From NCBI GenBank assembly GCA_017416065.1, contig JAFQDM010000033.1:1-64000 (forward strand): 64,000 nucleotides of DNA, read 5' to 3'. The stretch comes from Ruminococcus sp. (lineage in GTDB: Bacteria; Bacillota; Clostridia; Oscillospirales; Acutalibacteraceae). The first letter of the stretch is position 1, and each line of letters starts with the position of its first letter. The notes below the pieces were generated by a model. The model searched no databases and was not told the DNA's origin. It worked only from the letters and a program-made list of their open reading frames with translations. A program made the translations under genes and the position numbers. Positions 1 to 64,000 of the stretch are shown here, in pieces.

Positions 1-147
1 AGAAAAATTAAAACAAATGAAATGAACTAAAGCATTTTTGCCCGCAAAAACGCGCTCTATGTTGAAAACTATGTGGAAAACCCACACCGATACATTCACA
101 AATCCACCATACAAAATAGCTGACATATTATTGCGGATATATAACAC

Positions 148-190
148 AACGGACAGCTCCGTGCCTTACCTGACACTAAAGCCGTCCGTT
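148..190 (-). terminator. Possible terminator downstream of trxA
   Basis: A 7-bp inverted repeat (AACGGAC at 148-154, GTCCGTT at 184-190) with a 29-nt loop lies about 30 bases past the thioredoxin stop codon. The T-tract is weak on the minus strand and better on the plus strand, so the assignment is tentative. Bases 1-147 hold no gene that I can support. Confidence 0.4.
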
Positions 191-221
191 TTCATTTGCT
201 ATGTTATTTTATTGTATCCGT

Positions 222-530
222 TTACGCTTCCAGCATGGAGAGGATGTCCTCTTTGCCTCTCAGTCCAACTGCCGAAGCCACAGCCTTGCCGTCCTTCATC
301 ACCACAAGCATGGGGATGCTCACAACGGAGAAGCTCTGGGCAAGCTCCATCTCTTCGTCAACGTTCACCTTGCCCACAACGAACTGAGGATACTCCTGTG
401 CAATCTCGTGCAGTATGGGAGATATCATCTGGCAAGGGCCGCACCAATCTGCGTAAAAATCCAGAAGCACGGGCTTTGCGGTGTTTATAACATCTTTAAA
501 ATTGCTTTTGCCGACCTTTAATACTGACAT
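222..530 (-). CDS. trxA: Thioredoxin
   Basis: A 102-residue cytoplasmic thioredoxin that reduces protein disulfides. The active site WCGPC sits near residue 30 and the cis-proline loop reads SIPML near residue 73; length and order match canonical thioredoxin. I chose the ATG at 530 because the AGGAAG ribosome site is 6 bases away from it but touches the alternative ATG at 536. It is the second gene of a pair: the FTR catalytic subunit ends 18 bases upstream, so its electrons probably come from ferredoxin rather than only from an NADPH thioredoxin reductase, which is not in this window. Confidence 0.95.
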   Translation of the reverse strand: MSVLKVGKSNFKDVINTAKPVLLDFYADWCGPCQMISPILHEIAQEYPQFVVGKVNVDEEMELAQSFSVVSIPMLVVMKDGKAVASAVGLRGKEDILSMLEA

Positions 531-548
531 ATACATCTTCCTTTCATT

Positions 549-755
549 TTATCCTTTTGATTTATAGTAAAGCATACAGTGGCAATACCCCTCAAACTCC
601 GGGTCTGCTATCTGTGCTCTGAACTCCTCGCAAATACACTTGTATTCCTCTGTTCTGGGAAGTCTGCAGGGACAGTAACCGCCTTTTGCCTTAAGCCCTG
701 CCTTGACCCTCTCCACTATCTCCTTGTTTTCATTGAGTGTGATCTTTGGTTTCAT
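549..755 (-). CDS. Ferredoxin-thioredoxin reductase catalytic subunit
   Basis: A 68-residue protein with the complete cysteine pattern of the FTR catalytic (beta) chain: CPC at residues 28-30, CIC at 40-42 and CHC at 58-60, the last in the context GYCHCMLYY. In the plant/cyanobacterial family these cysteines bind a 4Fe-4S cluster and form the disulfide that reduces thioredoxin with electrons from ferredoxin. No variable (alpha) chain is nearby, as is usual outside phototrophs. The frame is open further upstream, but the GGAGG-type site 8-9 bases before ATG 755 sets the start. It is transcribed ahead of trxA, probably in one mRNA. Confidence 0.88.
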   Translation of the reverse strand: MKPKITLNENKEIVERVKAGLKAKGGYCPCRLPRTEEYKCICEEFRAQIADPEFEGYCHCMLYYKSKG

Positions 756-819
756 CCCTTTGTCTCCTTCCATATTTTTCTTTTGCGATTTTATTATATA
801 CCAAATATACCACAAAGTA

Positions 820-835
820 TGTTGAATTTTCAACA
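820..835. promoter_or_regulatory. Perfect 16-bp palindrome between divergent genes
   Basis: TGTTGAA-TT-TTCAACA is a perfect 7-bp inverted repeat with a 2-base centre. It lies in the 235-bp gap between the minus-strand FTR/trx pair and the plus-strand SPFH module. A TATAAT-like -10 for the FTR gene lies about 25 bases closer to that gene. Dyads of this size often bind dimeric repressors. No regulator is identified, so an operator role is inference. Confidence 0.35.
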
Positions 836-990
836 ATAATCCTCCTGAAGAGAAATAAGTATAATTATTTTTATAAAATTGTGGATTTTGGGGCTTAGGT
901 AGTGTATAATTTTGTATGGTAAAGCAGTACCCACTTGCTTTGCCGCACCAAAATATTAATAATTTTGTTTGCTGAAAGGAGCAGATAATT

Positions 991-2331
991 ATGGGACTTA
1001 TTAAAGCAGGCATAGGTGCTTTAGGCGGCACCCTTGCAGACCAGTGGAAGGAATTCTTCTACTGCGATTCACTTGACACGGATACATTGGTTGTAAAGGG
1101 TCAGAAGCGCACCTCAGGTCGCTCCTCCAACACCAAGGGCTCAGATAACATTATCAGTAACGGCTCAGGCATTGCAGTTGCAGACGGTCAGTGTATGATC
1201 ATCGTTGAGCAGGGCCAGGTTGTAGAGGTTTGCGCAGAGCCCGGTGAGTTTACATACGATACCTCCACAGAGCCCTCCATCTTCTCAGGCAAGCTTGGCA
1301 AAAGCATTCTTGAGACCTTCAAGACCGTGGGCAAGCGTTTTACCTACGGCGGAGACACAGGCAAGGACCAGAGAGTTTACTACTTCAACACCAAGGAGAT
1401 CATGGACAACAAGTTCGGCACTCCCAACCCCATCCCCTTCCGTGTGGTAGACTCCAAGATATATCTTGATATGGATGTTTCCATCCGTTGCTCAGGTATT
1501 TATTCCTACACCATCGCAGACCCTCTGCTGTTCTACACAAAGGTCTGCGGAAACATTGAGCACGCATACACAAGAGATCAGATAGACACTCAGCTCAAAA
1601 CAGAGTTCATAAGCGCTCTGGCACCTGCATTCGGCAAGCTTTCAGATATGGAGCTTCGTCCCAATCAGCTTGCAAATCATAACGAAGATATTTGCAACGC
1701 CATGAATGATTCCCTCTCCAAGAAATGGGGAGAGCTCAGAGGCCTCAAGGTTGTGTCCGTGGCTCTTAACCCCGTCACCCTCACTCCTGAGGATGCAGAG
1801 ATGCTAAAGCAGGCACAGTACACCGCAAGACTTCAGAATCCCGGCCTTGCAGGCGCAGAGCTTGTAGGCGCTCAGGCAGACGCAATGCGTGCCGCAGCCT
1901 CAAACGAAGGCGGAGCTATGAACGGCTTCATCGGTATGGGTATGGCAATGAACGCAGGCGGCGGTATGAACGCTCAGAACTTCTTCCAGATGAATCAGCA
2001 GCAGCAAGCTCAACAGCAGGCTCAGCAGGCAGCACAGGCTCAGCAGGCTCCTGCTCAAAGCGGCTGGAAGTGCGCTTGCGGCGCAACAGTTCAGGGCAAA
2101 TTCTGCACAGAGTGCGGTCAGAAAAAGCCCGAGGCACAGCAGGGCTGGACCTGCGCTTGCGGCGCAGTAAACCAGGGCAAGTTCTGCTCTGAGTGCGGTC
2201 AGAAGAAGCCTGCAAGCGCACCCCTTTACAAGTGCGACAAATGCGGCTGGACTCCCGAAGACCCCCACAATCCTCCCAAGTTCTGCCCTGAGTGCGGAGA
2301 CGTGTTTGACGACTCAGACATTACAAACTGA
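991..2331 (+). CDS. SPFH-domain protein with C-terminal zinc ribbons (YdjI-like)
   Basis: A 446-residue cytoplasmic protein. Residues about 1-290 form an SPFH/band-7-like domain of the type labelled 'virion core protein' in databases. A Gln/Ala-rich linker (about 330-355) follows, then three short zinc ribbons: two near-identical CACG-x8-CxxC repeats and a final CDKC-x15-CPEC. There is no signal peptide or membrane segment. It resembles B. subtilis YdjI, which is recruited to the membrane by YdjG/YdjH and works with PspA in the envelope-stress response. The next two genes are YdjG- and YdjH-like, supporting the call. PspA itself is absent from the window. A GAAAGGAGC ribosome site lies just before the ATG. 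Confidence 0.85.
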   Translation: MGLIKAGIGALGGTLADQWKEFFYCDSLDTDTLVVKGQKRTSGRSSNTKGSDNIISNGSGIAVADGQCMIIVEQGQVVEVCAEPGEFTYDTSTEPSIFSGKLGKSILETFKTVGKRFTYGGDTGKDQRVYYFNTKEIMDNKFGTPNPIPFRVVDSKIYLDMDVSIRCSGIYSYTIADPLLFYTKVCGNIEHAYTRDQIDTQLKTEFISALAPAFGKLSDMELRPNQLANHNEDICNAMNDSLSKKWGELRGLKVVSVALNPVTLTPEDAEMLKQAQYTARLQNPGLAGAELVGAQADAMRAAASNEGGAMNGFIGMGMAMNAGGGMNAQNFFQMNQQQQAQQQAQQAAQAQQAPAQSGWKCACGATVQGKFCTECGQKKPEAQQGWTCACGAVNQGKFCSECGQKKPASAPLYKCDKCGWTPEDPHNPPKFCPECGDVFDDSDITN

Positions 2332-2362
2332 TCCGACCATTAGTTCTCAAGGAGAAATATAA

Positions 2363-3469
2363 ATGGCAGTATTACAAGAATATAAATGCCCCTGCTGCGG
2401 CGGTGCCATAGAATTTTCCAGCAGTATTCAGAAGATGAAGTGCCCCTATTGCGACTCTGAGTTTGAGATGGAGGCTCTGCAGGAATTTGACCGGGTACTC
2501 GGCGAAGAAGCAGAGAAATCCGACCAAATGGAGTGGGAAACTGAGCCCGGCACCGGCTGGCAGGAGGAGGAAGCAGAGCACCTGCGCGTTTACGTGTGCA
2601 AGTCCTGCGGCGGAGAGATAGTAGGCGACGAGACCCTGTCTGCTACCGCCTGCCCATACTGCAACAACCCGGTAATTATGATGGGGCAGTTCAAGGGTGA
2701 CCTGAAGCCTGACTTTGTGATTCCCTTCAAGCTGGATAAAAACGCCGCCAAAGAGGGACTTAAAAAGCATATGAAGGGCAAGATCCTGCTGCCCAAGTCC
2801 TTTAAGGACGAAAACAGGATAAACGAGATAAAGGGCATTTACGTTCCCTTCTGGCTCTTTGATGCAGACGCAGATGCTCATATTCGCTACAAAGCCACCC
2901 GCACACAGTTCTGGAGCGACGCAAACTACAACTACACCAGAACCAGCTTTTACTCCGTACTGCGGGCTGGCACCATAGGCTTTGAGAAGGTGCCCGTTGA
3001 CGGCTCCTCCAAAATGGCAGACGACCTGATGGAGTCCATTGAGCCCTACAACTTCTCGGATGCGGTGGATTTTCAGACTGCATACCTTGCAGGTTACCTT
3101 GCAGACAGGTACGACGTATCTGCGCAGGAGAGCATCTCACGTGCAAACGAGAGGATCAAAAAAAGCACAGAGGAAGCCTTTGCTTCTACCGTGCAGGGCT
3201 ATGCAACGGTGCGCACTGAGCACTCCTCCATCGCTCTACAAAACGGAAAGGCCAAATACGCACTCTACCCCGTGTGGCTTCTTAACTCCACGTACAAGGG
3301 TCAGAAATATACCTTTGCAATGAACGGCCAGACAGGCAAGTTCGTAGGCGACCTGCCCATGGACAAAGGCGCATTCTGGAGATGGTGGGGACTTATAGCC
3401 TCCATAGGCACGGCACTTTGCCTGCTCATACTCTTCCTCTACAATAACTGGGGAGGGCTGTTCGGATGA
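2363..3469 (+). CDS. Zinc-ribbon membrane protein (YdjG-like)
   Basis: A 368-residue protein starting with a TFIIB-type zinc ribbon (CPCC at residues 9-12, CPYC at 27-30) and a second ribbon at about 78-100 (CKSC, CPYC). A central domain follows, with one hydrophobic segment near the C-terminus (about 338-360, IASIGTALCLLILFLY). This is the YdjG layout: a tail-anchored membrane platform with cytoplasmic zinc ribbons. The stop codon overlaps the next start (ATGA at 3466-3469), indicating translational coupling to the TPM protein. The zinc ribbons probably mediate protein contacts rather than DNA binding; that is inference. Confidence 0.82.
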   Translation: MAVLQEYKCPCCGGAIEFSSSIQKMKCPYCDSEFEMEALQEFDRVLGEEAEKSDQMEWETEPGTGWQEEEAEHLRVYVCKSCGGEIVGDETLSATACPYCNNPVIMMGQFKGDLKPDFVIPFKLDKNAAKEGLKKHMKGKILLPKSFKDENRINEIKGIYVPFWLFDADADAHIRYKATRTQFWSDANYNYTRTSFYSVLRAGTIGFEKVPVDGSSKMADDLMESIEPYNFSDAVDFQTAYLAGYLADRYDVSAQESISRANERIKKSTEEAFASTVQGYATVRTEHSSIALQNGKAKYALYPVWLLNSTYKGQKYTFAMNGQTGKFVGDLPMDKGAFWRWWGLIASIGTALCLLILFLYNNWGGLFG

Positions 3470-4224
3470 TAAAACGCATTTCTTTGATCTTAATTTCCCT
3501 TTTGCTGATTACATTTGCAGCTGTCCCTGCCCTTGCAACCTCATATATGGACGGACCAAAGGTTCTGGACGATGCAGACCTGCTCACGTCAGGAGAGCAG
3601 GCCGAGCTCAAGCAAAGGCTTGACCAAATGAGCGAAAAATACGAATGTGACGTGGTAGCGGTAACCGTGCCAACTCTGGAGGATATGAACTCTGAGGAAT
3701 ACTCAGATTACCTCTTCAACATTATGAACTACGGCATGTGGAATGATGGCAAATGCATTATGCTCCTTGTTTGTATGGAATACCGCGACTGGGCGCTGAC
3801 TCCCTACGGTGATGCAAGCAAGTACTTCCCCCTCTCCGTGCAGGATGAGATGATAGATAATTTTAAGCCTTATCTGTCCCAGGGAGACATCTACTCAGCC
3901 TTCTGTGCCTTTGCAGACGATTGCGAGCACGCCTTTGAAGACTACGGCAGGATTCAGCTCAAGCCCCTGTGGATAGTTGCCGCTTTGACGGTGGGCGTAG
4001 TCATAGCCTTCATTGCGGTGCTTATTATGAAATCTCAGCTTAAGTCCGTGCGCTTTCAGCCCGGCGCAAACAGCTACCTGAGAAGCGGCAGTATGAACGT
4101 GACCCAGCGCAGAGACATCTTCCTTTACTCCACGGTGACCCGCACCCCAAAGCCCAAGAACAATTCTTCGGGCGGAGGTTTTGGCGGCAGCTCTGCAGGT
4201 CCTCGCTCCAGCGGCAAGTTCTGA
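3466..4224 (+). CDS. TPM-domain membrane protein (YdjH-like)
   Basis: A 252-residue secreted/membrane protein. It has a signal peptide at 1-25, a TPM domain at about 30-165 that begins with the usual VLDDADLLT motif, one transmembrane helix at about 168-190, and a cytoplasmic tail ending in a Gly/Ser-rich GGGFGGSS segment typical of the family. It overlaps the YdjG-like gene by 4 bases and is the last gene of the three-gene module. In B. subtilis, YdjG and YdjH are needed to place YdjI and PspA at the membrane under envelope stress. Confidence 0.82.
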   Translation: MIKRISLILISLLLITFAAVPALATSYMDGPKVLDDADLLTSGEQAELKQRLDQMSEKYECDVVAVTVPTLEDMNSEEYSDYLFNIMNYGMWNDGKCIMLLVCMEYRDWALTPYGDASKYFPLSVQDEMIDNFKPYLSQGDIYSAFCAFADDCEHAFEDYGRIQLKPLWIVAALTVGVVIAFIAVLIMKSQLKSVRFQPGANSYLRSGSMNVTQRRDIFLYSTVTRTPKPKNNSSGGGFGGSSAGPRSSGKF

Positions 4225-4260
4225 GCGTTAAGGTTATTAATTCTATATCAAAAGCTAAAG

Positions 4261-4293
4261 TACGGTATACATTCAATGTATGCCGTATTTTTC
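4261..4293 (+). terminator. Rho-independent terminator of the SPFH-TPM module
   Basis: A 12-bp stem (TACGGTATACAT / ATGTATGCCGTA, one G-T pair) with a 3-base loop is followed by TTTTTCTG on the plus strand. It lies 37 bases after the TPM stop and before the next gene's own TATAAT (4332-4337). Confidence 0.85.
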
Positions 4294-4394
4294 TGTGTTT
4301 TTCTCTTGTGAATTCTGATTTTATATGGTAGTATAATATTTGTAAGATATCCCCTTAACGGGGCAATTCCTTTACACAAAAAGGAGGAAACTAT

Positions 4395-6617
4395 ATGAAA
4401 AAGACCGGCAAATTACTGTCCCTGCTCCTTGCAGTGCTGATGCTTGCATCCGTAATGCTTGCAGGAGCTACCGGTGCCTCTGCCGCTTTGGCGGAGATCA
4501 CCTACGAGTTTGCAAACACCACGGCAGGCTACGCACAGGGTACTGTCACCCTGACCCCGTCTGCTGACAACCAGGGCACCTACACACTTTACTGGGCAGA
4601 CGACTCCGCAGTGCTCCCCGGCATCAGAGAGCTTGCAACCCTTGATGCAAGCTCCCCCGTTACATTTGAGATGCCCGAGTACACCGCCATCCCTGCAGAC
4701 GCCACAAAGCTTGTGGCCTTTAAAGCAGAGCACACAGAGGCAGAGCTTAACGTTGCAAATGCAGATGCGGTATTTGAGCTTCCTGCCTCCAAGCAGCTTG
4801 ACTTTTCATCTGCTGACGTACTCTACACCTTCGGCTCCATCAGCGACCCTCAGCTTGCCAACGACTCCCACGGCTCCAACTCCTACCCCTACGACGAGGA
4901 ACACCTGAAGGCGGCTTTTGAGACCCTTTACAAAAGAGACGTAGATTTCACCGTGCTCTCAGGCGATGTGGTAAACGACCAAAACGGCAACCAGACCTAT
5001 GCCGCAGAGTACGAAGCCTATCTGCAGATTCTTGCGGACTCCCACTATACAAAGCCCATCTACGAGGCCAACGGCAATCACGACGTGGGCACAAAGTGGA
5101 ACAAAAACGGCGATTATTACAACGACAACACACCCTTCATAATCGCAACGGGTCTTGACTCAAACCTTGAGACCATCAAGAAGGGACTCCCTTACTTTGA
5201 GATCACAGAGCCTACCACAGGCGACCATTTTATCTTTATGGCCCTGGAGGGCGGATTCTACACCAACAAGGGCACTCAGTTCTCAACAGCTCAGCTTGAC
5301 TGGCTGGAGAGCCTCCTCAAAAAGTACCACGGCGACGGCAAGAACATATTCATCATTGAGCATGCAAACATCACAGCCTGGGGCTCAGGCGACAAGCTCA
5401 CAAAGCCCTACTACTACGACCTTGCTCTTGAGAAATCCAATCCTGACGTTACCCGTTTTGTAGAGCTTATGGAGACCTACAAGGAATGCGTCATCATCAC
5501 GGGTCACACCCATCTGGAGCTCTCTGCCCAGTACAACTACTCAGACAACGCAGGCACCTCTGCGGTTATGATGCACAACAGCGCCATAGGCGGTGTGCGC
5601 AGACTTATAGACGGAAAGGTTGACCGCACGGCGGTGAAGGGTCTCTCCGAGGGATACATTGTAGAGGTTTACGAGGACTGCATCCTCTTTAACGGCATCA
5701 ATATGTATTACAATGAAATAATGCCCCAATGCTCCTACATCATCCCCATGGGCACCTCTCTGAGCGAGCCCTCCACAGAGCCTGACACCACCCCCGCTAC
5801 AGAGAACACAGAGCCTACGGAAACAACCACACAAGCTCCCACAGAAACCACAGCAGAGCCCTCAGAGCCTGCTTCCACACAGGCTTCAACTCCTGAAGAC
5901 AACTACCTCTACGGCGACACAGACTTAAGCGGTACGGTTAACGTTAAGGATGCCACAGCCGTGCAAAAACACACCGCATCCCTCATCAACCTTGAGGGCG
6001 ATGCCCTGGTGCAGGCAGACGTTAACGCAGACGGCACGGTTAACGTTAAGGATGCAACCGCAATCCAGAAGTACGTTGCAGGGCTGCTTGTCACCTTCCC
6101 TGCAGAGAAAAGCACAGACACAGCACAGGTAAACGTTCCCCCTCAGGAGCTTGAAGACGTAATGAAGCTTCTTGATGACTGCTATATGCTCAGCTCCTAT
6201 AACCAGTACCAGGCCCTCAAGGATGAGTTCTTCCTCAGGCAGGATTACGATGCCCTCAAGGCATACGGAGAAGAGCTTGCAAAGCTTGCAGGAGAGATCC
6301 GGAATCTTAAACCTCAGACCCGGGAGATAAACATCTACTTCTCAAACAACCGCAACTGGAGCGACGTTTACGCTTACGTTTGGGGTGAGGGCGGAAGCGC
6401 CCCTGCCTCCTGGCCCGGCACAAAGATGACCAAAGCAGGCACAAACTCCATGGGTGAGGATATCTACACCATCAAGGTTGACTGCAGTAAATATCAGAAC
6501 ATCATCTTCACCAACAACTCAGAGCAGTCCAAAGACACCGTGATCGTGCAAAAAGACAACACAGGATACTATCTCAACGACGATATGACCTGTGGCACCT
6601 ACGATTACAAGGGATAA
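4395..6617 (+). CDS. Secreted metallophosphoesterase with dockerin repeats and a starch-binding-like module
   Basis: A 740-residue exported protein. A signal peptide (1-30) is followed by a calcineurin-like phosphoesterase domain at about 140-400 with SDPQ, GDVVN, GNHD, a lone active-site His (IEHAN) and GHTH. The first motif has Gln where the classic motif has His. A Thr/Glu/Pro linker (about 455-500) leads to a paired dockerin-type calcium repeat (about 505-565; DTDLSGTVNVKDA and DVNADGTVNVKDA). The last 95 residues (FSNNRNWSDVYAYVWG, ASWPGTKM) look like a CBM26-type starch-binding module. The substrate is unknown; the CBM suggests the enzyme is held on starch or a similar glucan. Confidence 0.85.
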   Translation: MKKTGKLLSLLLAVLMLASVMLAGATGASAALAEITYEFANTTAGYAQGTVTLTPSADNQGTYTLYWADDSAVLPGIRELATLDASSPVTFEMPEYTAIPADATKLVAFKAEHTEAELNVANADAVFELPASKQLDFSSADVLYTFGSISDPQLANDSHGSNSYPYDEEHLKAAFETLYKRDVDFTVLSGDVVNDQNGNQTYAAEYEAYLQILADSHYTKPIYEANGNHDVGTKWNKNGDYYNDNTPFIIATGLDSNLETIKKGLPYFEITEPTTGDHFIFMALEGGFYTNKGTQFSTAQLDWLESLLKKYHGDGKNIFIIEHANITAWGSGDKLTKPYYYDLALEKSNPDVTRFVELMETYKECVIITGHTHLELSAQYNYSDNAGTSAVMMHNSAIGGVRRLIDGKVDRTAVKGLSEGYIVEVYEDCILFNGINMYYNEIMPQCSYIIPMGTSLSEPSTEPDTTPATENTEPTETTTQAPTETTAEPSEPASTQASTPEDNYLYGDTDLSGTVNVKDATAVQKHTASLINLEGDALVQADVNADGTVNVKDATAIQKYVAGLLVTFPAEKSTDTAQVNVPPQELEDVMKLLDDCYMLSSYNQYQALKDEFFLRQDYDALKAYGEELAKLAGEIRNLKPQTREINIYFSNNRNWSDVYAYVWGEGGSAPASWPGTKMTKAGTNSMGEDIYTIKVDCSKYQNIIFTNNSEQSKDTVIVQKDNTGYYLNDDMTCGTYDYKG

Positions 6618-6634
6618 TATTCAAATATAAACAT

Positions 6635-6678
6635 AACCCCGAAGAAAGGTTAAAGGTCCTTCTTCGGGGTTGTTCTTT
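6635..6678 (+). terminator. Strong Rho-independent terminator
   Basis: A perfect 12-bp stem (AACCCCGAAGAA at 6635-6646, TTCTTCGGGGTT at 6660-6671) is followed by GTTCTTTT. It lies between the convergent phosphoesterase and GNAT genes and serves mainly the plus strand. Confidence 0.9.
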
Positions 6679-6693
6679 TGCAAATATTCTGTT

Positions 6694-7167
6694 TTAGTCA
6701 AGGATCTTTTCCATACCGATTTTTTGTACCGAAAGTCCCATTTTCTCGTAGAATTTAAGTGCCGACTCATTCTTTGCCCAGACGTTTAAGGTCACGTTGT
6801 AGCAACCGATCTCCTTGGCAAATTTGAGCGCAAACTCATACATCTCTTTGCCTATGTGCTGACCTCTGGCACTCTCGTCTATGCACAGGTCGTCTATGTA
6901 AAGGGTCTTTGCATCCACAAGGGAGCTGTGATCCTCCACCTGATTTATAACGCAGAAGCAGTGCCCAAGCACTCTGCCCTCATCACTCACCGCCACAAAA
7001 AGCGGTGTGCCGTCATCCTTGATGATAGCCTCCAGCTCCTCGTCACGGTACTTCTTACCCTGCGCTTTGAAGATGTCGGGTCTGTCCACGTGGTGCACGT
7101 ACAGCACCTGTCGCAGAAGGCTGTTGATGCCCTCCATATCTTCCACTCTTGCTCTTCTTATGATCAT
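6694..7167 (-). CDS. GNAT family N-acetyltransferase
   Basis: A 157-residue single-domain acetyltransferase. The acetyl-CoA binding motif A reads ARGQHIGKEM (about residues 110-119), preceded by the beta4 strand LYIDDLCID and followed by LNVWAKNESALKFYEKMG, the usual C-terminal signature. It transfers an acetyl group from acetyl-CoA to an amine; the substrate cannot be told from sequence. It is monocistronic, with an AGGTG site before ATG 7167. Confidence 0.85.
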   Translation of the reverse strand: MIIRRARVEDMEGINSLLRQVLYVHHVDRPDIFKAQGKKYRDEELEAIIKDDGTPLFVAVSDEGRVLGHCFCVINQVEDHSSLVDAKTLYIDDLCIDESARGQHIGKEMYEFALKFAKEIGCYNVTLNVWAKNESALKFYEKMGLSVQKIGMEKILD

Positions 7168-7237
7168 ATCAGTTCACCTCTTATTTGTATAAATACATTA
7201 TACTCCCATCCCTTGGACAAAACAAGAGGATGCCCTG

Positions 7238-7999
7238 TCATTCTGCCGCTTTCTGCCGTTTACGGTTAACTGCAATTACAACCGTAACTGCTATTACAAT
7301 AAGCAGACTGATGATCTGAGATGTGGATAATGCAAGAAAAGAGCCTCTCTCTTTATCTCCCCTGAAATATTCCAGAACAAACCTTGTTACCGCATAAGTA
7401 TACAGATAAACTGCCGAACACATTCCTGCTCTGTGGGTTTTAAAATATAATACAATCAGCAGAGCAAACATCACCAAAAGCAGCGCAGACTCCAGAAGCT
7501 GAACCGGAAACAAAGGAACTCCCACAGGCGTGCCGTAATTGAGCACCTCATCCGAGTAGGTTACACTAAACGGGCCGTGGTACTCCATACCGTAACAGCA
7601 CCCGCCAAGGTAACAGCCTACTCTGCCGCAGGCGTGTCCCAAGGGAAGCACCACCGCATATATATCCATCACGACCGATGACTTAATCTTAAATATCTTG
7701 CTGTAGATCGTAAGGCCTATGAATCCGCCTATAAGGCCACCGTAAAAAACAAAGCCTCCCTGCAACACTTCAAAAAAAGAAAGCTTCAGCGCAAGGATAG
7801 TTTTGAGCGAGACCGTAATAAACATAAGCTTTGATCCGATAATTCCGCCAAACAGTGCAAAAACTGCAGAGCAAGCTAAATCAAAATGATCCATTTTTGC
7901 ACGTTTAAGTAAAAAGCATGCGACAATGCCTGCAAGAACGATTCCCAAAAGCCAGCACACTCCATACAGCGGAATCTCCCTGCCAAAAAAGTTGATCAT
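7238..7999 (-). CDS. Prolipoprotein diacylglyceryl transferase family protein
   Basis: A 253-residue integral membrane protein with about seven hydrophobic segments. It carries the Lgt-family core HACGRVGCYLGGCCYG (about residues 129-144) and the later EYFRGDKERG. In canonical Lgt, a conserved Arg in an RxGNFxNxE loop binds phosphatidylglycerol. Here the loop has the cysteine-rich GRxGCxxGGCCYG form found in a divergent subgroup, so whether it is the housekeeping enzyme (lgt) or a paralogue is uncertain. No lipoprotein gene adjoins it. Confidence 0.75.
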   Translation of the reverse strand: MINFFGREIPLYGVCWLLGIVLAGIVACFLLKRAKMDHFDLACSAVFALFGGIIGSKLMFITVSLKTILALKLSFFEVLQGGFVFYGGLIGGFIGLTIYSKIFKIKSSVVMDIYAVVLPLGHACGRVGCYLGGCCYGMEYHGPFSVTYSDEVLNYGTPVGVPLFPVQLLESALLLVMFALLIVLYFKTHRAGMCSAVYLYTYAVTRFVLEYFRGDKERGSFLALSTSQIISLLIVIAVTVVIAVNRKRQKAAE

Positions 8000-8048
8000 A
8001 AAGCAACCTCATTCCGTCATAAATCTATAAAATATCAATCAAACAAAT

Positions 8049-8078
8049 AGCCCGGTACTGAAAAACCAGTATCGGGCT
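8049..8078 (-). terminator. Terminator downstream of the DUF4190-like gene
   Basis: A 12-bp stem with one G-T pair (AGCCCGGTACTG / CAGTATCGGGCT) and a 6-base loop. T-rich sequence follows it on the minus strand, and GTTTTGTCT on the plus strand. Confidence 0.75.
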
Positions 8079-8098
8079 GTTTTGTCTAAACTACATAA

Positions 8099-8434
8099 TT
8101 AGTTAAGAGAATTGAGTGCATTGCTGAGATCGTTGAGTGCATCGCCGTATGCGTTTGAAGCATCGTTTACAGCCTTTGCAACACAAAGCACACAGATACC
8201 GCAAGTAAAGAAGAAAATTGCTGTGATAACTGTTGCAATAATGCCAAGAACAAGACCTGCTGTTGCAATACCGGCAGGCTCACCTGCTGCCTTAAGCTGC
8301 TTTCCACCGATTATAGAAAGAACAAGACCAACTATTGCTGCGGGCAGAGCAATGATGGAAAACCATCCGCCGAAAAAGCTGAGAACGATAGATACGATGC
8401 CAAGCACCAGACCTGCTATTGCCTTTCCTTTCAT
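8099..8434 (-). CDS. Small DUF4190-type membrane protein
   Basis: A 111-residue protein with two to three transmembrane helices (about 5-43 and 57-88) and paired Gly-rich AGLVLGI motifs (residues 7-13 and 60-66), the mark of the DUF4190 family. It ends in an Asn/Ala/Leu-rich tail (ALNDLSNALNSLN). Function is unknown. It stands alone between two terminators, with AAAGGAG ahead of its start. Confidence 0.75.
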   Translation of the reverse strand: MKGKAIAGLVLGIVSIVLSFFGGWFSIIALPAAIVGLVLSIIGGKQLKAAGEPAGIATAGLVLGIIATVITAIFFFTCGICVLCVAKAVNDASNAYGDALNDLSNALNSLN

Positions 8435-8527
8435 TATGTATTCCTCCTTCCCCTTTTATATGCAGATATTATAACAAATTTTGACAAAAAAGTCAATAAC
8501 TATTCACAATTAATTCATAAATATAAA

Positions 8528-8565
8528 AGCAGAGATCCTGCAAAATATTATGCAAGACCTCTGCT
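8528..8565 (-). terminator. Terminator for the minus-strand gene at 8571
   Basis: A 7-bp stem (AGCAGAG / CTCTGCT) with a long loop is followed on the minus strand by TTTTATATTT, 6 bases after the stop codon. Confidence 0.65.
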
Positions 8566-8570
8566 CTTTA

Positions 8571-9005
8571 TCACAAATATTCTCTGATGTCAACTGCAAG
8601 CTTTTCCTCAAGGTTTATGAGGCGCTTGGTAATATCCTTGGTGACCTCGTCTGCGGCTTCGTACTGGTTAAGGTAGCGATTGAGGGATTTCACTCCCATA
8701 TTGCATCCGTCTGTCATCAGGTCTGCAATGGTTTTGTCTGAGTCCTTAAGCCCCAGCTTAATGTTGGTCTTCATCCAGGACATTCCCTTTGCAATGGGGT
8801 TGGGGTCTTTGCCCTGGTCCTTGTATTTATCCAGAAGCTTCTCCAGCTCTGAGCGAAGCTCCTCGTGCTCTTGCTTGCACTTTACAAGAAGCTCGCGGAA
8901 CTTCTCTGAACGCACCATCTCCAGCACGTCGTCTATGGAGGTTACTCCCATTTTAATGCCTGCATCGCACTCGCGCAAAAGCTTTATGGTATCCTGTTCT
9001 ATCAT
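8571..9005 (-). CDS. Conserved helical protein, ferritin-like (DUF2383-type?)
   Basis: A 144-residue, charged, almost wholly helical cytoplasmic protein with no signal peptide. Four amphipathic helices can be drawn (about 3-32, 36-65, 72-102, 105-143), with a conserved-looking WMKTNIKLGLKDSDKTIADL stretch. This resembles the small four-helix ferritin-like proteins grouped under DUF2383, but I see no clear di-iron EXXH pair, so metal binding is not claimed. It lies 44 bases downstream of the acyltransferase gene on the same strand and may share its mRNA. Confidence 0.6.
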   Translation of the reverse strand: MIEQDTIKLLRECDAGIKMGVTSIDDVLEMVRSEKFRELLVKCKQEHEELRSELEKLLDKYKDQGKDPNPIAKGMSWMKTNIKLGLKDSDKTIADLMTDGCNMGVKSLNRYLNQYEAADEVTKDITKRLINLEEKLAVDIREYL

Positions 9006-9049
9006 ACATATCTCTCCTAAATAAGTATTTCAAGAACAGTATGCCCATA

Positions 9050-10357
9050 TTATTCTTTATTATTTCTTTTTTCAGCTTTTGCGGATTTTTTCTTTTGTGC
9101 TTCTTCAAAGTGTATCCTGTAAAGCTCCTCTGTGGCAAAGGCAAGCTTTGTCACCACGTTTTCCTTTGTTGTGGGATAACAGTAGAAGGAGTCGTTTTCT
9201 GTAGAGATATCAACGCAGTCAAAGGGCTTGATGTAGCAGTAATCGTACTCTATATGCAAGCTGTTTGACTCAATGGGTGTGCGCTGGATCCTGTACTCAG
9301 CGCCGTTGTGAAATCCCTTGAGCACAAAGCCCTCCTCTGCATTGTGGGTAAGGGTAGCCTTGCCCAGATTTTCAAACCGCCAGCACCTGGGCAGAGAGTA
9401 GACCTCCACCGTGTCTGAGAAGCTGTACTCCCCCTTGGCGATCTGTTCTTTTACGTTTGCTCTCTCCCACTCAAACCAGTCCGGCACGTGAGAAAATTCC
9501 GTTTCTCCTTCCTTTGCTTTCAGGCTTCCGTCTTCCGTCAGAGTCCAGCGCTTGCCGCACTCTTTGCAGAAGATCTCAGCACCCTTTGAGTCCATTTTGG
9601 ATTCTGCAAGGCAATGAGGACACTGGTAGAGCACCTTGTGGAGCCCCTCTGCGCGGAAGTCCTCCGTGATCTTTATTCCCTGCTCCCTTTGATAGCGGTA
9701 TTCGTCGTAGTCCATTGCCTTCTTCACGGCATTGTTTATCTCTTCAACGGACATTGACTTGATCTGTTCGGGAGTAAGTATCTTTGTAAAGGTGGTGTGC
9801 AGGGGTGCCTTCCTCTTCTTTCTGTAATTCCAGAAGGGTGAGTGCAGGTAGTTTCCGTGGTGCACACAGACCACCACAGGCACCTTGTTCATCTTGATAA
9901 GCTTGCCCAAGGACTCGGGCATATAAGAAAGTGTGCCGCAGGGGGAATACCTTGCCTCAGGGTACATACAAACAATGTCTCCGCGCCTGAGGCACTTGGA
10001 GATGGACTTTATAAGGTGCAGATCCATAGTAAACTTGCGGGTGCAAATGGCACCGATAAGCTCCAGAAGAAAGGGTCTGCGATAAAAGCCGTCAATGCTC
10101 ACCACATTGTTGACCCTATGGGGGAAGGTCGCCATTGCCGCCAGCTCAAAATCTATAAAATACATATGGTTGCTCAGAAGCATATATGGCGGCTTTAAGC
10201 CCTCCATATTAATCTTCTCAACCTTGTACTTTTTGCCAATGAGGATGATCTTGCACAAAAGCCATATAAGCCAGACGATGATCTTCGGCTGACGGATGGG
10301 ATACTTTGCGGTTTTGTATCTCTTTTTGTTCTTGTAATTAACGTCAATATTCGCCAT
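9050..10357 (-). CDS. PlsC-type acyltransferase with an internal zinc ribbon
   Basis: A 435-residue protein. A hydrophobic N-terminal helix (about 25-42) precedes an acyltransferase domain with NHMYFID (the NHx4D catalytic motif, about 64-70) and EARYSPCG in place of the usual EGTRS. A second part holds a zinc ribbon (CPHC-x16-CKEC, about 240-265) and an unrecognised C-terminal beta-rich region. By family it acylates lysophosphatidate or a related lipid at the membrane. The ribbon and C-terminal extension are beyond standard 1-acylglycerol-3-phosphate acyltransferases. ATG 10357 is chosen because GAGGAG lies 9 bases upstream, inside the slightly longer open frame. Confidence 0.82.
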   Translation of the reverse strand: MANIDVNYKNKKRYKTAKYPIRQPKIIVWLIWLLCKIILIGKKYKVEKINMEGLKPPYMLLSNHMYFIDFELAAMATFPHRVNNVVSIDGFYRRPFLLELIGAICTRKFTMDLHLIKSISKCLRRGDIVCMYPEARYSPCGTLSYMPESLGKLIKMNKVPVVVCVHHGNYLHSPFWNYRKKRKAPLHTTFTKILTPEQIKSMSVEEINNAVKKAMDYDEYRYQREQGIKITEDFRAEGLHKVLYQCPHCLAESKMDSKGAEIFCKECGKRWTLTEDGSLKAKEGETEFSHVPDWFEWERANVKEQIAKGEYSFSDTVEVYSLPRCWRFENLGKATLTHNAEEGFVLKGFHNGAEYRIQRTPIESNSLHIEYDYCYIKPFDCVDISTENDSFYCYPTTKENVVTKLAFATEELYRIHFEEAQKKKSAKAEKRNNKE

Positions 10358-10434
10358 AATACCACACTCCTCACAGTACAATTGTAAACGATTTATTAAT
10401 AAAAATCAACTGTAATATAAAGGTTTGAATATTA

Positions 10435-10463
10435 TTGAAATAGACCTAGAATAATGGTATAAT
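10435..10463 (+). promoter_or_regulatory. Sigma-A promoter of the alpha/beta hydrolase gene
   Basis: TTGAAA (10435-10440), a 17-base spacer and TATAAT (10458-10463), ending 36 bases before the ATG. Confidence 0.8.
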
Positions 10464-10499
10464 TGCCAAAGTAAAAAACACGTAACCGCAGGTGATATT

Positions 10500-11447
10500 A
10501 TGCCTTTTCTTCTGATAGGAGCAAGCCTTTTTGCACTTTTGCTGATAGTACTTATTATATCCTACGTATGCTACCGAATGGCATTTCTTAATCCCCGCAC
10601 TCAGGAAAAACAGGGTGAGGAGTTTCCCATTCCCGAGGGCGAGATCTACGAGCCCTACAGAGAGCAAATGGTAAGCTGGATGAAGGAAGTCCGAGCTATG
10701 CCCTGCAAAGAGTACTGGATCACGTCCTTTGACGGGCTCAGGCTCCGGGGAAAATACTATGAATATGCAAAGGGTGCCCCCATTGAGCTTATGTTTCACG
10801 GGTATCGGGGCACGGGAGAGCGTGACCTGTGCGGCGGAGTACAGAGGTGCTTCCGCCTTGGGCGTAACGTGCTCATAGTTGACCAGCGAGCCAGCGGCAA
10901 AAGCGAGGGCAAGGTCATCACCTTCGGCATCAACGAAAGCCGCGACTGCCTTGCTTGGGTGGATCTCATCATAAAGGAATTCGGCACAGATTCAAAAATA
11001 ATCCTGACGGGTATCTCTATGGGAGCCGCCACGGTGATGATGGCCGCAGGCAAAGAACTCCCGAAAAACGTCATTTGCGTCCTTGCCGACTGCGGTTATT
11101 CTTCTCCAAAAGAAATAATCAAAAAGGTTATCAAGGATATGAAGCTCCCCGAAAACCTTGCATACCCCTTTGTAAAGCTGGGAGCCAAGGTTTTCGGCGG
11201 ATTTAGTTTGGAGGAGACCTCTGCCGCAGAGGCAATGAAGGTCTGCAAGGTACCCGTCATCTTTATACACGGCGAAGACGATGACTACGTCCCCTGCGAA
11301 ATGAGCCGCAGGCTCTATGAAATATGCAAAGCCCCCAAGGTGCTCGTCACCGTGCCCGGTGCCGGCCACGGCCTTGCCTACCTTGTGGACACAGAGGGCT
11401 ACTTCAAGACCCTCACCACCTTCTGCCAAAAGCACAATATCCAATAA
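10500..11447 (+). CDS. Membrane-anchored alpha/beta hydrolase
   Basis: A 315-residue protein with one N-terminal transmembrane helix (about 4-25) and an alpha/beta-hydrolase fold. The oxyanion strand reads LMFHGYRG, the nucleophile elbow is GISMGA (Ser about residue 174), the acid lies in HGEDDDYVP and the catalytic His in GAGHG. It fits the BEM46/YqkD-like group of serine hydrolases; the substrate is unknown. It has its own promoter, and a bidirectional terminator follows. Confidence 0.85.
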   Translation: MPFLLIGASLFALLLIVLIISYVCYRMAFLNPRTQEKQGEEFPIPEGEIYEPYREQMVSWMKEVRAMPCKEYWITSFDGLRLRGKYYEYAKGAPIELMFHGYRGTGERDLCGGVQRCFRLGRNVLIVDQRASGKSEGKVITFGINESRDCLAWVDLIIKEFGTDSKIILTGISMGAATVMMAAGKELPKNVICVLADCGYSSPKEIIKKVIKDMKLPENLAYPFVKLGAKVFGGFSLEETSAAEAMKVCKVPVIFIHGEDDDYVPCEMSRRLYEICKAPKVLVTVPGAGHGLAYLVDTEGYFKTLTTFCQKHNIQ

Positions 11448-11477
11448 ACAACCGTGTCACATCAGATCAATACAAAC

Positions 11478-11519
11478 AGAGAGCGTGCAGAGTTTTATAC
11501 CCTGCACGCTCTCTTATTT
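11478..11519. terminator. Bidirectional terminator
   Basis: A perfect 13-bp stem (AGAGAGCGTGCAG at 11478-11490, CTGCACGCTCTCT at 11502-11514) with an 11-base loop, between convergent genes. Confidence 0.88.
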
Positions 11520-11553
11520 ACCTATGTCAATATGTTCATTCTGCTATTCAAAA

Positions 11554-12651
11554 TCAATAGTCAAACCCTGCAATATACTTCTGAATCGCCGTGGCATCTC
11601 TTATGTTACGCTCTCCGTCACGATTGAAGTCTGAGATATAGTCTGTGTATTCATAACTCAAATGTCCAAAACCCGGAGTTTCACAATGTCCCCAGACCTC
11701 ATCCCCATCGGGAAAATATTGTAATCCTGCAAGACATTTCTGAATAAAGGTTGCGTCCTTGACAGTAATCTCCCTGTCATTGTCTGCATCACCAATCTGC
11801 TTTGCTACCCAAAGTTTCTCACCCAATGCATTTATTTTGTAAACATTAAAAGCATTCTCAATCCCCTCAAGTCCTGCATCATAAGCCTCACGGAGAGTAT
11901 ATACCTTACAATTCTCCTTAGGTACTATAACATAGTATGGTAAGGCATAGGGACTTGCATATCCTCCACTTACAATATAATCGCCAAATACCCCATAAGC
12001 ATAACTTGGAGTCATATCTGTAAATCCATATATAAGGACATAATCGGGAGTAGCCTCATCGCAGGTAGGCTCGGTTTCATAGTGATAATAAAGCTCCTCA
12101 TAACCACGTGCATAATGGGGCCAATCCTTCATGGTAATATCCGAGCGTTTTTCAAGCACATATTCCTCAAATACACTTCTGTATTTGTAGATACCACCTT
12201 CCAAGGTGTCCAGTGCAAACTGCCAATTCTCAGGCTGTTTCCAATATAACTCATGGGGCGTATATGCTATTCCCTCTGCAGTGGAGTAAATGTAGTAATC
12301 TGCTTTTTCAATTGCATTCGACTTATAATAACCCAAATGATAAGTGCCTACAATATATTTAGCGGCACCGTCTGTATCCCAAGCAAAAACATCGTCAATT
12401 CGGGCAACCACATAGTCTGGTGTAGCCTCGTCGGAGGTAGGAGAATTATCTGCGTTGTACTCAAAGAGATAGGTGTACTCAACACGGCTTTTCTCAAACT
12501 CCGTCAGCTCTATGGCTGCATAAATCTCTTCCTTGTATTTATCCTTGGAGAAGGTTACCTCACCCTCCTGTGCTCCTGCAGTCATAATTGCTGCAGGAAT
12601 AAGCAAAAGCATTACCAATACTGTGGATATGATCCTCTTAAAAGCCTTCAT
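11554..12651 (-). CDS. Secreted dockerin-bearing protein of unknown function
   Basis: A 365-residue exported protein with a signal peptide (1-27, ending AGAQE). An unrecognised central region (about 30-285) is rich in Tyr and acidic residues and contains a repeated phrase (TSDEATPDYVVARI and TCDEATPDYVLIYG), so it is probably two related domains. The C-terminus (about 288-365) is a dockerin-type pair, DADNDREITVKDATFIQK and DFNRDGERNIRDATAIQK, with an insertion between the calcium loops. No catalytic motif is visible. It follows rplL with its own GGAGG ribosome site and is separated from it by a terminator. Confidence 0.75.
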   Translation of the reverse strand: MKAFKRIISTVLVMLLLIPAAIMTAGAQEGEVTFSKDKYKEEIYAAIELTEFEKSRVEYTYLFEYNADNSPTSDEATPDYVVARIDDVFAWDTDGAAKYIVGTYHLGYYKSNAIEKADYYIYSTAEGIAYTPHELYWKQPENWQFALDTLEGGIYKYRSVFEEYVLEKRSDITMKDWPHYARGYEELYYHYETEPTCDEATPDYVLIYGFTDMTPSYAYGVFGDYIVSGGYASPYALPYYVIVPKENCKVYTLREAYDAGLEGIENAFNVYKINALGEKLWVAKQIGDADNDREITVKDATFIQKCLAGLQYFPDGDEVWGHCETPGFGHLSYEYTDYISDFNRDGERNIRDATAIQKYIAGFDY

Positions 12652-12784
12652 AATGTGACCTCCTTCGTGTTTTGATTTATATTATTTGCAAGCTGTGTGC
12701 TTATAATCAAAGGGCTCGCCCGTTCTACATATAATACAAATCAGCAGGAGAAAATATCACAAAAACTTCTTGCTTTTTTGCACA

Positions 12785-12816
12785 CAAAAAAGCCGTACGG
12801 GATTCCGTACGGCTTT
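12785..12816 (-). terminator. Terminator directly after rplL
   Basis: A perfect 12-bp stem (AAAGCCGTACGG / CCGTACGGCTTT) with a 4-base loop, followed on the minus strand by a T-run (the A-tract at 12785-12791 on the plus strand). It lies 30 bases past the rplL stop and ends the ribosomal cluster without rpoB. Confidence 0.92.
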
Positions 12817-12846
12817 GATGTTAACGTTTGGTGATTTGGGCTTAAA

Positions 12847-13218
12847 TTACTTAAGCTCAACCTCTGCGCCAGCCTCTTCGAGCTTAGCCTTGAGAGCCTC
12901 TGCGTCATCCTTAGAGATACCCTCTTTGAGAGCCTTGGGAGCGTTGTCAACAACTTCCTTAGCTTCCTTAAGGCCGAGACCTGTAGCCTCACGAACAGCC
13001 TTGATAACTGCGATCTTGTTTGCGCCTGCAGACTTGAGAACAACGTCAAACTCTGTCTTCTCTTCCTCTGCAGCAGCAGCTGTTGCGGGACCTGCAACTG
13101 CAACTGCAGCAGCTGCGGATACGCCGAACTCATCCTCTACAGCGTGAACGAGCTCAGAAAGCTCGAGAACTGTGAGGCCCTTAAGTGTTTCGATAATAGA
13201 AGTGATCTTCTCAGACAT
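12847..13218 (-). CDS. rplL: 50S ribosomal protein L7/L12
   Basis: A 123-residue stalk protein that recruits translational GTPases. The N-terminal dimerisation helix ([19 protein letters not shown]) is followed by an Ala-rich hinge and the C-terminal domain ([20 protein letters not shown], then [11 protein letters not shown]). It is the last gene of the rpmG-to-rplL cluster and lies 57 bases after rplJ, so the two are presumably cotranscribed under L10 autoregulation. Confidence 0.98.
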
Positions 13219-13275
13219 TTTAGTAAACCTCCAATAATAATATAGTAGTTTTTAAATTAATGTGCAGAATCTGAA

Positions 13276-13866
13276 TTATTCTGCTGCTTCTGTAGCAGGT
13301 GCTTCCTCTGCGGGAGCCTCTGCCTCTGCTGCTGCGGGAGCTGCCTCCTCAGCAGGTGCGCATGCCTCTACGCCACCCTTGTCAACAATAGCCTGGATAG
13401 CACGAGCAAAGCTTGCGATAGGTGCCTGGAATGCACCGAGAACATTGGCAAGAAGAACCTCTCTTGTGGGAAGCTTGGAAAGACCAACGATCTTATCCAT
13501 AGAGATAACTTCGCCATCCATGTAGCCGCCTTTTACAGCAAAGCCTGTCTTTGACTTGTCAGCAAAGCCGCAAAGAATTCTTGCAGCTGCTACGTAGTCA
13601 TCATCGCTTGTAGCGATAGCAGTTGTGCCGGCAAGATGCTGATCGAGGTCAGAAAGACCTGTCTCTGCAAATGCTCTGCCGAGAAGAGTATTCTTGATAA
13701 CAGTATACTCAACTCCTGCCTCACGCAGTTCTTTTCTGAGCTTAGTGTCATCAGCTACGCTGATACCTTCGTAAGTAACAAGGATACCTGTGCAGGAAGC
13801 CTTGATTCTTTCTGTAAGGTCAGCTACCAGCTGCTGCTTCTGCTCTAAAACCTTAGCACTGGGCAA
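13276..13866 (-). CDS. rplJ: 50S ribosomal protein L10
   Basis: A 196-residue protein that anchors L7/L12 dimers to 23S rRNA. It begins MPSAKVLEQK and keeps the family motif YTVIKNTLLGRAF (about 53-65). The C-terminal 25 residues are an Ala/Glu-rich tail (EEAAPAAAEAEAPAEE), longer than in E. coli L10. An L10 leader with an attenuator hairpin lies directly upstream. Confidence 0.97.
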   Translation of the reverse strand: MPSAKVLEQKQQLVADLTERIKASCTGILVTYEGISVADDTKLRKELREAGVEYTVIKNTLLGRAFAETGLSDLDQHLAGTTAIATSDDDYVAAARILCGFADKSKTGFAVKGGYMDGEVISMDKIVGLSKLPTREVLLANVLGAFQAPIASFARAIQAIVDKGGVEACAPAEEAAPAAAEAEAPAEEAPATEAAE

Positions 13867-13904
13867 TGATTTTCACCTCCGTTAGAATTTGTAACGCAGT
13901 TCAT

Positions 13905-14090
13905 AAAAAAGGAAACCTCTTCCGTTTCAGGAAGAGGCGTTGTTTACATATAAGACGAAATAAGTCTTTGTAAATGCTTCTTCCTCGGCAGGCGGACGAA
14001 TGCTCGTCCATTATACGGAAAACCGAACCTGCTGTCTTTAGAACAGCGATTTATATATTCAGCGCAATGCGCTAAATAACCAATTAAAAG
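13905..14090 (-). ncRNA. L10 leader (ribosomal protein autoregulatory RNA) with attenuator
   Basis: The 238-base gap between rplA and rplJ holds several hairpins matching the L10-leader layout, including a conserved CCTGCCGAGG-type segment. It ends in an intrinsic terminator-like hairpin: an 8-bp stem at 13916-13923 / 13930-13937, followed on the minus strand by TTTCCTTTTTT. In Firmicutes, L10 (with L12) binds this leader and lowers rplJL transcription. Exact leader boundaries are estimates. Confidence 0.8.
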
Positions 14091-14104
14091 TTAGACCCAA
14101 AAAA

Positions 14105-14815
14105 TCAGCCGTTGCTCTGAGCAGCAGTGAACTTGTTGGGGTTGAGCTTTACGCTGGGACCCATTGTGGATGTAACAGCGCAAGAGCGAATGTACTGACC
14201 CTTTGCAGCAGCAGGCTTAGCCTTAACGATAGCCTCCATAAGAGTCTCCAGGTTCTGCTGGAGCTTCTCCTTGCCGAAGGATACCTTGCCGATGGGGCAG
14301 TGAATGATGTTTGTTTTGTCAAGACGGTACTCGATCTTACCGGCCTTAGCCTCCTGAATTGCGCGAGCAATGTCAGTTGTAACAGTACCAGCCTTGGGGT
14401 TAGGCATAAGACCGCGAGGTCCGAGGATCTTACCCAGACGACCAACAAGACCCATGCAATCGGGAGTTGTGATGAGAACATCAAAGTCCATCCAACCCTC
14501 AGACTGGATCTTCTGTGTCATATCCTCTGCACCAACGAAATCTGCACCTGCATCCTGAGCAGCCTTCTCGTTGTCGCCCTTACAGATAGCAAGAACACGA
14601 ACGTTCTTACCTGTACCGTTGGGGAGAACGATAGCGCCACGAACCTGCTGGTCAGCGTGACGGGAGTCAACACCCAGCTTTACGTGGAGCTCTACTGTCT
14701 CGTCAAACTTAGCAGTAGCAGCCTTAACGCAAAGGTCAAGTGCCTCGTCGGTATCATATAATTTACTTCTGTCGATGAGCTTTGCGCTGTCGACATACTT
14801 CTTACCGTGTTTCAT
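14105..14815 (-). CDS. rplA: 50S ribosomal protein L1
   Basis: A 236-residue L1-stalk protein, starting [20 protein letters not shown] and with the typical [15 protein letters not shown] signature (about 132-146). Length is standard. It lies 68 bases after rplK and is probably cotranscribed with it. Confidence 0.98.
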
Positions 14816-14883
14816 AAAATATTTCCTCCATTGTTAGGTGGTTAAGCGGATATTTCCTCCCACCCGGATAAATTAGCAAACAA

Positions 14884-15309
14884 TCAGTCTTCTACTGTAA
14901 CGCCCATGCTGCGTGCTGTACCTGCGATCATGCTCATAGCAGCCTCAATGGATGCAGCGTTCAGGTCGGGCATTTTTGTCTCAGCGATTTTTCTGATCTG
15001 CTCGCTGGAAATCTTTGCAACTTTGTTCTTGTTAGGAACACCGGAAGCCTTGTCGATTCCGCAAGCCTTCTTAATGAGTACCGCTGCAGGGGGAGTCTTT
15101 GTAATGAAAGAGAAAGATCTGTCTGCATAAACGGTGATAACAACAGGAATGATCATTCCGATGTCGTTCTTTGTGCGCTCGTTAAATTCCTTTGTGAACG
15201 CAACGATATTAACGCCGTGCTGACCGAGAGCCGGTCCTACGGGGGGAGCCGGAGTAGCCTTTCCGGCAGGAATCTGAAGCTTAATAAAGCCGATTACCTT
15301 CTGAGCCAT
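14884..15309 (-). CDS. rplK: 50S ribosomal protein L11
   Basis: A 141-residue protein of the GTPase-associated centre. It begins [20 protein letters not shown], has the Pro-rich [15 protein letters not shown] hinge of the N-terminal domain and the C-terminal RNA-binding domain with GTARSMGV. Length and order are canonical. Confidence 0.98.
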
Positions 15310-15432
15310 ATGCTTGTTGCACCTCCAAAATTCGTGGTTGATGGCGGAGCATCCTGAAAAATATTAATGCTCCTCCCACAAGGGATCCTTAAGACCCCTC
15401 TGATAAAAAGCCTCTTGCTTTTTATACCCTGA

Positions 15433-15957
15433 TTAATCTGTAAACAGTTCAGCCTGATTCAGCTCAAGCTCAACCGGTGTTTCACGTCCGAACATTGAAA
15501 CAATGACACGAACGTATTCTTTCTCGACGTTCAGCTCCTCAACAACACCGATGAAGTCCTCCAGAGGACCATCGATAATGCGAACGCTGTCGCCGACCTT
15601 GTACGAAACTTCAACAACGCGAGTTTCAACGCCCATCCTGTAGACCTCTGCCTCTGTAAGAGGAACAGGCTTAGAGGAAGGACCAACAAATCCTGTGCAG
15701 CCGCGGATATTGCGGACTACGTACCAGGTTTCATCGGTGTAGATCATCTTAACGAAAACATAACCGGGATACAGCTTGCGCTCTACCTCTTTTGTTTTGT
15801 CATCCTTGATCTCCGTGACTGTTTCCGTGGGAACCTTAACCTCAAGGATCATATCCTGCAGGTTTCTGTTCTCAACTGTGGTCATCAGATTGGATGCAAC
15901 CTTGTTTTCGTAACCTGAGTATGTGTGTACCACATACCATTTAGCCTCACCTGACAC
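15433..15957 (-). CDS. nusG: Transcription elongation/antitermination factor NusG
   Basis: A 174-residue protein with an N-terminal NGN domain (KWYVVHTYSGYENKVA at the start, then LYPGYVFVKM) and a C-terminal KOW domain (VGDSVRIIDGPLEDFIGVV). NusG binds the RNA polymerase clamp and modulates pausing. It sits between secE and rplK, the standard bacterial order. Confidence 0.98.
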   Translation of the reverse strand: MSGEAKWYVVHTYSGYENKVASNLMTTVENRNLQDMILEVKVPTETVTEIKDDKTKEVERKLYPGYVFVKMIYTDETWYVVRNIRGCTGFVGPSSKPVPLTEAEVYRMGVETRVVEVSYKVGDSVRIIDGPLEDFIGVVEELNVEKEYVRVIVSMFGRETPVELELNQAELFTD

Positions 15958-16006
15958 AGTTACTTCACCCTTTCAATACTTGTAAAAAGCTGAGTTAAGG
16001 TTGTGA

Positions 16007-16228
16007 TCAGTTAGGGCTGACTCTCATAACCAAACCGAGCAGAGCGTAAAGACCCTGATCCAATGCGAAGATAAGAACGCCTGCGATTAAGATAACAAGC
16101 AGTACTACGCCAAAGTTTTTGGTTGTCTGAGAAACAGTAGGCCAAGTGATCTTCTTCAGTTCGCCGATGCACTCACGAAGATATTTGAACAGCTTCGCAA
16201 AAACATTAGTTTTCTTCTTGTCAGCCAT
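16007..16228 (-). CDS. secE: Preprotein translocase subunit SecE
   Basis: A 73-residue single-span form typical of Gram-positives. An amphipathic cytoplasmic helix carrying the conserved ELKKITWPT motif (residues 23-31) is followed by one transmembrane helix (about 40-62). It stabilises SecY in the translocon. It lies 17 bases after rpmG and 49 bases before nusG. Confidence 0.96.
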   Translation of the reverse strand: MADKKKTNVFAKLFKYLRECIGELKKITWPTVSQTTKNFGVVLLVILIAGVLIFALDQGLYALLGLVMRVSPN

Positions 16229-16245
16229 CTCTTTAACCTCCGTGA

Positions 16246-16395
16246 TTACTTTGTTTCCCTGTGCAGAGTATGCTTGCGGCAGAATCTGCAGTACTTGTTC
16301 ATCTCAAGTCTGTCGGGATCGTTCTTCTTGTTCTTCATGGTGTTGTAGTTACGCTGTTTGCACTCTGTGCATGCTAGAACAATTTTCACTCTCAT
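16246..16395 (-). CDS. rpmG: 50S ribosomal protein L33 (zinc-ribbon type)
   Basis: A 49-residue protein, found by translating the minus strand: [20 protein letters not shown] at the start and HTLHRETK at the end. Two CxxC pairs (residues 9-12 and 36-39) mark the zinc-binding (C+) L33 form. GGAGGTG lies about 10 bases before the ATG. It is the first gene of the rpmG-secE-nusG-rplK-rplA-rplJ-rplL series. Confidence 0.95.
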
Positions 16396-16485
16396 TGATA
16401 ACGGCACCTCCCGTGTTTTTTCGGAATATTCCAGCCTCCCTCAAAAAGGGCACAAAAAAATAAGCCCCTTTTACGAGGTAGAATC

Positions 16486-16514
16486 ATTGTATCACAACTA
16501 AATCAAGTAGTCAA
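16486..16514 (-). promoter_or_regulatory. Sigma-A promoter of the rpmG-secE-nusG cluster
   Basis: Read on the minus strand: TTGACT (16514-16509), a 17-base spacer and TACAAT (16491-16486). The -10 ends about 90 bases before rpmG. The leader in between holds an AAAAGGG/CCCTTTT hairpin. Confidence 0.85.
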
Positions 16515-16542
16515 CACTTTTTTTAAAATTTGTAAACCTGAT

Positions 16543-16643
16543 AAAAACTCCACTCTCTGAGGCAGTTACTATGTGCAAGATTCCCTGAACAGGGGTGTTT
16601 TTCCCTATTTATGCGGTCAGCTTTCGCCGAATACCCACTGCCT
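16543..16643 (-). ncRNA. Candidate structured small RNA or leader
   Basis: A minus-strand promoter (16648-16676) would start transcription at about 16641-16643. There AGGCAGT (16643-16637) can pair with ACTGCCT (16566-16560), closing an 84-base domain. Inside are a CGGC-GAAA-GCTG hairpin (GNRA tetraloop) and a CCCT/AGGG hairpin. GTTTTTATC follows the closing stem by about 12 bases. I do not recognise the family; it does not match SRP RNA, T-box or the common riboswitch cores. It may instead be an upstream leader of rpmG. No protein gene explains the 16396-16734 gap. Confidence 0.35.
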
Positions 16644-16647
16644 ATAC

Positions 16648-16699
16648 ATTATATAATATATAAAACACCATTGCAATAGCTCCTTACTGCTGATATAAT
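16648..16699. promoter_or_regulatory. Divergent promoters sharing one palindromic -35 box
   Basis: TTGCAA at 16671-16676 is its own reverse complement. On the plus strand it is followed by 17 bases and TATAAT (16694-16699, with a TGA extended -10). On the minus strand it is also followed by 17 bases and TATAAT (16653-16648). The plus-strand promoter drives the FliB-like gene; the minus-strand one drives the candidate RNA. Only one polymerase could use the shared -35 at a time, so the two should compete (inference). Confidence 0.65.
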
Positions 16700-16734
16700 T
16701 CTCTTTGTAAAGAAAACGCAAAGGGGAATTTGAA

Positions 16735-17667
16735 ATGCTGAGGGTTTATCCCGATTATTACAACGAGTTCAAATGCATTGCAACCAAATGCAAGCACAAC
16801 TGCTGCATAGGCTGGGAGATAGACATAGACCCCAAAACCGCACAGCACTACCAGAGCTCCTCCTCTGCTTTGAGGGAGCGTTTTCATTCCTGCATTGATT
16901 TTTCAAGCGATCCGCCCCATTTCATACCGGCTCAGGACGAACGCTGTCCCTTTCTGAACAACCAAAACCTATGCGACGTCATCACCCACCTGGGAGAGGA
17001 GCACCTTTGCACCATCTGCGCAGAGCACCCCAGATTTCACAATGAGCTTCCAAGCAGGGTAGAAAGCGGACTGGGTATGTGCTGTGAGGAAGCCGCACGG
17101 CTCATACTCTCAAAGAAAGAGCCTGCATCCTTTATATATGAAGGAGAAGACGAATGTGAGGATGAGATCATTGATTTTCGGGATAAGGTAATAAAGCTCC
17201 TGCAAAACAGAGAAAAACACCTCTCTGATAGGCTGCAGGATGTGGTGAGCCTTTGCGGCACTTCGCTCCCTCACAAAGACCTCCGTGTATGGGCAGATGT
17301 TTTCCTGCACCTGGAAAGGCTGGATGAAAAATGGACAGCTCTGCTCCTGGAGCTCAAAGAAAGCTCAGAACTAATCCCACTCAAGGAATTTGACACCTAT
17401 ATGCAAGGCAGACAGGCAGAGTACGAACAGCTCTGCGTTTACCTTGTGTACCGCCATCTGGCAAATGCTCCTGATATGTACGAGGCTACTCTGAGAGCAA
17501 AATTTGCGGCACTTTCTTATTTCCTTTTAAGAAATATAGGCGCGGTCCTTTATGCAGAGAAAAAACGCTTTACCTTTGAGGAGCAGGTTGAGCTTTGCCG
17601 TATGTACTCAGCAGAGGTTGAATACTCCGACGAAAACCTGTATATACTGCTGGACGAATTGGAATGA
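16735..17667 (+). CDS. FliB-like lysine N-methylase (YkgJ-type cysteine cluster)
   Basis: A 310-residue cytoplasmic protein of the family annotated as flagellin lysine-N-methylase. The N-terminus has the cysteine-rich metal-cluster signature CIATKCKHNCCIGWEIDID (from residue 14), with more cysteines in ERCPFLNNQNLC and HLCTICAEHPRFHN. FliB in Salmonella methylates flagellin lysines and carries a 4Fe-4S cluster. No flagellar gene is in the window, so the substrate here is unknown. It has a strong promoter (16671-16699) and an AAGGGG ribosome site. Confidence 0.8.
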   Translation: MLRVYPDYYNEFKCIATKCKHNCCIGWEIDIDPKTAQHYQSSSSALRERFHSCIDFSSDPPHFIPAQDERCPFLNNQNLCDVITHLGEEHLCTICAEHPRFHNELPSRVESGLGMCCEEAARLILSKKEPASFIYEGEDECEDEIIDFRDKVIKLLQNREKHLSDRLQDVVSLCGTSLPHKDLRVWADVFLHLERLDEKWTALLLELKESSELIPLKEFDTYMQGRQAEYEQLCVYLVYRHLANAPDMYEATLRAKFAALSYFLLRNIGAVLYAEKKRFTFEEQVELCRMYSAEVEYSDENLYILLDELE

Positions 17668-17685
17668 GTGCAGAGCAAAAAATAC

Positions 17686-17714
17686 TTGTCAGATAAAGCG
17701 ATATGCTTTATAAT
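17686..17714 (+). promoter_or_regulatory. Sigma-A promoter of the mscS gene
   Basis: TTGTCA (17686-17691), a 17-base spacer and TATAAT (17709-17714), 33 bases before the ATG. Confidence 0.82.
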
Positions 17715-17747
17715 ATTATCAATCTGAATATATAAGGAGATGTTATT

Positions 17748-18560
17748 ATGAATTGGGAAAAAATACTGGACTATTTAATTGAATTTGCCACCTCTTGGGG
17801 CATAAAGCTTCTGGCAGCTTTGTTTGTGCTCATTGTAGGCCTCAAGCTTATAAAGGCATTCACAAAGTGGCTCAAAAACACACCAAAGCTTTCTAAGCTG
17901 GATCCCAGCCTGCGTTCCTTCCTTGCAAGCTTTTCAAACATTCTGCTTTACTTTGTGCTTGTGATCACCATCGCATCCATCCTGGGCATTCCTGCCACAT
18001 CCTTCATCACCATCCTTGCCTCCTGCGGTGTTGCAGTAGGTCTTGCACTTCAGGGCACACTCTCTAACTTTGCAGGCGGACTTATGCTTTTGCTCTTTAA
18101 GCCCTTCAAGGTCGGAGACTATGTAGAGGTTGCAGGCGAAGCAGGTACGGTTGCAGAGATCTCCGTAGTTTACACGGTTATTCTCACAGTTGACAACAGA
18201 AGGATCACCATCCCCAACGGCTCACTTACAAACTCTGTAATCGAGAACTACTCCGCAGAGGAGCAGAGAAGAGTGGACCTTACCTTCTGCACCGCTTATG
18301 ATTGCGATATAGAAAAAACAAAGAAGGTCATCACAGACGTTGTAAGCGCTCATTCTCTGGTGCTTTCCGACCCTGCTCCCTTTGTAAGGCTTTCTGCTCA
18401 CGGAGAAAGCTCGCTTACATACACAGTCCGCGCATGGTGCAAAACAGAGAACTATTGGGATGTTCACTTTGACCTTACAGAACAGGTAAAAGAGGCATTT
18501 GACAAAAACGGAATCCAGATCCCCTATCCCCAGATGGACGTTCACGTTACAAAAGACTGA
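17748..18560 (+). CDS. Small-conductance mechanosensitive channel (MscS family)
   Basis: A 270-residue protein with three transmembrane helices (about 15-35, 58-80, 85-105). The pore-lining TM3 Gly/Ala ridge is followed by the signature LSNFAGGLMLLLFKPFKVGDYVEV and a cytoplasmic beta/alpha vestibule domain. It opens under membrane tension to release osmolytes. Length is typical of short MscS (E. coli 286). The unrecognised membrane gene 29 bases downstream is likely in the same mRNA. Confidence 0.93.
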   Translation: MNWEKILDYLIEFATSWGIKLLAALFVLIVGLKLIKAFTKWLKNTPKLSKLDPSLRSFLASFSNILLYFVLVITIASILGIPATSFITILASCGVAVGLALQGTLSNFAGGLMLLLFKPFKVGDYVEVAGEAGTVAEISVVYTVILTVDNRRITIPNGSLTNSVIENYSAEEQRRVDLTFCTAYDCDIEKTKKVITDVVSAHSLVLSDPAPFVRLSAHGESSLTYTVRAWCKTENYWDVHFDLTEQVKEAFDKNGIQIPYPQMDVHVTKD

Positions 18561-18589
18561 GCGGAACCACAACACGAAAGGAAAAATCA

Positions 18590-19459
18590 ATGAAACCGTT
18601 TTTAGGCATCAATCTCACAGAAAACAAAAACAACAACCAATTTAACGGCGATGAGTTTTTAGTTGCAAAGCCTTCACTTGCATTAGCTCAATCCTATGAG
18701 CGTTCCTCTGAAAACGCCAACGAAACAATAGAAAAAAGCAAACTTCCTCTCCCCTTAAGAATTTGCCAATGGATATGCGGAATCACTGCTCTCCTTTTCT
18801 CCGCCGGTTTATTCAGAGCATACGGCCAAAATGGAACATCTTTTGAGCAAGCTTATAAAAATGCCCCTTGGATATTTTGGATCGGAGGAGGCTGTCTTTT
18901 GGTTTGGCTGGTTCTCAAAATATTGGGTTCAAAAAAGCAAAAGAGTATATTAGAAACCGAAGAAAGCTCACAATCTTTCGCAAATTTAGAGAAAAATTGT
19001 GACGCTATATATTCCGAGCTTTCTATTCCCTCTGATTCAAAAGAAGTTGATATTCTCTCTTTCTATTACAAAGAGAAAGAAGATGGAATTAAAGTGTGCG
19101 AAAAAGCCATGCAACTTTCTTCTCATTTCAACTCGATATTCAATATTTTTGCCGACTCAGAAAACTTGTACATTGCTAATTTAGAGGGGAAATATGCATT
19201 TCCCTTAACCTCTATTAAAACAATTCACACCATCAACAAGCGAGTTAGACTTTCAAATTGGAACAAAGATGAACAGCTGAACTCAGATATCTACAAGCCC
19301 TATAAATTGGTTGCTGATAAATTCGGATGTGTTCATTGCAAGTATTATCACATTATAGAATTAGACCTAAACGGTGAATCTTGGGGTATTCATATCCCAT
19401 GCTACGAACTTCCTATTTTTGAGAAACTCACAGGAATCAAAGCAACTGAACAACAATAA
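18590..19459 (+). CDS. Unrecognised two-span membrane protein
   Basis: A 289-residue protein. An Asn/Ser-rich N-terminal tail precedes two transmembrane helices (about 58-80 and 92-113), followed by a long C-terminal domain (about 130-289) whose last part (YAFPLTSIKTI, HIIELDLNGESWGIHIPCYEL) looks PH-like. Codon use is visibly more A/T-rich than in mscS upstream, suggesting a different origin. It is probably cotranscribed with mscS. A role in envelope or osmotic adaptation would be guesswork. Confidence 0.7.
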   Translation: MKPFLGINLTENKNNNQFNGDEFLVAKPSLALAQSYERSSENANETIEKSKLPLPLRICQWICGITALLFSAGLFRAYGQNGTSFEQAYKNAPWIFWIGGGCLLVWLVLKILGSKKQKSILETEESSQSFANLEKNCDAIYSELSIPSDSKEVDILSFYYKEKEDGIKVCEKAMQLSSHFNSIFNIFADSENLYIANLEGKYAFPLTSIKTIHTINKRVRLSNWNKDEQLNSDIYKPYKLVADKFGCVHCKYYHIIELDLNGESWGIHIPCYELPIFEKLTGIKATEQQ

Positions 19460-19464
19460 ACTAA

Positions 19465-19501
19465 AAAAGCGTGTGCTGTTTTTGTTTTGGCACACGCTTT
19501 T
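19465..19501. terminator. Bidirectional terminator
   Basis: A perfect 12-bp stem (AAAAGCGTGTGC / GCACACGCTTTT) with a 13-base loop separates the convergent membrane-protein and zeta-toxin-like genes. Confidence 0.88.
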
Positions 19502-19502
19502 A

Positions 19503-20060
19503 TCATTCCATCTTTTCAATTAATTCGGATAGCCACAAAGGTGTTTTTTGACCGATAGTATGCAGTTCTCCGTTTTTATACTTTGCAACGGTCACAAATC
19601 CGTTATCATTATCATAAAAGGTTGCTTCGTTGCAGTAGGGCAACACCGCAAGCAGGTCATCAAAACGTTTTTCAAAACGATTCATCACCGTATCCGTGTT
19701 AATATTATGACCGCCTTTTTTCACACGGTTTTCTATGCGAAGCAAGCTTTCCTCCATAGTATTCAATCCCACATAATACAGGCGAATATAGTAATCCTTG
19801 GCAATGGCACGCTTGATGGTATCAAGTGTTTCTTTGCCGGGGAGGGTTGTTTCCTGCGTAAAGCATATTTCCTTTTCAAGGCAATCGTCAATAAGCGCAA
19901 CTGCCTTCTTACCGCCCATAAGCAGATTACCTGCGCACTCAGCCGTAATTTTATCCACATCTATAATACGGCCAAGGTTATCCACCTCTGTTCTGAGCAC
20001 ACCGGTGAGACTGCTTTTTCCGCAACCGTTAACTCCTGCAACAATAGTATATGTCTTCAT
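19503..20060 (-). CDS. Zeta-toxin-like P-loop kinase
   Basis: A 185-residue protein of the zeta-toxin/predicted ABC-type ATPase group. The Walker A motif reads GVNGCGKSS (residues 9-17). Further features are IDVDKITAEC, the FTQETTLPG strand and an arginine-bearing RIENRVKKGGHNI segment. In zeta toxins this fold phosphorylates UDP-N-acetylglucosamine and blocks wall synthesis. Here no antitoxin gene lies upstream or downstream: the gap to the LysR gene is 96 bases. It may therefore be a housekeeping-like solitary member or depend on a distant antitoxin. Confidence 0.75.
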   Translation of the reverse strand: MKTYTIVAGVNGCGKSSLTGVLRTEVDNLGRIIDVDKITAECAGNLLMGGKKAVALIDDCLEKEICFTQETTLPGKETLDTIKRAIAKDYYIRLYYVGLNTMEESLLRIENRVKKGGHNINTDTVMNRFEKRFDDLLAVLPYCNEATFYDNDNGFVTVAKYKNGELHTIGQKTPLWLSELIEKME

Positions 20061-20156
20061 AAAGCACGGTCCTTTATAAATGTATAAATGCTAAACACAT
20101 CATATCACAAATAAGTTATTCTTGCAACCGCTTTACGCAGCTGTTCACAGTAAACA

Positions 20157-21062
20157 TTACTCCTCCTGTCCCGTGAGCAGGCGGATGGCATAGTCTGCGT
20201 AGGGGGTTCTTACCTGTCCTCTGCGGACTGCCACAACGGGCTGGCGGGAGTACGTGCTGTTCTTCACTATATATAATGAAAGGTTACGGTCAAAGCCCTG
20301 CCCGTGAACAAACTGCAAAGGAAGCAGAGTAGCTCCCACTCCTGAGCGAGCCATTGCCCAGGCGGAGGTAACGCCCATCACCTCTGCGGCAATGGCGGGA
20401 TAAATATCTGCCTGCGTGCACAAGCCGTCAAAAAGCTGTCTGAGCTCCTGCCCGCTGCTCAGCACCACAAAGGGCAGATCCTTAACCTGCTCAAATTCCA
20501 CCGTGGGGAATTCTCCCTGCTGAGCTTTGGGAAGCTTATCCACCAAGCTTGAGTGCACAGCCAGCACCAGAGTGTCCGGCTCCAAGGGAGTTACCTCCAG
20601 CAAAGCAGTATCCACAGGCAGATTCACAACTGCAAGGTCAAACTTCCCCTCTGCCGCATCCTTTCTGAGCTGAGCACTGTTGACCTCCTGCAAGGAAACG
20701 TGCACCCCGGGGAACTTTGTGCGGATCTTCTTCACAAGCTCCGGCATAAGGTACAGACTGCGAAAGGGTGTTATGCCTATAACAAGCCGACCGCTTTCCC
20801 CTGTTCTGAACTGTCCCAAAGCCTTGTAAAGCTGTTCTTCCTTGTACACAAGGTCCTTTGCATTGCGGACAAAATACTCCCCAGCAGGGGTGAGGGTCAT
20901 GGGGCTGTGGTTTCTGTCAAAAAGCTCCACTTCCAGCTCCTTTTCTATATGACGGATCTGCTTGCTCAAAGCAGGCTGAGAGATGCCCAGCTGATCTGCC
21001 ACCTGGGAAAAGTTCAGAGTTTCTGAAAGAGCAAGCACGTATTTGATCTGTTTTATGTTCAT
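20157..21062 (-). CDS. LysR-family transcriptional regulator
   Basis: A 301-residue regulator with an N-terminal winged helix-turn-helix (NFSQVADQLGISQPALSKQI, residues about 19-38) and a C-terminal periplasmic-binding-like effector domain (RLVIGITPFRSLYLMPE onward). ATG 21062 is chosen over the longer frame because GGAG lies 8 bases upstream. It is divergent from the TRAP-like permease pair, 189 bases away, the usual LysR-target arrangement, so it probably controls that operon in response to the transported acid. Confidence 0.9.
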   Translation of the reverse strand: MNIKQIKYVLALSETLNFSQVADQLGISQPALSKQIRHIEKELEVELFDRNHSPMTLTPAGEYFVRNAKDLVYKEEQLYKALGQFRTGESGRLVIGITPFRSLYLMPELVKKIRTKFPGVHVSLQEVNSAQLRKDAAEGKFDLAVVNLPVDTALLEVTPLEPDTLVLAVHSSLVDKLPKAQQGEFPTVEFEQVKDLPFVVLSSGQELRQLFDGLCTQADIYPAIAAEVMGVTSAWAMARSGVGATLLPLQFVHGQGFDRNLSLYIVKNSTYSRQPVVAVRRGQVRTPYADYAIRLLTGQEE

Positions 21063-21163
21063 AAAAAGCACTCCATAGTTCGCTGTATATAACATTCTAT
21101 ACTAAGGATACCCCTTTATTTCTAAAAAATCAACACATTATTATCAAAAAGTTATAATTTCTA

Positions 21164-21193
21164 TTGACAAAAAGGCATAGCCGGGTTTATAAT
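21164..21193 (+). promoter_or_regulatory. Sigma-A promoter of the TRAP-like permease operon
   Basis: Consensus TTGACA (21164-21169), an 18-base spacer and TATAAT (21188-21193). Confidence 0.85.
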
Positions 21194-21208
21194 ATTCCAC
21201 ATTGGTAA

Positions 21209-21224
21209 TAGGTTTTATAACCTA
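21209..21224 (+). promoter_or_regulatory. Inverted repeat in the permease leader, possible operator
   Basis: TAGGTT-TTAT-AACCTA is a perfect 6-bp dyad starting about 15 bases past the -10 box, in the transcribed leader. It could bind the divergent LysR protein or form a small hairpin. It is not a classic T-N11-A activator site, which would be expected further upstream. Confidence 0.35.
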
Positions 21225-21251
21225 CTCGAATAACGAAAGGAGTTAAAACAC

Positions 21252-22634
21252 ATGGAATCTTTGATTTACCTGGGTATTATGCTTGCAGTTATCTGCATCT
21301 GGTTCCTGGCATTCAAGCGTCCTGTATATGAAGCTGTTCTTCTTGCTTTCATCATACTGCTGTTTGTCACCCACTTCACAAGCGACGTACCCACACTCAA
21401 CAACGTTTGGACCTACATCGACGAGGGACTTTCCACCTCTCTGCTCTATTCAATGGTAGCCTTCGTATCTATGTCCATCATTCTTACAAAGACAAAGATC
21501 GTTGACAGCTGTATTGCCATCATTCTGTCCGTTATAGGCAGAATCAGAGGCGGCGCAGGCTACACGGCGGTTATCGCAAGTGCATTTATGGGTGCGCTCT
21601 CAGGCTCAGGCCCCGGCAACGTTATGGCAACGGGAACCCTGACCATCCCTGCTATGAAGCGCACAGGCTTCCCTGCTGAGCTTGCCGCAAACATCGAGTC
21701 AAACTCAAGCTATATGGGCAATATGATACCCCCCTCCTCAAACATCGTAGCCGCTATGGCAGCATTCACAACCTTTGCTGCAGGCGCAGGCATTGCTGAG
21801 GTTACTCAGGGTCAGTTCTGGATCGTTCTCTGGGGCATTGCAGTTTGGTTTATCGCACAGCGTATGCTTATGGTATGGGGCTTCTGCAAGTATTACAAGG
21901 TAAAGCCCATGAGCAAGGAAGAGCTCCCCAACCTTAAGGAGACCTTCAAGGCCGGCTGGCAGGCTCTGTTCCTTCCCATCATCATCCTGCTTCCCTTTAT
22001 TCTGGATGCAACACTCACAAACACCTTCTTTACCGCCCGTCTGGGTGCAGACGGCGCAAAGGCACTCTCCAAGTGCGTTCTGCTGTTTGTTGCAGGTATC
22101 TCCTCAATCTACGCTTGCCTTATTGCTAAAGACAAGTCTGCAGTAACCCCCAACAAGATCGCAAAGATGTTTGCTCAGGGAGTTAAGACCATCGCTCCCG
22201 CCATCGGCGTTTGCGTGTTCGGATATATGATCGGTGCAATGTTTGAAGACCTGGGCGTAGCTGAAAAGCTGGGCGAGGTTATGGCAACCTGGAACTTCGG
22301 CAAGTTCGGAATGGTTCTTGCAATCTGCGCTATCACCTGCGTAATGGGCATGGTAGTACCCGGTTCATCTCAGGTAGTTATCTTCGGACCTGTATTCATC
22401 ACTCTGCTCTATGGAGTAGGCGTTAACCCCCTGCTTGCTGCTGCAATGCTCCCCTGCATCTGCGGTGTTATGTGCGGAATCACTCCTCCTCTGGGACTTG
22501 GAATGTACGCAGGTATGACCATTGCAGAGTCCGACTTCTCAAAGACATTCAAAAACAATCTGTGGTGGGTAGCCGCACAGTTCATTCTTCAGGTTGCGAT
22601 CCTGATGGGATGGCTCCCCATCTTTGGTCTGTAA
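21252..22634 (+). CDS. TRAP-type large permease (DctM-like)
   Basis: A 460-residue integral membrane protein with about twelve hydrophobic segments and the DctM/ion-transporter pattern: ASAFMGALSGSGPGNVMATG (about 113-132), SSYMGNMIPPSSNIVA, then a second repeat with VVPGSSQVVIFGP and CGVMCGITPPLGLGMYAGM. TRAP large permeases move organic acids with Na+ and normally need a small permease (DctQ) and a solute-binding protein (DctP). Neither standard partner is here; a 97-residue membrane protein follows after 12 bases. Substrate is unknown. Confidence 0.82.
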   Translation: MESLIYLGIMLAVICIWFLAFKRPVYEAVLLAFIILLFVTHFTSDVPTLNNVWTYIDEGLSTSLLYSMVAFVSMSIILTKTKIVDSCIAIILSVIGRIRGGAGYTAVIASAFMGALSGSGPGNVMATGTLTIPAMKRTGFPAELAANIESNSSYMGNMIPPSSNIVAAMAAFTTFAAGAGIAEVTQGQFWIVLWGIAVWFIAQRMLMVWGFCKYYKVKPMSKEELPNLKETFKAGWQALFLPIIILLPFILDATLTNTFFTARLGADGAKALSKCVLLFVAGISSIYACLIAKDKSAVTPNKIAKMFAQGVKTIAPAIGVCVFGYMIGAMFEDLGVAEKLGEVMATWNFGKFGMVLAICAITCVMGMVVPGSSQVVIFGPVFITLLYGVGVNPLLAAAMLPCICGVMCGITPPLGLGMYAGMTIAESDFSKTFKNNLWWVAAQFILQVAILMGWLPIFGL

Positions 22635-22646
22635 GGAGGAATCACC

Positions 22647-22940
22647 ATGAAAAAATTCTGCAAAAAGCTTTCTGATATTCTCAAGACTATCTTCGGCTAC
22701 GGCATTATGGTCTCCCTGTTTGCAGGCGGCCTTACCTTCTTTGGATTTGTGGCAGCCCTTATCATCGGCGGAGAAACAGGTACCGCAATCAGCGTATTCA
22801 TCCAGAAGAGCATCTTCCCCGTTATCATCTATGTATCTGTTATTATGGTACTGCTGGGTCTGGTTGCTATGTACCTTGCAGGTGAGAAGGCTCTCACCCC
22901 CGAGAAAAAGCATGCTCAAAAGCACGAGGGCGAAGTCTGA
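22647..22940 (+). CDS. Small membrane partner of the TRAP-like permease
   Basis: A 97-residue protein with two transmembrane helices (about 18-42 and 54-78) and a charged tail (EKKHAQKHEGE). The ribosome site is AAGGAGG. It is far shorter than DctQ (about 160 residues, four spans). Its fixed place 12 bases after the permease suggests it is the accessory subunit of this two-component variant (inference). Confidence 0.7.
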   Translation: MKKFCKKLSDILKTIFGYGIMVSLFAGGLTFFGFVAALIIGGETGTAISVFIQKSIFPVIIYVSVIMVLLGLVAMYLAGEKALTPEKKHAQKHEGEV

Positions 22941-22979
22941 TCCGCGGATTTATTTGAATAACTAAATCTCTAAACAACA

Positions 22980-23024
22980 AAGGGGCTGTCTCACTAACAT
23001 TAAGTGAGGCAGCCCCTTGTTCTT
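22980..23024 (+). terminator. Terminator of the TRAP-like operon
   Basis: A 16-bp stem with one G-T pair (arms 22980-22995 and 23003-23018) and a 7-base loop is followed by GTTCTTT. It ends at the stop codon of the opposing spoVAC fragment. Confidence 0.9.
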
Positions 23025-23146
23025 TATATTAGCGTTATTATCCAATAGATAAGTCCATAAACTACGCTGGCGCTGACACCATAAACAATAACAGGGCCGG
23101 CAATAGTAAACATCTTTGCGCCGACGCCGAGAATGAAGCCCTCTGC
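23024..23146 (-). pseudogene. C-terminal fragment of a spoVAC paralogue
   Basis: The last 39 codons read EGFILGVGAKMFTIAGPVIV and onward to a stop. They match the end of the intact SpoVAC at 24824-25270 (EGFILGVGAKLFTIAGPVIV) at nearly every residue, but differ at many third codon positions. Upstream of residue E the similarity stops abruptly, so at least 100 codons are missing. It is therefore an old or separately acquired copy rather than a fresh duplication. Two TTAGGACCCA direct repeats (23157-23166 and 23182-23191) lie just beyond the break. Confidence 0.75.
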
Positions 23147-23205
23147 TTGTGTCCAGTTAGGACCCATTACTTCGTGTTCTATTAGGACCCAATAACTTTT
23201 ACAAA

Positions 23206-23229
23206 AAAGCACCGCAAAAGCGGTGCTTT
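23206..23229 (-). terminator. Terminator of the lipoprotein gene
   Basis: A perfect 10-bp stem (AAAGCACCGC / GCGGTGCTTT) with a 4-base loop is followed by TTTTTG on the minus strand, 12 bases after the stop. Confidence 0.9.
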
Positions 23230-23240
23230 ACATTCTTTCG

Positions 23241-23819
23241 TCACTCTCGCACAATTACGCGGAACGTTTCTTCATTTATCGTTACATCTAAATACAATGG
23301 TGTTGCGGCATCAATTTGAACATCCTTATAGCACTCTGTATAAGTACGGTATTTGTGACCTTCATTCCAATCTAAGCTCACACCACTACCAGCTTCAGTA
23401 TGTCCAGATTCCTTTGTATCAGGTTCGTAAAAAAATTCTTCGCATTCAAATGACTTTTTATCGCCATAATTTAACTTCATTTCAAAATTCGTTACTTCTT
23501 CCTGACCGTTACTATGCAATTCAAAGTCAATAAGCGCAAATGTTTTTCCATCTTCTGCGAATTTGTTCAAATTCTGATTATCATTTGTTGGACGAAGTAT
23601 CTCAGAAAACTCGTGTATATATTTTATACCCATTTGATATCCATTCAACGTCCAGTAATATGTAATCTGAGATGCATATTCTATGCCGCTAACCTTAAAC
23701 GAAATATCTCCTATTTGTATTTCTTCACCCATCTTTACTGTATTATTTGTTTGATGGGAACACGCCACCATACACATCATCATTGCGATTATTGTGAATA
23801 GCGCAAAGATCTTTTTCAT
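23241..23819 (-). CDS. Putative lipoprotein of unknown function
   Basis: A 192-residue protein. The start at 23819 gives a clean lipoprotein signal (MKKIFALFTIIAMMMCMVAC, lipidated Cys about residue 20). The mature part has a beta-rich, Ig-like look (GDISFKVSGIEYA, KTFALIDFELHSNG) like DUF4352-type surface lipoproteins, but I cannot assign a family. The codons are markedly A/T-rich, unlike the flanking transporter operon, which fits an acquired segment. It starts 16 bases after the small cysteine protein upstream, so the two probably form an operon. Confidence 0.7.
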   Translation of the reverse strand: MKKIFALFTIIAMMMCMVACSHQTNNTVKMGEEIQIGDISFKVSGIEYASQITYYWTLNGYQMGIKYIHEFSEILRPTNDNQNLNKFAEDGKTFALIDFELHSNGQEEVTNFEMKLNYGDKKSFECEEFFYEPDTKESGHTEAGSGVSLDWNEGHKYRTYTECYKDVQIDAATPLYLDVTINEETFRVIVRE

Positions 23820-23835
23820 TTGTTGTTCATTCCTT

Positions 23836-24036
23836 TCATTTGTCCATTTCTTTAAAACATCTTCCGCAAGGTTCACCCTTTTTATTTTTACCCTCGTAGA
23901 AATTTACTGCATTCTCATATGTATCAAAATACTTTTTGTTACATTCTTTAGCATTCCTACAAGGATAACAAGGTTTGTTTCCATTGTGAATCTTACCGCT
24001 ACCTAATACCAAAATATAGTTACTCACTTCCACCAC
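23836..24036 (-). CDS. Small cysteine protein, Ada-type zinc-binding-like
   Basis: A protein of about 66 residues beginning at one of three GTG codons (24036, 24033 or 24027). GAGGGGG upstream best fits GTG 24027. Four or five cysteines lie in KPCYPCRNAKEC and the C-terminal EPCGRC, with an aromatic/Ala strand between them (YFDTYENAVNFYEG). This recalls the Ada-like zinc-binding fold found in surface and restriction-associated proteins; function is unknown. The lipoprotein gene follows after 16 bases. Confidence 0.55.
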   Translation of the reverse strand: MVEVSNYILVLGSGKIHNGNKPCYPCRNAKECNKKYFDTYENAVNFYEGKNKKGEPCGRCFKEMDK

Positions 24037-24200
24037 CCCCTCAAACTAATATGCTTCATTAGGAAATTCGTAACAAAATCACGCAAGTATATTTCGACGA
24101 TATATATGCATTATAAATACATTTTTGCAACTTGTCAAGTTACTTTTGTGCCGTGTTGCGTTGTCGTACTTAATTTGTCTAAAGGGTATACTTAATAAGG

Positions 24201-24440
24201 GTGATGAAAGTGAAGCAAGAGCAACATAAAAATTACAAACTTTTAGGCTTAAACATTGCGTATTATCGAAAAGAACGTGGATTATCTCAAATGCAGTTGG
24301 CTGAACGCATCAATATAAGCCGTACTCACATGAGCCGCATTGAAACGGCAGATTGCGCCGTTTCGCTAGATGTTATTTTTGATATTTGTGATGCACTAAA
24401 TGTAAACCCTTCAAAGCTGTTTGACTTTAGAAAAGACTAA
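24201..24440 (+). CDS. Small XRE-family DNA-binding regulator
   Basis: A 79-residue protein consisting of one Cro/C1-type helix-turn-helix (NIAYYRKERGLSQMQLAERI, then SRTHMSRIE). The start could be GTG 24201, ATG 24204 or GTG 24211; AAGG at 24197-24200 is closest to ideal for 24211. It stands opposite the cysteine-protein/lipoprotein operon and may regulate it. A TATACT -10 lies at 24187-24192. The broken transposase begins 4 bases after its stop. Confidence 0.85.
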   Translation: MMKVKQEQHKNYKLLGLNIAYYRKERGLSQMQLAERINISRTHMSRIETADCAVSLDVIFDICDALNVNPSKLFDFRKD

Positions 24441-24444
24441 TGAT

Positions 24445-24760
24445 ATGGATAACTTACCGAAACGCAAGCCGATCCGCATTGAGGGTTATGATTATTCCAC
24501 CCCAGGGGCATATTTTATTACAGTCTGCACCGCAAATCGGGAGCAAATCTTCTGGAACGGCGTAGGGGCGGATATTATCCACCCCTACGGTGTCGACGGT
24601 AGTTGGTTCTATGAAACGTTGGATTTCCAAGCAAATCGGCAGACCCATTTGGCAGAAATCCTTTTATGACCATGGGATTCGAAATCAGCAGGATTATGAC
24701 GAGATTTGGCAGTATATTGATAATAATTCATTAAAATATCTATTAAAAATGGCACCGTGA
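24445..24760 (+). pseudogene. Broken REP-associated tyrosine transposase (RAYT)
   Basis: The N-terminus (NLPKRKPIRIEGYDYSTPGA, then YFITVCTANREQIFW) is the classic start of IS200/RAYT Y1 transposases. After about 40 codons it runs into a palindrome, loses the central catalytic part (no HUH or active Tyr), and shifts frame. The C-terminus is still readable in another frame at about 24653-24757 (WQKSFYDHGIRNQQDYDEIW, then QYIDNNSLKYLL). It is thus an internally deleted, frameshifted relic, flanked by the palindromes such enzymes mobilise. Confidence 0.82.
24562..24588. repeat. REP-like palindrome inside the transposase relic
   Basis: A 27-base near-perfect hairpin: GTAGGGG and CCCCTAC arms with GGATA/TATCC inside. 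It replaces the missing middle of the RAYT gene. The same GGGCGGATA-type core recurs at 24777-24795. Confidence 0.7.
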
Positions 24761-24775
24761 AAACGGTGCCTTTTT
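24751..24775 (+). terminator. Terminator at the 3' end of the transposase relic
   Basis: GGCACCG / CGGTGCC stem with a 6-base loop and TTTTT. The relic's last codons are inside the left arm. Confidence 0.8.
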
Positions 24776-24776
24776 C

Positions 24777-24828
24777 GGGCGGATAATATCCGCCCCTACG
24801 ATCAACCTTGTAGGGACCGGTTATTAAC
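24777..24828. repeat. Pair of REP-like palindromes overlapping the spoVAC stop
   Basis: The first unit is GGGCGGATA followed by ATATCCGCCC (24777-24795). The second (about 24811-24834) is built of GGGACCGGTTA and TTAACCGCCC-like arms, and the last four codons of spoVAC fall in it. Together with the 24562 copy they form a REP cluster next to its transposase relic. Confidence 0.65.
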
Positions 24829-25270
24829 CGCCCGTTACAATTTTGCATATCCAATAAACTAGACCATACACCACACTCGCCGTGGTACCATACACTATCA
24901 CGGGCCCTGCTATGGTGAAAAGCTTTGCTCCTACACCTAAGATAAAACCTTCACTCTTGAACTCTATGGCAGGGGCGGCGATGGAATTTGCAAAGCCTGT
25001 AATGGGCACAAGAGTGCCTGCTCCTGCGTGCTTTGCAATTTTGTCGTAAACTCCAAGGGTCGTAAGTAAAATTCCAAAAAATATCAGGGATACGGAGGTC
25101 AGGGTCTTGGCATCCTTCTCCGCTGTTCCAAGGTAAACGTACAGATTTGTAAGCCCCTGGCCTGCGGCACAGATCGCTCCGCCTATAAGGAAGGCTTTCA
25201 GCGAATTTGTGATGAATCTACTGCCCGAGGACCTCTCTTTTACAAGGCGAGAATACTCTTTTTTATTCAA
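24824..25270 (-). CDS. spoVAC: Stage V sporulation protein AC
   Basis: About 148 residues, with four to five hydrophobic segments and the SpoVAC core (FLIGGAICAAGQGLTNLYVY, PITGFANSIAAPAIEFKSEG, then FILGVGAKLFTIAGPV). SpoVA proteins form the spore inner-membrane channel for dipicolinate. TTG 25270 (after GGTGAT) or GTG 25279 is the likely start; the frame upstream is not SpoVAC-like. The usual partners spoVAD and spoVAE are absent here, so the gene is solitary. Its final codons (ACG GGC GGT TAA) are contributed by a REP palindrome. Confidence 0.88.
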   Translation of the reverse strand: MNKKEYSRLVKERSSGSRFITNSLKAFLIGGAICAAGQGLTNLYVYLGTAEKDAKTLTSVSLIFFGILLTTLGVYDKIAKHAGAGTLVPITGFANSIAAPAIEFKSEGFILGVGAKLFTIAGPVIVYGTTASVVYGLVYWICKIVTGG

Positions 25271-25387
25271 AATTATCACCAACCTTAGTTTTTTCCAAAA
25301 TTTCTTTGAATATACGCAAAATAACTGTTTCTTTTCTTGGAAGTTTGTTGTATAATATAATGTGACGAAATTTTGGGAGGGAGAACC

Positions 25388-26518
25388 GTGGCAGAACATT
25401 ATCTTGACAATTCGGCAACAACTGCTGTCAGCACAGCCGCCGCACAAAAAGCTGTGGAGCTTATGTGCGAAAACTTTGCCAACCCCTCCTCTCTCCACTC
25501 GCTGGGCTTTAAAGCCGCAAAGGAGCTGGAAGCCGCACGGTCAAAGGTTGCGGGACTTTTGGGTGCAGAGCCCTCTGAGCTCTGCTTCACATCAGGTGGC
25601 ACAGAGGCAAACAACCTGGCCATTCTGGGCACGGCAGAGGCTCTCAGGCGCCGCGGCAACCGCATTGTCACCACAGCTACGGAGCACAGTTCCGTGCACG
25701 ACACAATGCTCCACCTGCAAAAGGAAGGCTTTGACGTGGTGTTCATAAGTCCCGATGAGCAGGGGCACATTTCCCCCAAGGAAGTTACAGATGCGGTAAA
25801 CAGCAAGACCATCCTTGTCAGCATTATGCTTGTGAATAACGAAACAGGGGCAATAAACCCCGTAAGGGAGATATTCTCAGCAATAAAGCGCAAGAACCCG
25901 GACACAGTCCTGCACACGGATGCAGTTCAGGCTCTGGGCAAGCTGGAGATAAAGGCAAAGAAGCTCTTTGCTGACCTTATCACCGTTTCAGGTCACAAGG
26001 TACACGCTCCCAAGGGAGTGGGCGCACTCTTTGTTCGCAAGGGAGTGCGGCTTATCCCCCGCACCTTTGGCGGCTCTCAGGAGAAGAAGCTGCGCACGGG
26101 CACAGAGGCTGCTCCGCTTATTTGCGCCTTTGGCACAGCCTGCGAAGAGATAGACATTGCAAAAAGCACCCGCACAGCTAAGGAGCTCAACACATACCTC
26201 AGAGAAAAGCTGAGCCAAATGCCTGACATCATCATAAATTCCCCTGAGGATGCAAGCCCCTTTGTGCTTAATTTCTCGGTTAAGGGAATCAGGAGTGAAA
26301 CAATGCTCCACCACCTGGCATCAACCGGAGTTTACGTTTCCTCAGGCTCTGCCTGCTCCAAAGGCGCCAAGAGCCACGTACTCAAATCTATGGGTCTTGC
26401 AGATGACGTCATAGACAGCGCCATCAGGGTCAGCTTCTCAAAGCACAACACTCAATCCGACTGCGATGCCCTTTTGGAGGGTCTTGCAGCAGGTATAAAT
26501 ACACTTGCAAAAAGGTAA
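25388..26518 (+). CDS. Cysteine desulfurase (NifS/IscS-like, ThiI partner)
   Basis: A 376-residue PLP enzyme that takes sulfur from cysteine as a persulfide. It has the substrate-region motif YLDNSATT at the start, TGGTEANNL-type phosphate binding (SGGTEANNLAI), the PLP lysine in SGHKVHAPKGVG and the catalytic Cys in SSGSACSKG. GTG 25388 is chosen because GGGAGGG lies 6-7 bases upstream. thiI starts 6 bases after its stop, the same pairing as B. subtilis NifZ-ThiI, so its main job is probably sulfur supply for 4-thiouridine in tRNA. Confidence 0.92.
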   Translation: MAEHYLDNSATTAVSTAAAQKAVELMCENFANPSSLHSLGFKAAKELEAARSKVAGLLGAEPSELCFTSGGTEANNLAILGTAEALRRRGNRIVTTATEHSSVHDTMLHLQKEGFDVVFISPDEQGHISPKEVTDAVNSKTILVSIMLVNNETGAINPVREIFSAIKRKNPDTVLHTDAVQALGKLEIKAKKLFADLITVSGHKVHAPKGVGALFVRKGVRLIPRTFGGSQEKKLRTGTEAAPLICAFGTACEEIDIAKSTRTAKELNTYLREKLSQMPDIIINSPEDASPFVLNFSVKGIRSETMLHHLASTGVYVSSGSACSKGAKSHVLKSMGLADDVIDSAIRVSFSKHNTQSDCDALLEGLAAGINTLAKR

Positions 26519-26524
26519 AGGAAT

Positions 26525-27691
26525 ATGAAAGAAATCGTACTTATAAAATTAGGCGAGATCGCACTCAAGGGACTTAACAGATATGCCTTTGAGGATGCAC
26601 TCAAAAAGAATATCAAAAGCGCACTCTACGGAGCAGGATACTTTAAGGTATCCATTGCCCAGTCCACTATTTTCGTCACTCCTCAGAGTGATGTGGATAT
26701 GGACGAGGTCTGCGACCGTATATCCCGCATTTTCGGCATAGTCAGCTTCTGCCGCGCCTGCGTGTGCGAGAAGACTATGGAATCTATATTTGGAAACGCA
26801 CCCTCTTACCTTGAGGATGCTCTGAGCACAGCCTCCACCTTTAAGGTAGAAGCCAAGCGCTCAGACAAAAAGTTCCCCTTAAAATCCCCCGAGATATGCC
26901 GCGAGGTAGGCGGTCTGCTTCTGGAGAAATATCCCCACCTGACCGTTGACGTGCACAACCCCGACGTGAAGGTTGTAGTTGAGGTCCGCGACTTCGGAGC
27001 ATACATCCACGCAGGTAACCTTAAGGGCGCAGGCGGAATCCCCGTAGGCACGGGAGGCAATGCGGCAATACTCATCAGCGGCGGCATAGACTCCCCCGTT
27101 GCCGCGTATATGATGGCAAAGCGCGGTGTAAAGCTTACCGCCATTCACTTTGCAAGCCCTCCCTACACAAGCGAGCGTGCAGAGGACAAGGTAGAGCGCC
27201 TGCTCAGAAAGGTCTGCCGCTTTGCAGGGCCCATCACCATGCTCACGGTCCCCTTCACCAAAATTCAGGAGACCATCAAGGACCAATGTCCCGAGGAGCT
27301 TTTCACCATTATTATGCGCAGAATGATGATGAAGATATCCTCTTTAATAGCAGAAAAATATGAGTGTGCAGCACTTATTACGGGCGAGAGCCTGGGTCAG
27401 GTTGCAAGCCAGACCATCCACGCCATCGCCTGCACAGACGACGCAGCGGATATGCCTGTCTTCCGTCCTCTCATAGGTATGGACAAGGAGGAGATAATTC
27501 AGATCTCCCGCAAGATAGACACCTTTGATATTTCCATAGAGCCCTTTGAGGATTGCTGCACAGTATTCACTCCCAAGCACCCCAGAACCCGACCCGTGCT
27601 GAAGTTTGTACGCTATGCAGAGGAGGACGCACATCTTTACGACCTCATAGAGGATGCTGTGGAGAACGTTAAGATCACCGAACTCAGATAA
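26525..27691 (+). CDS. thiI: tRNA 4-thiouridine synthetase ThiI
   Basis: A 388-residue enzyme with an N-terminal ferredoxin-like/THUMP region (about 1-165) and a PP-loop ATPase domain with SGGIDSPVAAYMMAKRG (about 180-196). It ends where the E. coli rhodanese domain would begin, the normal shortened Firmicutes form, which takes persulfide sulfur directly from the paired cysteine desulfurase. It adenylates U8 of tRNA and replaces oxygen by sulfur. Confidence 0.95.
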   Translation: MKEIVLIKLGEIALKGLNRYAFEDALKKNIKSALYGAGYFKVSIAQSTIFVTPQSDVDMDEVCDRISRIFGIVSFCRACVCEKTMESIFGNAPSYLEDALSTASTFKVEAKRSDKKFPLKSPEICREVGGLLLEKYPHLTVDVHNPDVKVVVEVRDFGAYIHAGNLKGAGGIPVGTGGNAAILISGGIDSPVAAYMMAKRGVKLTAIHFASPPYTSERAEDKVERLLRKVCRFAGPITMLTVPFTKIQETIKDQCPEELFTIIMRRMMMKISSLIAEKYECAALITGESLGQVASQTIHAIACTDDAADMPVFRPLIGMDKEEIIQISRKIDTFDISIEPFEDCCTVFTPKHPRTRPVLKFVRYAEEDAHLYDLIEDAVENVKITELR

Positions 27692-27721
27692 TCCCTATAT
27701 CATTTCACAGGAGGAATATAT

Positions 27722-30220
27722 ATGAGAACCGAGCTTTATTCCGTGCGCTCAAGCGAGGAGGACATCTCATACATAAACAATAACCTCAGGAAGATCGTGA
27801 ATCGGCTCAGCCAAAAGGCGGCAGTCAGGATCCTGTTCAAAACGGAGATCGACTGGAACCCAAAGAAGATCAAAGCCGACCTTATGGAAAGCCTTTCCGC
27901 AAACAATCCCCCTGAGCTTCACATATTTGTAAACGCAATAGACACAAAGGACAACAGCTCCTTCTGCAGCCTGTTCAGCCCATTCTTTAGGGCTCTGGAG
28001 AAGGATATTCTGAAGTCTGCTCCGCCTGAGTACAAAAAATCAGGGCTTTACCCTCATATTCAGGTTCAGACCCTGAAGGACCTGCCCTCAGAGTATCCTG
28101 CCTACTGCTTCACCTTCAAAAGACGCAAGGTGCTTGTTTTGCCTGAGATAAGGCTTATGGATGCAGATCCCAGGGACTATATATGCCAAGCTGTGATCGC
28201 CGCCAAGGACCTTTTCTTTAAGATGTACGATGAATGTCCCGACGGATACATATACACAGGCGATAAGCCTACAAGCCGCAAAGGCAAGCTGGCCGCATTG
28301 CTTGCAGGCACAAAGCCCCGTAAAGAGGAGGAGCCTGCAGATGACTTCGAGGCACAGGAGCCTCTGATGCAGGAGGAGCCTGCAGATGACTTCGATGCAC
28401 AGGAGCCTCTGATGCAGGATGAGCCTGCAGATGACTTCGATGCACAGGAGCCTCTGATGCAGGATGAGCCTGCAGATGACTTCGAGGCACAGGAGCCTCT
28501 GATGCAGGAGGAGCCTGCAGACGACTTCGAGACACAGGAGCCTATGATGCAGGAAGAGCCCGTGCAAAGCGAGAGCGATACACACGAAGCCCCTGCCATC
28601 AGCGCAGTGGATATTCATTCCAAGGCTTCTCAGGATATAATAATCTTTGACGAGGAGGAAACGGAGCCCGAGGACGAAACTATTGCTGAAATTATTGTGG
28701 ATGACGAGGATGCACCCCTTCCTTCTGAAGAGATAAGCACTCAGGCAGAAGAGGACCCAAAGCCTGCAAAGAAAAAATCAGGCTTCAGATCCTTTTTAAG
28801 AAGCTTCATCCCCATGAAGGGCGACTCCCCCAAGAGCATATTCCTCAAGGTGATAGTCCTTGCGGCAATAGTTGCTTTCATAACGGGTGCTTTTCTGCTG
28901 TTTAAATTCTACGTGATCGATCCCGGTGTGAACGAAGCGGATATGCAGGAGATACAGAGCATCTTCTATTCATCTCCCACTCAAACGGTAACCGACCCCG
29001 AGGGCAACGTGGTTGCAACTGTTGACGAGGTAAGCCGCAACTGGAACGGACTCAAAAAGGTAAACGATGAGATAGTGGGCTGGATCAAGGTAGACAAGAC
29101 CAAGGTGGACTACCCTGTTCTCTTCCACAAAGAAGACAACGAAAAATCCCAGTTCTATCTTTACAGAAACTACAAAAAGAAATACTCTGACTTCGGCAGT
29201 ATCTTTATGGACTACAGATGCGCAGACGGAATCGACAGCAAGCACGTGATCCTTCACGGACACAATATGGGCAGCGATGATTCCATGTTCGGCTCATTGC
29301 TCAAATACGCAAGATTGGACGGAAGAACTCAGGGCAACACCAAGCTCTACAAGACCTCCCCCATAGTTGAGCTGGATACCCCCAAGGGCAACAGCGAGTG
29401 GGTCATCTTTGCAGTTATGAAGATCGACGTTGCAAACAACAACAAGGCTATCTTCAACTATCTGCAGACAGAGTTTGATGGAAGCGCTCAGTATATGAAC
29501 TTCATATACAACATCAAGGTGCGCTCTTACCTGGACGTAAACGTTCCCATTAACGAAAAGGACAGGCTGCTGACCCTTTCCACCTGCTCCTATGAAACAG
29601 ACAATATGCGCACCATCATCGTTGCACGTGAGCTGCGCGAGGGCGAAGACGTCAGCAAATACGTAAAGTCCGTCAAGCAGTCCACTCCTCAGGGCACGGT
29701 CTACACGGATTTTGCTTCAGAATATGCCGCAGGAAACCTTAAGTGGTACGACGGAAAAGGCAAGCTTAACGGCAACGGAGAGCTGGAGTTTATGGAGCAG
29801 AAGGATATGTTCACCGTCACCTTTGTGGACGCCAAGGGCAAAATGATACTCAAACAGTACGTGCTCAAGGGCGAAGACGCCACAGAGCCCGTGGGCGCAC
29901 CTCCTGTCAAGGACTCAGACAGCAAGTATCACTACACCTTCAAGGGTTGGTCCGAATCCTTTAAGAACGTTACAAAGAATCTGACCATCAAGCCCCTTTA
30001 CGACAAGATACTCAAGGCTACTCAGTCTCCCCAGACCGAGCCCCCTGCAACACAGGCTCCCGTGGTGCAGACACCTCAGACTCAGCCTCCCACAACTCAG
30101 GCCTCTACCACTCAGGCACCCCAGACCCAGGCTACCACTCAGCCTCCCCTGCAGACGGATGCCCCAACAGAGGCTCCTACCCTGCCTCCTGACCCGGTAG
30201 AGTCCTCTGCAACGGAGTAA
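27722..30220 (+). CDS. Large class B-like sortase with cytoplasmic and C-terminal extensions
   Basis: An 832-residue membrane protein in four parts. (1) Residues 1-200 are an unrecognised cytoplasmic domain. (2) Five 15-residue acidic repeats (EEPADDFEAQEPLMQ type) lie at about 204-278, followed by more acidic sequence. (3) One transmembrane helix at about 380-402 precedes a sortase domain at about 440-660, with catalytic His in ILHGHNMG, Cys in TLSTCSYE and Arg in VARELREGE. (4) An InlB/Flg_new-like beta repeat (FTVTFVDAKGKM, YTFKGWSESFK) is followed by a Thr/Gln/Pro-rich tail. No substrate with a sorting signal is in the window. A second, shorter sortase with the same C-terminal repeat is at 36080. 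Confidence 0.85.
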   Translation: MRTELYSVRSSEEDISYINNNLRKIVNRLSQKAAVRILFKTEIDWNPKKIKADLMESLSANNPPELHIFVNAIDTKDNSSFCSLFSPFFRALEKDILKSAPPEYKKSGLYPHIQVQTLKDLPSEYPAYCFTFKRRKVLVLPEIRLMDADPRDYICQAVIAAKDLFFKMYDECPDGYIYTGDKPTSRKGKLAALLAGTKPRKEEEPADDFEAQEPLMQEEPADDFDAQEPLMQDEPADDFDAQEPLMQDEPADDFEAQEPLMQEEPADDFETQEPMMQEEPVQSESDTHEAPAISAVDIHSKASQDIIIFDEEETEPEDETIAEIIVDDEDAPLPSEEISTQAEEDPKPAKKKSGFRSFLRSFIPMKGDSPKSIFLKVIVLAAIVAFITGAFLLFKFYVIDPGVNEADMQEIQSIFYSSPTQTVTDPEGNVVATVDEVSRNWNGLKKVNDEIVGWIKVDKTKVDYPVLFHKEDNEKSQFYLYRNYKKKYSDFGSIFMDYRCADGIDSKHVILHGHNMGSDDSMFGSLLKYARLDGRTQGNTKLYKTSPIVELDTPKGNSEWVIFAVMKIDVANNNKAIFNYLQTEFDGSAQYMNFIYNIKVRSYLDVNVPINEKDRLLTLSTCSYETDNMRTIIVARELREGEDVSKYVKSVKQSTPQGTVYTDFASEYAAGNLKWYDGKGKLNGNGELEFMEQKDMFTVTFVDAKGKMILKQYVLKGEDATEPVGAPPVKDSDSKYHYTFKGWSESFKNVTKNLTIKPLYDKILKATQSPQTEPPATQAPVVQTPQTQPPTTQASTTQAPQTQATTQPPLQTDAPTEAPTLPPDPVESSATE
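28331..28555 (+). repeat. Five 45-bp tandem repeats inside the sortase gene
   Basis: Units start at 28331, 28376, 28421, 28466 and 28511, each coding a 15-residue acidic phrase EPADDF(E/D)AQEPLMQ(E/D)E. Units 2 and 3 are the most alike; unit 5 has drifted (GACACA, CTATG). In-frame repeats of this kind usually vary in number between strains. Confidence 0.95.
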
Positions 30221-30255
30221 CCAAACAATAATCGCCACAGAAAGAAGCATCGCTT

Positions 30256-30675
30256 ATGAAATGTGACCTTATCTTCTACCTTGCACGCAAAACAAGCTAC
30301 TGCGAAAAATCCCTAAAAAAACAACTGGCAGAGATCTCAGTGGAGCTCAACGTAGTTACCGCCTCCACTACCCCCCTTATGCTCGGAGAAAAGCTCATAG
30401 CCTCTTTGTCCCGATGCAACCTGGTGTTCATCATAGGCGGCTTGGGATTCTCAGGCAAAAACGGGCTTACGGACGTGCTTTCAAAGGCGCTCTCCGCCAC
30501 AAAGGTCACTCCCTCAGACATCAGAAAGCTTCGCAACGAAACAGGCAAGCAATACGGCTACCTGATCCGCTGTGCAAAGCAGACCATAGTGGCATTGCCT
30601 GACAAGCCCGAGGAGCTTGCAGAGATGTTCTCCCCTGCTTTGGTGGCTTATCTTAAGGAGACCTATTCACTCTGA
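30256..30675 (+). CDS. MoCF/MoaB-like domain protein, divergent
   Basis: A 139-residue cytoplasmic protein. The segment LVFIIGGLGFSGKNGLTDVL (about 55-74) and the late VALPDKPEELAEMF resemble the molybdopterin-binding (MoaB/CinA) fold: a hydrophobic strand, then GGxG and a Thr. The usual TGGTG and Asp residues are altered, so pterin chemistry is doubtful. It starts 35 bases after the sortase and ends at a terminator, so it is probably the second gene of that operon. Function unknown. Confidence 0.55.
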   Translation: MKCDLIFYLARKTSYCEKSLKKQLAEISVELNVVTASTTPLMLGEKLIASLSRCNLVFIIGGLGFSGKNGLTDVLSKALSATKVTPSDIRKLRNETGKQYGYLIRCAKQTIVALPDKPEELAEMFSPALVAYLKETYSL

Positions 30676-30690
30676 TATTCACAAAAACAC

Positions 30691-30738
30691 AACAGCAGTT
30701 CACCCGACTTTGCGCTAAAGGTGAACTGCTGTTTTTTT
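30691..30738 (+). terminator. Terminator after the MoCF-like gene
   Basis: A perfect 14-bp stem (30691-30704 / 30720-30733) with a 15-base loop and a run of seven T on the plus strand. It also separates the convergent CarD-like gene. Confidence 0.92.
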
Positions 30739-30750
30739 ATGTATTCGGTT

Positions 30751-31275
30751 TTAGAAGTCTGCACTCAGTTTTTCCGTTATATAGCTCATAACGTCCTTCT
30801 TCTCAAGACCCAAGGAAAAAGCAAAGGCTTCATCCAGGATCTTGCATGCCGCACTGAGCGTTCTCTCGTCCAGAGCAGGCATTTTCTTCTTGCATTGGCG
30901 GCATTCTTCCTTTCTTGCAGACAAAAGCTTTGCAAAGGCTATCACATTGCTCAGATACCCAGAGGTCAACACCCCCTGAAACATCTCCTGCCTGAGAGTG
31001 GAATCCGCCTCCCATTCAATATTCCTGTGCACGCTTTCCTCAATTATCCCGTCGATCTGTGCCATCGTCAGTACCTTTTCCATCTGACTTACCAAAGCAT
31101 CACAGTCTGCAGGCACGTAGACGGCAGCGTTTGCATCATAAACAGATCTCAAAACGTAAAAGCACTTTTTCACTCCGCAGATGCTGTCCTGTCTTACGTC
31201 ACTTATAAGGTATATTCCTTGTTTTTTATACACAACGTACTCGCCCTTTTGGTGAGGCAGATTCTCAATAATCAT
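30751..31275 (-). CDS. CarD/CdnL-family transcription regulator
   Basis: A 174-residue protein. The N-terminal Tudor-like RNA-polymerase interaction domain begins GEYVVYKKQGIYLISDV and continues KKCFYVLRSVYDANAAVYVP (residues about 11-60), the CarD_TRCF pattern. The rest is helical and DNA-binding-like. CdnL proteins bind the polymerase beta subunit and stabilise open promoter complexes. A small cluster CRQCKKK lies near residue 125. It is monocistronic with GGAGT before the ATG. Confidence 0.85.
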   Translation of the reverse strand: MIIENLPHQKGEYVVYKKQGIYLISDVRQDSICGVKKCFYVLRSVYDANAAVYVPADCDALVSQMEKVLTMAQIDGIIEESVHRNIEWEADSTLRQEMFQGVLTSGYLSNVIAFAKLLSARKEECRQCKKKMPALDERTLSAACKILDEAFAFSLGLEKKDVMSYITEKLSADF

Positions 31276-31534
31276 ATTACATACTCCAATTTCGCACTTT
31301 GAATTCTACTATAAATTATACTCTGATTTTAAGTCCGCTTCAAAGGGAATTATCCACAAAAATTCACGGAAAAATCCAAGGTATATTCAGAAAAAAGCTC
31401 CCTTGTCCGATTTTGTCCCCGGTTTTTGGAAAAAGCTCTTTATTTTATAAAGCGTTTGTGCTACTATTTAAAAGGAGAAGATTCGGGCAAGGCTTCGGAG
31501 CTTCTTGAACCAATCCCTCATTGGAGGTAAAGTT

Positions 31535-32206
31535 ATGATCTATTTTGTAGAAGACGACGACAACATCCGCGAGCTTGTGGTGTATACCCTTAATTCCACA
31601 GGACTTGAGGCGCAGGGCTTCTCTGCCCCTGACAAATTCTGGGAGGCTATGAGCACATCCATCCCTACCCTTGTGCTCCTTGACATTATGCTTCCTCAGG
31701 AGGACGGTCTCTCTATACTCAAAAAGCTTCGCGCAAGCAAAGAAACAAAAAAGCTCCCCGTCATTATACTCACAGCAAAGTCCGATGAATACGACAAGGT
31801 GAAGGGCTTTGACCTTGGAGCAGACGACTACGTTCCCAAGCCCTTTGGTATGATGGAGCTCGTGGCCAGAATCAAGGCTGTGCTGCGCAGAACGGAAAGC
31901 ACGGAGGAGACTGCACCCGAGTACACCGTAGGAGAGCTCACCGTATCTCCTCAAAAGCACAAGGTAAAGGTAAACGGAGAAAAGGTGACCCTGACCCTCA
32001 AGGAGTTTCAGATGCTTTGCCTGTTGCTGGAAAACAGAGGCATCGTACTCTCCAGAGACCGCATTCTGAACCAGGTTTGGGGCTATTCCTTTGACGGAGA
32101 AAGCCGCACCGTTGACGTGCACATACGAACCCTCAGAAACAAGCTGGGCTCTGCAGGCGACCTGATTATGACCGTCAGGGGTATCGGCTATATGATAGGA
32201 GAGTAA
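31535..32206 (+). CDS. OmpR/PhoB-family response regulator
   Basis: A 223-residue regulator. The receiver domain has the acidic pair EDDD (residues 6-9), phosphoacceptor Asp in LLDIMLPQEDG, and Lys in VPKPFG. The C-terminal winged-helix domain ends DVHIRTLRNKLG. ATG 31535 lies 7 bases after GGAGG. It overlaps the same operon as the PhoR-like kinase (5 bases downstream) and lies upstream of a Na/Pi transporter with Pho-box-like repeats, so it is probably the phosphate-starvation regulator (PhoB/PhoP type). Confidence 0.93.
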   Translation: MIYFVEDDDNIRELVVYTLNSTGLEAQGFSAPDKFWEAMSTSIPTLVLLDIMLPQEDGLSILKKLRASKETKKLPVIILTAKSDEYDKVKGFDLGADDYVPKPFGMMELVARIKAVLRRTESTEETAPEYTVGELTVSPQKHKVKVNGEKVTLTLKEFQMLCLLLENRGIVLSRDRILNQVWGYSFDGESRTVDVHIRTLRNKLGSAGDLIMTVRGIGYMIGE

Positions 32207-32211
32207 TCCGA

Positions 32212-33540
32212 ATGAAAAAGAAAATCTTTCTGGGAACCTTCTTTGCCTGTCTTGCCGTAATTCTGAGCTGTTCCTTTTTGATCTCCGCCTTTCTTTTCAA
32301 CTACTATTCAGATCAACAGGAAGAAGGGCTCAAAACTCAGCTGAGCTACCTTGTTCATATGGCAGAGAATCACGATATTGAGCACATCAAAAGCTTCACG
32401 GGGGATCAGGAGATCATCCTTATGGACATCAACGGGCAGATTTCTGCAAGCAACAGATCTCACTCATCTGTTTCCCATTTGGCTTTAAATGAAGTGTTTG
32501 AAGAGGCACACACTCAGGGCGAGGGACATTATGCAAAGCAGATAAACCTCTCTCAGCGGCAGCTGCTCCTGTCAGTCAAGCTTCAAAACGGCAGCATTCT
32601 GTGCATCTGCGACACTCAGCACACCTACATATCCCTTGTCAAAAACATCACAGGCTACGTTACAGTAGTGCTTTTGGCGGCGGCGGTTATCTCTCTTTTT
32701 CTTGCACGCAGGCTGTCAAACAGGATCCTCAGGCCCGTGCTTGAGCTGGACCTGTCTACTCCCGACAAATCCAAGGTCTACCCTGAGCTTGTGCCCTTTG
32801 TTGAAAAGATCAGCGAACAAAACGACGAGATCAAGCGCAGGGTGTCTCATATAAAGGACGAACATGAGGCTCAGGACAAAATGAGGCGAGAGTTCACAGC
32901 CAACGTATCTCACGAGCTGAAGACCCCCCTCACCTCCATTTCCGGCTATGCAGAGCTTATCCGCGACGGGCTTGCAAAAACAGAGGATATCCCCCGCTTT
33001 GCAGGCAAGATCCACGATGAATCCACTCGGATGATAAACCTTGTGGGAGATATCATCAAGCTTTCTCAGCTTGACGAAAAGGATATCTCTGTCACTATAG
33101 AGCGCATAGATCTTTACGAATGCTGTTCAGCTGTTATTCACAATCTTGAGCATCAGGCAGAAAAGAAAAACGTAAGCTTTACCCTCACGGGCGAGCATTG
33201 CGAGATAAGCGGTGCAGAGGTTATCATTGAAGAAATAGTGCACAACATCTGCGACAACGCCATTAAATATAACAAAGAAAACGGAAGCGTTCACGTTTCC
33301 ATCCGTCAATGCATAGACGGAGTTGAGCTTGCAGTAACAGACACGGGCATCGGCATTGCCAAGGATGACCTTGACCATGTGTTTGAGCGCTTTTACCGCG
33401 CAGACAAAAGCCACTCCAAGGAAATAGGCGGCACGGGTCTTGGTCTTTCTATAGTAAAGCACGGAGCAAAGTTCCACAATGCCTATGTTTCCATAGAAAG
33501 CGAGCTCAACGTTGGCACCACCATTCGTATTTTGTTTTAA
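32212..33540 (+). CDS. PhoR-like sensor histidine kinase
   Basis: A 442-residue kinase. Transmembrane helix 1 (about 7-30), an extracytoplasmic sensor (about 31-140), transmembrane helix 2 (about 147-167) and a linker precede the HisKA domain with FTANVSHELKTPLTS (phospho-His about residue 234). The HATPase domain has N box DNAIKYN, G1 DTGIGI and G2 GGTGLGLSI. It presumably senses phosphate limitation and phosphorylates the regulator encoded 5 bases upstream. Confidence 0.92.
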   Translation: MKKKIFLGTFFACLAVILSCSFLISAFLFNYYSDQQEEGLKTQLSYLVHMAENHDIEHIKSFTGDQEIILMDINGQISASNRSHSSVSHLALNEVFEEAHTQGEGHYAKQINLSQRQLLLSVKLQNGSILCICDTQHTYISLVKNITGYVTVVLLAAAVISLFLARRLSNRILRPVLELDLSTPDKSKVYPELVPFVEKISEQNDEIKRRVSHIKDEHEAQDKMRREFTANVSHELKTPLTSISGYAELIRDGLAKTEDIPRFAGKIHDESTRMINLVGDIIKLSQLDEKDISVTIERIDLYECCSAVIHNLEHQAEKKNVSFTLTGEHCEISGAEVIIEEIVHNICDNAIKYNKENGSVHVSIRQCIDGVELAVTDTGIGIAKDDLDHVFERFYRADKSHSKEIGGTGLGLSIVKHGAKFHNAYVSIESELNVGTTIRILF

Positions 33541-33563
33541 AATAAAATTACATCTTATAATAT

Positions 33564-33597
33564 TCACCGCAGTTTCATCCGACTGCGGTGATTTTTC
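33564..33597 (+). terminator. Terminator of the phoB-phoR-like operon
   Basis: A perfect 10-bp stem (TCACCGCAGT / ACTGCGGTGA) with an 8-base loop and TTTTTC tail, 23 bases after the kinase stop. Confidence 0.9.
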
Positions 33598-33614
33598 TTT
33601 CTGTTTTTCAAAGA

Positions 33615-33676
33615 TTTAACATAGATTTTACATTTCTGCACATCAGATTTTACATAGATTTGATATTATGTATAAT
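33615..33676 (+). promoter_or_regulatory. Pho-box-like repeats and -10 of the Na/Pi transporter
   Basis: Five copies related to TTTTACA begin at 33615, 33626, 33637, 33648 and 33659, exactly 11 bases apart: TTTAACA, TTTTACA, TGCACAT, TTTTACA, TTTGATA. A TATAAT (33671-33676) follows, while a good -35 is missing. In B. subtilis, PhoP~P binds direct TT(A/T/C)ACA repeats spaced about 11 bp and covers the -35 region. Control by the neighbouring response regulator is therefore very likely. Confidence 0.75.
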
Positions 33677-33736
33677 ATCAGTAAAATACAAATTACAACA
33701 TTATTTTCAAAAATATGAAAGGTTGTGAAGCAGCTT

Positions 33737-35506
33737 ATGGAACCTAAGCAGATTTTTGAGCTTATCATCGGCCTGGCACTCTTTCTCTTTGGTATGGAAG
33801 CCATGGGCGAAGGTCTCAAGCGAGTAGCCGGTAACAAGCTGGAAACTCTCCTTTGGAAGCTTTCCTCCACACCCCTGAAGGGTGTACTGCTGGGTACGGG
33901 TGTTACCGCCGTAATTCAGTCCTCCTCTGCCACCTCTTGTATGGTAGTAGGCTTTGTTAACTCAGGTATGATGAAGATAACTCAGGCCATCGGAATCATC
34001 ATGGGTGCCAACATCGGTACCACGGCAACTGCGTGGATCTTGTCTCTCTCTGCCGTGGATGCAGGCAGCTCGGGTCCCTGGTGGACTCAGCTTCTGTCCA
34101 CAACCTTCATCAGCGCAGTTTTTGCCTTTATAGGCGTACTGTTTATGATGCTTGCAAAAAAAGCCACCCTCAAGCACACAGGTGACATTATGCTGGGCTT
34201 TGCTGTGCTTATGAGTGGTATGAAATTTATGAGTGGTGCCATGAGTGGACTTAAGGAAAGCCCCATATTTGCAGATATGATGTCCTCCTTTGACAATCCT
34301 CTGCTGGGTGTTCTGGCAGGTGCCATCATCACTGCTATTCTTCAGAGTGCATCTGCTTCTATCGGTATTCTGCAGACTCTGGCACTCACAGGAGCTGTCA
34401 GCAACGCAACCGCCTTGTACCTGACCGTAGGTATGTGTATAGGTGCATCCATGCCCGTGCTTCTGTCTGCTATCGGTGCCACCACCAACGGCAAGCGCGC
34501 CTCTATCATCTACCTTATCTTCAACACAATAGGCGCCATCATCTTCACTCCCATTTGCTATGGAGTGGATTCTGCCTTCCATTTCCCATTTATGATAGAC
34601 AGTGCTGATGCTGTAAGCATTTCTATTATCAACACAGTATTCAATGCCGCTACAACCTTAGTTCTGCTGCCCTTTGTAAATCAGTTTGACGATCTGGTGT
34701 GCTGGCTTATTAAAGACAAAAAGTCCGATGTTGACCAGGAATACAACATTCTTGACAGACTTGATGAGCGTTTTCTGGAGAACCCTGCCCTTGCAATCGA
34801 GCAGAGCCACGAGGTACTCTCTGCCATGGCAAAAAAATCCCAGCGTAATCTGTTCAGAGCCATTGCCCTGCTTAACAATTACGACAGCAAGGAATACGAC
34901 ATTGTGCAGGAAAAAGAAGAGGTCATTGATAAATTCGAGGACAAGCTGGGTACCTACCTTGTTAAGATAACAGGACTTGACCTGAGCCGCGAGCAAAGCC
35001 GAGAGGTCTCCAAGTTCCTGCATACCATCGGCGACTTTGAGCGAATTGCCGACCACGCGGTCAACATCTCTCACGTTGCCAAGGAGATCCAGGAAAAACA
35101 GCTCACCTTCTCCCACGAAGCAAAGCGAGAGCTGACCATACTTGCAAACGCCGTGGAAGAGATCGTTAACATCTCTATTAATTGCTTCCTTAACAATCAG
35201 GACACCTCCGTGTTCCGTGTAGAGCCTCTGGAGGAAATGATCGACCTGCTCTGCGACGAGCTGAAGCTCAGACACATAAACCGTGTTCAGAACGGCAACT
35301 GTACTCTGAATCAGGGCTTTGTGTTCTCCGACCTGGTTACAAACTACGAACGAATTGCAGACCATTGCTCCAATATTGCAGTTGCTCTCATTGAGCTGAA
35401 CCTTGACGCTATGGACATCCACGCATACCTAAACGGCGTAAAGGAAAATAAGAACCAGGACTTCATCAAATTCTACGACGAATACAAGGTTAAATACGCA
35501 CTTTAA
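33737..35506 (+). CDS. Na+/phosphate cotransporter with C-terminal PhoU domain
   Basis: A protein of about 589 residues. The N-terminal half contains duplicated NptA/PNaS repeats (GLALFLFGMEAMGEGLKRVA; the QSSSATSCM and QSASASIGI motifs) in about eight to ten helices. The C-terminal 230 residues are a PhoU-type helical domain (EKEEVIDKFEDKLGTYLVKI and a second repeat). It imports phosphate with sodium. ATG 33737 gives the natural N-terminus MEPKQIFELI; GTG 33725 is closer to AAAGG but perhaps too close. The promoter has Pho-box-like repeats. Confidence 0.92.
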   Translation: MEPKQIFELIIGLALFLFGMEAMGEGLKRVAGNKLETLLWKLSSTPLKGVLLGTGVTAVIQSSSATSCMVVGFVNSGMMKITQAIGIIMGANIGTTATAWILSLSAVDAGSSGPWWTQLLSTTFISAVFAFIGVLFMMLAKKATLKHTGDIMLGFAVLMSGMKFMSGAMSGLKESPIFADMMSSFDNPLLGVLAGAIITAILQSASASIGILQTLALTGAVSNATALYLTVGMCIGASMPVLLSAIGATTNGKRASIIYLIFNTIGAIIFTPICYGVDSAFHFPFMIDSADAVSISIINTVFNAATTLVLLPFVNQFDDLVCWLIKDKKSDVDQEYNILDRLDERFLENPALAIEQSHEVLSAMAKKSQRNLFRAIALLNNYDSKEYDIVQEKEEVIDKFEDKLGTYLVKITGLDLSREQSREVSKFLHTIGDFERIADHAVNISHVAKEIQEKQLTFSHEAKRELTILANAVEEIVNISINCFLNNQDTSVFRVEPLEEMIDLLCDELKLRHINRVQNGNCTLNQGFVFSDLVTNYERIADHCSNIAVALIELNLDAMDIHAYLNGVKENKNQDFIKFYDEYKVKYAL

Positions 35507-35522
35507 TAACGCAAACAAAACT

Positions 35523-35566
35523 GCGGACCGACTAAGCTATTTGCTTGATCGGTCCGCTTTATTTTT
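35523..35566. terminator. Terminator between the Na/Pi transporter and aroK
   Basis: A 9-bp stem GCGGACCGA / TCGGTCCGC with a 17-base loop, then TTTATTTTT on the plus strand. It sits between convergent genes. Confidence 0.88.
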
Positions 35567-35572
35567 ATATAT

Positions 35573-36076
35573 TTACTTTTGATCTTCAAGAATTCCTATG
35601 ATCTTTTCCACCGTATTCTCAATTGAGTCCTCGCAGATATTAACCGTAATGTCTGCGTATTGTTCGTAGTAAGGTCTGCGGCTTTTGTAGATGCTCTCCA
35701 ACGTCTCCCCCTCTTTGAAGGTGATTCCTCTGGTGGTGATGTTGGTGATGCGCCTTGTAAGCTCAGGCAGGTCAACGTCTATAAATACAACCTTACCCAT
35801 AGCCTTAAGAGCCTGCATTGCACAGGGATAAAGCACCATGGAGCCACCCGTAGCAACAACCGTATTGTGCACAGAGAGCTCCTTGCCCACCCGGCACTCC
35901 ACATCCTCAAAGTACTTAAGACCCTTTTCCTCAATAATGCGCTGCAGCGTCATACCCTCATGTCTGCAGATAAGCAGGTCTGTGTCTGCAAAATCAAAGC
36001 CCAGGGTCTTTGCAAGCACAACCCCTACCGTGCTTTTGCCGCATCCGGGCATACCTATCAGGATTATATTCTCCAT
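35573..36076 (-). CDS. aroK: Shikimate kinase
   Basis: A 167-residue P-loop kinase with GMPGCGKST (residues 8-16), the DTD shikimate/Mg site (residues 32-34) and the TGGSMV substrate motif near residue 76. It phosphorylates shikimate at O3 on the way to chorismate. It starts 3 bases after the sortase stop on the same strand, so the two appear cotranscribed though functionally unrelated. No other aro gene is in the window. Confidence 0.92.
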   Translation of the reverse strand: MENIILIGMPGCGKSTVGVVLAKTLGFDFADTDLLICRHEGMTLQRIIEEKGLKYFEDVECRVGKELSVHNTVVATGGSMVLYPCAMQALKAMGKVVFIDVDLPELTRRITNITTRGITFKEGETLESIYKSRRPYYEQYADITVNICEDSIENTVEKIIGILEDQK

Positions 36077-36079
36077 TAT

Positions 36080-37318
36080 TTATCTCCACTTTTCTTTGAG
36101 CACAGGCTCAAACTTGGGAGCTACCGTCATATTGCAATTGACCGCAGAGAAGTCCTGCTGCCAGCCCTTGAACACGTAATCATAGTAATCATCGCTGGGT
36201 TTCACAGGGTCAGCGGGAGCACTTGCCGACTTGCCGTGGGACACGGACTGAGTATCAATGATAGAGCCGTCATAGTTAATAAAGGTTACGGTGAAGGTCT
36301 TTCTGCCTGCAACTGCAGGGAGCCACTCGTTGCCCTCAAGCTTACCCTTTCCGTCATACCACTCAACGTTGTCTCTGCTGAGCTCTGTTTTGAAGGTTGT
36401 AAGCTCAGGGCGCTGTGTGGAGTAGTCTGTGTAGTAAACGTCAGGCCACAGGGGATCCTCGTTGAGGGTTGTGGCATCCACATACTTTCTCACGCTCTCG
36501 CCGGGTCTTATCTTCCTTGCAACAACAACCGTGCGGAAGTCTGTGTATTCGTAAGAACAAGTGGAAAGTGTGATGATCTGATCATCCTCATTAATGGGAA
36601 TGGGAACATCAAAGAGCGAACGCTCCTTAACGTTATATACGTAGTTCATAAACTGAGCATCGGAATTAAAATCACCGATAAGGTAGTTAAAGAACTCGCC
36701 GTGGCGCTCCAGGGTGCTGGTTTTGTACACAGAGAAGATCATCCACTGCTCTACACCCTTGGGAGTGTTGAAGAACAGGGTGGGATGCTTTTTGTAAAAC
36801 TTCAGGTCGCCCTCGTACTCGCCGTAGTTCACAAGGTCGTGGTACATAGTGCCGTTGTTCATATTGTGTCCGTGAGTGATGATGTTGCGGCTGTCAACCC
36901 CCTGCTTGCTGCGGTAATCTATGAAGATGCTGCCTGCAAACAGATAGGACTGGTCGTAGTTGCGATGGATGTAATACTGGTAACCCACTCCGTCACCCTC
37001 GTGCTTAAGCACAGGGTAATTCACCTGTGTATGAGGAACGTGTATCCAGCCCACTATCTCTTTATTGATCTTTGCAAGCTCGTCCCAATCCTGCGTGAGG
37101 GTGTACTCCTTGCCGTCAGGGGTTGTGGGGGTGGTATTCTCCGCGGGAGCCGTTGTCTCCACAACAGGGTCTGTGGGAGCCTCGTCCGGTGTTGCGGTCT
37201 CAAAGCTGAGTCCGCAGAATTTAATGAGCAGAAGAGCACCCACAACAGCCATTATCAAAAGAACTATTGAAAGCACGCACATAACCGGAATTCTGTTTTT
37301 ATCAATTTTACCTTCCAT
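36080..37318 (-). CDS. Class B-like sortase with C-terminal beta repeat
   Basis: A 412-residue membrane protein with a short cytoplasmic tail, a transmembrane helix (about 11-34) and a Thr/Pro linker. The sortase domain (about 75-280) has His in ITHGHNMN, Cys in TLSTCSYE and Arg in VARKIRPGE. An InlB/Flg_new-type repeat (FTVTFINYDGSII, YVFKGWQQDF) ends the protein. The ATG at 37318 (after GAGAGGTG) is preferred to a longer frame. Its catalytic core and the extra repeat closely match the large sortase at 27722, so they are paralogues; substrates are unknown. Confidence 0.88.
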   Translation of the reverse strand: MEGKIDKNRIPVMCVLSIVLLIMAVVGALLLIKFCGLSFETATPDEAPTDPVVETTAPAENTTPTTPDGKEYTLTQDWDELAKINKEIVGWIHVPHTQVNYPVLKHEGDGVGYQYYIHRNYDQSYLFAGSIFIDYRSKQGVDSRNIITHGHNMNNGTMYHDLVNYGEYEGDLKFYKKHPTLFFNTPKGVEQWMIFSVYKTSTLERHGEFFNYLIGDFNSDAQFMNYVYNVKERSLFDVPIPINEDDQIITLSTCSYEYTDFRTVVVARKIRPGESVRKYVDATTLNEDPLWPDVYYTDYSTQRPELTTFKTELSRDNVEWYDGKGKLEGNEWLPAVAGRKTFTVTFINYDGSIIDTQSVSHGKSASAPADPVKPSDDYYDYVFKGWQQDFSAVNCNMTVAPKFEPVLKEKWR

Positions 37319-37411
37319 GATAACACCTCTCAATTTCCGATATATAGATAATTTTAGCACATTTATTTTCGCTTGTAAACCATCGTGCAAAGAATTTCCA
37401 ATTTATACATA

Positions 37412-37450
37412 AAAAGAAAAAGCAGGAGCATTCACAAGGAACACTCCTGC
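37412..37450 (-). terminator. Terminator of the pgk-tpiA-gpmI operon
   Basis: A 12-bp stem (GCAGGAGCATTC / GAACACTCCTGC, two G-T pairs) with a 5-base loop, then TTTTTCTTTTT on the minus strand, 14 bases after the gpmI stop. Confidence 0.9.
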
Positions 37451-37464
37451 ATGAACATCGGTTA

Positions 37465-38976
37465 TTACTCAATGATAGACTTACCTGTCATTTCCTCAGG
37501 CTGAGGAAGTCCCAGAATGTCCAGCATTGTGGGGGCAATATCAGCCAGCACTCCGCCCTCTCTGAGTGTGCAGGGATAGCCTGCAACGCAGAACTTAACA
37601 GGGTTAGTGGTGTGAGCTGTGAAGGGTGAGCCGTCTGTGTCAACCATTCTGTCAGCATTGCCGTGGTCTGCGGTGATAAGGGTAACGCCGCCCATTTTCT
37701 CTATGGAAGCCGCAACCTTGCCAACGCAGGTATCTACTGCCTCAACAGCGCTGACTGCAGCCTCAAACACTCCTGTGTGGCCTACCATATCGCAGTTTGC
37801 AAAGTTGAGGATGATAACGTCGTACTTGCCGCTTTCAATAGCTTCACAGCACTTGTCGCAAACCTCATAAGCGCTCATCTCAGGCTGCAGATCATAGGTT
37901 GCAACCTTGGGAGAAGCCACAAGGATCCTGTCTTCGTTTTCGTAGGTCTTCTCAACTCCGCCGTTGAAGAAGAAGGTTACGTGAGCATACTTCTCTGTTT
38001 CTGCAATTCTCAGCTGAGTAAGTCCCTTGTCTGCCAGGTACTCGCCCAGAGTATTCTTGAGTGACTGGGGCTTGAATGCAACCTGAACGTTGGGCATGGT
38101 TGCATCATACTGAGTCATACATACATAGTAAAGAGGGAAGCAGCCCTTCTTTCTCTCAAAGCCGTCAAATGCCTCGTCAACAAGTGTACGGGTAATCTCT
38201 CTTGCTCTGTCAGGACGGAAGTTAAAGAATACCACGGAGTCGTTTGCCTCCATGGGGAGTCCGCCCTCAATAACAGCAGGAACAACGAACTCGTCGGTTA
38301 CGCCCTCTGCATAGGAGTCTGCCACTGCCTGCACAGCATCAGCACACTGAACACCCTCACGGTTGACCATTGCATCGTAAGCCTTAACCACTCTCTCCCA
38401 ACGGTTATCTCTGTCCATTGCATAGTATCTGCCCATTACGGTAGCGATGGTGCCTACGCCTATCTCGCGGATCTTCTCTGCAAGCTCTGCAACAAAGTCC
38501 TTACCGCTTGAGGGAGGTACGTCTCTGCCGTCAAGGAATGCGTGAACGCAAACCTTTGTGAGTCCCTTGCGCTTTGCCATCTCAAGAATGCCGTAAAGGT
38601 GGGTATTGTGGCTGTGCACACCGCCGTCTGACAGAAGTCCCATCAGATGAAGGGTGGAATTATTCTTAAGAGCGTTGTCCATAGCACCGCAAAGTGCCTC
38701 ATTCTCAAAGAAGTCGCCGTCCTTGATAGACTTGGTGATTCTGGTCAGCTCCTGGTAAACAATACGGCCTGCGCCGATGTTTGTGTGGCCTACCTCGCTG
38801 TTGCCCATCTGTCCGTCGGGCAGACCAACGTCCATACCTGATGCGCCAATGGCAGTTGTGGGATTCTCAGCAAAAATTCTGTCCAGGTTAGGGGTCTTTG
38901 CAGCATAGATGGCGTTGCCTGCCTCGGGTGCAATTCCGAAACCGTCAAGAATACATAAGATCAGAGGTTTTTTCAT
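37465..38976 (-). CDS. gpmI: 2,3-bisphosphoglycerate-independent phosphoglycerate mutase
   Basis: A 503-residue metalloenzyme converting 3-phosphoglycerate to 2-phosphoglycerate. Metal-binding and catalytic motifs are ILDGFG (residues about 8-13), [14 protein letters not shown] with the phosphoserine, and the late [13 protein letters not shown] 38976 lies 9 bases after GGAG and gives standard length; the frame is open upstream. It is third in pgk-tpiA-gpmI. Eno and gapA are not in the window. Confidence 0.96.
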
Positions 38977-39063
38977 AATAATCATCTCCAAATGTTTATT
39001 TACAAACTCACATCCGCAAGGTGTACCCCTGCGGATGCAAAGCAAAAATCTCTATGACAAAAA

Positions 39064-39831
39064 TTACTTGGAAGCAAACTCGATAATCTTTGCAAACTTC
39101 TCTGCAACAAGGGAAGCACCGCCGATAAGACCGCCGTCAACGTTTACCTTGGAGAGGAGCTCCTCAGCGTTTGCGTCGTTCATGGAGCCGCCGTACTGGA
39201 TGGTTGTAGCCTCTGCAACCTCAGCTGTGTAAAGCTCTGCAATAACCTCTCTGATGATGCCGCAAACCTCGTCTGCCTGCTCAGCAGTTGCAGTAAGTCC
39301 TGTGCCGATAGCCCAAACAGGCTCGTAAGCAATAACTATACGGCTCATCTCCTCTGCTGAAACACCCTGCAGAGCGATCTTTGTCTGCATTCTGCAAAGC
39401 TCTGCTGTAATGCCCTGCTCGCGCTCTTCCTTGAGCTCGCCTACGCAGAGGATAACTGTCAGACCTGCGTCAAGCGCTGCGCGTACTCTCTGGTTAACGG
39501 TAACGTCTGTCTCGCCAAAGTACTGTCTTCTCTCAGAATGGCCGAGGATAACGTACTCAATGCCCATAGCCTTCAGCATATCGGCAGAGATCTCGCCTGT
39601 GAATGCGCCGGACTTTGCCCAGTGGCAGTTCTCTGCGCCGATCTTGATGTTTGTGCCCTTTGCAGCCTCCTGAGCCACTGCCAGGTCAACAAAGGGAACG
39701 CATGCGATAACCTCGCAGTCTGCATCCTTTACAAGGGGGATCATCTCTGTGATGAGAGCCTTTGCCTCGTCGGGAGTTTTATTCATTTTCCAGTTGCCTG
39801 CGATAATTGTCTTTCTTGTAGCCTTGTTCAT
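39064..39831 (-). CDS. tpiA: Triosephosphate isomerase
   Basis: A 255-residue TIM barrel with AGNWKMN (catalytic Lys), ILGHSERR (His), AYEPVWAIGTG (Glu) and the phosphate loop YGGSMN...GLIGGASL. It interconverts dihydroxyacetone phosphate and glyceraldehyde 3-phosphate. It lies between pgk and gpmI; a hairpin lies in the 87-base gap to pgk. Confidence 0.97.
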   Translation of the reverse strand: MNKATRKTIIAGNWKMNKTPDEAKALITEMIPLVKDADCEVIACVPFVDLAVAQEAAKGTNIKIGAENCHWAKSGAFTGEISADMLKAMGIEYVILGHSERRQYFGETDVTVNQRVRAALDAGLTVILCVGELKEEREQGITAELCRMQTKIALQGVSAEEMSRIVIAYEPVWAIGTGLTATAEQADEVCGIIREVIAELYTAEVAEATTIQYGGSMNDANAEELLSKVNVDGGLIGGASLVAEKFAKIIEFASK

Positions 39832-39877
39832 TATATTTACATCCTTTCCGTGGAAAAATCAAAACGTATTTACAAGC

Positions 39878-39904
39878 TTAAGGGCGGAGATCATCCGCCC
39901 TTAA
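39878..39904 (-). repeat. Hairpin between pgk and tpiA
   Basis: A perfect 11-bp stem TTAAGGGCGGA / TCCGCCCTTAA with loop GATCA and no T-tract, so not a terminator. The core GGGCGGA...TCCGCCC resembles the REP palindrome at 24777. It may adjust mRNA stability between pgk and tpiA, or be a REP copy. Confidence 0.55.
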
Positions 39905-39918
39905 AGTTTAAATCCAAA

Positions 39919-41127
<1,209 letters not shown>

Positions 41128-41192
41128 AGTAAAAACCCTTTCCTATATAGTATAAAATGTGTGTTAAAAAATAAACAAATTTAACCATCTAC

Positions 41193-41221
41193 ATTATACA
41201 TCAACACAAGCCGAGTTGCAA
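41193..41221 (-). promoter_or_regulatory. Sigma-A promoter of the pgk operon
   Basis: On the minus strand: TTGCAA (41221-41216), 17 bases, TATAAT (41198-41193). The -10 lies 65 bases before the pgk start. Confidence 0.82.
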
Positions 41222-41344
41222 GGCTTTGAGATGCATTTTTTCGGAATTTTACAGTATTAATATCCCGAAAAACTCAAACAATATACAAATTGATAGTTTT
41301 CATATTTTCATCGATATTTATATTGCTTTCAAAGAATAATTCCC

Positions 41345-41854
41345 CTACTCTGCTTCTGCCCAGGTGTGGCGGTGAAGCTCTCCGCAGCTTTGCAAAGCAG
41401 GGTAGTCCCACTGCCGCAATGTCTCATACACAGCCACGGCTACGGAGTTTGAAAGATTCAGGCTTCTGGCATCATCTATCATGGGGATGCGCACACAGGT
41501 CTCTTTGTTTTTCAGCAGAAGCTCCTCGGGAAGCCCTGCGGTCTCCTTGCCGAATACAAGGTATGCTCCGTCAGGGTACTCTGCGTCTGAATGACGCTTT
41601 TGTGCTTTGGTTGTAAAATAGTAGAATTTACCATCCTGATTTTTCTCAAAAAAGTCCTGCAGATTCTCGTAGTATGTAATATCCAGCAGATACCAATAGT
41701 CAAGCCCTGCTCTCTTCAGCTTTTTGTCGTCCACTTCAAATCCCATAGGGCGCACAAGATGGAGCTTTGCTCCAGTTGCGGCGCAGGTACGGGCAATGTT
41801 GCCTGTATTCTGGGGAATCTCAGGCTCTACAAGCACAATGTTCAGTATTGCCAA
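41345..41854 (-). CDS. trmL: tRNA (cytidine(34)-2'-O)-methyltransferase
   Basis: A 169-residue SPOUT-fold methyltransferase with IVLVEPEIPQNTGNIARTCA at the N-terminus, LVFGKETAGLP (about 107-117) and the knot motif RSLNLSNSVAVAVYE (about 136-150). TrmL methylates the wobble base of two tRNA-Leu species. Length is as in E. coli (157) with a short tail. It stands alone. Confidence 0.93.
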   Translation of the reverse strand: MAILNIVLVEPEIPQNTGNIARTCAATGAKLHLVRPMGFEVDDKKLKRAGLDYWYLLDITYYENLQDFFEKNQDGKFYYFTTKAQKRHSDAEYPDGAYLVFGKETAGLPEELLLKNKETCVRIPMIDDARSLNLSNSVAVAVYETLRQWDYPALQSCGELHRHTWAEAE

Positions 41855-41943
41855 AACTTATCACCTCTAACACATTTTAAACTGATAATAATAATATTGC
41901 AAGATGTTTTCCTTGTAAATGTAAGATCAGGAGGTAAAGTCAG

Positions 41944-42126
41944 ATGGCAAAAGGCGCAATGAACGTAGTGAAGGGTGTTGCTCTGGGAATGGCTGCAGGT
42001 GCCGCCGTGGGAATCGCAGGCAAAAAGCTTCTGAGTGGCAACAAAAAGTCTATGAAGAAAAAGGCAAACCGTGCACTCAGAGAAGTAAGTAATATGATAG
42101 ACACCGCATCGTATATGTTCAAGTAA
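41944..42126 (+). CDS. Small basic protein with a Gly/Ala hydrophobic segment
   Basis: A 60-residue protein with an N-terminal glycine/alanine-rich helix (VVKGVALGMAAGAAVGIAGK) followed by a strongly basic stretch (NKKSMKKKANRAL). An excellent AGGAGG site precedes the start. It recalls short YtxH-like proteins, but I cannot assign a function. Its own terminator follows. Confidence 0.65.
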   Translation: MAKGAMNVVKGVALGMAAGAAVGIAGKKLLSGNKKSMKKKANRALREVSNMIDTASYMFK

Positions 42127-42136
42127 ACAAAAAAAC

Positions 42137-42187
42137 AAGAGCAAGAACAGAAGGAACGTCTCCTTTTACTCTTGCTCTTTTTGTTTG
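42137..42187. terminator. Bidirectional terminator
   Basis: A 10-bp outer stem AAGAGCAAGA / TCTTGCTCTT plus an inner AGAAGGA/TCTCCTT pairing, ending TTTTTGTTTG on the plus strand and TTGTTTTTTTG on the minus strand, between convergent genes. Confidence 0.85.
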
Positions 42188-42190
42188 ATT

Positions 42191-43648
42191 TTAGCCGTCT
42201 ATGTAGCTTTCTGCCTGAACGTAAAGCTCAGGATCAACCTTTTCTCCGTTTTTGATGATCTCAAAGTGGAGGTGGTCGCCGAAGGAATAGCCTGTGTTAC
42301 CCACTCCGGCAATGGCATCGCCCTTTGTGACCTTGTCGCCAATGGAAACGTACACATCACAGCAGTGAGCATACATAGTCTGGAAGCCGTTGCCGTGGTC
42401 AATGATCACATAGTTGCCGTAGCCTGAGTTATCCCAGCCTGCCCAGGTAACTGTACCTGAGTCAGACGCTACGATATCCTGTCCGTAGATGCCGTTCCAG
42501 GAGATGTCGATTCCCCAATGGAAGGTACCCCAGCGGTGCTCGTAGGGGCTTGTAACGTTGCGTGTGTAGGGCACGGGCCACATAAAGTCGCCGGTTGCGC
42601 TGTAGCTTTCCTTTGTTCCTACAACAAGGATCTGGTCTACAGGCTCCTTTGTAACAGTGGTAGACTGCACAATGCTGTCTGCCAGCATACCGTCAATATA
42701 TACCAGACGGTAGAAGATGCGCTGAGTGCCGTTTTCACCTGCCTGCTTAACCTTTGTGTAGGTATCAAGCTGAGTTTCGTCGTACTCGTATATTGTGGTG
42801 TAAAGCTTCTCGTATTCAACGGTAAGGTCTGTCTCAAGTCTGATGGAGAAGTTCTGCTTTGCGCTGTCAACAAGCTCATGTGCATCCATCATAACAGAAG
42901 CGGCATAAACGCCTGTCTCTACCTTAACGTCGTTTTCAAAGGTAGTGGTAGTTGTTTCGTCATAACGAGCCTTTGCATCGTCAAGAACCTTTGTAAGTGC
43001 AAGGGAGAGAGCATCTGTGTCCTCAGTTGCACCGTAGAACACTCCGTCAACGTAAAGTCCGCCTGCATTAGCCACAACCGCCTCGTTGCAGTCAACAAGC
43101 TTTTCGTATACGTCTGTGACAGAGGAGGTCTTTGTATCTCCCAAAGTAGGCAGACCTATCTGCATAACGGGAACCGTTGTCTGCTCGTTGGTATCTGTGT
43201 CAGAAAGTGCGCTGTGCATCTGTGCAGAAGCCTGAGTGAGAACCTTCTCGTTGTCAATTGTTGCAATGTACTGACCGCCAACGTTAACAGTCAGGGGACT
43301 GTCGTTGCAGGTCCAGAAGCAAACTGTGAGCACCAAAAGTATTGCCGCTGCAACAGGTGCCAGCATAAGAGCAATGCCCTTGGGAGTTCTCATAGACTCA
43401 AAGTATGAGCCCTTGATGTGAAACTTTCTGATTCCTCTGAAGAATTTTGCAGGAGTCAGGGTGGACCAGGTGATGTCCCTCCACTTCTTTCTGATAACCT
43501 TTGCATCACGGGAAACCTCTGTGGGGATCCTCTTTAAGAATCTTACAAGCTTCCTGCTTGTGCTTATATTGTTTTTTTCGTTATTTTTCTTACTGCGAAG
43601 AGCCTTGATCTCGCCAAAGCCCTCTATACTTATAAATTTATTATTCAA
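42191..43648 (-). CDS. Membrane-anchored M23 peptidase with G5 domain
   Basis: A 485-residue cell-wall hydrolase. A basic cytoplasmic tail of about 90 residues precedes one transmembrane helix (about 90-112), an extracellular linker, a G5 domain (about 285-350; YTKVKQAGENGTQRIFYRLV) and a C-terminal LytM/M23 domain with zinc ligands in HWGIDIS and HLHFEI and the YAHCC active-site strand. It cleaves peptidoglycan cross-links. The long cytoplasmic tail is unusual for an enzyme of this type. Confidence 0.9.
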   Translation of the reverse strand: MNNKFISIEGFGEIKALRSKKNNEKNNISTSRKLVRFLKRIPTEVSRDAKVIRKKWRDITWSTLTPAKFFRGIRKFHIKGSYFESMRTPKGIALMLAPVAAAILLVLTVCFWTCNDSPLTVNVGGQYIATIDNEKVLTQASAQMHSALSDTDTNEQTTVPVMQIGLPTLGDTKTSSVTDVYEKLVDCNEAVVANAGGLYVDGVFYGATEDTDALSLALTKVLDDAKARYDETTTTTFENDVKVETGVYAASVMMDAHELVDSAKQNFSIRLETDLTVEYEKLYTTIYEYDETQLDTYTKVKQAGENGTQRIFYRLVYIDGMLADSIVQSTTVTKEPVDQILVVGTKESYSATGDFMWPVPYTRNVTSPYEHRWGTFHWGIDISWNGIYGQDIVASDSGTVTWAGWDNSGYGNYVIIDHGNGFQTMYAHCCDVYVSIGDKVTKGDAIAGVGNTGYSFGDHLHFEIIKNGEKVDPELYVQAESYIDG

Positions 43649-43869
43649 ACAAAAAGTCTCCTTGGTTCTTTTACTGTTGTGAGAAAATGCATTCTCACTT
43701 GATAATTGTTCCTTGGGGAATGAATTGTTACAAAGTTGTAACCATTGTAACAGCCTTTGTAATTATACAAAATTTACGGTCAAAAAACAACCTTTATTTT
43801 GCTTTTTCAGAACATTATCTACAGTACACAAAGGAGACTTAGGTTTTTTGTGTATTTTGACGGTGAAAA

Positions 43870-44322
43870 TCAGTATCTTACGTCAAAGATTGTCCAATCC
43901 TTGATTACATCATAGTAATCTCTGAGCAGCTTCTTTGCTCCTTCCATGTCGTGGTCAAGGTAGTTTCCGCATTCTTTCTTCTGTGCTCCGGGGAGCTCGC
44001 CTTGGTGGTTTATTGCCTGAGTGATGGTCTCCTTCACAAGAGTGATGGTATCTTTGTTTGAAAGGTCGCGGACAATAAGATAAAAGCCCGTGCGGCAGCC
44101 CATGGGGCCAAAGTAAACAACGTTGTCTGCAAAGCGGCTGTTTCTGGCATAGGTTGCAAACAGATGCTCTAAAGAGTGCAGGGCTGCATTCTCAAGGAAC
44201 GGAGGGGTGTTGGGTTTTACAAATCTCAGGTCATATGTCACAATGTCGCCGTCGATCCTGGAAACGTACATACCCTTCTCAAGTACGTCGTGGTCTACCG
44301 TAAAGCTTGCAATTTTGTTCAT
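43870..44322 (-). CDS. luxS: S-ribosylhomocysteine lyase LuxS
   Basis: A 150-residue iron/zinc enzyme. The metal site HSLEH (residues 49-53) is followed by the catalytic Cys in GPMGCRTGFY and the third ligand in KECGNYLDHD. It splits S-ribosylhomocysteine into homocysteine and DPD, the AI-2 precursor, as part of the activated methyl cycle. The GH25 gene ends 10 bases upstream. Whether AI-2 is used as a signal cannot be told here. Confidence 0.96.
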   Translation of the reverse strand: MNKIASFTVDHDVLEKGMYVSRIDGDIVTYDLRFVKPNTPPFLENAALHSLEHLFATYARNSRFADNVVYFGPMGCRTGFYLIVRDLSNKDTITLVKETITQAINHQGELPGAQKKECGNYLDHDMEGAKKLLRDYYDVIKDWTIFDVRY

Positions 44323-44332
44323 ATCATTTACC

Positions 44333-45361
44333 TCACTTATAATTTTTAAAGCAGATGTTCAGGTCTACGTCGCCCTCTATGCCCGGCACGCTGCCTGTGC
44401 AGGAATACTGCCACATCATATAGTTATAATACATATCCGGGCTGTCATTATAAAACGCATACCAGATATCAACATCCGAAAGCTGTGCAAGATCGTATTT
44501 ATAATAAGCCAGGGTACTGCCTGTGTAAAGGCAGGGGATGTATCCCGCTTCCTTCACCGTATCGCAGAATGTCCTTGCGCAGTCCGTCAGGGTCTGAGGG
44601 GAGATGTTCTCCGTGCGGGCCCCCTCCACCTCCAGAAGCTCCCAGTCAAAGGCAAGGGGATAATCCAGCTCTGCGCCCGAGAGCAGGGAAACAGAGTACA
44701 GCGCCTCTTCCCTTGCCTCTTCTGCGCTTATTGCCTGAGAGAAAAAGTACGCGCCTACCATCAGCCCCGCCTGCTTTGCGGCCTTCAGGTTGGTGCGAAA
44801 GTAGGTATCGTCGTAGAGCACTCCGTCTTCTCCGTAGCCTCTGCCGCCGATTCTCAGCATAACGAAATCCACTCCCGCGGCCTTTACCTTTTCAAAGTCT
44901 ATTTCTCCGTTGTGACCGGAAACGTCAATGCCCACATAGGAGCACAGCTCTCCGTCTTCGTAATATTTCAAAAAGCCGTTTTCGTCCTTTTTAAAGTTTT
45001 CATCCTTGTATTTGCTTTTGGGCACACCCTCAAGAGCAGGTATGGCAATATCTCCCAAGGCATAGTTATACTCAGGTATCCTGTCCTTTTTGCCGGCAAG
45101 CTCAACCTCCTGCGACATATCATATATTGCCCTGTGAACCTCACTCATATCCTCAAGCTCTGCAGATATCATCCCAACCCTTGCGGTCTGAAACCCAAGA
45201 AGCCCCGTCAACAGCATACACAAAGCAAAAAGCAAAACAGAGACAGGATTTGCCTTTTCCTTGATTGCATCAAAGAAGCCGTGCTTTGACTTTGGTGCAT
45301 CCTGCGTCTGCAAAGGAGCTTTTTCATCCTTGATATTCTCTTTGTTAACCGTCTCATTCAT
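44333..45361 (-). CDS. Membrane-anchored GH25 lysozyme-type muramidase
   Basis: A 342-residue protein with a cytoplasmic tail (1-40), one transmembrane helix (about 41-62), a helical stalk, and a GH25 domain from about residue 140. The first motif is GIDVSGHNGEIDFEKVKAAG, the catalytic DxE pair lies in FDWELLEV, and the C-terminal MWQYSCTGSVPGIEGDVDLN is typical. It cleaves the MurNAc-GlcNAc bond. It probably shares an mRNA with luxS. Confidence 0.9.
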   Translation of the reverse strand: MNETVNKENIKDEKAPLQTQDAPKSKHGFFDAIKEKANPVSVLLFALCMLLTGLLGFQTARVGMISAELEDMSEVHRAIYDMSQEVELAGKKDRIPEYNYALGDIAIPALEGVPKSKYKDENFKKDENGFLKYYEDGELCSYVGIDVSGHNGEIDFEKVKAAGVDFVMLRIGGRGYGEDGVLYDDTYFRTNLKAAKQAGLMVGAYFFSQAISAEEAREEALYSVSLLSGAELDYPLAFDWELLEVEGARTENISPQTLTDCARTFCDTVKEAGYIPCLYTGSTLAYYKYDLAQLSDVDIWYAFYNDSPDMYYNYMMWQYSCTGSVPGIEGDVDLNICFKNYK

Positions 45362-45467
45362 ATAAATGCATCCTTACCCTGAAAACAGAACTGATTTAGT
45401 AACATCAGGTATAGAATAGCATAAAAATTTAAAAGTGTAAATATTTTATGGTGTTAATTGTCAACTA

Positions 45468-45496
45468 TTGAAATAAATAATTGTAGGATGTATAAT
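45468..45496 (+). promoter_or_regulatory. Sigma-A promoter of the 79-residue protein gene
   Basis: TTGAAA (45468-45473), 17 bases, TATAAT (45491-45496). Confidence 0.8.
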
Positions 45497-45537
45497 TATG
45501 ATAAGGAAATATGTGTCTTAAAAAGGAGGGGTGCAGA

Positions 45538-45777
45538 ATGAGTACGGAAAACCTTATAAAAACCAAAGCTGAGCTTCTGCAGGCTTTGGAAAACTGCACC
45601 TGTATTGCAGATATTTTTGAGCTTGTAAGGGCTCACAACATTGATTTGCGAATGCAGACCCTGCAGGGTGCCTCCTGCATTCCGCCGAAAATGCTCACCT
45701 TTGACGAAAATTCCAAGGAATCTCCCATTGACAGGCTCAAGGCCGTCATAAAGCTTACAATCGAAAACACAAGATAA
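45538..45777 (+). CDS. Small conserved-looking protein, unrecognised
   Basis: A 79-residue soluble protein (from ATG 45538, with AAGGAGGGG upstream). It is mostly helical, with Cys in ENCTCIADIF and GASCIPP and a C-terminal helix (PIDRLKAVIKLTIENTR). The strong promoter, ribosome site and terminator show it is a real gene. I recognise no family. Confidence 0.7.
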   Translation: MSTENLIKTKAELLQALENCTCIADIFELVRAHNIDLRMQTLQGASCIPPKMLTFDENSKESPIDRLKAVIKLTIENTR

Positions 45778-45821
45778 AAGAACCGTTCCGATATACGCTG
45801 TCAGAACGGTTCTTTGTTTAT
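45777..45821. terminator. Bidirectional terminator
   Basis: A perfect 12-bp stem AAAGAACCGTTC / GAACGGTTCTTT with a 15-base loop, between convergent genes. Confidence 0.88.
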
Positions 45822-45822
45822 C

Positions 45823-46962
45823 TTACTTTTTCTTTTTAAGAAAGCTAAAGGCTTTGGGCTTGGTATTTTCCTTTTGGATGTTATCCTCAGGCTTCTCAAC
45901 AGAATTCCACAGGTGGATTATTCCTGTTTCCTGCAGCTTCACAAGAATTATCACTGCCACAGGAGTGAGCATCATACCCAGCACCCCGAAGGTCTTAAGT
46001 CCCACGTACATAGCCAGAAGTGTCACAATGGGAGGAAGCCCCACCTGCTGACCTATGATCCTGGGTTCAATAATATTTCTGATGATAAGAATAACCACAT
46101 ACAAAATGAGCAGTCCCAATCCTGTCCAGATATTGCCCATAACAACGGAGATCAATCCCCAGGGGATAAGCACGGCACCCGTGCCCACTACGGGAAGAAT
46201 GTCAAGGAATGCAATTATAAGCGCCAGCACGCTTGCATACTCCATCTTAAGAATGCTCAAGCCAATGAAAAGCTCCATAAAGGTTATGAACATAATTATG
46301 ATGTAGCCCCGAAGCATCTTGAGAATATTGGTAACGAAAAGATTCTTGGCATTAACAATGATCTTCTGCTTTCTGGTGTCCAGCTGATTGAGTATGAAGT
46401 TTGAGATTTTGCGGTAATCCTTTGTGATATAGCAAGAAGCCACCACAGAGAATATAAAGGAGATAAGGATTCCCGAGCCTTCGGTAATGAATCCCTTTGC
46501 AAACTTTGTTGCAAAATTGCCTATGAGCTTTGCCACAGACTCAAGTATTGTTCCGGGAGCGTTTGTAATAGCTGTTCTGAGCCCCTCGGGAAGCCTTGAG
46601 TTAAAATTTGCAAACCACATGGAAGTATCGTTGAAGGTCTGCCTGATCTCCGGCACAAGGGAGGATATCCAGGACACAAACCCGTCTGCCTGTGCAATAA
46701 TTCTCCACACAGCCACTCCCACAACCGCAAACAAAGCGCACAACACCAGAAGCACCAGAAGTATTGACCAGAAGGTTCTGGGAAGCTTTGTTTTTTCTGT
46801 CAGGAATGCCACGGGCTTCTGCAGAACAATGGCTACCAACAAGCCGATGATAAAGGGTAAGGTCCACACGGCAGCATATTTCATAACAAAATAGATTATG
46901 AGTATTACCACCGAAATGAACAACACGTCAATAATAACTTTTCTCTTTTTTTCCGTTGACAA
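45823..46962 (-). CDS. AI-2E/YtvI-family membrane permease
   Basis: A 379-residue membrane protein with about eight helices, the family's PVVGTGAVLIPWG motif (about 280-292) and IIEPRIIGQQVGLPP. The C-terminus is a charged KPKAFSFLKKKK tail. The family includes TqsA (linked to AI-2 export in E. coli) and the Bacillus sporulation protein YtvI. Members outside Proteobacteria mostly have other or unknown roles, so the nearby luxS is not strong evidence for AI-2 transport. Confidence 0.85.
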   Translation of the reverse strand: MSTEKKRKVIIDVLFISVVILIIYFVMKYAAVWTLPFIIGLLVAIVLQKPVAFLTEKTKLPRTFWSILLVLLVLCALFAVVGVAVWRIIAQADGFVSWISSLVPEIRQTFNDTSMWFANFNSRLPEGLRTAITNAPGTILESVAKLIGNFATKFAKGFITEGSGILISFIFSVVASCYITKDYRKISNFILNQLDTRKQKIIVNAKNLFVTNILKMLRGYIIIMFITFMELFIGLSILKMEYASVLALIIAFLDILPVVGTGAVLIPWGLISVVMGNIWTGLGLLILYVVILIIRNIIEPRIIGQQVGLPPIVTLLAMYVGLKTFGVLGMMLTPVAVIILVKLQETGIIHLWNSVEKPEDNIQKENTKPKAFSFLKKKK

Positions 46963-47194
46963 TATTTTCCCGCCTTCCTAAAAAACAACATATAACAACC
47001 CATACAGAGTATACAAAAAAGCTCTGCGAATATCAATAAACCGTTTGTAAACATTTTAACACTATTTTTATTATTTTACAATAGATTCCGGCATCATATT
47101 CCGAATCATATCCCATTTTTTCAAAACATCTTCATTGACGAACACCGTTATATGTATTATACTATATATATTATAGATTCAAGGATGTGCTGAT

Positions 47195-48343
47195 ATGAAA
47201 AAACTGCTGTCTGTACTGACCATAATTACACTTTTGCTGTCCTGCCTGAGCTTTTCCGCAGGAAGCGTATTTGCCGCAGAAAATGACTACACCTACAAGG
47301 CCCTTGACTCCGCCACAGCAGAGATCACAGGCTACAAAGGAAGTGCGAGCAACATTACCATCCCCTCTAAAATAGGCGGACTTACTGTTGTATCCATCGG
47401 CAAACAAGCCTTTTATCAGAACAAGACAATCAAAAACGTTACCATTCCCAACACGGTAAAGAGCATTGGAGATAAAGCCTTCTACGCTTCTTATATGTCA
47501 AGCGTGACAATTCCCGATTCCGTAGAGACAATGGGACAATCCGCATTCTCCTACTGCATTTACCTGACAGATCTGACCCTCTCCAAAAATGCAGGGACCA
47601 TCAGCAATAACGCTTTTTCTTATTGCACGCGACTTGAAGAGGTCACCATTCCCGACGGTGTCACCACCATTGACGTGAGTGCCTTCCAGAGCTGCTCTCA
47701 TCTTGTAAAGGCAACTCTCCCCTCCACCCTTAAAACCGTCTGCGAATATGCCTTTGCTTACACAAACATAGATTCGGTAATTCTTCCCGAGGGCACAACC
47801 ACCATTAAGGCTCAGTCCTTCTTCCAGTGTCCTGCACTCACCACCGTGTCTGTTCCCTCAACAGTCAGCACCATAAGCGATTATTCCTTTGCAGGCTGCT
47901 CACTGCTTGAGAACGTGACCATAGCAGATGGTGTGAAAGCTATCGGCACAGGCGCTTTTGATGCCTGCCCCATTAACAAGCTCACCATCCCTGCCTCTGT
48001 CACCTCCATTGCAGACTACTCCATCGGCTTTACGGATTACCTTGTGGAGTATGAGCAGAACAACAAGCTTGTGATCACCTGCTACCCGGGCTCTGCCGCT
48101 TATAACTATGCAGACAGCTTCGGATTCAAGTATGTGCTTCTGGAGTCAGATTTTAAGCTTGGCGACGTTAATATGGACAAAAAGATAAACATCAAGGACG
48201 CCACAGCAGTTCAGAAATACCTTGTAGACCTTATCACCCTTACTCCTCAGGCAATACTTCTGGCTGACTTTGACGGGGACCTGAGAATTACCGTCAGAGA
48301 CTCCACGACCATCCAGAAATTCATTGCAGGCTTCCCCATTTAA
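47195..48343 (+). CDS. Secreted leucine-rich-repeat (BspA type) protein with dockerin pair
   Basis: A 382-residue exported protein with a signal peptide (1-28). BspA/LRR_5 repeats (about 45-290) recur about every 23 residues as 'L..VTIPDSVETIG..AFS.C'. The C-terminus is a dockerin-type pair (GDVNMDKKINIKDATAVQK and ADFDGDLRITVRDSTTIQK). Such proteins bind surfaces or partner proteins; no enzyme motif is seen. The hairpin array at 48372 begins 29 bases after its stop. Confidence 0.88.
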   Translation: MKKLLSVLTIITLLLSCLSFSAGSVFAAENDYTYKALDSATAEITGYKGSASNITIPSKIGGLTVVSIGKQAFYQNKTIKNVTIPNTVKSIGDKAFYASYMSSVTIPDSVETMGQSAFSYCIYLTDLTLSKNAGTISNNAFSYCTRLEEVTIPDGVTTIDVSAFQSCSHLVKATLPSTLKTVCEYAFAYTNIDSVILPEGTTTIKAQSFFQCPALTTVSVPSTVSTISDYSFAGCSLLENVTIADGVKAIGTGAFDACPINKLTIPASVTSIADYSIGFTDYLVEYEQNNKLVITCYPGSAAYNYADSFGFKYVLLESDFKLGDVNMDKKINIKDATAVQKYLVDLITLTPQAILLADFDGDLRITVRDSTTIQKFIAGFPI

Positions 48344-48371
48344 TTATTAACAACATCCCTTCTGCAAATTT

Positions 48372-48567
48372 AGCGTGTTATCCTTAACGGAGAACACGCT
48401 AAAACTAAGTTTGCCCTTTTGGGCAAGTGAAGTTTACTTTGTAAGTGAAGTTATCCTGAGGATAGTGAAGTTTCGCCTACGGCGAAGTGGGAAGACTTAA
48501 CTTCACTTGTGCGCAGCACAAAATTTACTGCATAGCAACTTCACTTTCGTGTAGCGAAAACTTCACT
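48372..48567 (+). repeat. Hairpin array A with AGTGAAGTT/AACTTCACT connectors
   Basis: After an 8-bp hairpin (48372-48400) comes AACTAAGTT (48403-48411), then four different mini-hairpins separated by AGTGAAGTT (at 48426, 48444 and 48464). A switch region leads into three more hairpins separated by AACTTCACT-type 9-mers (48499, 48521 degenerate, 48537, 48559). Stems are TTGCCC/GGGCAA, TTAC/GTAA, ATCCT/AGGAT, TCGCC/GGCGA, TGTGC/GCACA, GC/GC and TTTCG/CGAAA. The connectors of the two halves are complementary. The array lies in the sense direction behind the LRR gene. Confidence 0.85.
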
Positions 48568-48570
48568 AAC

Positions 48571-48613
48571 AAAAAAGAGAGGACATTACGGATCAAACCG
48601 TTTTGTTCTCTCT
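48571..48613 (-). terminator. Minus-strand terminator next to array A
   Basis: AGAGAG-x-ACA / TGT-x-CTCTCT stem (48576-48585 / 48604-48613) with an inner ACGG/CCGT hairpin and a T-run on the minus strand that touches the array. The gene it serves is unclear: 48617-48715 has only a short open frame that I cannot support as a gene. Confidence 0.6.
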
Positions 48614-48715
48614 TTCTGTTTATTATATTGGATTGGTCATTGCCCCAAGATATTATCTCAAATCCTCCGCTAAAAGCATAACCCATTTCAGAAAGATATT
48701 TTTTGCCGAAAGGCA

Positions 48716-48751
48716 TAAAACTGCCCGGATGCTACTCAGCACCCGGGCAGT
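48716..48751 (-). terminator. Terminator of the EF-G-like gene
   Basis: A 9-bp G/C-rich stem (ACTGCCCGG / CCGGGCAGT), extended by partly paired GTGCT/AGCAT, then TTTT on the minus strand, 25 bases after the stop. Confidence 0.88.
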
Positions 48752-48775
48752 AATTATATTACCTAATATTAAATT

Positions 48776-50842
48776 TTATTCTCCTGCTTCCTGCTTTGCA
48801 GTCTCAATAACCTTCTGAGCTACGTTTGCAGGTGCATCCTCATAGCGGACAAAGTCAAAGGAGAAGCGGCCTCTGCCCTGGGTTACCTGACGGATGTATG
48901 TACTGAAGTCGTGCATTTCTGCCATGGGCACCTCTGCCTCAACTGTCTGCTGACCGTCCTCACCGGGAGTCATACCAAGTACTCTGCCGCGACGCTTGTT
49001 GACCTCGCCCATAATATCGCCCATGTTTGCATCGGGCACGGTGCACTTGAGTGAACCTACGGGCTCTAAAAGCGTGGGGTTAGCAACTGCCATTCCGTTC
49101 TTGAATGCAACCTTTGCGGCCATCTTGAACGCCATTTCGTTGGAGTCAACGGGATGGTAGGAGCCATCGTAAAGAGTAGCCTTAAGGCCTACAACAGGGT
49201 ATCCTGCCAGGGGACCCTTCTGGATTGCTTCTCTCAGACCCTTTTCTACTGCAGGGAAGAAGTTCTTGGGAACAGAGCCGCCCACAACTCTCTCTGCAAA
49301 CTCAAGGTCTGCGCAATCACAGGGCTCAAACTCGATCCAAACGTCACCGAACTGACCGGAGCCGCCTGACTGCTTCTTATGTCTGCCCTGGACCTGAACC
49401 TTCTTGCGGATAGCCTCACGGTAAGCAACCTTGGGCTTCTTAAGAGTAACCTCAACGTTGAACTTGCTCTTAAGCTTACAAACTACTATGTCAAGATGCT
49501 GGTCGCCCTTACCTGAGAGCACCATTTCCTTAGTCTCTTTGTCAGACTTGAATCCGAGGGAGGGATCCTCCTCAATAAGTCTTGCAATACCCTGTGCAAC
49601 CTTATCCTCTTCTCCACTCTTTTTGGGGAAGATAGCCATGGAGAAGGAGGGCTTGTTGTACTGAGGACCTGCCAGAGTAACTACCCTCTTGGGAGAGCAG
49701 AGTGTGTCGCCTGTTGCGGTGGCGGAAAGCTTGGGAATAGCTCCGATGTCGCCTGCGCCTACATAGGGCACGTCGATCTGCTTTTTGCCGCGAACAAGGA
49801 ACACCTTGGAGATCTTCTCAGCTTCGCCCGTGCGAGCATTCACAAGGGGAGTATCTGAGGAGATCTTGCCTGCGATAACCTTAAAGTAAGAGAGCTTGCC
49901 AACGAAGGGGTCTGCAACTGTTTTGAAAACTGTAGCAACTGCAGGGTCTGCCTCGTTTACGGGGATCTCTACGTCCTCGCCGTCTTCGTTCTTGCCTATC
50001 TCTTTGCCGATAACTGATGCAGGGGGTGTGTACTTAACGATAGCGTCAAGGAGAACATCCATACCTGCCTGAGTGATGGCCTCAACGCAGAACACGGGAG
50101 CAATATCGCCGGACATAACTGCGTTCTTGATTCCATCGTTCATCTCCTCAGCCGTGAACTCCTCACCGCCGAAGAATTTATCCATAAGCTCCTCAGAGGT
50201 CTCTGCAACTGCTTCCTTGATGGCGTTTGTGTACTCCTCCAGCTTGTCAAAAGCAGGCATTGCGATCTCAGTAGCCTTGGAGCCTTCGTATGTATATGCC
50301 TTCTGGTTTGCAAGGTCAATGTAAGCAGATGCCTTACCGCCTGATACAACGGGAACGAATACGGGACAAACATTGTAGCCGTATCTTTCCTTGAGCTCGT
50401 CAATAAGAGCATAGTAGTCAACGTTGGGGTCACACATACCGTTGATGATAAAGAATCTGGGTCTCTTGCCTCTTCTTGCAAATTTAAAGCCACGCTCTGT
50501 ACCAACGTTGATGCCGCCCTTTGCAGATACCACTATACCAACGGAATCAGCCGCACGGATAGACTCAACACAGCCTGCCATATAGTCGTAAAGACCGGGA
50601 GCATCCAGAATGTTGATCTTTGAATCCTTCCACTCTACGGGAGCAACCGCCAATGCAACGGAAACCTTTCTCTTTATTTCTTCAGGGTCAAAGTCTGTAA
50701 CAGTATTACCGTCCTGAGTTTTGCCCATACGGTCAATTACTCCGGTCATAAACAGCATTGCTTCAGTAAGAGTTGTCTTACCTGCACCGCTATGACCGGT
50801 AAGCGCAATGTTATAAATTTTGTCTGCTGTGTACTGTTTCAT
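48776..50842 (-). CDS. EF-G-like translational GTPase (EF-G2 type)
   Basis: A 688-residue protein with all five EF-G domains, but the GTPase signatures differ from housekeeping FusA: G1 is GHSGAGKT instead of AHIDAGKT, G3 is DAPG instead of DTPG, and the G4 NKxD is replaced by INGMCDPN. The usual RGITI switch I sequence is also lost (RKVSVALAV). Domain IV and V are well kept (SGGSGQFGDVWIEF, RRGRVLGMTP). Such paralogues are known in Clostridia and other phyla; they are not the main translocase and their role is unclear. The GTP specificity is uncertain because of G4. Confidence 0.9.
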   Translation of the reverse strand: MKQYTADKIYNIALTGHSGAGKTTLTEAMLFMTGVIDRMGKTQDGNTVTDFDPEEIKRKVSVALAVAPVEWKDSKINILDAPGLYDYMAGCVESIRAADSVGIVVSAKGGINVGTERGFKFARRGKRPRFFIINGMCDPNVDYYALIDELKERYGYNVCPVFVPVVSGGKASAYIDLANQKAYTYEGSKATEIAMPAFDKLEEYTNAIKEAVAETSEELMDKFFGGEEFTAEEMNDGIKNAVMSGDIAPVFCVEAITQAGMDVLLDAIVKYTPPASVIGKEIGKNEDGEDVEIPVNEADPAVATVFKTVADPFVGKLSYFKVIAGKISSDTPLVNARTGEAEKISKVFLVRGKKQIDVPYVGAGDIGAIPKLSATATGDTLCSPKRVVTLAGPQYNKPSFSMAIFPKKSGEEDKVAQGIARLIEEDPSLGFKSDKETKEMVLSGKGDQHLDIVVCKLKSKFNVEVTLKKPKVAYREAIRKKVQVQGRHKKQSGGSGQFGDVWIEFEPCDCADLEFAERVVGGSVPKNFFPAVEKGLREAIQKGPLAGYPVVGLKATLYDGSYHPVDSNEMAFKMAAKVAFKNGMAVANPTLLEPVGSLKCTVPDANMGDIMGEVNKRRGRVLGMTPGEDGQQTVEAEVPMAEMHDFSTYIRQVTQGRGRFSFDFVRYEDAPANVAQKVIETAKQEAGE

Positions 50843-50942
50843 AATATGTCGTCTCCTTTTACACCCTTAAAGGGCAGATATATACGTACTCAAAGCGAGA
50901 AGTAAATCGTAAAAAACCAAACACTAAAAGTAACTATAAATA

Positions 50943-50971
50943 ATTATATCAAAGCACTTTTCATAACACAA
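50943..50971 (-). promoter_or_regulatory. Sigma-A promoter of the EF-G-like gene
   Basis: On the minus strand: TTGTGT (50971-50966), 17 bases, TATAAT (50948-50943) with a TGA extended -10. Apart from this and the cysK terminator, the 343-base gap 50843-51185 shows nothing. Confidence 0.75.
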
Positions 50972-51090
50972 CATAAAATTGCCATTATGCCACAATTTTG
51001 ACTTTTTGCTCAATCCGCAAACTTGTCTGTTGTGCATATTGTACAGTATTTTCTCACTCGGTTAATACTAATTAAACTATAATACCAACA

Positions 51091-51127
51091 AAAAGAGGTC
51101 TTATCCGCCACAAACGGTTAAGACCTC
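51091..51127 (-). terminator. Terminator of cysK
   Basis: A perfect 9-bp stem GAGGTCTTA / TAAGACCTC with an inner CCG/CGG pairing and TTTTTG on the minus strand, about 58 bases after the stop. Confidence 0.88.
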
Positions 51128-51185
51128 ACAATGTATTCCATATTATTCTGCCGAGCCTTCGAACTGCATTTTTCGCCTTTTAAAT

Positions 51186-52112
51186 TCAGTCAAAGATCCC
51201 TGTAGAAAGATACCTTTCCCCCGTATCAGGCAAAAGCACAACTATGCGCTTGCCACGGTTTTCCTCTTCCTTTGCAAGCTGAGCTGCCGCAAAGAGTGCC
51301 GCACCTGAGGAGATTCCCACAAGGTAGCCCTCCAGGCGGGAAAGCTCCTTTGAGGCGCCAAAGGCATCCTCTTCCCTCACGGGGATAACTCTGTCTATCA
51401 GATCTCTGCCGAGAATATCAGGGATAAAATTGGCACCTATCCCCTGGAGTCCGTGAGCCCCTGCACTGCCGCCTGAAAGCAAAGGGGAGTTTGCAGGCTC
51501 AACAGCCACAATTTCTACGGAAGGCTTCATCTGCCTGAGATACCTTGCGGTTCCCGTCAGGGTGCCGCCTGTGCCCACACCTGCAACGAATATGTCAACG
51601 TCGCCGTCTGTGTCCTGCCATATCTCAGGTCCCGTTGTCTCAAAATGTGCTTGAGCGTTGGCCTCATTTGTAAACTGTCCGGGCATAAATCCGCCCTGAG
51701 TAGTTTTCAGTATCTCCTCTGCCTTTGCAATGGCGCCCTTCATTCCAAGCGCACCTTCTGTAAGCACTATCTCTGCCCCGTAGGCTTTGAGCAGATTCAC
51801 ACGCTCCATACTCATTGTGTCAGGCATGGTGAGGATCACTCTGTAGCCCATTGAACCGCCTACAGCCGCCAGCCCAATGCCCGTATTGCCTGAGGTAGGC
51901 TCAATAATGACCGAGCCCTCTCTGAGCAGACCTTTCCTCTGCGCATCCTTTATCATATACAAAGCCGCCCTGTCCTTAACACTGCCTGCAGGGTTAAAGA
52001 ACTCAAGCTTTGCACACAAAGAGGCAACCGCCCCCCTGCTCTTTGCAAAGTTCTGAAGCTCTGCCAAAGGTGTTCTGCCCACAAGCTCATCTATTGATTT
52101 ATAAATCTTCAT
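51186..52112 (-). CDS. cysK: Cysteine synthase (O-acetylserine sulfhydrylase)
   Basis: A 308-residue PLP enzyme making cysteine from O-acetylserine and sulfide. The PLP Lys is in NPAGSVKDRAA (about residue 46), with PTSGNTGIGLA, the phosphate loop GVGTGGTLTG and GISSGAA. Length is canonical. It is divergent from the cysteine desulfidase gene across a 168-base gap, so cysteine making and breaking may be regulated from one intergenic region. Confidence 0.95.
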   Translation of the reverse strand: MKIYKSIDELVGRTPLAELQNFAKSRGAVASLCAKLEFFNPAGSVKDRAALYMIKDAQRKGLLREGSVIIEPTSGNTGIGLAAVGGSMGYRVILTMPDTMSMERVNLLKAYGAEIVLTEGALGMKGAIAKAEEILKTTQGGFMPGQFTNEANAQAHFETTGPEIWQDTDGDVDIFVAGVGTGGTLTGTARYLRQMKPSVEIVAVEPANSPLLSGGSAGAHGLQGIGANFIPDILGRDLIDRVIPVREEDAFGASKELSRLEGYLVGISSGAALFAAAQLAKEEENRGKRIVVLLPDTGERYLSTGIFD

Positions 52113-52280
52113 ATATTCACAACCTTAAACCGATTTCATACCAAAAATTATATCACTCGCAGGGTACATCGTCAAGAAATCACGTGGGATTCCCAACATT
52201 TTTACAAATTCTGAAAATATACTACAACTTTCTCTTATACTGTGCTATAATGCAAATATAACAGCAGGGAGGTTTGCAAA

Positions 52281-53555
52281 ATGGAAAACAACAAACGCTT
52301 CACTCAATACATAAACATTCTGAAAGAGGAGCTTGTGCCTGCAATGGGCTGCACCGAGCCTATCGCCATAGCCTATGCTGCCGCCAAGGCAAGGCATCTG
52401 CTGGACACCGCCCCGGATACCGTCACAATAGAAGTAAGCGGCAACATCCTCAAAAACGTCAAGAGCGTTGTTGTTCCCAACACGGGCGGGCTCAGAGGCA
52501 TTCCTGCCGCAGCGGCCGTTGGCATAGTAGCTGGTGACCCAGAGCTGGAGCTGGAAGTGATCTCAGAAGTTTCCGAGGAACAGATCAGGGAAACGAAGGA
52601 ATTCCTGGAGCACACTCCCATAGCCGTACACTTTGCAGATACTCCCCATATTTTTGACATAATGATAACCCTTGCAAAAGAGGAGGAAACCTCCTTTGTA
52701 AGGATAACAGAGCACCACACAAACATAGTGTGCCTGAAGAAAAACGGAGTGACCCTGTTCGAAAAAGAGGTCATCCCTCAGGAAAACGGGCTTTTTGACC
52801 ACAGCATACTGAATATTGAGGATATTATCACCTTTGCACAGGAAGTGGACCTAAAAGAGATTGCCCCCACCCTTAACCGCCAGATAGAATATAATATGGC
52901 CATTGCCGAGGAAGGGCTCAGAAACTCCTATGGAGCAAACATAGGCAGTACGCTCCTCTCTCAGAACAGCACGGATATTCACCAGAAGATGCGTGCCTTT
53001 GCCGCCGCAGGGTCAGATGCCAGAATGAACGGATGCGAAATGCCGGTAATAATCTGCTCAGGCTCAGGTAATCAGGGTATCACCGCAAGTGTGCCCGTGA
53101 TCGTTTACGCACGGGATACCGGCAAAAGCCCCGAAGAGCTTCTGCGTGCTTTATGCGTTTCAAATCTTGTCACCATTCACTTAAAGGCAGGCATCGGCAG
53201 ACTTTCTGCCTACTGCGGAGTGGTAAGCGCCGCCTGCGGTGCCGCCGCAGGAACAGCATTCCTTGAGGGCGGCAGATACGACACCATTGCTCACACGGTG
53301 GTGAACGCCCTTGCCATGGACTCGGGCATTATCTGCGACGGCGCCAAGGCAAGCTGTGCCGCAAAGATATCCTCTGCCGTGGATGCAGGACTTCTGGGGC
53401 TTACAATGTACAAAAACGGAAACCAGTTTTATTCGGGAGAAGGCCTGGTTGCAAAGGGCGTTGAGAACACCATCCGAAACATAGGCTCCCTTGCCCGCAA
53501 CGGTATGGCAGGCACAGACAAGGAGATCATCCGCATAATGCTGGAAAGCAACTGA
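52281..53555 (+). CDS. L-cysteine desulfidase (CyuA/UPF0597 family)
   Basis: A 424-residue cytoplasmic protein of the serine dehydratase-alpha-like/UPF0597 family. N-terminal MGCTEPIAIAYAAA, central CSGSGNQGI and later GIICDGAKASCAAKI supply the cysteines expected to hold a 4Fe-4S cluster. Family members (CyuA/CdsB) break L-cysteine into pyruvate, ammonia and sulfide. TATAAT with a weak -35 lies upstream. cysK is divergent and a YcaO gene is downstream with its own promoter. Confidence 0.88.
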   Translation: MENNKRFTQYINILKEELVPAMGCTEPIAIAYAAAKARHLLDTAPDTVTIEVSGNILKNVKSVVVPNTGGLRGIPAAAAVGIVAGDPELELEVISEVSEEQIRETKEFLEHTPIAVHFADTPHIFDIMITLAKEEETSFVRITEHHTNIVCLKKNGVTLFEKEVIPQENGLFDHSILNIEDIITFAQEVDLKEIAPTLNRQIEYNMAIAEEGLRNSYGANIGSTLLSQNSTDIHQKMRAFAAAGSDARMNGCEMPVIICSGSGNQGITASVPVIVYARDTGKSPEELLRALCVSNLVTIHLKAGIGRLSAYCGVVSAACGAAAGTAFLEGGRYDTIAHTVVNALAMDSGIICDGAKASCAAKISSAVDAGLLGLTMYKNGNQFYSGEGLVAKGVENTIRNIGSLARNGMAGTDKEIIRIMLESN

Positions 53556-53561
53556 TAATCA

Positions 53562-53590
53562 TTGACGACATATGCCCTGTGTGGTATAAT
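53562..53590 (+). promoter_or_regulatory. Sigma-A promoter of the ycaO gene
   Basis: TTGACG (53562-53567), 17 bases, TATAAT (53585-53590), starting 6 bases after the desulfidase stop, so ycaO can be transcribed on its own. Confidence 0.85.
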
Positions 53591-53626
53591 TTCAAATATA
53601 AATTTTCCTGAAAAGAAGGGAACCGT

Positions 53627-55435
53627 ATGCAGTTTATAGACGAAAAATTCAAGGATGCTTCTCCCGTCAGCACAGTGGAGAGGATCATTAATATTCTAAA
53701 ATCCATCAACATTGAGGTTACAGAGGTATGGCACGACTCAGGGCTTGAGAATTGCCACAGCCTGACCCTCAGAGCAGGCAAGGGCTTCCCCACCTCTAAC
53801 GGCAAGGGAGTTTCCAAGGAGTTTGCCCGTGCAAGTGCCTACGGAGAGTTTATGGAAAGGCTCCAGAGTGGTCTTTTCTTCTACAAATTCCAATCCTTTG
53901 AGAACGACCCCGAGGTCAACCTCCAGTGCTATGCTCCCGACGGCAAATACTTCACCAAAGAGGAACTCATAGAAAATGCAGATTGGTTTGAGTACCTGAC
54001 CCAAAGCTACAAGATAACAAAGGAAGAGCTTGCAAGGCAGTGCGCAATGTACGCTCACACAGACGACGGCAAGATCCTCTGTGTTCCCTTCTACAGCCTC
54101 TTTGAGGACAAATACGTATATATGCCCGCAGGCTTTATTGAGCATATGTACTCTGCAAACGGATGCTGTGTGGGCAATACAAGAGAAGAAGCTCTTGTTC
54201 ATGCCCTTGCAGAGATTATGGAGAGAAAAGCAAGCACCTCTGCCGTTATCAACGGCAACTCATTCCCCGAGATTCCTGAGGAAGTGCTGATGTCCTTCCC
54301 CACGGTTGCAAAGATTCTGAATAGACTTCACGAGTGCGAGGAGCTTGACGTTAAAATTTTTGACTGTTCAATCGGCAACGGCTTCCCCGTGGTAAGCACC
54401 CGAATCATCAACAAGACCTCCCACGGCTACCACGTTAACTTTGCCGCAGACCCTATTCTTGAGATCGCAATACAGCGAAGCCTCACCGAGACCTTCCAGT
54501 CCAGAAACCTTGCAACCATTGCGCTGAATGATTATAAGCCCATACTTCAGAGCTCCGCAGGTGTGCGCACCTCTGCCAACGTGCTCAATCAGCTTGAATC
54601 AGGCAGAGGAAGCTTCAGCGCAGACTACTTTGCAGAGGAGCTCACCTGCCAAAGAAAAGCAACGGACTTTGAGGACAACTCCACCCTTACAAATTCAGAG
54701 CTTCTGAAGAAGACCCTGGAGCTTTACAAAGAGACAGGTTATCCCGTTCTTGTGAGGAATTACGATTTCCTGGGCTTCCCCTGCTACAAGGTGATAGTCC
54801 CCGGATTCTCAGAATCCCGAGCCATGAGGCTTACGGAGCCCGTGCAGGAATACGCTATGGGAGATGAGGTAAGCCGCATCCTGCGCAACCCCAAAGGCTA
54901 CAGCCCTGCAGAGCTGAGCATTATCCCCATGTTCAATCAGATGATCTCTGCCACAATATCCAGAAGAGGCAGCTTCACCAACCTTTCGGGTCTGCCTTTG
55001 GACCACACAGTCTCCGATGCTCTGTGGAGCATAACCATGGCCTATTGCTCATACCAAATGGGAGACCTTAAGGGAGCAATTCAGCACACGGACGCCCTCA
55101 CCCGCAAGGCACAGATGTCTTCTGAGGACAGAGGCTACTTCACCTGTGCAAGGCAGTACCTGACCCTTGTTCATTCGGGAATTCCCGAAGACAAACTGAC
55201 CGTAATACTCAACAAATTCAACAAAAAGTCTTACGTTGAACAGCTCCACAATAACCTCAAAAATGGCAGTCCCTTTGAAGAATACCTTTTGAGCTGTAAC
55301 CCTGCAAACTGCGCAAACTGCAGATACAAGGATAACTGTCACTACGACTACATCCGCACCCTGATAAAAAATGCAGGTGAGGTCTACCAAAAGTTCACAG
55401 AAGGACAAAACAAAGAAAATTTCATAACGCTATAA
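53627..55435 (+). CDS. YcaO-domain protein with C-terminal cysteine cluster
   Basis: A 602-residue protein. Residues about 60-400 are a YcaO ATP-binding fold (GKGVSKEFARASAYGEFMER near 60-80; CCVGNTREEALVHALAEIME near 184-203, the glutamates that bind Mg-ATP). The next 150 residues are helical, TPR-like, and the end has a cysteine cluster (CNPANCANCRYKDNCHYD). YcaO enzymes activate backbone amides for azoline or thioamide formation, or aid RimO in E. coli. No precursor peptide, TfuA or other RiPP gene is near, so the E. coli YcaO-like, non-RiPP type is favoured. It has its own promoter and terminator. Confidence 0.88.
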   Translation: MQFIDEKFKDASPVSTVERIINILKSINIEVTEVWHDSGLENCHSLTLRAGKGFPTSNGKGVSKEFARASAYGEFMERLQSGLFFYKFQSFENDPEVNLQCYAPDGKYFTKEELIENADWFEYLTQSYKITKEELARQCAMYAHTDDGKILCVPFYSLFEDKYVYMPAGFIEHMYSANGCCVGNTREEALVHALAEIMERKASTSAVINGNSFPEIPEEVLMSFPTVAKILNRLHECEELDVKIFDCSIGNGFPVVSTRIINKTSHGYHVNFAADPILEIAIQRSLTETFQSRNLATIALNDYKPILQSSAGVRTSANVLNQLESGRGSFSADYFAEELTCQRKATDFEDNSTLTNSELLKKTLELYKETGYPVLVRNYDFLGFPCYKVIVPGFSESRAMRLTEPVQEYAMGDEVSRILRNPKGYSPAELSIIPMFNQMISATISRRGSFTNLSGLPLDHTVSDALWSITMAYCSYQMGDLKGAIQHTDALTRKAQMSSEDRGYFTCARQYLTLVHSGIPEDKLTVILNKFNKKSYVEQLHNNLKNGSPFEEYLLSCNPANCANCRYKDNCHYDYIRTLIKNAGEVYQKFTEGQNKENFITL

Positions 55436-55448
55436 GCAATACAAACAG

Positions 55449-55485
55449 ATCTCCGCATACGAAAACGTAAGCGGAGATTTTTTAT
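55449..55485 (+). terminator. Terminator of the ycaO gene
   Basis: ATCTCCGC / GCGGAGAT stem extended by TAC/GTA, then TTTTTTAT, 14 bases after the stop. Confidence 0.9.
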
Positions 55486-55501
55486 CTATACGTATTCTTT
55501 T

Positions 55502-56194
55502 TCACACAAATTCCTTCATATCATCAAGTCTCAGGAGTATGGGGGCATAGCCGTAGCCTGCCCCTGCGTCTATGTTGATCCAGGTATGGGTTTTGATGAG
55601 CTTACCACGATACTGCTCCCCATAGATAAAGGTGGGTGTGTGTCCAAAGATGGTGGTAACGTTCTCAAAATATCTGTCCGAAAGCCCGGGTCTGTTCCAC
55701 AAAAAATCCTCTGCAGAATAGGCAGAGAGCTTTTTGCCATTCTCAAACCCCCGAATACCACTGTGAGTAAGCAGAAAATCCCTGCCGCCTGCAGAAACCG
55801 CCTCGTAAACGGGAGCACACTTAAGGTACTCCAAAATATCTCTTCTCTCTTCGGCAGACAGGGTGTAAAGCCCCTCCAAGGTCCATTTTGCTCCGTTTTC
55901 CTTCCAGGCTGAAAGCAGCTCCAGATCCTTTGCGGTAAGGCTTTGCACGCTGTCCTCTGTAACCTCCTCAAAAAGGAATCCACAGGAAAGCATCATAGCC
56001 TCGTGATTGCCCAGTATCAGCTGTACATTATCCTGCACCAAAAGCCAGCTTAAATATTTTATTGAATCCTTACCCCTGTCAATAACATCCCCCAGGATAA
56101 AAAGATAATCTTCCTCTGAAAATCCCGCACGGCTCAAAAGAGCCTGAAACTTCTCAAACTCATATCCGTGCAGATCTGAGATAACGTATATCAT
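55502..56194 (-). CDS. PP2A-like Ser/Thr protein phosphatase family (metallophosphoesterase)
   Basis: A protein of about 230 residues with the calcineurin-type motifs SDLHG, GDVIDRG, GNHE, LLTHSG and FGHTPT. This order and the DRG box place it with bacterial PPP phosphatases (PrpA/ApaH-like). ATG 56194 is preferred because GGTGA is just upstream, though GTG 56206 overlaps the epimerase stop. It may act on phosphoproteins or dinucleotide polyphosphates. It forms an operon with the epimerase upstream. Confidence 0.85.
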   Translation of the reverse strand: MIYVISDLHGYEFEKFQALLSRAGFSEEDYLFILGDVIDRGKDSIKYLSWLLVQDNVQLILGNHEAMMLSCGFLFEEVTEDSVQSLTAKDLELLSAWKENGAKWTLEGLYTLSAEERRDILEYLKCAPVYEAVSAGGRDFLLTHSGIRGFENGKKLSAYSAEDFLWNRPGLSDRYFENVTTIFGHTPTFIYGEQYRGKLIKTHTWINIDAGAGYGYAPILLRLDDMKEFV

Positions 56195-56205
56195 ATAATT
56201 CACCA

Positions 56206-57108
56206 CTAAAATAAATTATTGTCAATAAAGCCCATCAAAGGCTTTACGTTCACCTTGTCTCTGTTGTTTTTGTACCACTCAAAGGAAGCCTTGAGTCCAT
56301 CCTTCAAAGGCATCGTGTCAGGCATAAGGCTCTTTTGTGCAGACACATCAAGGGCATACTCATAATCATAAAAGCTGAAGTATTGCCGCTGATCTATATC
56401 ATCATAAACGTTTACAAACTCCGCTTTCTTTCCTGCCGCCTCATAGCAAAGCTCAGCCCATTCCTTAATGCTTATGCATTCCTCGTTTCCTACGTTGTAG
56501 ATTTTCTGCAAGGGCTTCTTTTCAAGCAAAACATCCATAAATCTGCACAGATCTCTGACATGGAAAAACTGCAACTTCATACTGCCGTCTTTGGGAAGGT
56601 AAAATCTTCTGTCAGCATTTGCACAATCAAACACAAAACCTTCTCTGTACACGTTGTTCCCCTCTCCGTAAAGATAAGGAGGTCTGAGGATATATGCGTT
56701 CGGAACTCGCTTTTGCAAGGCTTTCTCCGCTTCTGTTTTGCCGGTGCCGTAAGCACCCCATATCTTGTTCTCTCCTGTGGGCGTGTTCTCTGAAAAAGGC
56801 TGTTTCTCCCACTCGGGATACACTGCGCTGGAGCTTATGAGAAAATAATCATCAAAGCCATCCAGTCCGTCAAGAAGCAAATCCACATCCTCGCCGCAGT
56901 AAGCCGTAACGTCAAACACCAGGTCAAAGTGATGCCCCTTAAGCACATAGGAAAGATTATGCCTGTCAGCCTCTATGAGCTTTACCCCTTTGCTTTGAGG
57001 TCTTGAATTGCGATTGAGGACATAGACTTCATACCCCTTTTGCACATAATACTCAGCAATGTATCTGCTGACAAACACCGTGCCACCCGTTACTAACACT
57101 TTTTTCAT
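56206..57108 (-). CDS. NAD-dependent epimerase/dehydratase (extended/atypical SDR)
   Basis: A 300-residue Rossmann protein starting MKKVLVTGGTVFVSRYIAEY (the TGGxxFxxR variant of the TGxxGxxG motif). It has LISSSAVYP and GAYGTGKTEAEKAL, where the usual catalytic YxxxK becomes YGTGK. It acts on a nucleotide sugar or a similar substrate, not identifiable here. The stop overlaps the phosphatase gene's possible start, indicating coupling. Confidence 0.85.
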   Translation of the reverse strand: MKKVLVTGGTVFVSRYIAEYYVQKGYEVYVLNRNSRPQSKGVKLIEADRHNLSYVLKGHHFDLVFDVTAYCGEDVDLLLDGLDGFDDYFLISSSAVYPEWEKQPFSENTPTGENKIWGAYGTGKTEAEKALQKRVPNAYILRPPYLYGEGNNVYREGFVFDCANADRRFYLPKDGSMKLQFFHVRDLCRFMDVLLEKKPLQKIYNVGNEECISIKEWAELCYEAAGKKAEFVNVYDDIDQRQYFSFYDYEYALDVSAQKSLMPDTMPLKDGLKASFEWYKNNRDKVNVKPLMGFIDNNLF

Positions 57109-57177
57109 ATTAACACCTTACTATCTAATAAATAATATTTTATTCTATAAGATTACACTAAAAAACATATCAACAAG

Positions 57178-57212
57178 AACAAAAGGACTATGGAGTTTAT
57201 GCCATAGTCCTT
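57178..57212 (-). terminator. Terminator of the greA-lysS region
   Basis: A perfect 11-bp stem AAGGACTATGG / CCATAGTCCTT with an 8-base loop and TTGTTCTTG on the minus strand, 6 bases after the lysS stop. Confidence 0.9.
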
Positions 57213-57218
57213 AAGATT

Positions 57219-59156
57219 TTAATACAGCTTTGCGCCTGCGGGAATGTGGTTATCTACCATCAGCAGGTGGAGCTTTTCTTCTCCCTCTTCTGTGTGCACG
57301 GCAGAGAGAAGCATTCCGTTTGACTCTATACCCATCATAGCTCTGGGGGGCAGATTTGTGATGGCGATCAGAGTTTTGCCCACAAGCTCCTCGGGCTCGT
57401 AGTATGCGTGAATACCGGAGAGGATAGTGCGCTCATTTCCCGTGCCGTCGTCAAGAGTAAACTGCAGAAGCTTCTTTGACTTCTTCACAGCCTCGCAAGC
57501 CAGCACCTTAACTGCTCTGAAATCTGATTTTGAGAAGGTCTCAAAATCAACATAGTCTGCAAATAAGGGCTCGATCTCAACCTTGGAGAAGTCGATAACC
57601 TCATCTTTTACTTCTTCAAAAGAATTAACTGAGGCTGCCTTAGTAGCTCTCTTGCCCTCTTCGATAGGCTTCATGGTGGGGAAGATTATTACGTCGCGGA
57701 TGGATGCTGAGTCTGTGAGCAGCATAACAAGTCTGTCAATACCCATACCCATACCGCCTGTGGGAGGCATACCGTAGGAGAGAGCTGTGAGGAAGTCCTC
57801 ATCGATCTCGTTAGCTTCGTCGTCACCTGCCTCACGGAGCATCATCTGATGCTCAAAGCGGCTTCTCTGGTCAATGGGGTCGTTGAGCTCTGTGTATGCG
57901 TTTGCAAGCTCACGTCTGGTTACAAACAGCTCAAAGCGGTCAACCAGCAGAGGATTACTCTCCAGACGCTTTGTAAGAGGAGAAACCTCAACGGGATAAT
58001 CTGTAATGAAGGTAGGCTGAACAAGCTGTTCCTCAACGAATTCCTCAAAGGCGGTGTTCAGGATGTTGCCCCATGTATCTGTGGGCTTAACCTCAAGGTT
58101 TAATTCCTTTGCAACCTCTTTTGCCTTTTCCGTATCGCCCATAAATGCGCCGAAGTCTACGTTTGCATACTTCTTGACCGCATCGATCATAGTCATCCTT
58201 GCAAAGGGCAGAGAAAGGTCTATCTTCTCTCCCTGATATTCGATCTGATCTGTACCGTTTGCGGAGATACAGCATCTGTTAACTATCTGCTCTGTGCGCT
58301 CCATCATACCTCTCAGGTCTGTGAATGCCTCGTAAAGCTCAATAGTTGTAAACTCAGGGTTGTGCTTAACGTCCATACCCTCGTTTCTGAAGAGTCTGCC
58401 TATTTCGTACACTCTCTCCATACCGCCAACGATAAGTCTCTTAAGGTAAAGCTCGGTGGCAATTCTCAGGTACATATCTATGTTGAGGGTATTGTGATGT
58501 GTGATAAAGGGGCGAGCGTTTGCGCCGCCTGCAATTGTAGAAAGAACGGGAGTCTCTACCTCAAAGTAGTTAAGGGAATCAAGGTAGCTTCTGATCTCAG
58601 AAACGATCCTTGTGCGCTTTTTGAAGGTCTCCATCACGTCAGGATTCATTATCATATCAACGTATCTCTGGCGGTAGCGCAGGTCAGGGTCCTTAAGTCC
58701 GTGGAACTTCTCAGGCAGAGGAATGAGTGACTTTGCAAGGAGGGTCACACCTGTTGCGTGGATGCTCACCTCGCCCATCTGTGTTCTGAACACAAAGCCC
58801 TTGATCTCTGCAACGTCGCCGATGTCCCACTTTTTAAGGCCTGCGTAAGTTTCCTCACCCAGATCGTCAAACTTTGCAAAGATCTGGATCTTACCCGTTA
58901 CGTCCCACAGATCCATAAACATAACCTTGCCCTTGCCGCGCTTGGACTTGATTCGGCCTGCAACGCAGACTGTCTTTCCCTCAAGCTCGTCAAACTTCTC
59001 TGCTATGTCTTTTGCGTAGGTATCTCTTTGAGAAGTATTCACCATAAAGGGATCGTTACCTGCCTGCTGGAGTGCAGCAAGCTTGTCCATTCTGATCTGC
59101 TGCTGCTCGCTTACGTTTATCTCGGGTGCGTTTGCACCGCGGTTATTCTCACTCAT
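57219..59156 (-). CDS. lysS: Lysyl-tRNA synthetase (class II) with C-terminal tRNA-binding domain
   Basis: A 645-residue enzyme. The anticodon-binding OB fold (about 60-165, VAGRIKSKRGKGKVMFMDLW) is followed by the class II catalytic core (motif 2 FRNEGMDVKHNPEFT; motif 3 GMGMGIDRLVML, ending near 500). An extra EMAPII/MetRS-type tRNA-binding domain fills the last 115 residues (FSKSDFRAVKVLACEAVKKS, NLPPRAMMGIESNGMLL). Standard LysRS is about 500 residues. ATG 59156 with AAAGGAACGG is chosen over a longer frame. greA lies upstream, a common arrangement. Confidence 0.95.
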   Translation of the reverse strand: MSENNRGANAPEINVSEQQQIRMDKLAALQQAGNDPFMVNTSQRDTYAKDIAEKFDELEGKTVCVAGRIKSKRGKGKVMFMDLWDVTGKIQIFAKFDDLGEETYAGLKKWDIGDVAEIKGFVFRTQMGEVSIHATGVTLLAKSLIPLPEKFHGLKDPDLRYRQRYVDMIMNPDVMETFKKRTRIVSEIRSYLDSLNYFEVETPVLSTIAGGANARPFITHHNTLNIDMYLRIATELYLKRLIVGGMERVYEIGRLFRNEGMDVKHNPEFTTIELYEAFTDLRGMMERTEQIVNRCCISANGTDQIEYQGEKIDLSLPFARMTMIDAVKKYANVDFGAFMGDTEKAKEVAKELNLEVKPTDTWGNILNTAFEEFVEEQLVQPTFITDYPVEVSPLTKRLESNPLLVDRFELFVTRRELANAYTELNDPIDQRSRFEHQMMLREAGDDEANEIDEDFLTALSYGMPPTGGMGMGIDRLVMLLTDSASIRDVIIFPTMKPIEEGKRATKAASVNSFEEVKDEVIDFSKVEIEPLFADYVDFETFSKSDFRAVKVLACEAVKKSKKLLQFTLDDGTGNERTILSGIHAYYEPEELVGKTLIAITNLPPRAMMGIESNGMLLSAVHTEEGEEKLHLLMVDNHIPAGAKLY

Positions 59157-59234
59157 ATATTCCGTTCCTTTCCTGTATATCTGCAATATATAAATTGCGA
59201 AAGGGCGACCCACAAGCCGCCCGAAACATCGCTA

Positions 59235-59708
59235 TTACTTGGTAATCTCAAGAATCTTGAAGCCCATAACACCTGCAGGAGTCTCGATCTCCACCACGTC
59301 GCCTGCCTGATGGCCAAGGAGTCCCTTGCCAACGGGGGATTCGTCTGAGATCTTTGCCTCTCTGGGGTTTGCTTCGTTGGAGCCTGTGATCTTGTAGGTA
59401 ACCTCTCTGCCCTGAGTGATATTCTCAAGCTTTACAACTGAACCTACGTGAACAGTCTCGTTGGACATTTCGTTTTCGTCAATAATTACAGCAACCTTGA
59501 GGGTAGCCTCAATAGTTGCAATTCTTGCTTCAAGGATAGCCTGCTCGTTTTTAGCGTCGTCGTACTCGCTGTTTTCGGAAAGGTCTCCGTAGGAACGTGC
59601 CACCTTGATTTTCTCTGCAATTTCTTTTCTTTTTTCGCCCTTGAGAAGATCCAACTCCTCTTCAAGCTGTTTGAAGCCCTCGGCTGAAAGTAAAATGGAT
59701 TTAGCCAT
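59235..59708 (-). CDS. greA: Transcript cleavage factor GreA
   Basis: A 157-residue protein. An N-terminal coiled coil enters the RNA polymerase secondary channel (ENSEYDDAKNEQA carries the tip acidic residues, about 40-52). The C-terminal FKBP-like domain has EANPREAKISDESPVGKGLL. It rescues backtracked polymerase. ATG 59708 follows AAAGGATGG; the slightly longer frame is unlikely. It is upstream of lysS. Confidence 0.97.
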   Translation of the reverse strand: MAKSILLSAEGFKQLEEELDLLKGEKRKEIAEKIKVARSYGDLSENSEYDDAKNEQAILEARIATIEATLKVAVIIDENEMSNETVHVGSVVKLENITQGREVTYKITGSNEANPREAKISDESPVGKGLLGHQAGDVVEIETPAGVMGFKILEITK

Positions 59709-59772
59709 ATTTGACCATCCTTTCATAATCATATTTACATAAATACTATTATATGTTTATTTTTCGTTTATG

Positions 59773-60609
59773 TCAAGTGCTGAAACAATCCCTCAGATAT
59801 TTGCGCAAAGAAAGGGTGGTCTGGGTATCCGTCTCGCTCATACACACAAAAGGCACCAACGAGCCCAGGCTGTAAACAGAGCACAGGGAGTACAGCGCTC
59901 CCCCAAAAAATTCTGCATCTGTCCCCTCGGGACGAAGCTTCTCCAGCTCCACGGGGAGTCTGAAGGAATACCTGCAGTACACTCTGCAGGAAAGGGGCAC
60001 GCAGGGCTTGCGGGAGGTAAGGAGCACCGCCTTTGTCATAGGGGTGAATTTTTCATCAATCCTGTCAGGAGATACAATAAGCCCACAGTCAGAAAGCGTG
60101 CATAAATTGCGGCTTACACACAGTACGGCACCTGTCTCGCTGAGAAGCCTCCCTGCCTGCTCAGTATACAGCCCCACGTTCTTTGTGACCACCACAAAAT
60201 CCGACGTAAACCGAAGTATATGCTCTGCAAGGTCGCAGAAATCTCCCCACGGGTCGTAGAGCCCTATCCTAAGCTTTTGGGGCATCTCCTTCATAAGCTC
60301 CAGAACCTCAAGCACCATATTCCCGCAAAGCCGTTGCCTGAGTGCCCAGGGCACAAAGGGTACGATGCCGCAATCCTGAGGAATCTCCTCTCCACCGCTG
60401 TAAACAAGGTTTACTCTGCCCTCTTTGGCGGCTTTGCATATTCTGTTCCAATCAATTCTGCCGTTGCGGCTGGTATATTCCAGGTAATCAACGGTTATCC
60501 CCTGCTGTGTTCTTTGAGTCACCTTCAGGGAATTCAGGGGAAGTCTTTTGAGTATTGCAGAAAATCTCCCCTTCGGCTCTCTTTTTTCCACACTCAGCAC
60601 AGTAAGCAT
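59773..60609 (-). CDS. Unrecognised cytoplasmic protein
   Basis: A 278-residue protein without signal peptide or membrane span. It alternates beta strands and helices (LRIGLYDPWGDFCDLAEHIL, FVVVTKN, GAVLCVSRN, GLIVSPDRID), suggesting a Rossmann-like part in the middle, and is fairly Cys-rich. I cannot name a family. Its ribosome site is trapped in a 13-bp hairpin (60614-60654). Confidence 0.65.
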   Translation of the reverse strand: MLTVLSVEKREPKGRFSAILKRLPLNSLKVTQRTQQGITVDYLEYTSRNGRIDWNRICKAAKEGRVNLVYSGGEEIPQDCGIVPFVPWALRQRLCGNMVLEVLELMKEMPQKLRIGLYDPWGDFCDLAEHILRFTSDFVVVTKNVGLYTEQAGRLLSETGAVLCVSRNLCTLSDCGLIVSPDRIDEKFTPMTKAVLLTSRKPCVPLSCRVYCRYSFRLPVELEKLRPEGTDAEFFGGALYSLCSVYSLGSLVPFVCMSETDTQTTLSLRKYLRDCFST

Positions 60610-60613
60610 AAAA

Positions 60614-60654
60614 CAACCTCCCACATTTGCTTATTAATTATATGTGGGAGGTTG
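60614..60654 (-). promoter_or_regulatory. Hairpin that sequesters a ribosome-binding site
   Basis: A perfect 13-bp stem (CAACCTCCCACAT / ATGTGGGAGGTTG on the mRNA, 15-base loop). The Shine-Dalgarno GGGAGG is in the right arm, 7 bases before ATG 60609, and four T follow the stem. It could be a terminator for the gene upstream, a translational lock for the gene downstream, or both. Confidence 0.7.
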
Positions 60655-60689
60655 GCTGATTATTAAATTATATTTACTGTTATCTTCAC

Positions 60690-61121
60690 TTATTCTGCAG
60701 ATGAGGCCGACGTTGTTTCTTCCAAAGGCTCAGTGCCTCTCATTGCCTCATACTGCTCCTCACTGAGCACCACCAAAGCAGAGCTGTCTGCAAGAGTAAG
60801 CACGGTGTAGCCCTTATCTGCAGTATATCCGCTGTCCTTATATTCCTCTGCTGTCAGATACAAAAGTCTGCCCTCTGAAGCCTGTGCATACCCTCTGCAC
60901 AGCTCCCTGGTCAGCTTTTCCTGATCCATATTGTGGAAGCTTTTTTCTCTCACAAAGCTGTCAACATCAGACAAAGTAGAGAAAAGTGCCTGCTTCTGCC
61001 CCAGGTCAGTCAGCTTTGCGTTCATAGATGCAGTTGCAATAACGTAAGCCAAAGAAAAGGCAATTGCCGCTGCAACAAGAGCAATGGTGATAACGATGGA
61101 AAGGGGAATTTTCTTTTTCAT
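60690..61121 (-). CDS. N-terminal-only relative of S41 C-terminal processing protease
   Basis: A 143-residue protein: a signal anchor (about 6-30) and then DVDSFVREKSFHNMDQEKLT and LCRGYAQASEGRLLYLTAEE (about 52-97). This matches the pre-PDZ segment of CtpA-type S41 proteases (usual form: I..LV...Y...D.E.L..G...G....YLT.EEY). The PDZ and catalytic domains are absent; an unrelated 45 residues and a Ser/Glu tail follow. Position after ftsX and M23 is where a full S41 gene is common in Clostridia. It is therefore a truncated derivative, possibly still expressed. Confidence 0.6.
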   Translation of the reverse strand: MKKKIPLSIVITIALVAAAIAFSLAYVIATASMNAKLTDLGQKQALFSTLSDVDSFVREKSFHNMDQEKLTRELCRGYAQASEGRLLYLTAEEYKDSGYTADKGYTVLTLADSSALVVLSEEQYEAMRGTEPLEETTSASSAE

Positions 61122-61144
61122 GGTGAGTTCTCCTCTCTGAACTT

Positions 61145-61258
61145 TAAGCTTGCCTTAAATAATCACTTGCGAAGCAAACTTCACTACGCAGCAACTTCAC
61201 TGCACATTGGGCAACTTCACTTGCCGCAGGCAAACTTAGTTGCTGATGCTTTGCATCA
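61145..61258 (-). repeat. Hairpin array B (half array) downstream of the four-helix-bundle gene
   Basis: Read on the minus strand from 61258: hairpin TGATGC-AAA-GCATCA, GC, AACTAAGTT, hairpin TGCC/GGCA, AGTGAAGTT, GCCCAATGTGC, AGTGAAGTT, a seven-base unit, AGTGAAGTT, hairpin TTGC/GCAA, GTGATT. The first 69 bases are identical to array C. It lacks the AACTTCACT half. The four-helix-bundle gene's TGA is the first codon of the opening hairpin. Confidence 0.88.
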
Positions 61259-61612
61259 ATTAAGGTTCTGCTTTGCAGTAGTGATTGATTTTACAAGCAT
61301 TCGTCTAATTACCCCCGAATCCTGCAGTAGTTTATTTGCACATTCTTCCGTAATGCAATTTGAACCAACGAGCATTTCTATCCAATACTCTGTTTCTATA
61401 CACTCTTTCAGGGCAATATGTAACTTATTTATAAAATCTGCTTTGCTTGAAGCATAACTTGCTTCATGAATGTTTGCACCTATCGATGTGGCACTACGTG
61501 TGATCTGATTTACAAGCACACCGCGACCCTTACGTGTATCAACACCATCACACACAGCAATAATTTTTAATGCTAATGCTTTAGCTCTTGTTCTCAACTC
61601 AGAGTCTTTCAT
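61256..61612 (-). CDS. Four-helix-bundle protein (23S rRNA-intervening-sequence/S23 family)
   Basis: A 118-residue helical protein. The segment RTRAKALALKIIAVCD, then QITRSATSIGANIHEASYAS and KLHIALKECIETEYWIEML is the signature of the S23/four-helix-bundle family (TIGR02436). Its first members were found encoded by stem-loop insertions in 23S rRNA; relatives include the Avd accessory protein of diversity-generating retroelements. Its biochemical role is unknown. ATG 61612 follows AAGGTG. No reverse transcriptase or rRNA is near. It sits exactly between hairpin arrays B and C. Confidence 0.9.
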   Translation of the reverse strand: MKDSELRTRAKALALKIIAVCDGVDTRKGRGVLVNQITRSATSIGANIHEASYASSKADFINKLHIALKECIETEYWIEMLVGSNCITEECANKLLQDSGVIRRMLVKSITTAKQNLN

Positions 61613-61631
61613 TCTAATCCACACCTTTTTT

Positions 61632-61838
61632 GGTGAAGTTACTCGCTTCGCTCATAGTGAAGTTGTTAGAATACTTTGTATTACTGTTTTCTAACAGTGA
61701 AGTTTTGTGCTTTGCACAAAGTGAAGTTAAGTTTGCCCTAAATCACTTGCGAAGCAAACTTCACTGCAAAGCAACTTCACTGCACATTGGGCAACTTCAC
61801 TTGCCGCAGGCAAACTTAGTTGCTGATGCTTTGCATCA
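61632..61838 (-). repeat. Hairpin array C (full array) upstream of the four-helix-bundle gene
   Basis: Read on the minus strand from 61838: hairpin TGATGC/GCATCA, AACTAAGTT, then hairpins joined by AGTGAAGTT (TGCC/GGCA; GCCCAATGTGC; GCTTTGC; TTGC/GCAA). After a switch (GTGATTTAGGGCAAACTT) come units joined by AACTTCACT (TTTGTGC/GCACAAA; GTTAGAA/TTCTAAC with a 17-base loop; a weak GAGCGAAGCGAG unit). It ends in ACTTCACC, 20 bases before the ATG of the four-helix-bundle gene. The same 4+3 layout is seen in array A, with different hairpins. Confidence 0.88.
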
Positions 61839-63059
61839 GCTGAGCTCCGTCATGGGGTCGTACTTAGAGCCGTAGTATCTGCACTCAAAGTGCAGGTGAG
61901 GACCTGTGGAGTAGCCCGTTGAGCCTGCGTAGCCAATGACCTGACCTGCTTCCACATAGGAGCCTGTTGACACCGTATGGTAAGAAAGGTGAGCGTATAT
62001 TGTAGCCTTTCCGCCGCCGTGGTCTATCCAAACGTAGTTGCCGAATCCTCCGCCGCAGCCGCAGCTGCCGTACTTGCCCCAGTTGTGGGTACAGGAGTTG
62101 CAGGTGTCAATAACGGTACCGGATGCCGCCGCAACAATGGTAGCGCCCATAAAGCCCGGGCCTGCAATGTCGATTCCACCGTGGTAATAGCCTGTTCTTT
62201 CCTCATAAAACTCTGAGGTACGTGTATAAAATCCGGGAGCAGGCCACACGTAGTTGCCTGTGTACTCAGGGGTATAGCTGTTGCCACCCTGGCTTCCCTG
62301 CTGCTGTTGCTGTTGCTGAAGTTCTTCCTGCTTTCTGAGCTCCTCGTAGTAAGCGTCTATCTTCTGGTCGATCTCAGACTGAGAGGATTCGTTGGAGTGC
62401 ACAAGGCTCTCCAGCTCTTCCTTCTCTCCGTAGAGAGCAGCCAAAGCTTCCTCATTCTCAGCAAGAAGCGTGTTAAGCTCTGCCTGCTTTTCTTCCAGCA
62501 AAGCCTTCTCTGCCTCAAGCTCCGCTTTGTCTTCTTCCAGCTCTGCAACTATCTCTTCTATCCCTTCAAGCTGGGAGTCAATATCTTTTATGAGCTTTTC
62601 ATCGTAATCAGCCATATATTCCACAAGCTGCATTTTATCTACATAATCGCCAAAGTCCTTGGCACCCAGAACTATCTCCAACGCGGAGGTATCTCCTGCT
62701 ATGTAAAGTGCGCGGATGCGCTGCCTGAGAAGGGCTATCAGCTCATCAACCTTGGCATTAAGCTCATTCTTCTGAGCCTCCTGCTCAAGTATCTGAGCAT
62801 CAAAGACCCCTATCTTCTCTCGGCTTACTGCGATCTGGCTGTTAACGTTTGCAACCTTGCTTGCGATGGTCTGCACGTATTCTTCCTGCTCTGCGATCTC
62901 GCCCTCTTTGTCTTTGATGATCGCCTCGTACTCCTGAGCCTCCTGCTCAAGCCTTTCCTGCTCTGCCTGGAGGTCGCTGAGGGTGTCTGCGTTTGCTGCA
63001 ACTACAGCACCCAGCACCATAACCACCGCCATAAGCGCAGATAAAATTCTTTTTTTCAT
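61836..63059 (-). CDS. Secreted coiled-coil M23 peptidase (EnvC-like)
   Basis: A 407-residue exported protein with a signal peptide (1-24) and two long coiled coils (about 25-110 and 155-245, rich in Glu/Gln/Leu). A poly-Gln linker leads to a C-terminal M23 domain with HGGIDIAGPG and HLHFECRYYG zinc motifs, plus a short Cys insert (CNSCTHNWGKYGSCGCGGGF). Such proteins are activated by FtsEX and split septal peptidoglycan. ftsX is 40 bases upstream, supporting that role. Its TGA stop lies in the first hairpin of array C. Confidence 0.92.
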   Translation of the reverse strand: MKKRILSALMAVVMVLGAVVAANADTLSDLQAEQERLEQEAQEYEAIIKDKEGEIAEQEEYVQTIASKVANVNSQIAVSREKIGVFDAQILEQEAQKNELNAKVDELIALLRQRIRALYIAGDTSALEIVLGAKDFGDYVDKMQLVEYMADYDEKLIKDIDSQLEGIEEIVAELEEDKAELEAEKALLEEKQAELNTLLAENEEALAALYGEKEELESLVHSNESSQSEIDQKIDAYYEELRKQEELQQQQQQQGSQGGNSYTPEYTGNYVWPAPGFYTRTSEFYEERTGYYHGGIDIAGPGFMGATIVAAASGTVIDTCNSCTHNWGKYGSCGCGGGFGNYVWIDHGGGKATIYAHLSYHTVSTGSYVEAGQVIGYAGSTGYSTGPHLHFECRYYGSKYDPMTELS

Positions 63060-63099
63060 AACTTCACCCCTTGGGTCACACTATACAGGTCAATAGAAA

Positions 63100-64000
63100 T
63101 TACCAACCCAACAATTCATTTCCTTCTTTTCTCAGGTATCTTCCGATGGATACCACGCTGCCCAGTGCACCAATAAGCATACCTGCGCCTATAAACACCA
63201 AAGTCATAAATCCACCCACCTGAGAGTAGGGTATGAGGTTTATGGGCATAATCTTGGTTATGGCAGTTGTGAGTGTATCGTAAAGGAAATAAAGAACCAC
63301 AGATGATATTGCACCTGAGATAAGTCCTATGGTCATACCTTCTATTACAAAGGGAATACGCACAAAGGTGTTTGTTGCACCAACAGACTTCATTATGCTA
63401 ATCTCAAATCTTCTGGAATACATAGTCATTCTGATGCTGTTGGAAATAATAAACACGGAAATAAGCACCAAAGCAATAACTATCCAAAGGCTGACCGTAG
63501 ACACAAGCTCGCTTAAGTCTGTGAGCTTCTGTGCAATAGCCCTCGTATCTCTTGCAGATTCAACCCCGTCAACCGCCAATATGGCAGAAATGGTGCTGTC
63601 ATACAAGGCCAGGTCCGTCATGGTAACGTCGATTGCATTGGGCAAAGGGTTTCCCTCTCCCATAAGCTGAGCAAAAATATCCTCTCCTACAGTTTCCTGA
63701 TAGTCCTTGATAGCTTCATCCTTGGTAACTACCGCAGTAGCACTTACGTTTTCCATACGGCTCAGCTCATCGCTGATGTGCACAGCCTCCAGGTCCGTTA
63801 CCTCCTGCTCCAAAAACACACGGGTAACGTTGGTACCGCCTACGCTCTCAAGATTATAAGAAACCGTCATGGTCAGAAGCTCTGCCGTACCCGTCAGGAG
63901 CAGGCAGGAAATAAGCACACCGATAGAGGCAAGGCTCATCATACGGTTGCTCCATATACTTTTTATACCTTCTTTTATCAAATATCCAAATCCGCTGAAT
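63100..64000 (-). CDS. ftsX: Cell division protein FtsX (N-terminus beyond the window)
   Basis: At least 300 residues. The frame reads FSGFGYLIKEGIKSIWSNRM in from base 64000 with no start codon needed; the TTG at 63981 is probably internal, so the gene runs off the edge. There are four transmembrane helices (one at the N-terminus, three at the end) and an extracellular domain between the first two. The motif RFEISIMKSVGATNTFVRIPF is typical of FtsX. With FtsE (presumably outside) it transmits ATP hydrolysis to the M23 hydrolase encoded downstream. Confidence 0.93.
   Translation of the reverse strand, partial: FSGFGYLIKEGIKSIWSNRMMSLASIGVLISCLLLTGTAELLTMTVSYNLESVGGTNVTRVFLEQEVTDLEAVHISDELSRMENVSATAVVTKDEAIKDYQETVGEDIFAQLMGEGNPLPNAIDVTMTDLALYDSTISAILAVDGVESARDTRAIAQKLTDLSELVSTVSLWIVIALVLISVFIISNSIRMTMYSRRFEISIMKSVGATNTFVRIPFVIEGMTIGLISGAISSVVLYFLYDTLTTAITKIMPINLIPYSQVGGFMTLVFIGAGMLIGALGSVVSIGRYLRKEGNELLGW

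Follow-up and report, generated by a model that had tools for sequence, protein, structure and literature searches.

An S23-family gene with hairpin arrays at the end of an M23 peptidase gene: a probable mobile element or its remains

Results

The window, that is, the whole stretch of 64,000 nucleotides that was analysed, contains an S23-family gene together with a complete and a half array of small hairpins. Read along the minus strand, an M23 peptidase stop codon comes first, followed by hairpin 0, array C, the S23 gene, half array B and the start of a gene for a 143-aa protein. A further array without an S23 gene lies elsewhere in the window. The features were as follows:

61836..63059, minus strand: upstream host gene, M23 peptidase with a PcsB-type coiled coil (PF01551, PF24568)
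61822..61840, minus strand: hairpin 0 of array C, GCTGATGC aaa GCATCAGC, overlapping the M23 stop codon upstream with its 5′ arm
61633..61821, minus strand: array C, complete; AACTAAG end, three forward AGTGAAGTT connectors with hairpins, centre, four inverted connectors (AACTTCAC) with hairpins
61256..61612, minus strand: S23 (23S_rRNA_IVP) four-helix-bundle gene, 118 aa, ATG at 61612
61140..61258, minus strand: half array B, which directly repeats array C's left half together with hairpin 0 and ends near the array centre
60690..61121, minus strand: downstream host gene, 143-aa protein without Pfam match; adjoins the M23 gene in 17 other genomes with a gap of 12-122 nt
48369..48567, plus strand: array A, a solo array without S23 gene; hairpin 0, three forward and three inverted connectors
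13901-14059, minus strand: ribosomal protein L10 leader RNA (RF00557), 54.7 bits, ordinary

An S23-family gene of 118 residues between arrays B and C had been predicted from the sequence. Scored on a longer frame of 122 aa, it exceeded the curated cut-offs of both PF05635 (E 8.9e-24, 84.2 bits against 33.8) and TIGR02436 (E 8.5e-28, 96.8 bits against 24), which confirmed this assignment, and it has a solved relative, 2rld (E 1.3e-23), whose structure comprises five chains. The gene had also been placed inside an array; it stands instead behind a complete one. To our knowledge, S23/IVS proteins have no established function. The same genome holds a second S23 gene fragment (L032, G000:C31, 1300-1656), which by eye stands behind a tRNA and a hairpin array with the connector GTGATGCA.

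We counted the connector AGTGAAGTT 15 times in the window, where the expectation is 0.71, and none of 100 shuffles reached that count. The original prediction had described hairpin strings with unrelated stems, joined by a constant connector that changes in the second half, and a direct repeat between B and C. Read on the minus strand, which is the working strand, array C runs from 61821 to 61633 and fits the description of the connectors (three forward, four inverted), but B consists of the forward half only. The repeat is real: 98 nt of B (61161-61258) recur in C (61741-61838) at 97% identity and a distance of 580 nt, although B corresponds to no more than the forward, left half of C. The stems turned out to be homologous position by position among copies; they change and mostly still pair. 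Each array begins with an extra hairpin, here called hairpin 0, that the earlier inventory had left out, and in the window this hairpin takes in the M23 stop codon with some adjacent bases (8 bp).

Comparison with Rfam gave two matches at gathering score in the window, L10_leader and Gut-1. Gut-1 (RF01706, gathering score 50) matched array A at 48402-48476 with 53.7 bits (E 8.1e-08); arrays C (61753-61822, 35.0 bits) and B (61173-61242, 32.8 bits) scored below the gathering score. The Gut-1 alignment has, in its consensus, GUGAAAU connectors between three small hairpins. Among S23 loci from other genomes, Gut-1 was found at gathering score just upstream of S23 and on the same strand in all 13 GTGAAAT-class loci tested, and at one (L146) of seven loci of other classes. 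The original prediction had called the element possibly undescribed; for the arrays this does not fully apply, Rfam Gut-1 being the left half of one of them (A). According to the accessible text of Weinberg et al. 2010 (PMC2864571), Gut-1 was reported from human gut DNA only, was rated 'certainly' RNA and 'probably not' cis-regulatory, and was listed among RNAs unaffiliated with mRNAs, no function being named there. A literature search excluding supplements and most subscription journals returned PMC2864571 as the only paper with RF01706, and within the same scope no paper joining Gut-1 and S23 was found.

Array C folds with a z of -5.5 as RNA and -6.3 as DNA, and over 59 array loci the median z was -6.1 (from -14.5 to -1.8, 20 shuffles each), as expected of an inverted repeat. 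Among stems with a single defect, counted on the gene strand, G-T pairs numbered 127 and A-C pairs 84 (179 other), compared with 101 and 105 (452 other) in the control. This excess of G-T (Fisher p 0.024; 15 against 11 in the solo arrays of the window's genome) gives weak support to an RNA form of the array. When stem pairing was compared with swapped halves, a clear excess was seen for hairpin 3 only (3.0 vs 1.9 bp); the values for hairpin 2 differed weakly (2.3 vs 1.8), and hairpin 1 (5.4 vs 5.1 bp) is too conserved to judge.

The original prediction had proposed that filled and empty sites be compared in related genomes. We made these comparisons between species, with one genome per species, and the sites differed at two junctions. 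The 143-aa protein is present in 18 of 161 genus genomes, the window's own included, and the M23 gene is adjacent in 18 of 18. From the M23 stop codon to the 143-aa match the gap is 714 nt in the window vs 12-122 nt, with no connectors, in the other 17 of 17; in the nearest relative by the 143-aa protein (G103, 71%) the gap at the M23 junction is 14 nt. The other junction lies between two genes that we take to be pyrF and pyrE, the latter matching PF00156, and in the window's genome the solo array there begins at the stop codon. There were 54 matching genomes, from which 30 loci were fetched and 29 were assessable. The connector was absent from the 28 other assessable junctions, 20 of which had gaps of at most 77 nt and eight of which held 138-288 nt of other sequence (L254, L255, L264, L268, L270-L272, L276); the junction may be a hot spot. 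We prefer insertion to loss here on grounds of parsimony, the empty sites being those of other species.

Array copies are also found away from S23. In the window's genome we located 12 array sites, 11 without S23 and one with an S23 of the window's class, and four of the solo arrays have outer flanks in common by eye. Seven of the 161 genus genomes contain the connector pair (35, 18, 16, 7, 3, 1 and 1 matches), and a reversed control pattern gave single matches in two of the genomes. An S23 of at least 80% identity was found in two connector-pair genomes, G000 (the window's own) and G028; in G102, G103 and G105 arrays were present and an S23 of at least 80% identity was not found.

To score arrays across genomes we applied an automatic rule that requires one 6-mer to recur between hairpins in both orientations, over 420 nt upstream of S23 in a genus sample (60 genomes, 91 S23 matches) and over 450 nt in a genome_contigs scan. 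For the latter, ten S23 proteins from array-bearing loci served as queries and the best 80 of at least 574 confirmed relatives were kept, a sample that is biased towards the window's S23 clade because of the origin of the queries. A forward-then-inverted connector-hairpin array lay directly upstream of S23 in 59 of these best 80 of at least 574, vs 6 of 800 control stretches. The genus sample had an upstream array at 16 of 91 S23 genes, compared with 10 of 910 stretches taken at random from these loci and none of 455 shuffles, and further arrays near genus S23 genes, outside the count of 16, were visible by eye. The rule detected no array at the remaining 21 of the best 80 and at 75 of the 91 genus loci. 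The enrichment of S23 beside arrays, on which the original prediction had staked the association, was therefore found in both samples (59/80 vs 6/800; 16/91 vs 10/910).

The prediction had also considered the B/C direct repeat compatible with insertion or tandem gain of a unit of array and gene. Tandem gains do happen, as the B/C repeat and a nearly full second array at locus L150 indicate; the repeat itself is an optional, minority feature, present downstream of S23 in 14 of 162 scorable loci (counting both L054 and L184, which are one contig) and in 4 of 10 loci of the window's connector class. With 14 of 162 loci, a constant downstream direct repeat was rejected as an end of the element.

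Arrays favour the 3′ ends of tRNA and uracil-5-methyltransferase-type genes. A tRNA gene stood at most 600 nt upstream of S23 for 35 of 75 arrays (29 of 59 from the best 80 of at least 574 relatives and 6 of 16 from the genus), a pool with at least one duplicate because L184 and L054 are one contig; the control gave 9 of 684. At S23 loci with no detected array the figures were 2 of 21 (best 80 of at least 574) and 15 of 75 (genus). The tRNA genes were of many isotypes, including those before close S23 relatives. Directly upstream of the 75 arrays we found a tRNA in 27, a uracil-5-methyltransferase-type C-terminal motif in 13 (four of them in a frame of 2-41 codons only, and with L092 mis-scored as other) and something else in 35. 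In an independent count, restricted to frames of at least 150 codons at most 420 nt upstream, the motif occurred at 13 of the best 80 of at least 574 loci and at 1 of 91 genus loci, with a background of 0 of 1363, and two further motifs placed a methyltransferase-type gene upstream at 15 of the same best 80. Two of these upstream genes were confirmed as PF05958; they are presumably RlmD/TrmA. Three connector classes (GTGAAGT, ATGAATTG and CGATAT) share the methyltransferase-type target.

The junction with the host gene is marked by hairpin 0. In seven of ten loci of the window's class its 5′ arm is part of the final host codons, which the other arm repeats in inverted form and without mismatch over 18, 18, 14, 12, 10, 8 and 7 bp. 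The hosts of these codon-copying hairpins are methyltransferase-type genes, a response regulator (PF00072/PF00486) and a radical SAM gene (PF04055). The arm falls outside the host frame in the other three loci, the window among them. At one locus (L196) the array is present and hairpin 0 is absent.

We also considered that hairpin 0 might be a natural feature of the methyltransferase gene end. Thirty orthologs were fetched from the genus, 12 were dropped (motif not found) and 18 were scored. An inverted repeat of at least 7 bp on the terminal codons was present in three (L280, L304, L282) and not in 15, and this possibility was rejected. L280 is the L092 site, with its array; at L304 the repeat is followed by GCGATAT hairpins. 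Because two orthologs without the repeat (L288, L289) show array-like remnants by eye, the array does not always bring a terminal-codon repeat. L282 (G090) carries an 11-bp inverted copy of the methyltransferase terminal codons and no recognisable array, and its repeat is either a remnant or an unknown element.

Connectors vary by locus, and include AGTGAAGTT, GTGAAAT, GATGAAATC, ATGAAATA, ATGAATTG, GTGATATT and CGATAT, among others. We drew up 15 connector classes ourselves and placed them on a tree of 73 S23 proteins, a quick tree built from few columns, where they required 19 changes; the minimum is 14, the shuffled mean was 50.5 and none of 200 shuffles was as low. The S23 of the window falls in a set of ten rows, all GTGAAGT, and the class ATGAAATA is scattered, with six changes. 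Agreement of the connector with the S23 tree is also expected from co-inheritance alone. Because the connectors on both sides of an array change together, one factor, most likely S23, would appear to read them.

Another branch of S23 genes, at genus loci L033-L121, has no hairpins; tandem 7-mers lie upstream and identical 7-mers, inverted, downstream. Such bracketing was found for 31 of 83 genes paired with their own flanks (three of array type) vs 36 of 1660 mismatched pairings, and is also visible by eye on plasmids of Nostoc (L312) and Treponema saccharophilum (L313). S23 relatives occur on two faecal contigs labelled bacteriophage and in 25 plasmid records, which we did not count as evidence of transfer. 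The two faecal contigs deposited as bacteriophage (L310, MT835590.1; L311, MT835815.1) carry S23 genes with hairpin arrays upstream, one array unit standing behind an apparent tRNA. The accessible figure legend of a CRISPR survey (PMC10910872), where a panel deals with CRISPR adaptation modules, spells out '23S rRNA IVP' for that panel; we might guess that repeat arrays beside S23 are one reason for its appearance there.

Discussion

Several explanations of the arrays have to be weighed. Gut-1-type arrays could be structured leaders or non-coding RNAs that S23 binds for its own expression or for RNA processing, inherited mainly vertically and drifting between sites. The position of the array immediately 5′ of S23 on the same strand would suit such a role, as would folding better than shuffles (median z -6.1 over the 59 loci), the slight G-T excess on the gene strand and the rating of Gut-1 as 'certainly' RNA. 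Against this, the same source rates Gut-1 'probably not' cis-regulatory and unaffiliated with mRNAs (PMC2864571, accessible text), 11 of the 12 array sites of the window's genome have no S23, close relatives are preceded by a variety of tRNA genes, and filled and empty sites differ at two junctions; we hold a pure leader role to be unlikely. Local tandem duplication of terminators or hairpins, with S23 nearby by chance, would agree with the B/C repeat and with the second array of L150, but the similar unit at unrelated host genes speaks against it, and as a full explanation it is contradicted by the S23-array enrichment (59 of the best 80 of at least 574 vs 6 of 800); it seems to us scarcely credible.

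The arrays might alternatively be REP/BIME-like palindromes moved in trans by an IS200-type Y1 transposase, with S23 as a passenger. Their forward-then-inverted tagged hairpins resemble BIMEs, Y1_Tnp was present in five of five array-bearing genomes tested and in all seven genomes with the connector pair, and at one locus (L242, G028:C81, about 1351-1950) the automatic rule found a TGATAT-connector array just upstream of a Y1 gene, on a contig in which no S23 match was found. Yet Y1_Tnp occurs in 80 of 161 genus genomes anyway, and none of the five Y1 loci fetched had a GTGAAGTT array beside it, one having a lone GTGAAGTT about 1.6 kb away. Three of the five had no array at all by the rule and a fourth, L241, had a weak match only, more than 1.5 kb off. 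The arrays adjoin S23, not Y1, and their connector class goes with S23. We set Y1 aside as an improbable mover, which leaves the L242 array, of another connector class, unexplained.

For a mobile element it is a difficulty that no nuclease, recombinase or reverse transcriptase is encoded within it and that we noticed no fixed target-site duplication. PF00078 (RVT_1) had no match in G000, G028, G102 and G105, an absence that is not sure because these assemblies are 72-85% complete; a reverse transcriptase acting in trans was rejected, RVT_1 being found in one of five array-bearing genomes. No gene was common to many S23 loci except an upstream same-strand cluster at 17 of the best 80 of at least 574 and opposite-strand frames at 12 and 8 of them, and an accessory gene was also rejected.

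We consider it probable that array C, the S23 gene and half array B, set between two same-strand neighbour genes, together form an S23-encoded mobile element or what is left of one. A relative of the known S23 stem-loop insertions in intergenic DNA, as the original prediction had it, is supported by the filled and empty sites and by the S23 enrichment. The clade-specific connector, the occurrence of the unit at 3′ ends of many different tRNA and protein genes and the array-only copies within one genome also speak for the element. The S23 loci with no array by the rule, the genomes with arrays and no S23 of at least 80% identity, and the loci where hairpin 0 is not copied from the host speak against it. 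From these comparisons we infer that the unit of array and S23 is mobile; binding of the array connectors by S23 is probable, and the array may have a function as RNA.

The element could work as follows. A multimer of S23 would bind the repeated connectors, most likely in the transcript, because the array sits where the 5′ leader of S23 would be. The complex of S23 and array would carry a copy to a host gene's 3′ end, and the junction may be made by fold-back copying of the host strand; this would account for hairpin 0, since at several loci its second arm repeats the terminal host codons in inverted form. Copies consisting of the array only may be non-autonomous derivatives, or products of recombination between a pair of flanking arrays. 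The element itself does not encode an enzyme for the cutting and copying.

A wider reading is possible, which we offer tentatively and do not favour as strongly as the local one. S23/Gut-1 elements might be a widespread mobile class that carries no transposase, recombinase or reverse transcriptase, in which an S23 multimer reads clade-specific connectors in hairpin-array RNA (or single strand). Copies would arise where genes for tRNA or uracil-5-methyltransferases have their 3′ ends, and a fold-back step would write the terminal host codons into hairpin 0; 23S IVSs and S23 genes with inverted 7-mers would be branches of this class. Were this so, S23/Gut-1 elements would form a class of their own. 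If they are one system, two long-standing orphans, the S23 proteins and Gut-1, would be joined and could be tested at once, since the S23 of a clade should then bind that clade's connector and no other.

S23-bearing selfish insertions are already known. The accessible text of PMC4990558 describes in Coxiella an IVS with an S23 ORF in a stem-loop insertion, sporadic in distribution and called selfish or parasitic, and cites a 1993 proposal that the IVS ORF has a role in mobility. The unit here likewise joins an S23-family ORF to stem-loops, but it lies between the M23 and 143-aa genes, and because it is outside rRNA it is not a 23S IVS; it also differs in its place at gene 3′ ends, its string of hairpins linked by connectors and its many array-only copies. 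In diversity-generating retroelements the accessory protein Avd resembles PF05635 (PMC10053308, accessible text); no RVT_1 was found in the window's genome, whose assembly is 84.8% complete. The array-only copies, at several intergenic sites and with outer flanks shared by eye among four of those in the window's genome, resemble MITEs, although neither a matching transposase nor fixed terminal repeats were found for our arrays. REP/BIME palindromes are tagged hairpins in forward and inverted order, intergenic and multi-copy. The arrays described here share each of these traits, but differ from the REP/BIME-RAYT system in having S23 as partner and a tag that changes from one clade of S23 to another, and of the five Y1 loci the one with an array had another connector class. 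The Rfam model of Gut-1 covers the left half of the unit only, to which the unit adds an inverted second half and hairpin 0; compared with Gut-1 as described in the accessible text of PMC2864571, it has in addition many connector sequences and a tie to the S23 gene. The mobile-element classes compared here do not explain why connectors go with the S23 clade, why 3′ ends of tRNA and uracil-5-methyltransferase-type genes are preferred, or how a hairpin comes to copy host codons, and these features point to an unusual mode of DNA movement in gut bacteria.
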